From a virus: a DNA stretch of 32,259 nt. Location: positions 1 through 32,259 of the IMG/VR virus record IMGVR_UViG_3300027291_000115, one strand, 5' to 3'. The translations under genes were made by a program, and so were the position numbers. Under the pieces are notes generated by a model. The model was not told where the DNA came from and searched no databases. It worked only from the letters and a program-made list of their open reading frames with translations. How positions within the stretch are numbered: position 1 is the stretch's first letter; each line of letters starts with the position of its first letter. Of this stretch, positions 1 to 32,259 are shown one piece after another.

Positions 1-632
1 CTGGCGCTGTTGGCAGCTTGGGTGTATTGCTTTAACGCCAGCAAGGTGAAGGCCAGGTTGTTGTGCGCGTTGGCGTCTTTGGGAAACAGCTTGACGGTCT
101 CGGTTTTGACTTGCAAGGCCTCTTGCAGCTTGCCCGCATCGTGCAGCACTGCGCCCAGTATCTGCCAGCCCAGCGGGTGGCTGGGGTAGTCGTCCATCAG
201 CAAGCGGGCTGCAATCTCGGTGCTCAAGTGGCTGCCTTGGCTGTAGAGCTTGAGCAGCCCTTCTTGGCGCACTTGGGGTGGCTCTTGAATGGCATGCGCC
301 AGCGCTTGCAGTGGCTCTGTGGGCAACCCCACGTCGATGGCCTCCTCCAGCAAATCGCGGGCGCGGGCCATGTTGTCGCTTTGCTGGTAGGCCGACAGCA
401 ACCTGACCCAGTGCCCCATGACAGCGGGCTCGGCCTGCAAGGCTTGTTCTAAAGACGCGATGGCTTGAGCGGGCCTGCCGCAGCGCAGCAACAAGCCCCC
501 CAAACGGGCGTGCACCAACGGGTGTGAGGGCAGCAGCACCAACAAACCCCGGTACAGCTTGATGGCCGCCTCTGCCTTGCCGCGTTGCTCTAGCGCTTGG
601 GCGTGCTGAAGGGTTTGGGCCAGCGAGGTCAT
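1..632 (-). CDS. TPR-repeat protein, 3' end beyond the left edge
   Basis: An uninterrupted minus-strand frame of 210 codons begins at an ATG (630-632) and leaves the window without a stop. The protein is helical and shows degenerate tetratricopeptide repeats. One run includes AEAAIKLYRGLL, PLVHARLGGLLLRCGRPAQA and SLEQALQAEPA. Another near the edge includes GWQILGAVLHDAGKLQEA and ANAHNNLAFTLLALKQY. TPR scaffolds of this kind often form the N-terminal half of SPINDLY-type glycosyltransferases or sulfotransferases, but the catalytic half would lie outside the window, so this is only a possibility. It lies 50 bp downstream of MT1 on the same strand, probably in one operon. No convincing Shine-Dalgarno sequence precedes the ATG. 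Confidence 0.8.
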   Translation of the reverse strand, partial: MTSLAQTLQHAQALEQRGKAEAAIKLYRGLLVLLPSHPLVHARLGGLLLRCGRPAQAIASLEQALQAEPAVMGHWVRLLSAYQQSDNMARARDLLEEAIDVGLPTEPLQALAHAIQEPPQVRQEGLLKLYSQGSHLSTEIAARLLMDDYPSHPLGWQILGAVLHDAGKLQEALQVKTETVKLFPKDANAHNNLAFTLLALKQYTQAANSA

Positions 633-682
633 GGGAGGAATCTGAACTCTGCAAACGCCAAAGGCGCGGATTGCCTTTGAGG

Positions 683-1294
683 TTAGGTGGTCAGCGGAAA
701 GTGCAGCGCTGCCAACTCGCGCATATCGGCTTCAGTCCGAACGCTCTTGCTGGCCAAGGCAAACAGGTCGAAGTTGGGCGCAAAGCCACGGGCCATGCTG
801 GCCACGGTCTGAAAGCCCGATGCACGCAAAGTGCCGTCAAGGACTTTTTGGGTGAACCCGCAGCGGTGAGCCATGTACAGGTTGCCTTGGGCCATGGCGG
901 GGCGGTGGCCATAAAGAATATCGAGCGGCGCAATCGGGCCAGCAGGCGAAGAATAGGCCGCATCGGTGAGTTTGTCATCGGCGATCAATGCACAGACCGA
1001 TTGAAGGTCGGGGCAGGTGACCACAAAGAAGCCATCGGGTTTTAGCACGCGCAAGAACTCAGCCAAGGCCAAAGGCACTTCGTGCGGGTACAGGTGTTCG
1101 ATGTTGTGGCTGGAGTAAATGGCGTCCACCGATTCAGATGCCACCGCCGACATGTCGGTCATGGTGCCAATGACATCAGGGGAGACAGAAGGATCAATGT
1201 CCAGCCGGATTTCTGTCCAGTCAGGGGTGTTGAAGCCCTTGGTGGTGCGGTCTTTGCGTTTGGGGCCGCAGCCGACATGGAGGAGGGATTTCAT
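683..1294 (-). CDS. SAM-dependent methyltransferase MT1, S-layer-linked paralogue
   Basis: The 203-residue protein is a small class I methyltransferase of the methyltransferase-11 type. The SAM-binding loop is HVGCG at residues 6-10. An acidic LDID follows at about residue 31, SHNIEHLYPHE at about 62-72, and LRVLKPDGFFVVTCPDLQ is a typical post-I strand. The substrate is unknown, and a sugar or surface glycan is plausible from context. It sits just after the terminator of the first S-layer-like gene. It is closely similar along its whole length to the 201-residue protein at 14632-15237, which has the same position behind the second S-layer-like gene. The ATG at 1294 is chosen because both paralogues start MKS(L/F)LHVGCG there. 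No strong ribosome site is visible. Confidence 0.88.
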   Translation of the reverse strand: MKSLLHVGCGPKRKDRTTKGFNTPDWTEIRLDIDPSVSPDVIGTMTDMSAVASESVDAIYSSHNIEHLYPHEVPLALAEFLRVLKPDGFFVVTCPDLQSVCALIADDKLTDAAYSSPAGPIAPLDILYGHRPAMAQGNLYMAHRCGFTQKVLDGTLRASGFQTVASMARGFAPNFDLFALASKSVRTEADMRELAALHFPLTT

Positions 1295-1362
1295 ATGGGG
1301 TTTTGTCTAAAGGCAAAGAGGTTGCACTTAGAAAAAACCCCACCCCCTTGTGAGGGGTGGGG
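1286..1362. repeat. 77-bp duplicated block, copy 1
   Basis: The first codons of MT1, its leader and the preceding terminator form a 77-bp block. It recurs at 15229-15305 with only two mismatches, both in the AAAGAG/AAGAAG stretch. The identity ends right at the terminator stem. Flanking S-layer coding DNA is much more diverged, so this linker is either under strong selection or was recently homogenised. Confidence 0.9.
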
Positions 1363-1364
1363 TT
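1331..1364 (-). terminator. Rho-independent terminator after S-layer-like gene 1
   Basis: On the minus strand a perfect 9-bp stem (CCCCACCCC at 1354-1362 pairing with GGGGTGGGG at 1338-1346, loop 7 nt) is followed by six T at 1332-1337. It lies 32 bp after the S-layer stop codon and before MT1. It should end or attenuate the abundant S-layer message while letting some transcription reach the methyltransferase. Confidence 0.93.
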
Positions 1365-1395
1365 GCCTTTTCAGTTAATAAGATTTTATTATTAA

Positions 1396-4300
1396 TTAAT
1401 AAGAAACGAAATCGCCTGTGGCGACATCAATCACACCGGTTAATTTGCCGATCAATGTAACGTCTTGAGCTGCAATTGTGTTTGCAGCACTAACCTGTTC
1501 AATCAAATACAAGTAACCATCAGTGCCATCATTGACGAAAGCTATGAAGCTATCACCAATAGCTACTGCCGTGGTGGTCAGGCCGTTAAGGGCAGTAATA
1601 GCAACACCCATAGTGCCGTCAGCCAGAGCTGTGGTGATTTCAACAAAGCGATCAGTGTTCGCGACTACACCAGCTGCAGCGATGGTCTTCAAGGTGTCAA
1701 CCTCGGTACCCAATACGTTTGTAACCAGATCGGCAGCAAAATACAGCTTGTCAGTACCAGAAGCGAAGGCCGTTACGGTATCGCCTACTGCCCTGATCGT
1801 ATAGTCGTTGTCTGTACCTGCTGCTGAGCCAGTTTCGGTAGCGATGAGCGCGGCCGTTGTACCTGTCCACAAAACTCTGTCAGCGGATGATGTTGTTTCA
1901 GTCAACACAATAATGTCAGCGTCGTCACCGCCTGTGATTGTGTCAGCACCTAGACCACCTACGATGTAATCCACACCCGCCAGAGTCGACAATGTTTCAC
2001 CAGAAGTGCTGCCTTGGAAGTAATCGTTACCAGAAGTACCAGTCACGATCTCGAAACTGCTGAGAGTGTCAGTCACTGTTGAGAACAGTGCATCTTGCGT
2101 AGCATAGATTGCGGAGGATGAGCTTGCAGGAACGCTTGCTAACGATGCTGATATTCCAATCGTACCGCTCATTGCAGTATTGATTGTGGCAGCAGTCACA
2201 GCAGTGGCACCCAAGTTAACGGCGATACCTGTTGCTGTGCCAGTGTTCAACCCTTCAACCGCAGCAACCAAACCACCATCACCAACAGCATAGGTATCGG
2301 TACCCAAGCCGCCACTCAGAACGTCCGCACCGGCACCACCAGTGATCGTGTCAGCTGACACGCCACCTGTAATCGTGTCGGCCAAAGTGCTGCCCGTCAA
2401 TACGTTAGAAGCAGTAGCAGAACCGGTAATCGCCGATTTAATGATGGAGTTCACAGCAGACAAAGTCACACCACCAGTGTTGGTCGAACCATCAATAGTC
2501 AATGTTGTGCCAGCGCTTGTGCTGTTAGCATTCAAAGTTGTAATGGTGACAGCGCCAGAGCCAGTAACGTTCAGCGTGGTCAAGTCTGTTGCCGTTAAAG
2601 TGCCTACAGTGATTGCACCTGTGCTTGAAGATGCCAAATTAATGGTCTCTTCATTGTCAGCAGTCAATGCGGTCAAGGTTGTCCCTGTCAAACCGGTCAC
2701 AGTTAAGCTGTTTGTCGTGCTATCAACCAAACGAGTGATCGTTGCAGTTGAACCCGTAGCTGTATTGGAATAGGTGGTGATACCAGAACCAACGTTTGAG
2801 AAGATTGATGTCACACCGGCGTTTTGCAATTTAGTGAATGTACTGTTGTCCAAGAAAACAGCCATGTCATGAGTGACACCACCTGTATCACGCAATGTTT
2901 CAAATCCAGATACACCGGAAGCTGTAGCTGCTGTTCCTGCAACAGCCAAGGAAAGTATGTCAGTACCTTCGCCACCCGCAATAGTGTTGCCTGCTGTCAG
3001 TGTTGCAGCAATGGTGTCATTGCCTGAACCACCGTCTACGCTGTCCGAAGCACCGCCACCTGTAGTGATGGTGTCATTGCCGTCACCGCCCAACAAAGTA
3101 TCGTTGCCTGCACCGCCAGTGATGACGTCGTTGCCTGCACCGCCGCTGATGGAGGATGCCGAGTCACCAATCAGCGTATCAGAGTTGCCTGAGCCTGTGA
3201 TGCTGGTTACGCCTACAGCAGCAGCACCCATAGTCAGAACAGCTGAACCTGTCAGGCCAGATGCGTCGATGACGTTTGCGGTAATTGCACCCGTGGTCAC
3301 AACACTGTTAGAGCCCGAAATATTCAATGTGGTTGTACCACCAGAGTCAGCTGCCAATGTGATGGTTGCCACGTCTTGCTGAGTAGCAGCGCCACCCGTG
3401 CCAGATGTAGTGATGTTGACTGTTTCAAAGCCATTCACTGCGACGGCCATGCCATTCAAGGCGTCAACTGCGGAGCCATTGTTGGCAATGGTCAGTGAGT
3501 CGGTTGTTGCGACGCCAGTGTCGTTCACGGTCAAACCAGTGGTTGACAAACCAGCAGTCAGCTTTACGGTTTTTGTACCTGCTTCAAATGTGATCACGCT
3601 GGCGCCAGCGTTGGCAACAGCCAATTCGACAGTCGAAATGCCTGCTTGAACGCTTGCTGTGGTCAGGGTGTTGCCTGCCAGTGCGTCAGAAACGGTGATC
3701 TCTTCGAAGTTTGTGATCAACGGTGTTGTCAGAGCTGTCAAGGCTGTCAAGTCAGCAACGACGCCAACCAAATCATCCGTACCGTCACCGCCATTGACTG
3801 TGTCAGTGGCCGTCAATGCACCAGTGGCAAAGGTCACACGGTCGTTACCCGCACCTGCGGAGATCGAGTCCACAGCGACAACTGCACGAGTAATAGCGTC
3901 GTTACCAGCACCACCAGTGATGGTAGAAGCTGTTGCGCCAGCGGCAGTCAGTGTGATAGCACCAGTCGCTGTAGAAGCGTCGATGGTGGTTGCTGTTGCG
4001 TTAGCAAGCGTTGTGAATGTCAAAGCTTTGTCGCCAGTGATATTCAAGGTGGTCACGCTATCGGCAATCAGGTCAGCCAATGTGTTGGCCGAGCCTGTTG
4101 AATTCAAGGTAATGGTCTCAACGCCGGCAACAGTCAGAGTTGCTGCACCAGTTACGTTTGACAGACCAACAGTTGCGGAGTCACTGGTGCCCGTAACGCT
4201 GGAATAAGTCAAAACCTGAGCTGCGATGGCTGTGTCCTTGATGGTCACTGCCTGCGTAGTTGCGATTCCAGAGATAGTCAAACCAACGGTGGAGCCTTGG

Positions 4301-4562
4301 TTGGTCAAGCTGGTGATACCGCTGGCATTGCCCAAGTTGACTGTAGATGCAGTTGTTGTGTTTGTTAGTGTGACCGATTCAATGTTAGCAACTTTGGCAG
4401 GAGTAACAGAACCAATCACTACCGCGAACATCTCATCGGTACCATCACCACCATCCAGTTGGTCGCCCGAGTTCAGTGTTTGCAGACCAGCAGTGCTCAA
4501 GCCAGCATCAAAGCTATCGTCGCCTGTTCCACCGGTAAAATTGTTTGTACCTGTAGTGAGCG
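1396..4562 (-). pseudogene. S-layer/RTX-like surface protein 1, body without its 5' end
   Basis: About 1,054 codons of a giant Thr/Ala/Gly/Asp-rich protein are present. RTX-type calcium-binding nonapeptide repeats of the GGxGxDxx form cluster around the middle (GGAGNDVITGGAGNDTLLGG) and near the C-terminus (GGLGADTITGGDDAD). The remainder is beta-strand repeat with almost no Lys, Arg or Cys. Such proteins are usually secreted by a type I ABC exporter through an uncleaved C-terminal signal and assemble on the surface. The frame ends upstream at 4562, just before LTTGTNNFTGG. A stop codon and mobile-element DNA follow, with no ATG and no ribosome site. The only in-frame early start is a TTG at 4500. 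As it stands the gene is probably silent. It may be a stored cassette rather than a decayed gene, because the reading frame is intact to its stop. Confidence 0.85.
4537..4562. other. Putative attachment site 1 at the S-layer LTT codons
   Basis: AAAATTGTTT, four variable bases and CTGTAGTGAGCG match 18530-18555 at 23 of 26 positions. Similarity to the second locus stops exactly after 4562. On the minus strand the core CGCTCACTACAG encodes the LTT of a motif common near the start of RTX/S-layer repeat regions. To the right lie an XRE gene and a tyrosine integrase, as expected of an attL junction. The crossover position within the core cannot be fixed from one sequence. Confidence 0.72.
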
Positions 4563-4767
4563 GACCAATCTCTGATCCTCTAAGCTGTTGATTTAATTGA
4601 GGATTTTTACAGTTTCGCGGAACTTATTGATACATCCTGTATCTTTCCTGATATTTTGTGAATCCTTTTACGGGTGGCGGTTTGTGCGCCATCTCTAAGT
4701 GCTTGATCCCGATGCCTTTTTCAGCCGGGAGCTTGGCTGAGTTACCTGCGGCAATCCTGAGTTGGCC
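4563..4767. other. Element 1 left arm, non-coding
   Basis: These 205 bp lie between the junction core and the regulator gene. I see no convincing gene. The stretch holds one perfect inverted repeat at 4629-4643, listed separately, and AT-rich runs that could serve as integrase arm sites. Confidence 0.5.
4629..4643. promoter_or_regulatory. Inverted-repeat operator candidate GATACA-N3-TGTATC
   Basis: A perfect 6+3+6 palindrome lies in the element's left arm. A near-copy, GATACA-ATT-TGTAGC, sits at 5129-5143 over the integrase promoter. Two copies of one dyad, one in the attachment arm and one at the regulator/integrase promoter, suggest a common DNA-binding protein. The XRE product of 4768-5112 is the obvious candidate. 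Confidence 0.55.
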
Positions 4768-5112
4768 TCATTCGCCCTTGTTGATAAGGCCGTTTATCTG
4801 CTCCATGACCTTCTTAGTCTCCTCGACCTCCTTGCGGTTCATCTCATCAAACTGGGGCTGCAAGGCCAAATTCTTGACCACCATGGTGAAGCCTCTTTCT
4901 GGTTGATGGTCAGAAAACTCCACCCCAGACTTGCGCAGTGCATCTTTGATCTTTTCGGCTGTATCCAGTTTGGGCTGCATGGTGAAAGATTCGATTCGAG
5001 CCACTGTAGGCCTTGCGATGCCTGCCCTTTTGGCCAATTCCGTTTGGCTCCAGCCGAGCACGGTTCTTCCGGCCTTGATCTGAACAGCAAAGCGAAAAAC
5101 ATTTTCTTGCAT
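4768..5112 (-). CDS. XRE-family HTH regulator of element 1
   Basis: The 114-residue protein has a Cro/CI-type helix-turn-helix at about residues 11-41. It includes LGWSQTELAKRAGIARPTVA, then an RIE turn. The C-terminal half is charged and helical. It is divergent from the integrase with a 56-bp gap, and probably represses or times integrase expression. Element 2 has a related but shorter protein in the same place, with a shared LGWS(Q/R)..L..(R)AGI pattern. The ATG at 5112 is preferred. A GTG directly before it (5115) is equally possible because no clear ribosome site separates them. Confidence 0.87.
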   Translation of the reverse strand: MQENVFRFAVQIKAGRTVLGWSQTELAKRAGIARPTVARIESFTMQPKLDTAEKIKDALRKSGVEFSDHQPERGFTMVVKNLALQPQFDEMNRKEVEETKKVMEQINGLINKGE

Positions 5113-5143
5113 CACTCAAGACTTTCATGATACAATTTGTAGC
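5107..5143 (+). promoter_or_regulatory. Integrase promoter with overlapping dyad operator
   Basis: TTGCAT (5107-5112) and TACAAT (5131-5136), 18 bp apart, form a good sigma-70-type promoter for the integrase. The GATACA-ATT-TGTAGC dyad (5129-5143) covers the -10 box, so a protein bound there would block transcription. A wider TGATAC/GTATCA pair at 5128-5133 and 5150-5155 may extend the operator. This is read from sequence only. Confidence 0.55.
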
Positions 5144-5168
5144 GTGACAGTATCAAAGGATATCCTTC

Positions 5169-6365
5169 ATGGCTCAAATTTTACTCACCCAAGCGCTTGT
5201 CAAAACTGCCGTGTGCCCAAATGACCAAACTAAGCAGGAAATTACTGATAAAGGATGCAAAGGACTGATCCTTGAAGTTAGACAAAGCGGAGGCAAAACA
5301 TATTATCTAAGATACACCAACCATCGTGGGAAGCAACGACAGTATCGTATCGGGAACGCCACAGTTTTGACCTTGTCACAAGCCAGAAGCAAGTCAAAAC
5401 TAGCGCTAAATCAGGCTGCCTTGGGCCAAGACCCCTGCGAAGAGAAAGAGCAGACCAAGAGCGTCCCCACCTTCGCGGATTTCATTGCTGACCAGTACAT
5501 GCCCTATGTCAAGTCGTACAAGCGGTCGTGGGACACCGATGTGAGCCTGCTCAAGAACCACCTGTTACCTCGGTTCGGCAAGCGCTACATGGATGAGATC
5601 ACCCGCCACGACATCGTCAAGATGCACGCCGACCGCAAAGCTTCGGGGGCGGCTGCTGGATCAGCCAATCGGCTTCTCATTTTGATGAGGTACATATTCA
5701 ACCTGACCCTCAAGTGGGAGGTGCCGGGCATCAAGTCCAACCCCTGCAAGGGTATCCCGCTGATGGAAGAGAACAACAAGATGGAGCGGTACTTGTCAGT
5801 TGATGAGGCCGAGCGCTTGTATGGGGCGGTGTGCAAGAGCGAGAACACCATGCTCAAGTACATCGTGCCGATGCTCATCCTCACAGGAGCCAGAAAGCGC
5901 GAAGTGCTGGACGCCCGATGGCAAGACTTTGATCTGGACCGCAGGGCTTGGCGTATCCCCATCAGCAAATCAGGCAAGGCTCGGCATGTGCCTCTATCAG
6001 ACGGTGCACTGGCGCTTCTAGCCACCATGCCCCACTTGACGGATTGCAAGTGGGCGTTTGCTAACCCTGAGACGGGCAAGCCGTATGTATCGATCTTTTG
6101 CGCTTGGAACACAGCGCGTAAGAGCGTAGGGCTGTCGGATGTTCGGATGCACGATTTACGGCACAGTTTCGCGAGTCTGCTGATCAACTCAGGTCGCACC
6201 TTGTACGAGGTGCAGCACATCCTCGGGCACACGCAGGTCAAGACCACACAGAGATACGCCCACCTCAGTCAGGACACCTTACTGGCTGCGGCCAATTCAG
6301 CAACGACTGCTTTGGGAGCAGCAATGCGGCCCATGGTGCAACCCGTCCTTTCTTTTACCGCTTGA
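5169..6365 (+). CDS. int: Tyrosine recombinase/integrase of element 1
   Basis: This 398-residue phage-type integrase has an N-terminal arm-binding domain (DUF4102-like, about 1-95), a SAM-like core-binding domain (about 100-185) and a catalytic domain. The catalytic residues appear intact: R242 in TGARKRE, H328 and R331 in HDLRH, H354 in LGH and nucleophile Y363 in RYAHL. It should catalyse integration and excision at the adjacent core. It is clearly related to the integrase at 19227-20441, especially in the core-binding domain (KRSW.TD..L..NHLLP), which fits use of the same target. The start ATG is preceded by AAAGGA at 8-bp spacing. Confidence 0.95.
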   Translation: MAQILLTQALVKTAVCPNDQTKQEITDKGCKGLILEVRQSGGKTYYLRYTNHRGKQRQYRIGNATVLTLSQARSKSKLALNQAALGQDPCEEKEQTKSVPTFADFIADQYMPYVKSYKRSWDTDVSLLKNHLLPRFGKRYMDEITRHDIVKMHADRKASGAAAGSANRLLILMRYIFNLTLKWEVPGIKSNPCKGIPLMEENNKMERYLSVDEAERLYGAVCKSENTMLKYIVPMLILTGARKREVLDARWQDFDLDRRAWRIPISKSGKARHVPLSDGALALLATMPHLTDCKWAFANPETGKPYVSIFCAWNTARKSVGLSDVRMHDLRHSFASLLINSGRTLYEVQHILGHTQVKTTQRYAHLSQDTLLAAANSATTALGAAMRPMVQPVLSFTA

Positions 6366-6386
6366 TTTTTTACCAAAGGAGCCACC

Positions 6387-6677
6387 ATGACCAAAATACT
6401 CTTACAAGAATTCGTCGCCGAGCCAACTTGCGCCATCGGTCAAATCCCACCAGTCACGGATGCCCTTGACGCTGAATGGGTGATCTTTTTGGACGGTGAT
6501 GTCACCAACACGGATGCATCAAACATCATTGATTTCAAAAAATACCAAGATGAGTACACCTACGAAGACTACTTAATGAACTTCGAGCTGATTGATCAGC
6601 TTTTTGAAACATGCCTGAGCCTTCAGGAAAAATTGATGCAGGCTCAAGAGGTTGTAAGCAAACTTCAAAAGCACTAA
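6387..6677 (+). CDS. Small acidic protein of unknown function
   Basis: The 96-residue acidic protein ends in a probable coiled coil (from about residue 70, LFETCLSLQEKLMQAQEVV). I do not recognise a family. It follows the integrase by 21 bp with a good AAAGGAG site and is likely co-transcribed with it. That position is common for directionality factors or small accessory proteins, but it lacks an evident helix-turn-helix, so no role is assigned. Confidence 0.68.
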   Translation: MTKILLQEFVAEPTCAIGQIPPVTDALDAEWVIFLDGDVTNTDASNIIDFKKYQDEYTYEDYLMNFELIDQLFETCLSLQEKLMQAQEVVSKLQKH

Positions 6678-6684
6678 CCCCATC

Positions 6685-6706
6685 TGTAGCAAAAATAGCA
6701 GTAGCA
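6685..6706 (+). repeat. 22-bp inverted repeat, left copy, flanking higBA
   Basis: The sequence begins TGTAGCAAAAA and ends AGCAGTAGCA. Its exact reverse complement lies at 7477-7498, so a perfect pair encloses an 814-bp segment holding only the toxin-antitoxin module. Each copy contains three TAGCA units. No target-site duplication is apparent next to the ends. Confidence 0.9.
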
Positions 6707-6723
6707 CACTCCAATTAAAATAT

Positions 6724-6752
6724 TTGCAATGATCCCAAATTGGGAACATAAT
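6724..6752 (+). promoter_or_regulatory. higBA promoter with palindromic operator in the spacer
   Basis: TTGCAA (6724-6729) and CATAAT (6747-6752) are exactly 17 bp apart. The palindrome TCCCAAATTGGGA (6733-6745) fills the spacer, the usual place for an antitoxin operator. Transcription would start about 6758-6760, at the toxin ATG itself, which suggests a leaderless higB message. No ribosome site precedes that ATG. Confidence 0.6.
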
Positions 6753-6757
6753 AAGCC

Positions 6758-7051
6758 ATGAGAATTGTTGCCCTTTCTACGCTTCGAGCTTTTTGGCTCA
6801 AACACCCGGATGCGGAGGTACCCCTAAGGGCTTGGTACACGCTGGCCAGCCGTGCCAACTGGAAGACCCCAACCCAGATCAAGGGAGCATACAGGGCAGC
6901 CAGTTTTGTCGGCAGCAACCGTGTTGTCTTCAACATCAAGGGCAATGACTACAGGCTGGTGGTACTGGTGCGTTACGACAAGGGGCTTATGTTTGTCCGC
7001 TTTGTAGGCACGCACGCGCAGTACGACCGAACAGACGTCACAACGGTATAG
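6758..7051 (+). CDS. higB: HigB-type toxin, mRNA interferase
   Basis: The 97-residue basic protein matches the HigB toxin family (RelE-like fold; cleaves mRNA on the ribosome). Recognisable parts are the N-terminal WLKHPDAEVPLRAWY region, NWKTP, the RVVFNIKGNDYRL strand pair and the terminal FVGTHAQYDR, which carries the conserved His and Tyr/Asp. Toxin-first order with the antitoxin 9 bp downstream is characteristic of higBA. Expression is probably repressed by HigA at the spacer palindrome. Confidence 0.92.
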   Translation: MRIVALSTLRAFWLKHPDAEVPLRAWYTLASRANWKTPTQIKGAYRAASFVGSNRVVFNIKGNDYRLVVLVRYDKGLMFVRFVGTHAQYDRTDVTTV

Positions 7052-7060
7052 GAGTTCATC

Positions 7061-7444
7061 ATGGAAATTCGCCCCATTCACACTAAAAAAGACCACAAGG
7101 CCGCTCTGCTTGAGATTGAGCAACTGTGGGATGCGCCTGCCAAGTCACCCCAAGCGGATCGGTTGGAGGTTCTCACTTTGCTGGTAGAACAGTTTGAGAA
7201 GCAGCACTACCCCATTCATGATGTTGACCCCATTGAGTTCATCGAGCACGTCATGGAAAGTCGTGGTTTGACTCGCAAGGATCTTGAGCATTTGATTGGG
7301 TCAAGAGGCCGGGTGGCTGATGTCCTGAACAGAGTGCGCCCCTTGACTCTGGAGATGATCCGCCGTTTGGTTACACAACTTGAGCTTCCTGCGGAAGTGT
7401 TGGTTCGGCCTTACGCCATGCGGGAAGACCTGCTTGCGGCTTGA
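7061..7444 (+). CDS. higA: HigA-type antitoxin
   Basis: The 127-residue HTH protein is of the HigA family. The N-terminal part (about 1-60) would bind the toxin. The XRE-type helix-turn-helix spans about 63-105 (VMESRGLTRKDLEHLIGSRG, then RVADVLNRVRPLTLEMIRRL). A strong ribosome site, AGGAG, lies 7 bp before the ATG. It neutralises HigB and should autorepress the operon. In a mobile element such a pair favours retention of the element. Confidence 0.92.
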   Translation: MEIRPIHTKKDHKAALLEIEQLWDAPAKSPQADRLEVLTLLVEQFEKQHYPIHDVDPIEFIEHVMESRGLTRKDLEHLIGSRGRVADVLNRVRPLTLEMIRRLVTQLELPAEVLVRPYAMREDLLAA

Positions 7445-7476
7445 ACGCGATCACCAATAAATCACATCTACCCGGC

Positions 7477-7498
7477 TGCTACTGCTATTTTTGCTACA
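7477..7498 (-). repeat. 22-bp inverted repeat, right copy, flanking higBA
   Basis: This is the exact reverse complement of 6685-6706. It ends 4 bp before the start codon of the next gene, so besides being a cassette end it could act as a promoter or operator for that gene. Confidence 0.9.
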
Positions 7499-7501
7499 AA
7501 T

Positions 7502-8101
7502 ATGGATGGAGTCCGTAAAGCGATAAACATGCAAAGCGAGGCTAAGCGCCTCAGGGCACTGGCCCCTGAATACGATCCTGTTCGCTGTGATTTTGACTTG
7601 GGGCTGGCCAATGAGATGGAGCGAGAAGCACAGGTCCTGCTGATACCTGAACAGCCTCTTCAAGCAGGCCTTGGAGGCGAGATCATCCCGCCGATGAAGG
7701 ATGGCCTTCCCGGGCTGGAATCAGTCCTCCAAATGCCTGATTTACTCGACCTTGAAGCCAGTGTTCAACGTTCAAATTTGATCGAACGCGCTGGTGTTTT
7801 GGAGTTGGGCATAGAGACGGCCAAGGACACTCGGGCGCAAGGCTCGGTCCAGAAGATGATCAGCCACCAGATGGCAGCGGCACACAAACGGGCGATGAAC
7901 CTCTTGGCCGAGTCTCAGGAGACAAAGGACGTTGATGTGGCCTGCAAGAAGGCCCGTACAGCGGCCAAGATGATGGACGCCTTCAGCAGGGCGGCCTTGA
8001 CCCTTCAGAGGCTTCAAACGGGAGCAAGTCAGGTGGTGCAGGTACAGCACGTACAGGTCAACGGTCCAGCCGTCATCGGCATGGGGGGCCATCAAAAATG
8101 A
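7502..8101 (+). CDS. Phage-type hypothetical protein, partner of the HGGKST protein
   Basis: The 199-residue helical protein ends with a RLQTGASQVVQVQHVQVNG segment and a short Gly-rich tail. Proteins with a similar VQHV.V ending followed by an HGG.STG protein recur as a gene pair in proteobacterial prophages and integrative elements. Their function is unknown to me. It overlaps the next gene by 4 bp (ATGA), so the two are translationally coupled. The ATG at 7502 has no ribosome site. A second in-frame start (MQSEAKRLRAL, 7529) is possible. Confidence 0.75.
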   Translation: MDGVRKAINMQSEAKRLRALAPEYDPVRCDFDLGLANEMEREAQVLLIPEQPLQAGLGGEIIPPMKDGLPGLESVLQMPDLLDLEASVQRSNLIERAGVLELGIETAKDTRAQGSVQKMISHQMAAAHKRAMNLLAESQETKDVDVACKKARTAAKMMDAFSRAALTLQRLQTGASQVVQVQHVQVNGPAVIGMGGHQK

Positions 8102-8361
8102 CGCACAAGCCTATGCACCAAGCAAGGCAGGCGTTGTCCCTTCATCCAAAGTGCGGAGCCAAGTGCAGGAGCGGTGAGCCTTGCAAGAACGCAGCGATGA
8201 AGAACGGACGTTGCAGGATGCACGGAGGAAAGTCCACGGGTGCGCCGATCAAGCACGGTCAGAGGACAAAGGCGGCCCTCGCACAAAGAAGAGAAGACAG
8301 ACGCCTGATCATGGCTTTGAGGAAGGTTTCTTTGCCCGGTGAGCAACGTCTGGTCGAGTAA
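8098..8361 (+). CDS. HGGKSTGAP-motif small phage protein
   Basis: The 87-residue basic protein has four closely spaced Cys (CGAKCRSGEPC and GRC) followed by RMHGGKSTGAP and a GQRT segment. The Cys/His arrangement (C.AK...G.PC....M.NGRC.MHGG) looks like a small metal-binding nucleic-acid module. The family is common in phages and integrative elements next to the upstream partner, without an assigned role that I can name with certainty. Its 3' end overlaps the convergent polymerase-like gene by 53 bp. Confidence 0.8.
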   Translation: MTHKPMHQARQALSLHPKCGAKCRSGEPCKNAAMKNGRCRMHGGKSTGAPIKHGQRTKAALAQRREDRRLIMALRKVSLPGEQRLVE

Positions 8362-9805
8362 CGCGCCCATACACGTTTTTTGGTGCGTTCCACTGAGGTG
8401 AGTTGGAGATAACAAAGCCCCCCACTACAGGCGTCGAATCCATGAAGCGCCAAGCTGAACCTAAGCCCACCTCAGGAAGATATTTCGGCAGTTGCTGCTC
8501 TTCAATCTCAAGGTCAAAACCAGTTGCAGAATAAATCAGTGATTTCAATTTATCGCAGTCAAGCCTTCGTCGAGAGACCCAGCCGTCGTGCATACACAGC
8601 AAGATGTCTTCGCCGCAATGCTCGATGACGGTTTTAAGCGTCAACGCCTCAACACCTTGCAAGGCATGACATAGGAGCTTGAATGTGGGATTTTTCTTGC
8701 CCAATAGCTTGGCCTCGATACCCATGGCATTGACGTAACAGCCTCGATTGCTGTGCGTGTCGTTCACGATGTGTTTGCCCACCGTGAGAATTTCTTTTTT
8801 AAGACCGCGTACAAAGGGATGGGCCGTGAAAAGCTCGGCAGCCTCTGTACCCAGCACCTGCGGGATGGAGGCCAAGTCAGGGTTCGTGTGAAGCGGAGCG
8901 CCGTAGAGCAAAGCGATCAGACACTCCTTGATTTTTTCCAAACCAACGTCGTTGCAGTGCGCATTTAGCTGGATGCGAATCTCTTTTCTGTTGCGCATGT
9001 ACTCATCAACAACTGGGGTGGTCTTACCCAGTCTCTTTGCCCACGCGCTCAGGATGCTGAAGTGGGCGTTGTTGAGGTCGTAGTCCCAGTGGCCGTGCAA
9101 TGCAGCACTGAGCACTTCACGCTGGGTGTTTTGGATCGCAAAGAACACCTCGGCCAGTCGACCAGTGGATTTTTGTTCGTAGAGCAAAGGGATGGAGCCG
9201 GGACACAAGGTGTTTCTGGACAGCTTCAGAAGGCGAAGAGCGCTCATGCGTTGGCGTGGATTGCTGGCCGAACGAGAAAACTCAAGCAAAGCCTCTTGGT
9301 TGATAGGCAAGGTGGGCGATGGCTTGACCCCAACCCACACTGAGCGTTTTGCATGTGTAACGGTAGGGTCGCTGTTGGCTGCGCGGCTCAAGATGACGTT
9401 GGGTGGCATGTGGATCCGTTTTCCATCTTTGAAAACGGCAAAACTTTTGGGGTCCTCCAAAAATTCCACCAGAGCTTCACCCAAAAAGTCGTAGGGTGTG
9501 AAGCTGCTGATGAGGTTGCTGATGTTGTCGCCCTGAACGCAGTGAAAGAAATCTTTCACCACGAGATTGCGTGTGCGAAGATTGCCCCACAGATCTCTCA
9601 TGTACTCCACGGAGAACGCTGCTCCAAAATCTCGTGTGTGTTGGTACCGGTTGTTGGCGAAGTCCCACAGCATCTGTGCGATGTGACGTTGATGTCGTTC
9701 AGAAAGATCAGCAAAGTCCGAGCACCGGTCGCGCAGGTGTTCGAGCAAACCGGCCGGAAGAGTAGAAGAGGAGAGGACCGCCATGCCGACATCATAGGGA
9801 GGCAC
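8309..9805 (-). CDS. Polymerase-like protein with family-A-type palm motifs
   Basis: This is a 498-residue protein. The C-terminal half shows an order of motifs like a family A polymerase palm. A candidate motif A is D241-Y-D-L-N-N-A-H-F-S-I-L. A Lys/Tyr-Gly helix (KIKECLIALLYG) could be motif B. LLCMHDGW (H406, D407) resembles motif C, with Gly in place of the usual Glu. The N-terminal half (1-200) has no domain I recognise. I infer an element-encoded replicase or polymerase, but the match is motif-level only. The annotated GTG start at 9805 lacks a clear ribosome site; an ATG 21 bp inside (9784) is an alternative. It opposes the neighbouring phage-type genes. Confidence 0.66.
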   Translation of the reverse strand: MPPYDVGMAVLSSSTLPAGLLEHLRDRCSDFADLSERHQRHIAQMLWDFANNRYQHTRDFGAAFSVEYMRDLWGNLRTRNLVVKDFFHCVQGDNISNLISSFTPYDFLGEALVEFLEDPKSFAVFKDGKRIHMPPNVILSRAANSDPTVTHAKRSVWVGVKPSPTLPINQEALLEFSRSASNPRQRMSALRLLKLSRNTLCPGSIPLLYEQKSTGRLAEVFFAIQNTQREVLSAALHGHWDYDLNNAHFSILSAWAKRLGKTTPVVDEYMRNRKEIRIQLNAHCNDVGLEKIKECLIALLYGAPLHTNPDLASIPQVLGTEAAELFTAHPFVRGLKKEILTVGKHIVNDTHSNRGCYVNAMGIEAKLLGKKNPTFKLLCHALQGVEALTLKTVIEHCGEDILLCMHDGWVSRRRLDCDKLKSLIYSATGFDLEIEEQQLPKYLPEVGLGSAWRFMDSTPVVGGFVISNSPQWNAPKNVYGRVTRPDVAHRAKKPSSKP

Positions 9806-10049
9806 AGGGGCAAAGGTGGCGGGTCATAGAGGCGCAGGGGGTCGTAGGTCGTAGGCACAGGACGCAGGACGCAGGGGGCGCAGAGGGCGCAGGGGCACCC
9901 CCCCGCCACAGGCACCGCAGAGGGTAGAGGCACAACGGAGGCAAGGGTATCAGTTGAGCATCAAACCTCTGAAACCCGCATATTCATTGGGTTTTGAAGA
10001 AAATCGGTGTGGATTTTGGCTTGCGGTGAACCAGTGTCATTTACACACC
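9806..10049. repeat. Intergenic G-rich short-repeat tract upstream of the polymerase-like gene
   Basis: I see no convincing gene here. From about 9840 to 9900 the plus strand holds short imperfect direct repeats: GTCGTAG twice, CAGGACG twice, then a GCAGGGG/GCAGAGG/GCAGGGG series. An AAACCC...GGGTTT inverted repeat lies at about 9976-9998. Repeats beside a replication-type gene can be an origin with iterons, but the units are irregular. This stretch must also hold the boundary between element genes and the glycosyltransferase operon. Confidence 0.4.
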
Positions 10050-10226
10050 TCACCCCACCAACAACACCGCGTCCCCCACCTGCGGCAAACCGACCACCAA
10101 CACCTCGGTGGCGTTCTCGTCGCTCACATGAAGGTAAGCACCTGACTCCAAAGGCATCCAGCCGATGGACTCGGCTTGGATTTGGGTCAGTTCAGCCCAG
10201 AAGTCGGCTTCAATGTCATGGGTCAT
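10050..10226 (-). CDS. Small hypothetical ORF, 58 residues
   Basis: The acidic 58-residue ORF starts MTHDIEADFWAELTQIQ and ends LPQVGDAVLLVG. It lies on the operon strand 88 bp beyond the 33-residue ORF. There is no ribosome site and no recognisable family. It may be a short real gene, or the remains of a gene cut at the element/operon boundary. Its protein-like composition is the only support. Confidence 0.3.
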   Translation of the reverse strand: MTHDIEADFWAELTQIQAESIGWMPLESGAYLHVSDENATEVLVVGLPQVGDAVLLVG

Positions 10227-10314
10227 TTTGTTTGATAAGCGCTCAGCACAATGACGTTGGTGGTTGGAAAGTCCGGGATGCTGTATTGCGTTGCCGTTGG
10301 CACTATGACACTCA

Positions 10315-10416
10315 TCAGATAACGCCAAATAAGAATAGGTAAAGGGTCACCAAACCCAACAAAGCAGATATCTGGGCTGTGATCAGCAATAAGGCACCGT
10401 AGGGCTTGTTATTCAT
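10315..10416 (-). CDS. 33-residue single-pass membrane peptide
   Basis: The ORF encodes MNNKPYGALLLITAQISALL followed by a hydrophobic stretch to GVI, i.e. one transmembrane helix with a positively charged N-terminus. Its ATG overlaps the last 8 nt of the glycosyltransferase gene (ATGAATAA), a layout typical of translational coupling. Function unknown. Its length makes chance hard to exclude, but composition and coupling favour a real gene. Confidence 0.45.
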   Translation of the reverse strand: MNNKPYGALLLITAQISALLGLVTLYLFLFGVI

Positions 10417-11656
10417 GATGAATCCGCTCCACCCACGCCAATTGCTTGGGCAGGCAAACAGTTTGTAGGTCGTAGTTTTGTTGGGCGAACTGCCTTGCAT
10501 TGGCACCAAGACGTTTCCGCTCCTCGGGCTTGTCCAGCAAATCACACACCTCTTGGGCCAGTGCTTTGGGATTAAAGAAGTTCACCAAGCACCCTGTCTC
10601 GTTGTGCGTGATCGCTTCGTGCAGCGGCTGCGTGTCGCTTGCAACGATGGCGCAACCTGCGCTCATGGCTTCGAGCAAGCTCCAGCTCAGCACAAAGGGG
10701 TACGTCAGGTACACATGCACGCTGGACAGTTGCAGCAAGGGGATGAAGTATTGGTAAGGCACATGGCCCAAGAAGTGCACCCGGCTCCAATCGGCATCGC
10801 TGATCTGGCCACGCACCTCAGCGGCAAAGATGTCTTTCCACTTGGTGCCGCCGTTCTCCTTGAGCGTGGGTCTGGCACCGTAACTCACGTCGTCCCCCCC
10901 GACAATCAGCACCCGCGCATTGGGGCGGTTCTTCAAGATGTCAGGCAAGGCCCGCATGAAGACGTGATATCCCCGGTAAGGTTCCAAGTTACGGTTGACG
11001 AAGGTGATGACCTCATCGTCTTTGGTCAGGTGCAAATTACCGTTCAGGGTGAGCTTGACCGCAGGGTTTGGGGCCACCGCTTGGGTATCGATGCCGTCGT
11101 GCACCACCGTGATCTTGGAGCGGAACGGCTCCGGAAAGGTACTCGCTTGCCAGTGCGTTGGAGAAATCCCCGCATCGGCCACCTCAAAGTGCAGCAGGTT
11201 GTTCAGGTTCTTGAGCCGCAGGCGGCAAGCGTCGCCCGGGTCCGTTGGGGGGAACTCAGGGTCAAACCCTACATCAGCGCCTTGGGGGTGGTAGAAGAAC
11301 TCGCAGTAGATAGCCAGCTTGGCTTGGGACCAGACTTCTTTGAGAAACAGGCTCTCACCCCAGCCGTGGTGAGCAATGATCACATCAGGCGTAAAGCCGC
11401 TGTCCTTCAATTGCAGCGCGGCTTTGAAGCACGCCTCGCCCCGGATCGCCTTGGTCTCGAAGTCGCTGACCCACGGGTGCACGTTGGGCGTGGTGCCACG
11501 GCTGGCGGAGTAGTGCACCAATTTGACCCCTTGCCACGCTTTGACCTCGGTCTTTTGCATGGTCATGGCAAAGACCGTGTGGCCCTGCTTGACCAGTGCG
11601 GGTGCCAAGAACTTGAACTGCCCCGGGAAGTTCTGGTGAATAAATAGGATGTTCAT
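10409..11656 (-). CDS. Glycosyltransferase, GT4-like
   Basis: The 415-residue GT-B protein starts MNILFIHQNFPGQFKFLAPA. The acceptor domain occupies the first half and holds a HHGWGESLFLKEVW stretch. The donor-sugar half has FVNRNLEPYRGYHVFMRALP, LIVGGDDVSYG and SLLEAMSAGCAIVASD, where E329 is the donor-binding Glu of the GT4 EX7E region. It should add a sugar to a surface glycan in the cytoplasm. ATG 11656 is chosen because it overlaps the previous stop by 4 nt (ATGA). The last gene of the core operon. Confidence 0.9.
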   Translation of the reverse strand: MNILFIHQNFPGQFKFLAPALVKQGHTVFAMTMQKTEVKAWQGVKLVHYSASRGTTPNVHPWVSDFETKAIRGEACFKAALQLKDSGFTPDVIIAHHGWGESLFLKEVWSQAKLAIYCEFFYHPQGADVGFDPEFPPTDPGDACRLRLKNLNNLLHFEVADAGISPTHWQASTFPEPFRSKITVVHDGIDTQAVAPNPAVKLTLNGNLHLTKDDEVITFVNRNLEPYRGYHVFMRALPDILKNRPNARVLIVGGDDVSYGARPTLKENGGTKWKDIFAAEVRGQISDADWSRVHFLGHVPYQYFIPLLQLSSVHVYLTYPFVLSWSLLEAMSAGCAIVASDTQPLHEAITHNETGCLVNFFNPKALAQEVCDLLDKPEERKRLGANARQFAQQNYDLQTVCLPKQLAWVERIHHE

Positions 11657-13299
11657 GAAACCACCCTCAGCACGCCCAGCTTCAAAAGCCACGCCAGAGA
11701 CCGGAACACAAAGGGTTGGCGCTCATGCGCAATACCGACAAACAGTGCCTGTGCAGTCTGGGGGGGCGATGCGGCGTGCAGCACAGACGCGATCTCATCC
11801 TCGGTGGGCAAGATGACCTTGGCAAAGTCCACCATCGACAGTTGGCGGTAGGCCATCGCTCTTTGCATTGCTGTTGCAGCATCGGCATCTACAAGGGCCA
11901 AAAGGGTTTGTGGTGTGAGCGCTTGGGTGGGGTAGCTGGCAAAGGCATGGAAAGGGTCCATGCGGGCGGGCCAAGGGTGAGGCAAGGGCTGGAGGTCTTT
12001 GGCCTGCGACACGCGCATCTCACCAAGACTTGCCCACAGCGACTCGTATTGGGCAATGACCGTTTTCCAGTCGAAGACCGCTTGCGCTCTTGCTCTGCCA
12101 GCCTCGCCCATTTGGCTTCGCAGTTCGGGGCTTTTGAAGAGCTTTTCAAAAGCGGCAGCGGCTGCTTGCACGTCCATGGCTACCAGTGAACAGGTGTGAC
12201 CGCAATACATGTCGTAGGTGTCGATCTCCAGCGCATGGCGCAGCGCCAAGTCGCCTCCCAAGCCTGCTTGCGGCATGAGTGTGGGAATACGGAATCCGTC
12301 CACCCCATTGCGCACCGTGTCTTTGTAGCCATCCCAGTCCGCAACCACCACGGGCAAGCCTGCGGCCATGGCTTCAATCGGCACGATGCCAAAGGTCTCT
12401 TGGATGTTGTCCGAGAGCGAACAAAACACATCGGCCCCGGCCCACGCGGTTTGGCGGTCTTCGGCCTTGCGACCATCCAAAGTAAGTACCCGCACACTGG
12501 GGCAAGCCAGTTTTGCTGCATCGGTATAGGCTTTGGCAATGAAATCATTGGCGTGCCAGCCGCATTCGACAAGCACCACAGATTTACCCGAAGCCTGTGC
12601 AGCCGCTTCAAGTGCTTGGTACATGGCCAGAGGGTGGGCTTTGGCATGAAACGACAAGCGGCCCATGAATAAAACGACCAGCGTATCTGGGGACACACCC
12701 AAGGCAGAACGGGCAGTGGCCTTTTGGTCAGCAGAAAAAACAAAGTCAGCGGTATGGATGCCCAGCGGGATCACCGGCAACTGTGGCAAGACCATCTTGG
12801 TGATGCCAAGTCGATCTTTGAGGTAGTCCACCTGAGCTTGGAGCAGACGGGTGACGTTGTCCTTGACAGCCGTAGAGGTGCAGATGACCGCATCCCACGG
12901 CTGAACGGGTGCGGTGATCAAAGCCGTCAAAGCATCCATGGCTCCGGCAGAAGACGTAGTGTGGGTAATGCCGCACAGGCTCCAAGCACCATGGCCAAAG
13001 GCAGCGCGGTTAAACGCGTGCTCACCAATACCGGGGCCGGGGTGATAGACCACGCCAGCTTGGGCAAGTGATGCCAGACTGTTTTTGTCGACAGCCTTGA
13101 CTGGCTCTTCGCGCCCCGCAGACCGAACTGCTTTGGCAAAGTGCTGCGCATGTTCCGGGCGCGTCACCTGCGCCCAAAACTCAGAAGTGGTGCTGTGCCC
13201 GAGAAACCCACGCAAAAAAGACTCACCCGCAGCGTTTCTGCCCATCAGCTTGGGGCCGCTGGTGGTGTAGGCCTCAGGGTGGAAGTAAATAGCGGTCAC
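11653..13299 (-). CDS. Glycosyltransferase, GT4 family
   Basis: The 548-residue protein has a GT-B fold. The donor half carries VVLFMGRLSFHAKAHPLAMY, then VLVECGW, a CSLSDNIQETFGIVPIEAMA segment with the EX7E pair E301/E309, and GLPVVVADWDGYKDTV. The C-terminal 110 residues form an extra helical domain ending at a stop that overlaps the next gene. It likely transfers a sugar from a nucleotide donor during glycan assembly. The start is a GTG at 13299 that overlaps the upstream stop (GTGA), indicating coupled translation. Confidence 0.92.
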   Translation of the reverse strand: MTAIYFHPEAYTTSGPKLMGRNAAGESFLRGFLGHSTTSEFWAQVTRPEHAQHFAKAVRSAGREEPVKAVDKNSLASLAQAGVVYHPGPGIGEHAFNRAAFGHGAWSLCGITHTTSSAGAMDALTALITAPVQPWDAVICTSTAVKDNVTRLLQAQVDYLKDRLGITKMVLPQLPVIPLGIHTADFVFSADQKATARSALGVSPDTLVVLFMGRLSFHAKAHPLAMYQALEAAAQASGKSVVLVECGWHANDFIAKAYTDAAKLACPSVRVLTLDGRKAEDRQTAWAGADVFCSLSDNIQETFGIVPIEAMAAGLPVVVADWDGYKDTVRNGVDGFRIPTLMPQAGLGGDLALRHALEIDTYDMYCGHTCSLVAMDVQAAAAAFEKLFKSPELRSQMGEAGRARAQAVFDWKTVIAQYESLWASLGEMRVSQAKDLQPLPHPWPARMDPFHAFASYPTQALTPQTLLALVDADAATAMQRAMAYRQLSMVDFAKVILPTEDEIASVLHAASPPQTAQALFVGIAHERQPFVFRSLAWLLKLGVLRVVS

Positions 13300-13748
13300 G
13301 ACTTTGCTCCCAGCCAGTGGGGAAGTTGCACCGTATCGAGCCAGCCTACTACCCTTGCCTTTTGCGCCAGCATCTCAATGACCATGTGCGATTGCATTCT
13401 GGTGAGGCTCAAGGTTGTCATTACCCCTGCGCCTCGCATGACCATTTGGGTGCCCACCTTGTCTACCGTAATGCTCACTTCTTCTAACAGCTTGGCCTCT
13501 GGTGTGACTAGTGTCCCTTGTTGTGTGGTGTGCGGGCCATCAAACTCCAGCGATAGTGCATGCTCCAAAGCGATGTCTCTTTGCCCAAGTGGGACATTCA
13601 CCGCTGGCAAATCAATGGTTTGGAGCTTTTGAAGCCACGCATCCAGCAGTTTGAGCAGCAGACTGCGGGTGATTAACCAATCCGCCTGTGAGCGCACAGA
13701 AAAGCGCATCCTGTCATCCGATGCGAGATACGTTAAATCTAGATTCAT
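13296..13748 (-). CDS. Conserved-looking protein of unknown function in the glycosylation operon
   Basis: The 150-residue protein begins MNLDLTYLASDDRMRFSVRS and is predicted as mixed alpha/beta without membrane segments. I recognise no domain. It sits between the FkbM-like methyltransferase (16-bp gap) and the first glycosyltransferase (4-nt overlap), so it is almost certainly co-translated with them. ATG 13748 is preferred over the upstream TTG because GGTGAG precedes it. Confidence 0.72.
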   Translation of the reverse strand: MNLDLTYLASDDRMRFSVRSQADWLITRSLLLKLLDAWLQKLQTIDLPAVNVPLGQRDIALEHALSLEFDGPHTTQQGTLVTPEAKLLEEVSITVDKVGTQMVMRGAGVMTTLSLTRMQSHMVIEMLAQKARVVGWLDTVQLPHWLGAKS

Positions 13749-13764
13749 CAACTCACCCAAAGCC

Positions 13765-14607
13765 TCAAGCTTGAGACACGAGAGGTGAGCTTTTTGGCTT
13801 CATCACAAGCCAAGGCGTAGGGCCTGATCGCCACTCCCATGTGGCCAGCAACTGGTCAAGGTGGGCCAAGTTGATGAACCAATTCGGGGGCTTGATCAGT
13901 TGCCGTTGACCATCGTCTTGCACCAGAGTGATGTTGTGGGTGGCTTTGAAACGGTCGATCAGCAATTGCGTGATGCCTTGAATCAAGCACTCGTGGCTTT
14001 CGACAATGATGTCCATGCCCTTCAGAGATGGAGCAAGTGCAGGATCGAGCAACTCACGCTCTGCGCCTTCGATGTCGCACATCAACAGCACCTTCTGACC
14101 CGCGTAGGCTGCAAAGTCATCCGGGGTAAACAAGCCGCCTACGGCAACACGGTCAGCAACTTGGTTTTTGTGAGCCAGCTCAGCACAGACTTCTTGTGCC
14201 TTGGGGTTGAGGTCATGCGCCAGTACACGGGTGTTAGGCATGCGAAGCGCCATGCCCACGGCGTAATAACCCTCTGCGCAGCCAATGTTCAAAATGGTGG
14301 GGTATTGCTTTTGAATGGCTGCTTCAACATAGGGTTGCAAAGGCTGTTCGTAACAACCCAGCAGCTTGGCAATGTGACAACCCTCGGCAGATTGGGGCAA
14401 GAAGTCCAGACCTTGCAAAGGCCCTTGCATGACGTTGGTGCCTTGCTGCTGGAGCAGAGTGTTTTGGATCAGCACAGAGCGCCACTTGGAAAGCAGGCGC
14501 AGTGCGTTGTTCAGTTGAACCTGCTCGGCACCATGGTCGGAAGTGGTTTGGCTCAGCAGGCTTTGAAGCTGCTTTTGAACCTGAGCGTTGATGCTTTGTG
14601 CGGTCAT
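13765..14607 (-). CDS. FkbM-like SAM-dependent methyltransferase
   Basis: The 280-residue protein has a helical N-terminal 90 residues and then a Rossmann domain. The SAM loop is ILNIGCAEGYYAVG (about 105-118), followed by HDLNP (141-145). CDIEGAERELL (177-187) is the DIEGAE signature seen in FkbM-type methyltransferases. These usually O-methylate sugars or peptides in surface glycans and natural products. The substrate here is unknown. AGGGG precedes the ATG. It lies 24 bp after MT2 in the same operon. Confidence 0.85.
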   Translation of the reverse strand: MTAQSINAQVQKQLQSLLSQTTSDHGAEQVQLNNALRLLSKWRSVLIQNTLLQQQGTNVMQGPLQGLDFLPQSAEGCHIAKLLGCYEQPLQPYVEAAIQKQYPTILNIGCAEGYYAVGMALRMPNTRVLAHDLNPKAQEVCAELAHKNQVADRVAVGGLFTPDDFAAYAGQKVLLMCDIEGAERELLDPALAPSLKGMDIIVESHECLIQGITQLLIDRFKATHNITLVQDDGQRQLIKPPNWFINLAHLDQLLATWEWRSGPTPWLVMKPKSSPLVSQA

Positions 14608-14631
14608 GGTGGTGCCCCTGCGCTTGGCAAG

Positions 14632-15237
14632 TTACAAAGGCGTCATGTGCGTAACAGCCAGCGCTTTCATTTGCTCTTCAGTCAAAGCCTCTTTACTGGC
14701 CACAGCCCATAGGTCAAAGTAGGGGTGGGCACGGGCCATGGTGGCCACCGCTTTGAAACCAGCCGCTTGAAGGGTTGCCGTCAACACCTTCTGGGTAAAA
14801 CCGCAGCGGTGCGCCATGTACAAATTGCCTTGGGCCATGGATGAGCGCAGGCCATACAAGATATCGATGGGTGCGATTGGGCCAGCAGGGCTGGTGTAGG
14901 CCGCCTCGGTGAGTTTGTCTTCGGCAATCAGCTTGCAAACGCTTTGCAGATCGGGGCATGTGATGACGGCTATGCCATCAGATTTTAAAACCCGCAAAAA
15001 CTCAGCAAGTGCCATAGGCACTTCATGCGGATACAAATGCTCGATGTTGTGAGAAGAGAAAACCGCGTCTAACGATTCAGAAAAAACGGAAGACATATCG
15101 GTCATGGTGCCGACCAAGTCAGGTTTGACGGATTCGTCGATGTCAAAACGAAGCTCAGTCCAGTCAGCAGACGAGAGGGCCTTGGTGGTGCGGTCTTTGC
15201 GCTTGTGGCCGCAGCCGACATGAAGAAAGGATTTCAT
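14632..15237 (-). CDS. SAM-dependent methyltransferase MT2, S-layer-linked paralogue
   Basis: The 201-residue class I methyltransferase is collinear with MT1 (683-1294). It shares HVGCG, SHNIEHLYPHE, LAEFLRVLKSDG, TCPDLQSVC and NLYMAHRCGFTQKVL. The C-terminal 25 residues differ most. It lies 36 bp after the second S-layer terminator, as MT1 does after the first, so each S-layer body travels with its own copy. Unlike MT1, it is followed by the FkbM-like and glycosyltransferase genes instead of a TPR gene. Confidence 0.88.
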   Translation of the reverse strand: MKSFLHVGCGHKRKDRTTKALSSADWTELRFDIDESVKPDLVGTMTDMSSVFSESLDAVFSSHNIEHLYPHEVPMALAEFLRVLKSDGIAVITCPDLQSVCKLIAEDKLTEAAYTSPAGPIAPIDILYGLRSSMAQGNLYMAHRCGFTQKVLTATLQAAGFKAVATMARAHPYFDLWAVASKEALTEEQMKALAVTHMTPL

Positions 15238-15305
15238 ATGGGGTTTTGTCTAAAGGCAAGAAGGTTGCACTTAGAAAAAACCCCACCCCCTTGTGAGGGG
15301 TGGGG
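15229..15305. repeat. 77-bp duplicated block, copy 2
   Basis: Counterpart of 1286-1362 with two mismatches. It covers the MT2 start, its leader and the terminator stem. As a direct repeat about 13.9 kb away from the first copy, it is also a substrate for homologous recombination. Confidence 0.9.
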
Positions 15306-15306
15306 C
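15274..15306 (-). terminator. Rho-independent terminator after S-layer-like gene 2
   Basis: Minus-strand stem CCCCACCCC (15297-15305) with GGGGTGGGG (15281-15289), followed by six T at 15275-15280. Stem, loop and tail are identical to the copy at 1331-1364. Confidence 0.93.
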
Positions 15307-15370
15307 TGGAGGCTTTAGTAGTTGGAGCTTCTTCGTGCAACCACGATATCAGTCACCAACTTAAAACAGC

Positions 15371-18300
15371 TTAGATGAAGTCAGCTGTTGTCAGAGTAGT
15401 CACACCCAACAACACCACAGCAGCCGTGTTAAGAGCGTTGGTCAAACCAGCGTTGGCCAGGTTGGTGAACACCAAAGAGTCAGCACCAGCAGCTGCTTGT
15501 GTAAACACACCAGTACTTTCGACATAAGTACCGCGAATACTGTAGTTGTTACCTACTGTCAAAGCCTGCACGTCTGCTGCAACGGAGATCAAACCGTAGT
15601 TAGCCGCAGTGGCCACATCCAATTTGTCTGTGCCGCTGGTGAAGCCAGAGATCACGTCCACACCGTTACCGAAGGTGATAGTTTCGCCAGCAACAACCGC
15701 TGCTTCTGTGATCGTTTCTGCAGTACGAGCAACTGATGCACCTGCAGCAATGACAAACGTATCTGCACCAGATCCACCAACCATAAAGTCAGCACCTGTA
15801 CCACCGGTGATTGTTTGTGCGCCAGTAGCGTTACCTGCAATGTAGTCACCACCAGTTGTACCAGTCACCCGTGTGAAGTTGCTGATGGTGTCGACAAAAC
15901 TGGATGCACCTGCCGCGTTTGTTGCAAACAAGTAACCAGCTTTGCCGGCACCAATTTCGCCTAAAGCACCGCTGATGAAGCTAACTGCTGTACCGCCTGA
16001 GACAAAGCGGCCTGAAGCCTCGCCTGAGGTAATGGCGGTTGCGCTCAAGTTAATGATTGCGCCAGACGATGCAGTGTTACCTGCGTCTGTGACAGCAACC
16101 ATGCCAGAGGCGTCAAGCACGTTGGTACCCGAACCACCGTCCAATGTATCAGCACCCAAGCCACCGGCAAGCGTATCGCTGCCAGATCCGCCAGAGATAG
16201 AGTCGGCTTTTGTGCCACCGGTAATCACGTCTGCACCTGAGCCACCAGTGATGGTGGATGCCACTGTGCTCACAGATGTCACTGTCAAAGCACCAGCGTA
16301 GCTGGCAGAGCTGATTGAAGTGATGGCCGTGTTGCCTGTCAAGGTCAATGTAGTTGACAAGCCATTACCGTCCAAAGTAATGGTCTTGGCTTGCAAGTCA
16401 GCCAAAGTGATGGTGGCAGCAGCGTCAGCAGTTGCGCCAGTGGCTGTTGTATCAGCATCGTTGTGCGTGATCTTGACGTTCTCAATGCCTGTGGTGGTTG
16501 CGCCGTAAGCAGCAGCACCAACACCCGTTGCGCCTGTATAGATCAGGTTGATGGTGTCGTTGGTACCAGTCGCTGTTGCCAAAGCAAAAGTTGTAGTGCC
16601 AGTTTGTGCGATCAGTGTTTCGACTGTTGCGTTGTCAGCAAAGCCAGTGATGCTGTCACCACCACCGTTGTCAGCAGCAATTTGCACGTAGTTGATCGAG
16701 CCAAGGCGCGACATGTCAGGGTTGGTGGTCAATGCATCGGCAAAGTTCACACGCTCAACGTTCTTGAGGTTGTTGATAAACGTTGTGTTTGCTGCAAAGG
16801 TCAAGCCTGCCAATGTTGCAGCGTCAGCAGTACCAATCACCAATGTGTCAGTGCCGTCGCCACCATCGATCTTCTGACCAGAGGCCAACATGCCTGTGAG
16901 GGTCAATGTGTCGTTACCTGCGCCACCGTCGATAACAGTAGTTGTACCTGCTGCACCTTGGGTAATGGAGTCGTTGCCGTCGCCACCAGACAATGTATCG
17001 TTACCGCCACCGCCAGTAACAGTGTCGTTACCTGCACCGGCAGTCACGTTATCGGCGGCTGCACCACCAGTGATGTTGTCGTTACCAGCACCGCCGTCGA
17101 TGGTCGTAGCAGTTGCAGAACCAACGATCGTGTCAGCGTTGGCTGTACCGATGATGTTGGTCACACCGACTGTGGCGCCAACGTTGGTAAATGTACGTGT
17201 ACCAGTCAAGCCAGAAGCATCAACAGTACCCGATGTGGCACCAGTAATGGTGATCACGCCAGTTGTCACTGTGTTGTCGCCGACGAAACGGATTGTTTGA
17301 GCGCCGCCTGTATCAGGCGTAGCACCAATGGTTGTCAACGTCTGGCTAGTCTTGGTGAGGGTGCCAGCAGTTGAGGTATTGATCGTTACAGTCTCGAAGC
17401 CGCCGATTGTCAATGCGTTGGCAAGAACGTTAACCGCACCAACAGCAGGCGCAATGTTCAAGGTCAAAGTGTCAGTCGTAGCTGAACCTGTATCGTTCAC
17501 TGTCAATGCGTGTGCTTGAGCGGCTGTTTGAGTCAGCGTACGGTCACCCGCTTGGAAAACGACTGTACCAGCGCCACCAGGAGCAACTTGCAATTCAACA
17601 GCAGAAATGCCTGACTGGACGTTTGCAGTGGTCAATGTGTTGGCACCCAGAGCATCGGACAAAGCAAGGGTTTCAAAGTTCTTGAGGATTGGGGCGCTTG
17701 GTGTGGCAATGGTCAAACCGCGCAGTTCAGCAGAAGTACCAACCAGCTTGTCAGTACCTGCACCGCCATCCACGGAATCTGTGTTTGCCAGGTTGGCAGT
17801 GAAAGTGATGGTGTCGTTGCCATCACCCAAAGAGATGTTGTCATTGACTGCTGTACCACCGGTCATGGTCACGTTGTCATTACCAGCGCCACCAACCAAA
17901 GTCGCAGCTGTTGCGTTGTTGGGGACGATGTAAGTAACAGCAGCTGTTGAAGCAGAAGAGTCAACAGACAAAGTTGTTGCTGGCAGTGTGGCCAAGTTCA
18001 ATGTTTGGCTGCCGGATGTGTTGATCTTTGTTGTGTTCGCAGCAGTGATTGCTGTAACGGCGTTTGCAGAGCCAGCGGAAACAATGTTCAGTGTTTCAAC
18101 GCCTGCAACAACGTTTGTACCGGCGGTTTGACCGTTCAGAGTCAAAGTTGCGGTATCTGCAATGCCTGCAACAGCAGCTGTCGTGAATGTGAATGTTGCA
18201 CCAACTGCACTGTTGGATACGTTGAGGCCAACGGCTGTCGAAGCAATACCAGTAAACGTTGGAGCTGTTGTGCTTCCGTTGCTGGAAACATTGGTCACGC

Positions 18301-18555
18301 CAGTAGAGCCTGTCAAGGCAACGGTGACGCCAGTAGTGTCGGTCAAATTGATGTTTTCAATGTTGCTGACGTTTGACAAAGTCACAGTAGAACCAGCGAC
18401 CGAGCCGGTAATGTTCAATGTATCTGTACCTGCACCACCATTCAAAGTGTCGCCAGTAGTCAATGTTGCGTTAGCAGCTGTCGCTGTTGTGTTGGGGGCA
18501 TTGAATGTATCGTTGCCAGCGCCGCCTGCAAAATTGTTTAGATCTGTAGTGAGCG
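15371..18555 (-). pseudogene. S-layer/RTX-like surface protein 2, body without its 5' end
   Basis: About 1,060 codons are present, paralogous to the first gene; for example NTLTTANVQSGIS here matches NTLTTASVQAGIS there. RTX calcium-binding repeats form a mid-protein block (GGGGNDTLSGGDGNDS) and C-terminal blocks (GGSGSDTLAGGLGADTLDGG; GGTGADFMVGGSGADTF). The C-terminus ends LGVTTLTTADFI, with a hydrophobic tail typical of type I secretion substrates. The frame opens at 18555 just before LTTDLNNFAGG, with a stop codon slightly upstream and no ATG or ribosome site. Both S-layer bodies are cut in the same codon phase. In this arrangement the gene lacks expression signals. It would regain them if joined to an S-layer 5' end across the core. 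Confidence 0.85.
18530..18555. other. Putative attachment site 2 at the S-layer LTT codons
   Basis: AAAATTGTTT-AGAT-CTGTAGTGAGCG, a direct repeat of 4537-4562. To the left is S-layer body 2; to the right is DNA leading to the second XRE/integrase pair. It can be read as the left junction of the P2-like prophage and, at the same time, as the right junction of the 4551-18555 segment. Confidence 0.72.
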
Positions 18556-18849
18556 TAATAGCCAGCTACTCTTAAATCTCTTTACATATCAAAGGCTTAC
18601 ACGAATTTTCAGGCCCTCGCAGCGCCTGTTTCCGACCACTTCCCTACCACAAAAGGCATATTTTCAGTCTGATCGGATATTTTCTTTGTCTTTTCAAAGA
18701 CTTAGCCGCGTCACCTATCTATATAGACGCAATTTACAGCCAATCCGACGTACCAACTACCTACCAACCGAAGCCATCTAGTGCAAAGGCCACCCAATGT
18801 GTCTCATCAGGTGGCCTTTGTGCCTTTTGGGTGGCTTGGGATGCTGTGC
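18556..18849. other. Element 2 left arm, non-coding
   Basis: No gene is seen in these 294 bp. They contain a TCTATATAGA palindrome (18718-18727), a GTCTTT-TC-AAAGAC hairpin near 18690 and the stem-loop listed separately. The DNA is AT-richer than the prophage genes, as expected of an attachment arm. Confidence 0.5.
18785..18819. terminator. Stem-loop between the junction and the XRE gene
   Basis: A perfect 10-bp stem (AAAGGCCACC at 18785-18794, GGTGGCCTTT at 18810-18819) has a 15-nt loop. It lies just beyond the XRE stop codon. The T tracts are short, so it may be a weak bidirectional terminator that insulates the S-layer body from prophage transcription. Confidence 0.6.
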
Positions 18850-19101
18850 TCATTGTGGCGCGTCAGGCGGATTTTGTGCCTTGAGAATGACGCCAATCGC
18901 CCCGTCATCGCGGGTGACGAATTCGATGCCGGCCAGGGTTAGGGCCTTGGCCACCTTGTTGAGCGTGGAGCCTCGGCTGTCAGCCAACGCTCCTTCCATG
19001 CGCAGCAGCGCCGACATCGAAATGCCCGAGGCCTTGAGTAGGTCCTCCCGGCTCCAGCCCAGCATCGCGCGTGCGGCGCGGATCTGTCTTCCGTCGATCA
19101 T
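18850..19101 (-). CDS. XRE-family HTH regulator of element 2
   Basis: The 83-residue protein has a helix-turn-helix at about 7-36 (IRAARAMLGWSREDLLKASG, then ISMSALLRMEG). A C-terminal ALTLAGIEFVTRDDGAIGV segment follows, resembling the small XRE proteins that sit beside integrases. It resembles the regulator at 4768-5112 and has the same divergent arrangement with the integrase. AGAGGAG lies 6 bp before the ATG. Its likely role is control of integrase expression. Confidence 0.88.
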   Translation of the reverse strand: MIDGRQIRAARAMLGWSREDLLKASGISMSALLRMEGALADSRGSTLNKVAKALTLAGIEFVTRDDGAIGVILKAQNPPDAPQ

Positions 19102-19226
19102 GGTCGACTCCTCTTCTTTTTGATCGGTCTTGGTAGGTGAATATTTCTGCTTGATTGGACGCTTTTTGTGTCCTTTGCGGCGCATTGTATCGTAGTATGA
19201 CCCTCAATAGATAGAGGAGCACGACG

Positions 19227-20441
19227 ATGCCAGCACAAGCGTTGACGACCGAATTCCTGGCGACCCTGCCAGGTCGCGAGCCTGCCTCCGGGGCCGTGAG
19301 TTACTTCGATACGGAGATCAAGGGCTTCTTGCTGGAGCATCGCGCCAGCGGCGGGGCGACGTTTTATTTCCGCTACCGCGATGCGGCCGGCAAGGTGCGA
19401 CTGAACCGGATTGGCCGGGCTGATGAGATTTCGGTGTCGGACGCCCGGGCCAAGGCGCACAAGATGAAGCAAATGGTCACCGAGGGTGGCGACCCAAAGG
19501 TGGAGAACCATCGCTTCAAGGATGTGCCGACCTTCGGGAATTTCGTGGCCGAGCGCTATCTGCCCTACGCCAAGACGAGGAAGCGCAGCTGGGAGACGGA
19601 TGAGACGATGCTGCGCAATCACCTGCTGCCGGTATTTGCCGATTTCCGGATGAACCGGATCACCCGCTCGGATGTGGTGGCCTTCCACCACGCGGTGTTC
19701 GAGAAGGGTTACGCGGCCGGGACTTGCAACCGAATGATCGTGCTGATGAAGTTCATCTACAACTGCGCGATCCGCTGGGACATCCTGCCGTCCAAGGGCA
19801 ACCCCTGCGATGGTGTGGAGCCCTTTGAGGACCACGGCGCGCGGGAGCGTTACCTGACCACCGAGGAGGTACAGCGGCTGTTTGACGAGTTGGACACCAA
19901 CCGCAATGTGCAGGTGGGTCAGGTGATCCGGCTGCTGCTCTACACCGGGGCGAGGAAGCGCGAGGTCCTGGACGCCCGGTGGGACGAGATCGATTTCAAC
20001 CGGCGGATGCTGACGGTGCCGGCGGCGCGGTCGAAGTCGAAGAAGCCGCGCCACATTCCGCTCTCCGATGCCGCGGTGGAATTGCTGCTGTCGCTGCCTC
20101 GGCAAGAGGACATCCCCTGGGTGTTTTTCAACCCGAAGACCAAGAAGCCGCCGGTGTCGATCTTTTATGCCTGGGACTCGATCCGCAAAAAGGTGGGGCT
20201 GGAGGAAGTGCGGTTGCACGACTTGCGCCACAGCTACGCGAGTTTCCTGGTCAATGCCGGGCGGTCGTTGTACGAGGTGCAGAAGCTCCTGGGCCACCAC
20301 GATCCCAAGGTGACGATGCGCTATGCGCACCTGTCGCCGCAGGCGATGCTCGAGGCGGTCAATGTGGTGGGGAATGTCGTGGGGCGGCGGCCGGTGGTGG
20401 CTGCCAACAATGGAGCACCGCAGGTCGCGGCTACGGCGTGA
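19227..20441 (+). CDS. int: Tyrosine recombinase/integrase of the prophage
   Basis: The 404-residue phage-type integrase has an N-terminal arm-binding domain, a core-binding domain (about 105-190) and a catalytic domain. All catalytic residues are present: R243 in TGARKRE, H331 and R334 in HDLRH, H357 in LGHH and Y366 in RYAHL. AGGAG lies 9 bp before the ATG. It is a clear relative of the element 1 integrase, and both junctions share the same core, so it likely has the same attB. It is convergent with the next gene, and the 3' ends overlap by 11 bp. Confidence 0.96.
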   Translation: MPAQALTTEFLATLPGREPASGAVSYFDTEIKGFLLEHRASGGATFYFRYRDAAGKVRLNRIGRADEISVSDARAKAHKMKQMVTEGGDPKVENHRFKDVPTFGNFVAERYLPYAKTRKRSWETDETMLRNHLLPVFADFRMNRITRSDVVAFHHAVFEKGYAAGTCNRMIVLMKFIYNCAIRWDILPSKGNPCDGVEPFEDHGARERYLTTEEVQRLFDELDTNRNVQVGQVIRLLLYTGARKREVLDARWDEIDFNRRMLTVPAARSKSKKPRHIPLSDAAVELLLSLPRQEDIPWVFFNPKTKKPPVSIFYAWDSIRKKVGLEEVRLHDLRHSYASFLVNAGRSLYEVQKLLGHHDPKVTMRYAHLSPQAMLEAVNVVGNVVGRRPVVAANNGAPQVAATA

Positions 20442-20931
20442 CCTGCCGAGCTCCCGCGTCAGCGCGGAAGTAGCCGTCCCAAAACCGCAGCGCCTCTTCG
20501 AACAGTTCGCTCAAGGGGCGCTGCTCTCCTCCTTCCAGGGTCACGATGTACTCAGCCGGGTGTTCAGAAACCGGACCACCCGGCCCGAAGTAGAACGTGG
20601 CCCCCAGCATCTCAACGTCTGTCGCCGCCACTTTGCCTTGCGGCTTGGTCATTCGAGCGTGCTTGTACAGCGTGGTGATGTCGTGCATCACCCCCAAGGC
20701 CGGGCACTGCTGGCGCAAGGTGGCCTGAAGCGCTTTTTTTTCTTGGTGTGGCGAGTTCAGGCGCAGGTCCTCGAAAACCCAGTCGATCAAGTGCCACAGC
20801 GACGCAGCCAAGTTGAACGCTTCCCTAGCAGTAGGGTGCTGACGGTAGTGCAGCGCGTTCGGGCGCACTACTTCTTGCCAAAAGTGCCCTGCGCTGGTGA
20901 TGCCCAGGACTTCAGTTACCCCAGAAGCCAT
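20431..20931 (-). CDS. Cargo cassette gene 4, unknown 166-residue protein
   Basis: No domain recognised. The protein is mostly helical, with two conserved-looking segments, LWHLIDWVFEDLRLN (about 45-59) and CPALGVMHDITTLYKHARM (about 76-94), which are rich in His, Asp and Lys. Its ATG shares the A of the upstream TAA stop (TAATG), so it is translationally coupled to the HDCDL gene. It is the last gene of a four-gene minus-strand operon. Confidence 0.78.
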   Translation of the reverse strand: MASGVTEVLGITSAGHFWQEVVRPNALHYRQHPTAREAFNLAASLWHLIDWVFEDLRLNSPHQEKKALQATLRQQCPALGVMHDITTLYKHARMTKPQGKVAATDVEMLGATFYFGPGGPVSEHPAEYIVTLEGGEQRPLSELFEEALRFWDGYFRADAGARQVTP

Positions 20932-21782
20932 TAGGCAGGCATCTCGCCGACAGCCAAAAAAGGCTCTGGAGGGTCTTGGCGCAGGCTGATGTATTCGGCA
21001 CGCCACTGATCCACTTTACGAAGATCCGATAGTGGGAAGCGAAGGTCGGCTACTGCTTCGCAAGATTCCAGAGTGATCTCAGTTGCTGCGTCTGGAGGAC
21101 CATAAGCCGACTGGAAAATCTCCCTAATCTCAGAGACCACCTCTTCAGCAGCCAACCTGGCAGGCTGCCCCCCTGCACTGGCGTCATAGACAACAGTAAT
21201 CCTCAGGTCGTAAGGCGTTCCATCCGTGAGCTCAGCTGCACGGTTTTCACCCAAGTCAAAAAACACCCCGACCAAATGGGCGCTCACTTTTTCAAGGGTC
21301 TTCCCGAGTCGATCCTCTACCGTCTCTTTCTTGCTGACATTTTTGCGAAGATGCGTCTCAAACGCGTTCGGAAAAGCTGGACGACCGTAGCGTGCTGCCA
21401 GCCATTGCTTGAGTGCGCGCTTCTCCTCGTCAGACAAAACCCAGCTACTGTCTGGCTTGGCAGCGGCGATCCGTGATTTGCAAATGGATTGCCTAGCTGT
21501 TATCTGCAGGTCAAGAAACTGCTGGGTACCAGACGGCGTATCGAAAGCCAAGTGGAGGCGCCGAACATTACGAGCACGCGCGAACTGCTTGTTCAGTTTG
21601 TCGACCACATCTCCGACCATAACCTCGACCTCGGGCTCTCTGTCATTCGTCAGATCACAGTCGTGCGTAATGACTAGAGCCCGTTTGAGGCTCGAGGAAG
21701 TCTCATCGAATAAGCCGGCCGCGATGGCGTCCGCCTGGGCAATTACGCTGCCCTGCCTCCAAGGCGTATCACGTCCGAGCAT
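20931..21782 (-). CDS. Cargo cassette gene 3, HDCDL-motif protein
   Basis: The 283-residue protein has ALVITHDCDLTND near the N-terminus (H40, D41, C42, D43), a compact His/Asp/Cys cluster that looks like a metal or active site. The middle is basic and helical (KQWLAARYGRPAFPNAFETH). The C-terminal part looks alpha/beta. I do not know a named family for it and give no function. AAGGGAG precedes the ATG, 9 bp after the XRE gene. It fits the pattern of variable cargo, often defence genes, near the ends of P2-type prophages. Confidence 0.8.
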   Translation of the reverse strand: MLGRDTPWRQGSVIAQADAIAAGLFDETSSSLKRALVITHDCDLTNDREPEVEVMVGDVVDKLNKQFARARNVRRLHLAFDTPSGTQQFLDLQITARQSICKSRIAAAKPDSSWVLSDEEKRALKQWLAARYGRPAFPNAFETHLRKNVSKKETVEDRLGKTLEKVSAHLVGVFFDLGENRAAELTDGTPYDLRITVVYDASAGGQPARLAAEEVVSEIREIFQSAYGPPDAATEITLESCEAVADLRFPLSDLRKVDQWRAEYISLRQDPPEPFLAVGEMPA

Positions 21783-21791
21783 AGTTCTCCC

Positions 21792-22415
21792 TTACGCATC
21801 TTCGCGCGACGCGGGAATTGACTGAGAGGTCTGCCAATCTGAAGTTGGCTTTGCCTTGGATTTGGCCAGTCCAGACCGCTCGTAGGCACTCTCCATAGCA
21901 CGTGATTCGGCAATCAGGACATCCACGGCCTCACGCCAATCAGCCCCGGCCTTTACGATGTCCATGAGAGAGCGGTCACCGAAGGTTTTCATTTTGAGAA
22001 GGCTGCCGGCACGTGCCACACCGGCTTCTTTGAAAGCATCAGCGATCTGACTGAGCGCCTGCACACGAGCCGACTTTTCAGCCTCTGGCTTCGAGTCGTT
22101 TGACAACCACTTGTAAATAGCTTGTCGCGAAACATCAAAAATGGATGCCAGGTCTGAAACAGCAGGGTTCAATACAGTGCGAATATTTTCCAAATGCTGC
22201 AGTGGCGAGCGCACATCAACACGGCGTGCACCATTGCTCTCAGGATTACTAATTTCAAAATGAAAAGGCACCCGATGCTCAAGAAGATGTCGCCAAGCAT
22301 TAGATCGCTCTACGCCATAAGCACTACCCGTACCCACGAGCACCACAAAGAACGCTGTTTTTGCGGCATTGCTCAGGGGCTGTAAGGGGATAACACCCAC
22401 AGGGGTTGCATACAT
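21792..22415 (-). CDS. Cargo cassette gene 2, HTH protein
   Basis: The 207-residue protein has a helix-turn-helix at about 74-105 (LENIRTVLNPAVSDLASIFD, then VSRQAIYKWLSNDSKPE). The N-terminal 70 residues contain a hydrophobic AAKTAFFVVLVGTGSAYG stretch. The C-terminal 90 residues are helical and charged. It is probably the cassette's own repressor or a DNA-sensing component. It lies 17 bp after gene 1, with a strong GAGGAGG site. Confidence 0.82.
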   Translation of the reverse strand: MYATPVGVIPLQPLSNAAKTAFFVVLVGTGSAYGVERSNAWRHLLEHRVPFHFEISNPESNGARRVDVRSPLQHLENIRTVLNPAVSDLASIFDVSRQAIYKWLSNDSKPEAEKSARVQALSQIADAFKEAGVARAGSLLKMKTFGDRSLMDIVKAGADWREAVDVLIAESRAMESAYERSGLAKSKAKPTSDWQTSQSIPASREDA

Positions 22416-22432
22416 AACCTAACCCTCCTCTA

Positions 22433-23227
22433 TCAACGCCAGACTTCTTCGGCATGAGGCGTAATTGTCGCCTCGAAAGATTGCTTAATTCCCGTGTGCA
22501 GCGACGCCAACTGCGCCTTGATTTGTTCAAAATCAATAGGGATAGTGCCTTCAACAAAATGATCGGTGTCGATCACCGCGTGGGAGATCGTGTCGCTCCT
22601 CTGGAAGCGAGGCATTGGCTGCAGCCCGTGAGGAATCAGGTCTGGTGGATAGCCAAGAGGAGATGTCGCACGATACACACGCGCTACCAAAGTCCCTGAT
22701 TTGACCAGCGGCCCTGTTTCTGTCTCAAAAACAGACTCGCTCATCGCGTAACGCGGCTTCGCACCGAAGGAGACGCCCTGCAAACCATCTGCGAAATACT
22801 GCGAAACCTGCTCACCTTCGACAGGAATCACTGCATCAAGATAACGCAGACCCAGTCGAGAAATGTGCTCCAAAGAAACCACCTTGTGAACAGCATGCAA
22901 TCCCTGCACTAGCTCTGGCAAGAACTCATTCCGGGTTTCATAGTGGGTTGTGTGATAGGCAAGAGAGGATGGCCCCAAAATAAAACCAGCAGTCCGATCG
23001 GCCTTTGAAATCAGCCAATTGGTAACCTGCATTACTTCAGGTTTAGTCGGCGCTTGTCCAGCAGCCCCCACGAACTGCAATTGCGTGATCTCTTGCGGCT
23101 CAAAAAGGGTATACCCTTCCCGACGCAGGATGTCTTGAATATCGTCGACGTACTTCGCCATGGCAGCCACAGGATTAAACTGCGCTTGAGCCAGTGCGTA
23201 ATAAACAGGCGCCTTGGTCATTTTCAC
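22433..23227 (-). CDS. Cargo cassette gene 1, TIGR04255-like protein
   Basis: The 264-residue protein resembles the sporadically distributed TIGR04255 family. It opens APVYYALAQAQFNPVAAMAK and has YVDDIQDILRREGY, FILGPSSLAYHTTHYE and ISRLGLRYLDAVIP. The usual length of about 250-270 residues fits. Biochemical function of the family is unknown to me. Members often appear in accessory operons beside regulators. The GTG at 23227 is chosen because AAGGAG lies 8-9 bp upstream; an ATG two codons later is possible. Confidence 0.78.
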   Translation of the reverse strand: MKMTKAPVYYALAQAQFNPVAAMAKYVDDIQDILRREGYTLFEPQEITQLQFVGAAGQAPTKPEVMQVTNWLISKADRTAGFILGPSSLAYHTTHYETRNEFLPELVQGLHAVHKVVSLEHISRLGLRYLDAVIPVEGEQVSQYFADGLQGVSFGAKPRYAMSESVFETETGPLVKSGTLVARVYRATSPLGYPPDLIPHGLQPMPRFQRSDTISHAVIDTDHFVEGTIPIDFEQIKAQLASLHTGIKQSFEATITPHAEEVWR

Positions 23228-23269
23228 GCGTTCTCTCCTTTGGTTGGTTGCCTAGCAAGCTGCCGCCCT

Positions 23270-23309
23270 GGTTGTCACAGGGGTTGTCAGTTTACACCAT
23301 GGTTGACAC
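23270..23309 (-). promoter_or_regulatory. Three-copy GGTTGTCA/GGTTGACA operator candidate for the cargo cassette
   Basis: The plus strand has GGTTGTCAC (23270-23278), GGTTGTCAG (23282-23290) and GGTTGACAC (23301-23309) in the leader of the cassette. The last two also form TGTCA...TGACA dyad symmetry. The HTH protein of the cassette is the likely ligand. Confidence 0.5.
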
Positions 23310-23360
23310 GAATTCAATGAGAACCGTTCAACACCACGAAGTCTCGGACATCACAAACGC

Positions 23361-23408
23361 AAAAATCCCCCGACCCCACTACCCATGAAGGCAATGAGAT
23401 CGGGGGAT
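23361..23408 (-). terminator. Terminator at the end of the lysis module
   Basis: On the minus strand ATCCCCCGA (23400-23408) pairs with TCGGGGGAT (23365-23373), followed by five T. The long loop of 26 nt is unusual. It follows the last late gene by about 35 bp and separates phage late transcription from the cargo cassette. Confidence 0.75.
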
Positions 23409-23442
23409 CGTCGTTTCAGGTTGTCGTGCCGGGCAGCACCAG

Positions 23443-23871
23443 TCACCGAGCCGGCCCACGCCACTTGTCGAAGCTGCGCGCCCCGGTGTAGCCCAGGTAG
23501 CCCGCACCGAATAGCCACCACAGGCTCTCGGGCACCGCACCCAGCAGCTTGTTCAAGTTCTCGGCCGCCTGGAAGACGTGCGTCGGCCACCAGATGCCGA
23601 TGATGGCGCCCATCACACACAGCAGGATCACGCCGTAGATCACGTAAAGGAAAGTCGGGCGTGCCCGGCTGGTCCAGGGATCAGCCGAGTTGGCTTCAGC
23701 CAGGATCGCCGAGAGGCTAGTCTGCATCTCCTGCAGTGCCAGCTGCCCTTCGGCTTGCAGCAGCGCAAGCTTGGCTTTTTCGCGTTCGGCCGGGTCCGGC
23801 ACCAGGCGGTCGATCAGCCGGCTGCCGGCTTCGAGCAAGCCCGGGGCCAAGGTAGTCAGTAGCGGCGTCAT
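23443..23871 (-). CDS. Holin of the 3TM / gene-transfer-agent type
   Basis: The 142-residue protein has an N-terminal amphipathic part rich in Glu, Lys and Ala, then DPWTSRARPTFLYVIYGVIL, which matches the GTA-holin 3TM style. Further membrane segments lie around VMGAIIGIWW and ESLWWLFGAGYLGYTG. It should permeabilise the inner membrane at lysis. Its ATG overlaps the lysozyme stop by 4 nt. Confidence 0.82.
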   Translation of the reverse strand: MTPLLTTLAPGLLEAGSRLIDRLVPDPAEREKAKLALLQAEGQLALQEMQTSLSAILAEANSADPWTSRARPTFLYVIYGVILLCVMGAIIGIWWPTHVFQAAENLNKLLGAVPESLWWLFGAGYLGYTGARSFDKWRGPAR

Positions 23872-24386
23872 ACCGTGCCCTCCACGAATTCGGCCATCCG
23901 GTTCATCCAGCCGGCAGCGAACGCCGACTGCTTCGGATCGTTGGTGATCAGCCGTCCGAGGTGGCGCAGGCGCTGCCCCAGTACCTTGCCGTAGAGCACA
24001 TCTTGGTCAGCCACAGCCAGTGCAGAACGGGTCTTGGGACCGATGACGCCATCGGCCGTCACGTCGAGCGCCGACTGCAGCCACTGCACTGCCCGCTTCG
24101 GCCCGGAATGCACGCCGGTATCGACCAGCAGATGCAGCAGCGTCGGATGCGTGATGGCTTCGAACCCGGGGCCGGTGATGTACCGCTGGCGGTAGATGGC
24201 ACGGGCTTCGGTTTCCGTCAGTGCTTGCACCTCAGTCGCCGTGGCCGGGCGACCCAGCTTGCGCCAGCTGCCCAGCGTCTGCGCGGTGATGCCAAAGTTC
24301 GTCGGCCCGCCCCGGTCGGCCGGGTGGTTCACGTAGCCGCCTTCCCGGCGGATGATCTCGTCGAGGATGGTGTCGATGGTGTTCAT
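23868..24386 (-). CDS. Endolysin, GH108-type muramidase with peptidoglycan-binding domain
   Basis: The 172-residue protein opens MNTIDTILDEIIRREGGYVN. E15 in REGGY is the likely catalytic Glu of the GH108 fold. HPADRGGPTNFGIT follows. The C-terminal part (about 100-165) resembles the PG-binding domain that accompanies GH108 (WLQSALDVTADGVIGPKTRS). It hydrolyses the glycan strand after holin action. No signal peptide is seen. ATG 24386 follows AAGGAG. The frame extends farther upstream, but that extension overlaps the holin gene and is not part of the protein. Confidence 0.92.
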   Translation of the reverse strand: MNTIDTILDEIIRREGGYVNHPADRGGPTNFGITAQTLGSWRKLGRPATATEVQALTETEARAIYRQRYITGPGFEAITHPTLLHLLVDTGVHSGPKRAVQWLQSALDVTADGVIGPKTRSALAVADQDVLYGKVLGQRLRHLGRLITNDPKQSAFAAGWMNRMAEFVEGTV

Positions 24387-24700
24387 GGCCGCTCCTTGCC
24401 CAGACGCGTCTGCGCCCAGCGTTCCAGTTGGTAGATGGCCTGGCTGCCCATGTGGCCGGAGATACCGACCAGCGCAGCGGTCACCAGGGGATTGAACTGC
24501 GCGGCCTCGCACAGCCAGAAAGTAATGAGGCCCGCGAAGGCCGAGGTGGCGATCTCGCCGATCAGCTCGACCACGTTGAAGGCCCGGGTCTCGCCGGACT
24601 TGACTTTTCGGTAGAAATTCACCAGGCCACCCCAGGCGGCCAGGCCCGTCACCCACAGGTAGGTGATCAGGCCGTAGGTCGAAGGATCTTTTTCGGGCAC
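24383..24700 (-). CDS. Phage holin-like membrane protein
   Basis: The 105-residue protein has two or three hydrophobic segments, YGLITYLWVTGLAAWGGLVN (residues 9-28), ATSAFAGLITFWLC and NPLVTAALVGISGHMG, and a charged C-terminus. It is a phage holin family protein by layout. GTG 24700 is preceded by AAGGAGG. It precedes the lysozyme with ATGA overlap, so this lysis module contains two holin-like proteins; one may be an antiholin. Confidence 0.8.
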   Translation of the reverse strand: MPEKDPSTYGLITYLWVTGLAAWGGLVNFYRKVKSGETRAFNVVELIGEIATSAFAGLITFWLCEAAQFNPLVTAALVGISGHMGSQAIYQLERWAQTRLGKERP

Positions 24701-24709
24701 GGAGCCTCC

Positions 24710-25768
24710 TTACTCGGTTGCGGTGATAGGAACGGGCGACGCAGTGAAGCGTTCGCACTCGACCTGCGTCGTGAATCCCTGGGCGCCCAGGCGGTGCTCG
24801 ACGCGTTTGATGCGCCAGTCGGTCGGGAGGCCTGGACGCAGAGAGAGCGAGAGCCTTCCCTCGGCAGCGAGTCGCGGATCGCCCGGCAGGCTGAAGGACA
24901 GTTCGCCCTGCCCACGTTCCCCGGTGTTCTTGCGCGTGGCAGCCGCTGCCTTGGCTTCCGCTTCGGTGGCGTGGACGTAGCGGATTTCCTCAAAGGGCGG
25001 CGATCCGATGGTCACCTCCCGGCGCTCACCCTTCTCGAAATCCCACCAGTAGGCTTTGGTGCCGCCGGTTGCTGTCGTCGGTGGCTTTTGCGTATCGCCA
25101 TCGCTGGTGGAGCCACTGCCCCCGGGTTTGCGCGCTGAGTGTCGGTAGCGCCATCCGGCGAGATCACTGGATCTGAGGGTGATCGTCGGCATCACCTGGC
25201 CGGTGATGGTCTTGATCGCCCCTTGCTTGGCCAGCGCGAGAAACCCCGCCACGGGTTTGGCCACGGCATCGTGCTTGGCGGCCAGGCGGGTGAGCAACGC
25301 CATGTCCGATTCCTCGGTCTGGTCCAGATGCGGGATCGTGATGGCGCCCAGCTCCGGGTCGATCTTGGCCTGATAGCGGTGCTCGGCGGCGATGGTCTCG
25401 ACCAGTTGGCCCAGCGTGGTCTCATCCCAGGAGCGGGTCTTGGGACTGCGAAACGGTCCCACCATATCGGCGGCCTTGGCCGAGACGGTCAGCGTAGCCG
25501 GTGGTGAGCGGATCTCGACCTCATCAACGATGAAACGCCCCATGGACACCAGCCGGGTTTCGGCATAGCCCAGTGACACGGTCAGCACCGTGCCGATGCG
25601 CGGCAGTTCGGCAATCGCGCCGTCCTCACGGCGACGATCATCGAGGGTCAGTTTCAGCTCATCGGACTGGATGCCGGCTTCGTCAGTCACGACCAGTTCG
25701 ATCAGCCGGTCGCGGATGGCTGCGGTGATCTCTCGGCTGCCGGCGTAAATGCGGAACAGTGGTTGCAT
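24710..25768 (-). CDS. D: Tail hub protein gpD, late control D
   Basis: The 352-residue protein is the P2 gpD family. It begins MQPLFRIYAGSREITAAIRD and includes LIELVVTDEAGIQSDELKLT and LGYAETRLVSMGRFIVDEVE. Also seen are ESDMALLTRLAAKHDAVAKP and WRIKRVEHRLGAQGFTTQVE. It forms the base of the tail tube in the baseplate hub. GAGGAGG precedes the ATG by 6 bp, so that start is preferred over the GTG two codons upstream. Confidence 0.95.
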   Translation of the reverse strand: MQPLFRIYAGSREITAAIRDRLIELVVTDEAGIQSDELKLTLDDRRREDGAIAELPRIGTVLTVSLGYAETRLVSMGRFIVDEVEIRSPPATLTVSAKAADMVGPFRSPKTRSWDETTLGQLVETIAAEHRYQAKIDPELGAITIPHLDQTEESDMALLTRLAAKHDAVAKPVAGFLALAKQGAIKTITGQVMPTITLRSSDLAGWRYRHSARKPGGSGSTSDGDTQKPPTTATGGTKAYWWDFEKGERREVTIGSPPFEEIRYVHATEAEAKAAAATRKNTGERGQGELSFSLPGDPRLAAEGRLSLSLRPGLPTDWRIKRVEHRLGAQGFTTQVECERFTASPVPITATE

Positions 25769-25789
25769 GGCCACCTCCTCGTAATGCGC

Positions 25790-26008
25790 TCACGACCACA
25801 GCCGGATCACCGGCGCTTCTACCGGCAGCGGGAGATCAGGCAGCTCAATCACCAAGCCGGCCGTGAGAACCGGAGACAACTGGGCCAGCTGCGGATTCGC
25901 CTCGAGCACGGCGGTCAGTACATCGCTTCGCCCGTAGTGCTGCCAGACCAGATCGTCGAGCACATCGCCATCACGGGTCATCACGCGTTTGAAGATCGGC
26001 CGGGTCAT
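25790..26008 (-). CDS. X: Tail protein X, LysM-like
   Basis: The 72-residue protein belongs to the P2 gpX family: RDGDVLDDLVWQHYGR, then VLEANPQLAQLSPVLTAGLV and IELPDLP. It acts in baseplate/tail assembly with gpD. Its ATG overlaps the gpU stop by 4 nt. Confidence 0.93.
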   Translation of the reverse strand: MTRPIFKRVMTRDGDVLDDLVWQHYGRSDVLTAVLEANPQLAQLSPVLTAGLVIELPDLPLPVEAPVIRLWS

Positions 26009-26403
26009 GGCTGATCCTCCCCATAGGCCTTGAGCTTGATGCGGAACTCCAGCTTCCTGGGCTGACCGTCATCCGCGAACACCGTGCGGGTGTCGCCGAT
26101 CTCCGTGATCACCCAGGCACCCCAGATGCGGCCCAGGCCATCGACCAGTTGCAGCGGCTTGCCGGCGTCCGCCAGCGCGCGCATCGCATCGACTTGGCCG
26201 AGGCCGCCCTTGAAGCCCGGGTAGATCACACCATCGAGTTCGATCTCGCCGACGTTGCGCCCCACAAACTGCAGGGCCGGATCGCGGTTAATCCGCGCCT
26301 GCTCCTGCCAGCGCCAGGTCTGGTTCAGCGAGAACTTCTGGTAGGCGAGCGTGGCGATTTCAAAACGAAACTCGCCCAGGCCCAACATCACCCGTTCGGC
26401 CAT
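26005..26403 (-). CDS. U: Tail completion protein gpU
   Basis: The 132-residue protein begins MAERVMLGLGEFRFEIATLA and has YQKFSLNQTWRWQEQARINR and LQLVDGLGRIWGAWVITEI, matching P2 gpU. GGGAGG lies 6 bp before the ATG. It lies 22 bp after the tape measure stop. Confidence 0.94.
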   Translation of the reverse strand: MAERVMLGLGEFRFEIATLAYQKFSLNQTWRWQEQARINRDPALQFVGRNVGEIELDGVIYPGFKGGLGQVDAMRALADAGKPLQLVDGLGRIWGAWVITEIGDTRTVFADDGQPRKLEFRIKLKAYGEDQP

Positions 26404-26425
26404 GGCACACCTCCCAACAGAAAAA

Positions 26426-29230
26426 TCAGTCGTACATCGCCGCAGCCGGACTGCGGGTAGTCTCGCGCACAAGCGCGCGCAGGCGCGACTCGATCAGAGC
26501 AGCGATCTCGCGCGCGTCCATCCCAGGCGGGGCGTTGACCGTGATCGGGGCGGACAGCGAAACGCTGGTGTTACCGCGCGCAGCCAGTGGCTGAGCAGGC
26601 ATCGTCACCGGTCTGGCACTCGCCACTGCCGGGCTGCCCGCTGACATCGGCGTGATGCCAACGGGTGCGGTACCGACGGCGGGGCGTGGCGCGACCAGCG
26701 AGGCGATATTACCCACCGCCGCCGGACGCGCAGTAGCCGGTGCCGTGGCAGTGGGCGACGCCGGCTTATCGCTACCGAAGAGCGAACCGAACCAGTTGCC
26801 GACCTTGCTGCCGGCTTCCATCACCCATCCGATCTTGCCGGCGATCCAGTCGATGGCTTGCCCCACGGTCGCAGTGATGCCCGACCAGAGACCGGTCATG
26901 AAATCCGCCACTGGCTGCCAGGCGGCGCTGATCAGGGCCAAGGGCGAGAAGGACACCAGGGCCGTAAAACCCTCGATCACCCAGCCCACCAAGGTGCCCA
27001 CCGCTCGGATCGGCAAGGTCAGCACCGTGAAAGCCGTGCTCAACACGCCCCCGATCACCGACCCGAGAGACTGGCCGGAGGCGGACAGGCTGTTGAACTC
27101 CTCTGTGGAGAGTGTCACTGGCGCGAGCAAAGCCCCGACCCAGACCACCACCCGGCTCACGCCATCGGCGATGAAACCGAACACGGAGGCTACCACCTGG
27201 CCAATGGGTGCCAGCGGCGCCAGCGCCGTGGACAGGCTGGTGATTGCGGGCTGCACGGCTGACCGGATGCCTTGGAACACGCCGCCAACGTAAGCGGCAA
27301 TGGGGTCCCAGTATTTGCGGATCACCAGCACCAGGCCCGCGACCGCCACCCCGATGCCGGCGACGATCCAAGTAATCGGGTTGGCCAGCAGCGCAGCGGT
27401 CGTCGCACCAATGGCCGGCAGCATCGACCAAAAAGCCAAGGCTGCCGATTTGATCGGGGCGATTAGACCGAGAGCGCCTGTCTGGATTCTTGCCCAGGCC
27501 ACCGACAGTAGTCCGGCACTCACGCCTGTCGTCGCAGCCTGCACTTGCAGCAGTGCCAAACCCGCCCGTGCCGACTGAAACGCCACCTGCGCACTGAGGA
27601 TCGGCCCCTTCACGAAGGTCCAGGCGTAACCCAGCGCAATGGTCGCCACCTTCAAGGCCAGCACGGCACCGACGGTGCCCACCACCACTTGCGTGACGAC
27701 AGGAAACCGCTCCGCCAGATTGGCCAGGCTGTCGATAGGCCCCATCAGCGCGCCCACCAGGTTGTTCAAGGCCGGCAGCAGCGCATTGCCCACCGTGATG
27801 CCCAGCCGGCTCATCTGATTCTTCAAGAGCTGCAGGTTGTTGGCGGTGGTGGCCGAGCGCGCCTCGTACTCGGCTTGCATCGACCCAGCGTAAGCCGTCT
27901 GATCGGCCACCAGCCCCACTGCCTTCTCGTAGGTGTCCATCGAGCCCACCAGCTTGGCGATGTCGTCGGCGTACTCCATGCCGAAGAGGTCCGACAGCGT
28001 ACCCATCAGGTCCGGCGCCTTCTTCACTTGCTGCAGGAAAGTCGTCAGCGCGCCTTGGGCATCGCGCTGGATCATCTGCTTCATGACCTCGGCCGACAGC
28101 CCGATGTCCTGCAGTCCCTGCTGGAACTTCTCATTCTGCTTGTCGGCGGTGGCAAGCTTCATCAAGAGCGCATTGATGCCGGTGGCGGCCACCTCGGGTG
28201 GCGTCTTGAGCGCCAGGAAGGTCGCCCCGAGAGCATTCAGTTGCGCGCCGGACAGACCAAACAGCTTCGCCGTCGAGCCCGCCCGGTTGGCGATGTTGAG
28301 CAGGTCCGAGGCCTTGGCATCCATATTGTTGGACAGGTGGTTGATGGCGTCCCCGAGTTTGACCACCTCGTCCTGGGTCAGTCCGAAGATCGAGCGCAGG
28401 CCCGTCATCGCTGCGCCGGCCTGCTGGCCCGAAAGGTCGAAGGCCACGCCCATCTTGGCGGCGTCCTCGGCAAAGCGCAGCAATTCCTCGCGGGCGATGC
28501 CAGCCTGACCAGCGGCAGCGACGATGGCCCCGATGCCGTCAGCAGCCATCGGGATACGGGTCGACATCAAGAGCACATCTTTGGACATCTGCCCGAACTG
28601 ATCCGGCGTGTCGAAATTGACCACCTTTTTGACGTCGGCCATCACCGACTCGAAGGCCACCGCCGGTTGCACCAGACCATAGAGCGCACCACCGAGCGCA
28701 ACCGCATCCATCATCTGGGCACGGTAAGCGCTGCGGTTCTCCATGTTGCGGGCCTGTGCCTGTTGGGCACGCGACAGGGCTTCGGTGCGGGATCGGAGGG
28801 TCTCCAGCTGGCTGCCGAGTCGGTCGGACTCGCTGCCCATGGCACGGGTGTTCACCCCGGCCCGAGTCAGCGAGGTGCTCAGTTCATCGACGGCCGAGCG
28901 CTGGCGACGGTAGGCTTCCTCGGATCGGATGGCTGCGGCACGGGCACGGTCGAGCTCACGCGCTTGCCTGGCCGTGGCTCCTCCATTTTGTCCAGCGATG
29001 TTCGCTTCCAGCCCGGACACCCTCTGCTGCGCCGCGCGCATGGCCCGTGCAGCATCCCGGGCCTGAGCTCGCAGGGTCTCCAGCTGCTTGATACCGGACT
29101 GCTTGTTGCCGAGTTCCGCCATGGTGGAGCCCAGCTGGTTCAACTGGGCCTGGGCACCCCGCACCGCCGAGCCGAGCGAGGCCGCCAGCGTGGCGCCGAT
29201 GCTGATCTGAACGGGATGCGCTTTGGCCAT
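26426..29230 (-). CDS. T: Tail tape measure protein gpT
   Basis: This 934-residue protein is the longest in the element and sets the tail length. Residues 1-150 are coiled coil (LETLRAQARDAARAMRAAQQ and similar). A PhageMin-type tail domain covers about 165-370. Hydrophobic segments at about 510-660 may insert in the cell envelope during DNA entry or channel formation. The C-terminal region is Pro/Ala-rich. ATG 29230 has GAGG at 7-bp spacing, so it is preferred over a TTG two codons upstream. Confidence 0.95.
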   Translation of the reverse strand: MAKAHPVQISIGATLAASLGSAVRGAQAQLNQLGSTMAELGNKQSGIKQLETLRAQARDAARAMRAAQQRVSGLEANIAGQNGGATARQARELDRARAAAIRSEEAYRRQRSAVDELSTSLTRAGVNTRAMGSESDRLGSQLETLRSRTEALSRAQQAQARNMENRSAYRAQMMDAVALGGALYGLVQPAVAFESVMADVKKVVNFDTPDQFGQMSKDVLLMSTRIPMAADGIGAIVAAAGQAGIAREELLRFAEDAAKMGVAFDLSGQQAGAAMTGLRSIFGLTQDEVVKLGDAINHLSNNMDAKASDLLNIANRAGSTAKLFGLSGAQLNALGATFLALKTPPEVAATGINALLMKLATADKQNEKFQQGLQDIGLSAEVMKQMIQRDAQGALTTFLQQVKKAPDLMGTLSDLFGMEYADDIAKLVGSMDTYEKAVGLVADQTAYAGSMQAEYEARSATTANNLQLLKNQMSRLGITVGNALLPALNNLVGALMGPIDSLANLAERFPVVTQVVVGTVGAVLALKVATIALGYAWTFVKGPILSAQVAFQSARAGLALLQVQAATTGVSAGLLSVAWARIQTGALGLIAPIKSAALAFWSMLPAIGATTAALLANPITWIVAGIGVAVAGLVLVIRKYWDPIAAYVGGVFQGIRSAVQPAITSLSTALAPLAPIGQVVASVFGFIADGVSRVVVWVGALLAPVTLSTEEFNSLSASGQSLGSVIGGVLSTAFTVLTLPIRAVGTLVGWVIEGFTALVSFSPLALISAAWQPVADFMTGLWSGITATVGQAIDWIAGKIGWVMEAGSKVGNWFGSLFGSDKPASPTATAPATARPAAVGNIASLVAPRPAVGTAPVGITPMSAGSPAVASARPVTMPAQPLAARGNTSVSLSAPITVNAPPGMDAREIAALIESRLRALVRETTRSPAAAMYD

Positions 29231-29239
29231 GGGCAAACC

Positions 29240-29631
29240 TCAGGAAGAAGGCACGACAGACAAGCGCCGCGCCAATGACAAGGCCTCGACCAACTCACTC
29301 ACCTCCAGGGCAAGCAACTCGGATCGAGGCCAGTGGGTGTAGAGGGCGAGCTCCACCACGAGGGCGGAGATCTCACCCGGATTCACTGCAAAAAACCGCC
29401 CAGCACCTTCTGTAGTTGGGCGTAGTCCTTCATATCGAGCTGGTGGATCGCTGCTGGCGGCAATTCGGCCAGATTGGCGATCAGCCGAATCTCGCGCTCG
29501 GCGTCCGTCCCGGCGGCCTTCTGTGCAGCCAAGTGGTCGCCCACCGTGGGGCGGCGCAGCGCGATGTCGGCAATCGGCACGCCGTCGTGTTCGATGGGGA
29601 AGTTGAGTTTGATGCGTTCAGCGGTGCTCAT
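29240..29631 (-). CDS. Tail assembly fusion gpE+E', made by -1 frameshift
   Basis: The chaperone gpE (29383-29631) is read through a T-TTT-TTG slip at 29389-29395 into the -1 frame. That frame is open for 49 codons and ends at 29240-29242, giving a 130-residue fusion. The added part reads AVNPGEISALVVELALYTHW, PRSELLALEVSELVEALSLA, then RRLSVVPSS. It has the acidic, Leu-rich character of P2 E', and the stop lies 10 bp before the tape measure start. Family knowledge: P2 gene E uses the same slippery heptamer. Confidence 0.88.
29383..29631 (-). CDS. E: Tail assembly chaperone gpE
   Basis: The 82-residue protein begins MSTAERIKLNFPIEHDGVPI and has ADIALRRPTVGDHLAAQKA and ENA-like acidic helices, ending in LGGFLQ. 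It is the tail assembly chaperone E/41/14 type. AGGAG precedes the ATG at 29631. It is the shorter product of the frameshift pair. Confidence 0.92.
   Translation of the reverse strand: MSTAERIKLNFPIEHDGVPIADIALRRPTVGDHLAAQKAAGTDAEREIRLIANLAELPPAAIHQLDMKDYAQLQKVLGGFLQ
29389..29395 (-). promoter_or_regulatory. Programmed -1 ribosomal frameshift site T-TTT-TTG
   Basis: In the gpE frame the codons are GGT TTT TTG CAG TGA, so both tRNAs can re-pair on TTT TTT. The stop directly behind the slip gives a pause. The -1 frame continues for 49 codons. Confidence 0.88.
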
Positions 29632-29652
29632 GGGGGTACTCCTTCTCATTCA

Positions 29653-30165
29653 TCACAAACCAATCGCCGCGCGAATGGCATCCATCTGGTCGGTGCCGCC
29701 CACCTTTCGGACCAGGTTGATTGCATCGATCTCGATCAACTCCTCGTCGTCGATGGTCAGCTTGTAGTAGCTGGCGGCCACCGAGACCTTGAGGGTGCTT
29801 TTGTCGCCGGGCTTCCAGGTGCCGACGTCGAGCTCTTTCCAACCACCACGCAGATTGACGATGACCGGCTTGGCTTCCGCCCCCTGCGCCTGGATGGCGC
29901 CCCGAATGGTGATCTGGGTGGCGGCGTTGTCCAGCAGACCGAAAAGCTTGAAGACTTCCGGGTCGTGGTCGGCGATGGTGAGCTCGGCTTCGAGCTTCTC
30001 CATGCCGAGGTCGATTTCGACCGGCAAATCCATGCCACCGGCGCGATGCTCCTCGGTCTTGAGGGTAAGTTTCGGTAGTTGGATCTCGTCGATGCGTCCG
30101 GCGTAGCCCCGGCCGTCGACGAAGAGGTTCATGTTCTTGAGAACACGCGGCAGTTCGATGGCCAT
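29653..30165 (-). CDS. FII: Major tail tube protein gpFII
   Basis: The 170-residue P2 FII family protein begins MAIELPRVLKNMNLFVDGRG and continues YAGRIDEIQLPKLTLKTEEH and KLFGLLDNAATQITIRGAIQ. It polymerises into the inner tube of the contractile tail. Its ATG shares the A of the FI stop (TAATG). Confidence 0.96.
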   Translation of the reverse strand: MAIELPRVLKNMNLFVDGRGYAGRIDEIQLPKLTLKTEEHRAGGMDLPVEIDLGMEKLEAELTIADHDPEVFKLFGLLDNAATQITIRGAIQAQGAEAKPVIVNLRGGWKELDVGTWKPGDKSTLKVSVAASYYKLTIDDEELIEIDAINLVRKVGGTDQMDAIRAAIGL

Positions 30166-31364
30166 TACAGAATCTCCTCGAGGTAGTCATCGACCAGGTG
30201 CGAGCGGAAGATGATGTGCTCGGCCGGGTACGGCGGGGTGAAGTCGAAGTTGAAGTAGATCTTCCCGTCCTGGATGGACTGGGGCGAATTGAGGTCGGGG
30301 TCAGCCCAGCACTTGCCACCCAGGATCGCCCCCTGAGCTTTGAGTTGGCGCAGGTAGGCATTCACCCCTTCGGTGACTTCCAGGGCGTAGGTCTTGGTGA
30401 TGTTGCGGTCCACCGCCCAGAGGTGGGCTCGGAGCAGCGACTCGTTGATCATGTCGGCGGTGCGCCGCACACTCAGGAAAGCCCACTTCGGGTCCGAAGA
30501 ACAGGTGCGGTTGCCCCACAGGCGGTAGCCATCCTCCTGAATGATGGTGGCCACCTCGTTCTCGTTGAGCAGGTTGGCGCGGGCATTCGGGTCGCCGAGT
30601 GCGAAATCCACCGGGCGGTGGCTGCCGACAATGCCGTTGATAACGTTGTTCGAAGGCGACCACCAGAAACCCCGGTCGTTGTCGATCTTGGCAATCAGGC
30701 CAGCGACGCGCGCCGACACCGGCTCGGTCACCACCGCGCCGTTCTTCATCACCTTGACGTGCGGATCGACCACGTAAATGCGCGGCGAGCCCCAGTCCTC
30801 ACGGTAGTCGATGGCGGCAGCATCGGTGGTGTTGGGGCCGTCGGCGATGATCACTGCGCGCAGGCGTTCGGCAATGCCGAGCAGTTCTGCCACCACTGGA
30901 TTGGCCAGTTGGCGGGTGGTGTCATCCGGATAGTCAGGGTCTTGAGGCCGCTGATGCGTAAAACCCGGGGCTATCAGAATGCGCGGCGTGACCTTGGCGA
31001 CCGACTGGGCGGCCAGCAGCGCCTGCAGACCGAGGTACTGACCGGCCTCATCGACGCCACCCAGCACATTCGTCTGGGTCTCGGCATCCGTCGCCCCTTC
31101 GGCCACCCGGATCACCACCACCAGCGCACCGGCCTGATCGAAGATTCCATCAATGGCCATGGGCAAGGTGCCGGTGGCGCCCAGTTTGGCCGCCTCCAGG
31201 CGAGAGCCAGCAATCAGCACCGGGGTGTTCAAGGGAAAGCTGTGCTCATCGGCATCCGGTGCGGTGCCGACAAGCCCGATCACGGAGGATCGGACGGTGC
31301 GAATGGGGCGCGGGCCGTTGTCGATTTCAACGACCTCGACCCCGTGAAGAAAGTGATCTGCCAT
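30165..31364 (-). CDS. FI: Tail sheath protein gpFI
   Basis: The 399-residue contractile sheath protein of the P2 type begins MADHFLHGVEVVEIDNGPRP, then RSSVIGLVGTAPDAD. Further blocks are PRILIAPGFTHQ, AVIIADGPNTTDAAAIDY, RGFWWSPSNNVINGIVGSHR and EDGYRLWGNRTCSSDPKWAF. GGAG lies 7 bp before ATG 31364. The open frame reaches 31721, but that extension overlaps the upstream gene and its terminator and is not coding. Confidence 0.97.
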   Translation of the reverse strand: MADHFLHGVEVVEIDNGPRPIRTVRSSVIGLVGTAPDADEHSFPLNTPVLIAGSRLEAAKLGATGTLPMAIDGIFDQAGALVVVIRVAEGATDAETQTNVLGGVDEAGQYLGLQALLAAQSVAKVTPRILIAPGFTHQRPQDPDYPDDTTRQLANPVVAELLGIAERLRAVIIADGPNTTDAAAIDYREDWGSPRIYVVDPHVKVMKNGAVVTEPVSARVAGLIAKIDNDRGFWWSPSNNVINGIVGSHRPVDFALGDPNARANLLNENEVATIIQEDGYRLWGNRTCSSDPKWAFLSVRRTADMINESLLRAHLWAVDRNITKTYALEVTEGVNAYLRQLKAQGAILGGKCWADPDLNSPQSIQDGKIYFNFDFTPPYPAEHIIFRSHLVDDYLEEIL

Positions 31365-31381
31365 GGGTGGGCTCCAGAAGT

Positions 31382-31403
31382 AAAAAATCCGCCAATTGGC
31401 GGA
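31382..31403 (-). terminator. Perfect palindromic terminator upstream of the sheath gene
   Basis: On the minus strand the 16-bp palindrome TCCGCCAATTGGCGGA (31388-31403) is followed by six T. It ends the tail-fibre transcript and implies that the sheath gene has its own start of transcription in the short gap to 31364, or relies on readthrough. Confidence 0.9.
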
Positions 31404-31441
31404 ATAAATCGGGGGAATGGGGTGATCGGCCAGTCGGTGGG

Positions 31442-31762
31442 TCAGATCAGCGGCTTGCCGCGATCCGGCTCGATGGACTTCTCGCAGTGGTTCGGATCGA
31501 GCCGGTCGAGCAAGCGACAGAGCACACAGGCCCAGCGCTTGCCTTCGCGCGCGGCTTTGCCAGCGCGGCTGGAGAGCGTCTCGTCTTCGTGCCCGCCGAA
31601 AGCGGCATTGGCCAGCTGATCGTGGGCGACCGCCAAGGTCCAGGCACGGCGACTGCCTGCCAGGGCAGCAGCAAGCATCCACAGCGACGCGATCACCGCC
31701 GCGATCTGGCACAGCCCCCACAACCCAAGCATCGACAGACGGTGTTGAATAGCAGAGATCAC
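31442..31762 (-). CDS. Small phage membrane protein with DETLSSR motif
   Basis: The 106-residue protein has one transmembrane helix near the N-terminus (LWGLCQIAAVIASLWMLAAA). The pattern AHDQLANAAFGGHEDETLSS is known to me from tail-region hypothetical proteins of Mu/P2-like phages. The C-terminal half is basic with three Cys. Function unknown. The GTG start at 31762 overlaps the upstream stop (GTGA). Confidence 0.75.
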   Translation of the reverse strand: MISAIQHRLSMLGLWGLCQIAAVIASLWMLAAALAGSRRAWTLAVAHDQLANAAFGGHEDETLSSRAGKAAREGKRWACVLCRLLDRLDPNHCEKSIEPDRGKPLI

Positions 31763-32178
31763 TGCAGCACCTCCTGCACCCGGGCTTCTGTCAGAAGACC
31801 ACTGACTGCCAACGCCTGCAGACCCGCAACGGTCTGGGGATCAGTGACATCGACGTGTTCGGCCAGCTTGAGCTTGTCGAGGAATACCTCAACCATGACC
31901 TCAGTCTTGGCGGCGGTGTAAATGGCCGCCAACTCCTCCATCGTGAAACGGTTCATGAAGGCGAGTTTGGTCAATGGCGAGTGAGGTTGCAGCAAGGGAG
32001 CAGCGTTCTCCGGGGCGGGTTCGGGCGTGGCATAACTGCCATCAGCCTGCTTGACCATCCCCGCCGACACGCTGGTCGCCGCCTTGATCCATTTGAGGTC
32101 CGGATGGAAGCGTCCCTTGGGGTCAGTATCGGTGGTCTCCACCACCAGGTCATTCTCGAGTCGAATCCAGTTGGGCAT
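31759..32178 (-). CDS. Tail fibre-associated hypothetical protein
   Basis: The 139-residue protein begins MPNWIRLENDLVVETTDTDP, followed by KGRFHPDLKWIKA. This TDP.GRFHP.L.W pattern is common in proteins encoded right after tail fibres. The C-terminal helical half, from about residue 65, is rich in Leu and Val. AGGAG lies 8 bp before ATG 32178. It may be a fibre subunit or a fibre assembly factor. Confidence 0.8.
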   Translation of the reverse strand: MPNWIRLENDLVVETTDTDPKGRFHPDLKWIKAATSVSAGMVKQADGSYATPEPAPENAAPLLQPHSPLTKLAFMNRFTMEELAAIYTAAKTEVMVEVFLDKLKLAEHVDVTDPQTVAGLQALAVSGLLTEARVQEVLQ

Positions 32179-32198
32179 TTGCTTGTTCTCCTGATTGG

Positions 32199-32259
32199 TT
32201 ACCACTCGATGGCGACATAGCCTGCGCCACCACTGCCGCCGTTACCGCCGGTGCCACCG
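32199..32259 (-). CDS. Tail fibre protein, C-terminal end only
   Basis: The window's last 61 bp read on the minus strand as GGTGGNGGSGGAGYVAIEW and a stop. A Gly-rich C-terminal tip is typical of phage tail fibre adhesins that contact the receptor. The rest lies beyond the right edge. Confidence 0.7.
   Translation of the reverse strand, partial: GGTGGNGGSGGAGYVAIEW

Follow-up and report, generated by a model that had tools for sequence, protein, structure and literature searches.

Polymerases of family A that consist of little more than a minimal core were described in transposons and viruses as the TV-Pol family by Iyer, Abhiman and Aravind in 2008 (PMC2579912). The genes of that family adjoin D5 helicases or, in a subset whose proteins have an extra N-terminal domain, resolvases, integrases and transposases; this subset lies in hot spots rich in restriction-modification operons, and Ma-LMM01 was named among the members (PMC2579912). 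The TV-Pols were predicted in 2008 to be primase-polymerases, yet the only one put to the test up to 2020 was the Pol I-like CCPol. CCPol, which is counted among the TV-Pols, is a working polymerase and, together with its partner MP, a primase (PMC7581432). A further family A protein, divPolA2 of the barbaviruses, is phage-borne and additional to the main replicative polymerase (PMC11348598).

The DNA analysed here (the window) is a 32,259-nucleotide IMG/VR contig that reads as bacterial surface-layer and glycosylation genes and a 5.7-kb integrase element (4581-10308) that contains a polymerase gene. From about 18.8 kb onward, we read the window as a prophage with tail genes. The host of the element is a Comamonadaceae-type bacterium. 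The following features define the element and the neighbours of the polymerase gene.

4581 to 10308, no strand: conserved extent of the element, a continuous 94.3% match to IMG/VR contig L002 that ends at both ends
4768 to 5115, minus strand: XRE-type HTH protein at the integrase end of the element (Pfam; 44.6% over 65 aa in L092)
5169 to 6365, plus strand: tyrosine integrase of 398 aa (Pfam; identity of 54.7% with the integrase next to the Rhodoferax relative)
6758 to 7444, plus strand: HigB-like toxin (6758-7051) and HTH antitoxin (7061-7444), from domain searches
7502 to 8101, plus strand: protein of 199 aa and unknown function that is conserved together with the polymerase in a Rhodoferax element (64.8% identity in L092)
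8098 to 8361, plus strand: small HGGxSTG-domain protein, its gene convergent with that of the polymerase and overlapping the latter's 3' end (domain search)

A 96-aa protein is also encoded in the element. The 199-aa protein has no Pfam domain above cut-off, a Pfam search of the window element revealed no helicase, initiator or recognised SSB gene, and no convincing direct repeat was found to mark the element ends. A 25-nt inverted repeat (6682-6706 and 7477-7501, 96% complementary) closely flanks the toxin and antitoxin genes, which look as if they form a small mobile cassette. When the element is compared with that of L002, the integrase has a dS of 0.53 and the HTH gene one of 0.26, whereas their neighbours, including the polymerase gene (6387-9784), have dS values of 0.02-0.09. 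This far higher divergence of the integrase and HTH genes suggests recombination inside the element.

The ORF itself had been placed at 8309-9805 by a first-pass annotation, and these coordinates are exact, but the gene is read on the minus strand, from a GTG at 9805 to 8309 (498 codons); the plus-strand frame over the same positions is broken by stops. The likelier start is the ATG at 9784, which would give a protein of 491 aa, as the relatives begin at residues aligned just after M8. Residues are numbered here by the 498-codon frame, and numbers in the structural model are lower by 8.

8309 to 9805, minus strand: TV-Pol-like family A polymerase ORF (ORF call; start sites of relatives)
9386 to 9781, minus strand: N-terminal region, residues 9-140, mixed helix and strand, partly of low confidence, with no known domain (Pfam, AlphaFold2 model)
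8477 to 9385, minus strand: predicted polymerase domain, residues 141-443, with a thumb-like helix pair, beta-hairpin, palm and fingers (model 133-435 aligned to family A polymerases)
9128 to 9166, minus strand: TGRL...IQN segment, residues 214-226, holding Q225 and the Arg that contacts the template, R216 (counterpart by alignment: Pol I TGRL...LQN)
9050 to 9085, minus strand: motif A, DYDLNNAHFSIL, residues 241-252, with catalytic D243, and H248 at the Pol I E710 steric-gate position (alignment)
8897 to 8929, minus strand: motif B, KECLIALLYGA, residues 293-303, with I297 at the Pol I F762 position and Y301 equivalent to Y766 (alignment)
8648 to 8659, minus strand: QGVE, residues 383-386, equivalent of the Pol I Q849 region (alignment)
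8582 to 8590, minus strand: motif C, HDG, residues 406-408, with catalytic D407 (alignment)

The ORF has no match in Pfam (even at E 10), PHROGs or NCBIfam and nothing significant in the PDB sequence set, and a PDB search with a 3-row profile gave nothing useful. Its relationship to family A was observed instead by profile-profile comparison. A ten-member profile was aligned with a set of family A DNA polymerases (11 bacterial Pol I and those of T7, SP6, phiKMV, P-SSP7 and Gustav), and hhalign returned a probability of 94.5% with an E value of 8e-8 and a score of 67.3 over 200 columns, whereas the highest score among 58 column shuffles was 22.9. This alignment pairs TGRL/LQN, motif A, motif B, the QG segment and motif C with their Pol I counterparts, in order.

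Likewise, an AlphaFold2 model predicted from the ten-sequence alignment (mean pLDDT 75.8, pTM 0.77, core pLDDT about 90) resembles family A polymerases. All of the 50 PDB matches listed by Foldseek are family A polymerases, and VIA-align gave a Z of 15.8 to Bst Pol I (rmsd 4.3, 279 residues), 14.9 to Pol theta, 14.7 to Klenow and 14.1 to T7 DNA polymerase. Fold matches in BFVD include virophage replication proteins, from Zamilon (E 3e-8) and Qinghai Lake virophage (E 4e-8). In the model, D243 sits where a predicted strand ends (model 232-236), and the turn of a predicted hairpin (model 393-403) holds D407, which is what is expected of palm motifs; two predicted helices (model 162-188) occupy the thumb position ahead of a putative beta-hairpin region of short strands (model 196-211). 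The fold match is confined to the polymerase part and no exonuclease domain was detected by Pfam or in the model, as the first-pass annotation had supposed, while the N-terminal region (residues 9-140) was barely probed by the fold search. Because the profile aligns with family A and the predicted fold matches family A polymerases, we consider the palm call right, and the ORF very probably encodes a minimal Pol I-like polymerase of the TV-Pol kind with palm, fingers, short thumb and an uncharacterised N-terminal region. The earlier proposal of a family A-like palm enzyme is thus borne out by the profile match, the predicted fold and the conservation of the catalytic positions.

This conservation was assessed in a joint alignment of 27 family members with 16 family A polymerases. 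Residues D243, K293, G302 and D407 are present in all 27 members, R216, Q225 and H406 in 26 each and Q383 in 25, and the Arg at R216 is shared by 16/16 of the Pol A sequences. The catalytic Asp of motif A had originally been taken to be D241; that column, however, is variable (D, E, N, R, L or S), and it is the invariant D243 that aligns with Pol I D705. The motifs on which the first reading rested, DYDLNNAHFSIL at 241-252, K293-x7-Y301-G302 and LLCMHDGW with D407, are all present. They exceed chance, in that they recur in the same order in proteins that are just 24-38% identical overall and the family profile scores far above shuffles against family A. Landmarks of the fingers, which had been described as missing, are represented by the K...YG of motif B, the K and G of which are invariant. 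The fingers RxxxK has its Lys in 27/27 members, and the Arg at K-4 is absent from the window protein and likewise, in the same alignment, from Ma-LMM01 gp030; this Arg therefore cannot be a strict TV-Pol criterion. The Gly that follows the motif C Asp had been noted as a peculiarity of the window protein, and it is there, but it is not unusual, since G, A, S or C is usual in the family at this position, which is Glu in Pol I.

The residues that select the sugar of the incoming nucleotide are a point of difference from Pol I. Pol I E710 excludes ribonucleotides. At the corresponding position (H248), Glu is found in none of the 27 family members (H, V, A, Q or S) and in 16/16 family A controls. 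The Pol I F762 position (I297) is occupied by L, I, T, V or N, or by Tyr in two members, so that 25/27 are non-aromatic and none has Phe. Judged by Pol I biochemistry, the changed gate residues would relax the choice of sugar. CCPol retains the Glu ribose gate; its disappearance from every member of the window family suggests that ribonucleotide priming may occur.

Relatives of the window protein were identified by several routes. When the protein was used alone it gave no direct match in phages, and a first genome scan was also empty; scans of viral contigs with the single protein and with an alignment returned only the near-identical contig L002. Between the window and L002, the polymerase gene has 9 synonymous and 4 non-synonymous changes (dN/dS 0.13, from small numbers) and is free of frameshifts and stops. 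A tblastn search revealed relatives with 26-32% identity on two Polaromonas glacier plasmids, pH8NP1 and pW9NP1, annotated as a Clp-domain protein or a hypothetical protein. Members in Rhodoferax, Roseateles and Pelomonas were recovered from a genome collection with a DNA pattern, written by hand, that links motifs A and C (3 true relatives among 16 matches); the remaining matches were rejected as out of frame, interrupted or unrelated. One further candidate, L011, was rejected as an unrelated phage protein. Whole-genome profile searches detected further relatives: in the family of genome G002, 10 of 400 genomes gave a hit, and in its order 2 of 399; within the genus to which the Rhodoferax MAG belongs the figure was 8 of 103, and within that of genome G348 it was 7 of 89.

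More distant members come from a few large phages and include gp030 of Microcystis phage Ma-LMM01, a Vibrio phage protein and a Desulfovibrio phage protein. The pH8NP1 relative matches Ma-LMM01 gp030 at E 6e-5 and its PHROG, phrog_34692, at E 1e-5, and gp030 is the protein that we take to be the named TV-Pol member, since it has the TV-Pol motifs. Outside its own family, the window protein itself reaches nothing significant directly, and its link to the named TV-Pols runs via that family. By this route, the window gene is a divergent and hitherto unannotated TV-Pol member. A second, clearly related subfamily, found among the whole-genome profile hits in Burkholderiales genomes (L037, L038, L040, L049, L051-L054, L061, L062 and L065) has the motifs FGRxYY, EYDIRSS, SFGAR and VHDA (hhalign 99.1%, E 5e-19), and Val or Ala at the ribose gate. 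Its predicted fold is likewise that of family A polymerases (Z 14.3 to Klenow, rmsd 4.6, 275 residues). The members tested gave no Pfam or NCBIfam report, and tblastn against phage records gave no match and so no link to the divPolA2 proteins.

Phylogenetic analysis separated the family, as a clade with 100/100 support, from all family A controls and grouped the window protein with the Roseateles and Pelomonas proteins (100/100), in a tree that contains several long branches and whose deeper order is unsure. Plasmid and chromosomal copies are intermixed, as expected for exchange between elements.

The genes that surround the relatives point to mobile DNA of more than one kind. In pW9NP1, the polymerase gene is followed, on its own strand and after a gap of 10 bp, by repA, and pH8NP1, pW9NP1 and the 11.9-kb contig L093 have RepA, ParA and a resolvase in common. 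The REP regions of both Polaromonas plasmids sufficed for replication when cloned (PMC6015842). In L093 (contig C38 of G348, 11,937 bp), the polymerase relative spans the contig ends and the other genes match pH8NP1; this contig is probably an unrecognised complete circular plasmid. A Rhodoferax element (G878) combines the polymerase with versions of the integrase (55% identical) and of the 199-aa protein (65% identical) and with an HTH protein that is related, and it is flanked as the window element is, by a glycosyltransferase and a surface-layer gene. The Roseateles relative has an integrase neighbour, and chromosomal relatives in L087, L088 and L089 adjoin type I restriction genes. In G970 (L091, 653-12502), a BrxHI-PglZ-BrxA set of the BREX type lies just upstream of the polymerase relative and an AAA ATPase gene just downstream. 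The D5_N helicase domain was absent from all 12 records searched, namely the window, pH8NP1, pW9NP1, L002 and eight genomes that carry the gene. The suggestion that the protein is specific to small integrative elements is not supported, since relatives also occur in phages, on plasmids and close to BREX or restriction-modification genes. A check for homologues beside the HGGKST pair had also been proposed. Linkage to the HGGxSTG gene is not supported: its 199-aa partner is kept beside the polymerase in one Rhodoferax element, but the HGGxSTG gene itself was not found beside other relatives.

Taken together, these observations lead us to favour, with moderate confidence, an enzyme of the TV-Pol kind that primes and/or copies the excised element. 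For the priming or replication role of the polymerase taken by itself we put the chances at about even; it is favoured because of the small size of the protein, its mobile context, the repA neighbour and the precedent of CCPol. Points that weigh against the overall reading are the lack of a helicase, initiator or recognised SSB gene in the element, the cloned REP regions that replicated (PMC6015842), the displaced fingers Arg and the indirect link to the named TV-Pols. The enzyme would start and/or extend DNA strands on the excised, circular element or on the related plasmids. By a two-metal family A mechanism, as the fold and residues suggest, D243 and D407 would hold two metal ions, and R216, K293 and Y301 would place the template and the nucleotide. 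An enzyme with a short thumb and no exonuclease would be expected to be neither very faithful nor very processive. With no helicase linked, the strands would be opened by RepA together with DnaB of the host on the plasmids; in the integrative element, the host would have to supply this function.

In the main rival reading, the enzyme would be neither primase nor replicase: it would extend existing primers to fill gaps or make repairs, either finishing integration or mending element DNA. We regard this as unlikely, yet it accommodates the lack of a linked helicase, initiator or SSB gene in the window element and of D5_N in 12/12 records, and a similar role has been suggested for the phage divPolA2 (PMC11348598). 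The position of the gene just ahead of repA in pW9NP1, and its retention on three related plasmids, point instead to replicon maintenance.

Somewhat less probable still is an RNA polymerase of the single-subunit type or an enzyme that makes RNA primers. The Pol I E710 and F762 residues, both of which are replaced in 27/27 members, are missing from T7-type RNA polymerases too, and the same option was raised for divPolA2 (PMC11348598). However, the score of the profile against T7-like RNA polymerases was within that of shuffles (23.5 versus 25.0) in a test that is also blind to the known kinship of Pol A with these enzymes, the fold matches listed are DNA polymerases with no T7-like RNA polymerase among them, and no promoter-binding domain was recognised.

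A cargo polymerase associated with defence, sensing or acting on phage DNA, might be suspected from the chromosomal relatives beside type I restriction genes and the BrxHI-PglZ-BrxA set. This is improbable, as PADLOC has no model that matches the four family members tested, TV-Pol genes in restriction-modification hot spots have already been described (PMC2579912) and the annotations of the two Polaromonas plasmids show no restriction or BREX neighbours. Least probable of all is a relic that has decayed or lost its catalytic activity, to which the GTG start, the lack of annotation and the rarity in databases might point, given catalytic columns intact over great distances, a dN/dS of 0.13 between the two contigs (small counts) and no frameshift or stop.

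The preferred reading, a priming and/or copying enzyme of the TV-Pol kind, can be compared with the described systems feature by feature. With the TV-Pols, the window family shares a minimal family A core of 400-600 aa without an exonuclease or other nuclease fusion, an extra N-terminal region as in the subset, the two palm Asp residues, the template-contacting hairpin Arg (R216), mobile elements with an integrase or resolvase, nearby restriction-modification operons and a sequence family that includes a named founding member, Ma-LMM01. It differs in the lack of a fused or linked D5 helicase (0/12 records with D5_N) and in the RxxxK Arg, which is off its usual place in the window protein, as in Ma-LMM01. 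The CCPol-MP and PolA-SSB primases of SCCmec and Bacillota islands similarly place a family A domain on an island with a site-specific recombinase (PMC7581432, PMC10061031). CCPol, however, keeps Pol I E710 and F762 (PMC7581432), both changed in the window protein, and it has an OB-fold partner and a linked helicase, whereas the window element has no linked helicase and no recognised SSB partner. By the partners that define that type, the window polymerase is probably not a CCPol-MP-type primase.

The window protein resembles DNA polymerase I and T7 DNA polymerase (PF00476) in its predicted fold, motif order, Asp pair, Arg, Lys, Tyr, Gln and His, but it lacks an exonuclease, the ribose gate and E883 and belongs to a separate clade. 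It is not a PF00476 member by score, being unmatched by that model, for which the best score in the family (E 0.0019, 17.7 bits, from the distant relative L044) is below the 34.3-bit cut-off. Likened by description only, divPolA2 shares an active-looking palm and an N-terminal globular region of unknown fold (PMC11348598).

Of the new points, three are the most useful: neither ribose-gate residue is kept, the D5 helicase is absent, and small plasmids of cultured strains carry the gene. Small standalone members without a linked helicase on Polaromonas plasmids of 7-11 kb make the 2008 prediction directly testable. Because both Pol I ribose-excluding residues are gone throughout the clade, we also propose, tentatively and as an outcome that we think unlikely, that it is a helicase-unlinked primase-polymerase that takes ribonucleotides and makes RNA or mixed primers for Comamonadaceae integrase elements and RepA plasmids. 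If so, it would constitute a priming route outside the DnaG and AEP primase families. Present Pfam and NCBIfam models, and most PHROG ones, do not detect the family, with the result that its enzymes are annotated as hypothetical or are misnamed, one as a Clp protease domain protein.

Separate observations concern the surface-layer genes of the window. Two RTX-like surface-layer genes (1396-4560 and 15371-18555, both minus strand) are apparently without an N-terminus, and each adjoins an HTH gene and a tyrosine integrase. Both frames start abruptly at a common LTT-x-x-x-N-F-x-G junction with an identical 12-bp sequence, CTGTAGTGAGCG (4551-4562 and 18544-18555), which is also present once in contig L002. 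A Rhodoferax relative carries about 740 extra residues ahead of the part that matches. It may be that two distinct elements make use of one shared site within surface-layer genes and possibly exchange the 3' portions of these genes. Finally, similar methyltransferase-like genes (683-1294 and 14632-15237, both minus strand) follow the two surface-layer genes, one after each, and the region looks like a duplicated unit of surface-layer and methyltransferase genes.

What the first reader, a model, noticed from the sequence alone, without database searches (positions are those of the whole stretch)
20431..23309. Four-gene cargo operon (TIGR04255-like, HTH, HDCDL protein, unknown) between lysis genes and integrase
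The tightly packed operon has its own leader repeats and terminator boundary and sits in a variable position of a P2-type element, where defence systems commonly occur. None of the effector-like genes has a function I know. The His-Asp-Cys-Asp cluster suggests a catalytic or metal site. A new anti-phage system is a reasonable hypothesis.
Basis: inference. Interest (0 to 1): 0.66.

Follow-up and report, generated by a model that had tools for sequence, protein, structure and literature searches.

The report
Three-gene toxin-like phage defence cassette
A virus integrated in a bacterium carries a swappable three-gene cassette that recurs intact across many bacterial phyla and belongs to an apparently undescribed family in which one shared protein is paired with many different toxin-like proteins, probably to protect the host cell from other viruses.

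Summary
The operon is real, but the module has three genes, not four: A (TIGR04255 family), B (helix-turn-helix protein) and C (the 'HDCDL' protein). A-B-C recur in the same order in nearly every intact locus found, on plasmids, a phage and chromosomes across many phyla. Gene D belongs to the phage backbone: sibling phages keep D and carry, in the same slot, a gene that matches the validated defence gene PD-T4-5.

The 'leader repeats' are a four-box direct-repeat operator with 12-bp spacing, conserved upstream of A in 58 of 70 loci. In 11 of 12 host genomes it occurs exactly once. The 12-bp geometry tracks the HTH gene.

Sampling TIGR04255 in about 950 genomes showed that it usually heads a three-gene chain (82 of 91) whose third gene varies. 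C's family is the largest; others are true MazF/PemK, HEPN, PIN and HNH. C's predicted fold best matches MazF, but MazF's catalytic residues are absent. In C only Cys42 is nearly universal, so 'HDCDL' as such is not conserved.

Best reading: a tripartite toxin-antitoxin-like defence cassette, with C the effector, B the autoregulating partner and A the shared sensor or neutraliser. Toxicity and phage protection are untested. No paper found mentions TIGR04255.

The parts
20908..23352 (-). exchangeable cassette (operator + A + B + C)
   Evidence: DNA homology to sibling viral contigs L140-L142 (84-90% identity on both sides) stops at 23353/23356 and resumes at 20907/20880; the siblings carry a PD-T4-5-like gene in between
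23272..23308 (-). operator: four direct-repeat boxes TGTCAA-N6-TGTAAA-N-TGACAA-N6-TGACAA
   Evidence: 58/70 homologous loci against 1.5% of random windows; once per genome in 11/12 genomes; 12-bp spacing peak; tied to HTH-type middle genes
22433..23227 (-). A, TIGR04255 family protein (shared component)
   Evidence: NCBIfam TIGR04255, 147.8 bits; AlphaFold pLDDT 94, weak AdoMetDC/TBP-like fold matches
21792..22415 (-). B, HTH protein with N-terminal hydrophobic segment and G[TS]G[GSA] motif (GTGS here)
   Evidence: HTH hits; motif near-invariant in a divergent tail
20931..21782 (-). C, probable effector: QG...C42 family, MazF-like predicted fold
   Evidence: fold search, conservation, BLAST cluster
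20431..20931 (-). D, phage backbone gene, not part of the module
   Evidence: kept in cassette-free siblings at 82-83% identity; absent from all other A-B-C loci
23364..23409 (-). terminator of the upstream lysis genes, outside the cassette
   Evidence: 20-pair stem followed by T run

Best explanation
A, B and C form a mobile tripartite toxin-antitoxin-like cassette, most likely for anti-phage (abortive-infection type) defence. B binds the four boxes over the promoter and keeps its own operon low. C is the toxic effector, a protein of MazF-like fold marked by QG, an invariant Cys and an Arg, and acts on RNA or translation. A, the component shared by all TIGR04255 modules, holds the effector in check together with B and/or senses infection; loss of the A-B hold on C stops growth of the infected cell. 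Shown by computation: conserved three-gene unit, operator and its link to the HTH gene, exchange at a defence slot, effector swapping among TIGR04255 modules. Inferred: DNA binding by B, toxicity of C, the inhibitory or sensing role of A, phage protection.
For: A-B-C in one order on plasmids, a phage and chromosomes of many phyla; pairwise distances of A, B and C correlate at 0.87-0.93. Sibling phages swap the cassette for a PD-T4-5-like gene; PD-T4-5 is a validated AbiF/D-like system (PMC9519451). Operator in 58/70 loci, one per genome, geometry kept while box letters drift by clade, tied to HTH-type middle genes 11/17 against 2/74 (Fisher 1.8e-8). TIGR04255 heads a tight three-gene chain in 82/91 against 11% in control; third genes include PemK/MazF (1e-18), HEPN, PIN and HNH and the C superfamily (29 of 88). 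On the tree of A, MazF-type A proteins are sister (98) to two C-type A proteins, and 23 effector changes are needed. C's ten best PDB fold matches are all MazF.
Against: No toxicity or protection data. The C-PemK sequence link is weak (hhalign 0.3% directly, 17% through the short QGD family) and MazF's catalytic Arg and Thr are not conserved, so C may bind rather than cut. An HTH gene and an operator alone would also fit a regulatory operon. No random-gene control was run for defence-island enrichment; neighbours are a mix of mobile, restriction-modification and housekeeping genes.
Confidence: 0.55

Rival explanations
1. A toxin-antitoxin-like module that serves mainly to stabilise the mobile element (addiction) or to control the prophage, with phage defence incidental or absent.
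For: Found on many plasmids and mobile elements; an apparently autoregulated operator is typical of addiction modules.
Against: The exact slot holds a PD-T4-5-like defence gene in sibling phages; chromosomal copies are common.
Confidence: 0.22
2. A chaperone-type tripartite system in the manner of TAC/CmdTAC: A folds or protects B by gripping B's hydrophobic GTGG tail; a phage protein that binds A frees B for degradation and releases C.
For: Near-invariant G[TS]G[GSA] motif in an otherwise divergent, often hydrophobic tail of B; a natural A-B fusion lacks exactly this tail (L045); CmdC senses phage capsid protein this way (PMC11618068).
Against: A's predicted fold does not match SecB among the best hits; only one fusion; similar motifs in other middle proteins are only weakly enriched (9 of 76 against 3 expected). 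This is a more detailed form of the best explanation, not its opposite.
Confidence: 0.25
3. Not a toxin system: C's MazF-like domain is a binding module and A-B-C is a regulatory or DNA/RNA-handling operon.
For: MazF catalytic residues absent; A and C have no close solved relative.
Against: True MazF, HEPN, PIN and HNH nucleases occupy the same third position in sister modules.
Confidence: 0.15

Closest known systems
MazF/PemK toxins (PF02452)
   Same: C's N-terminal half has a MazF-like predicted fold; QG(D) lines up with MazF's RGD in profile comparison; true MazF occupies the same position in sister TIGR04255 modules
   Different: no Pfam match; catalytic Arg (RP motif) and Thr absent; an invariant Cys, an Arg and an extra C-terminal half instead
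Toxin-antitoxin-chaperone systems (TAC, CmdTAC)
   Same: three genes: effector, likely DNA-binding partner, third component that may act as sensor or chaperone
   Different: A is TIGR04255, not a SecB-like chaperone; gene order A-B-C; C is not a known ADP-ribosyltransferase or HigB
PD-T4-5 (AbiF/D-like)
   Same: occupies the same slot of the same phage lineage
   Different: single gene with an Abi/HEPN-type match, no similarity to A, B or C

Membership tests
TIGR04255 family | score over the curated NCBIfam cut-off | tested here: met
   147.8 bits against 30
MazF/PemK | PF02452 match | tested here: not met
   no match for C or any of 42 relatives
MazF/PemK | catalytic Arg (RP motif) and Thr conserved | tested here: not met
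   not conserved in the alignments
MazF/PemK | MazF fold | tested here: inconclusive
   ten best PDB matches are MazF, E 2e-3 to 2e-2, TM by target 0.41-0.59
MazF/PemK | sequence-specific RNA cleavage | not testable with these tools
   needs biochemistry
Type II toxin-antitoxin system | DNA-binding partner that binds its own operator | tested here: inconclusive
   HTH and a single conserved operator per genome that tracks the HTH gene; binding not shown
Type II toxin-antitoxin system | toxicity of one protein and neutralisation by its partner | not testable with these tools
   needs expression experiments
Toxin-antitoxin-chaperone (TAC) | SecB-like chaperone | tested here: not met
   A has no Pfam match and its best fold matches are AdoMetDC/TBP-like
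Toxin-antitoxin-chaperone (TAC) | antitoxin tail that needs the chaperone | tested here: inconclusive
   conserved tail motif in B and one fusion that lacks it
Known anti-phage systems (PADLOC 2.0) | match to a system model | tested here: not met
   only weak hits, E above 0.004, to A or B; none to the window's C

The most novel reading that the evidence does not exclude
TIGR04255 is the shared component of a large, undescribed modular immune platform in several phyla: one conserved sensor or neutraliser protein combined with at least 14 recurrent effector families, many with their own middle protein (a Cys-bearing MazF-fold family, MazF, HEPN, PIN, HNH and several unknown ones), exchanged between lineages of the shared protein.
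Probability: 0.45. Interest if true: 0.82.

Novelty: new variant of a known kind. Interest (0 to 1): 0.7.

Why it matters
If true, one uncharacterised protein family that NCBI calls sporadic marks a broad class of three-gene conflict systems with interchangeable effectors, present in about 5-18% of sampled species in four phyla. It would give many new toxin families at once, a clear operator to test, and a question that can be answered directly: what does the shared protein sense or hold?

Tried and rejected
Four-gene system: rejected, D is a backbone gene. HDCD as a catalytic or metal tetrad: rejected, only the Cys persists in members not selected by the motif; conservation in alignment A4 is biased because the genome scan pattern contained CD. 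Repeats as transposon ends: considered because of TniQ/TniB neighbours and set aside, since the array occurs once per genome and tracks the HTH gene. Direct C-PemK homology by profile comparison: not supported. Solved-structure sequence search for A and C: nothing. A general SGG/GTGG tail motif in all middle proteins: weak. E. coli copies of the Klebsiella variant: none. The first genome scan with the single C sequence found nothing; the alignment was needed. Literature: no paper in the library holds 'TIGR04255'.

Full report
WHAT IS THERE. The window is a virus record whose right part carries P2-like tail genes (GpU, GPD-type hub, tail sheath), a holin and an endolysin, then a strong terminator at 23364-23409. 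Four packed minus-strand ORFs follow, A to D, and then a convergent tyrosine integrase. A belongs to TIGR04255 (147.8 bits), B has an HTH, C and D match no library.

THE UNIT IS THREE GENES. tblastn with C found nine plasmids and two records of an Acinetobacter phage. In all ten regions opened, an A-type gene, a middle gene (HTH or unannotated) and C follow in that order. An alignment-based scan of genome contigs, based on C alone, found 57 loci; profiles detected A and B directly upstream of C in nearly all loci with enough upstream sequence (the exceptions are contig ends, very diverged planctomycete copies and L054). Hosts include Beta-, Gamma- and Alphaproteobacteria, Myxococcota, Deinococcota, Cyanobacteria, Verrucomicrobia and MAGs assigned to Bacteroidota and Planctomycetes. 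Distances of A, B and C correlate at 0.87-0.93. One locus (L045) has A and B fused in one frame, with B's tail missing. D occurs in none of these except close relatives of the window.

THE SLOT. D alone led to three further viral contigs with the same flanking genes. Homology at 84-90% identity stops just below the terminator (23353) and resumes at the start of D (20907). Between these points the siblings carry one gene that matches the PADLOC model of PD-T4-5 at 1.8e-18; PD-T4-5 was selected experimentally as an anti-phage gene and is a distant relative of AbiF/D (PMC9519451). The slot is thus a cargo slot for defence-type genes, and the cassette is operator + A + B + C.

THE OPERATOR. The leader repeats read TGTCAA-N6-TGTAAA-N-TGACAA-N6-TGACAA on the coding strand. 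A pair of such boxes 12 bp apart lies upstream of A in 58 of 70 loci against 1.5% of random windows of the same loci. Exact hexamer repeats peak at a spacing of 12 bp, in 54 upstream regions; box letters drift by clade (TGTGTAA, TGTATA, TGTGCAA) while the 12-bp step stays. These loci are related, so counts are not independent events. The four-box pattern with up to two mismatches occurs exactly once in 11 of 12 whole genomes and the reversed control never. Among 91 TIGR04255 modules the 12-bp repeat is found in 11 of 17 with an HTH middle gene and in 2 of 74 without. This supports B as the binder. A -10-like TAAACT overlaps the boxes by eye; the consensus scan found no promoter.

C. The AlphaFold model has mean pLDDT 88 (pTM 0.59). 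Foldseek's ten best PDB matches are MazF toxins, moderate in strength. MazF's catalytic Arg and Thr are not conserved, and direct profile comparison fails. BLAST clusters C with shorter relatives that share QGD and TCD; these align with PemK in the expected register but at 17% probability. In members not chosen by motif, only the Cys is constant.

A WIDER FAMILY. TIGR04255 was sampled in Pseudomonadota (30 of 399 genomes), Cyanobacteriota (21 of 194), Myxococcota (20 of 113) and Bacteroidota (12 of 248). The seed genome of each draw was chosen because it holds the module, which inflates each count by one. Phylum names rest on the seed genomes' record titles. Of 91 genes analysed, 82 head a tight three-gene chain against 11% in a control with the same picker on the other strand; the A-middle junction overlaps by 4 bases in 37. 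The picker is permissive and a few chains are probably false. The 88 third genes fall into 14 recurrent families plus singletons; C's is the largest (29). Others are PemK/MazF, HEPN, PIN and HNH and several unknown ones. Many third-gene families have their own middle family, which suggests cognate pairs. On the tree of A (quick method) effector labels need 23 changes where 15 is the least possible; the MazF-type A proteins are sister (98) to two with C-type effectors. The effector thus appears to be exchanged while A is kept.

HOW IT PROBABLY WORKS. B represses the operon; C is the effector; A is the shared neutraliser or sensor. The most attractive detailed form is chaperone-like: A grips B's hydrophobic G[TS]G[GSA] tail, as suggested by the near-invariance of the motif and by the tail-less natural fusion. 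The motif is only weakly enriched in other middle proteins, so this is kept as a separate rival. None of the biochemical steps has been shown.

KNOWN OR NEW. No paper in the library contains TIGR04255; PADLOC has no model for C and only weak hits for A and B. The kind, a tripartite toxin-antitoxin-like defence module, is known; the shared component, the C family, the operator and the modular range appear undescribed in what could be searched. Most subscription papers were not held.

Noticed in passing
L045:6690-7973: Natural in-frame A-B fusion in Rugamonas sp. A1-17 that removes B's hydrophobic GTGG tail.
   Followed up: partly
L140:5285-5998, L141:5285-5998, L142:5285-5998: PD-T4-5-like (Abi/HEPN-type) gene in the same phage slot as A-B-C.
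   Followed up: yes
L083:2511-2855, L204:2479-2859, L205:2128-2511: True PemK/MazF as third gene behind TIGR04255 and a roughly 97-aa middle gene: a three-gene MazF module for which no description was found.
   Followed up: partly
L088:581-991, L087:2856-3317, L079:246-944, L153:291-746, L184:249-779: Several recurrent unknown effector-position families behind TIGR04255, many with their own middle-gene family; middle genes of one group share a NWDGYxA motif.
   Followed up: no
window 1399-4500 and 15374-18463: Two roughly 1030-aa RTX calcium-binding repeat proteins, with glycosyltransferases (one hits GT4-conflict) and methyltransferases between them, left of the integrase; looks like host DNA beside the prophage.
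   Followed up: no
window 5169-6362: Second tyrosine integrase of the same type as the one at 19227-20441, so the stretch between them may be another integrated element.
   Followed up: no
window 20431-20931: Backbone gene D overlaps the stop codon of whichever cargo precedes it (TAATG behind C, TGATG behind the PD-T4-5-like gene), so its translation may be coupled to the cargo.
   Followed up: partly
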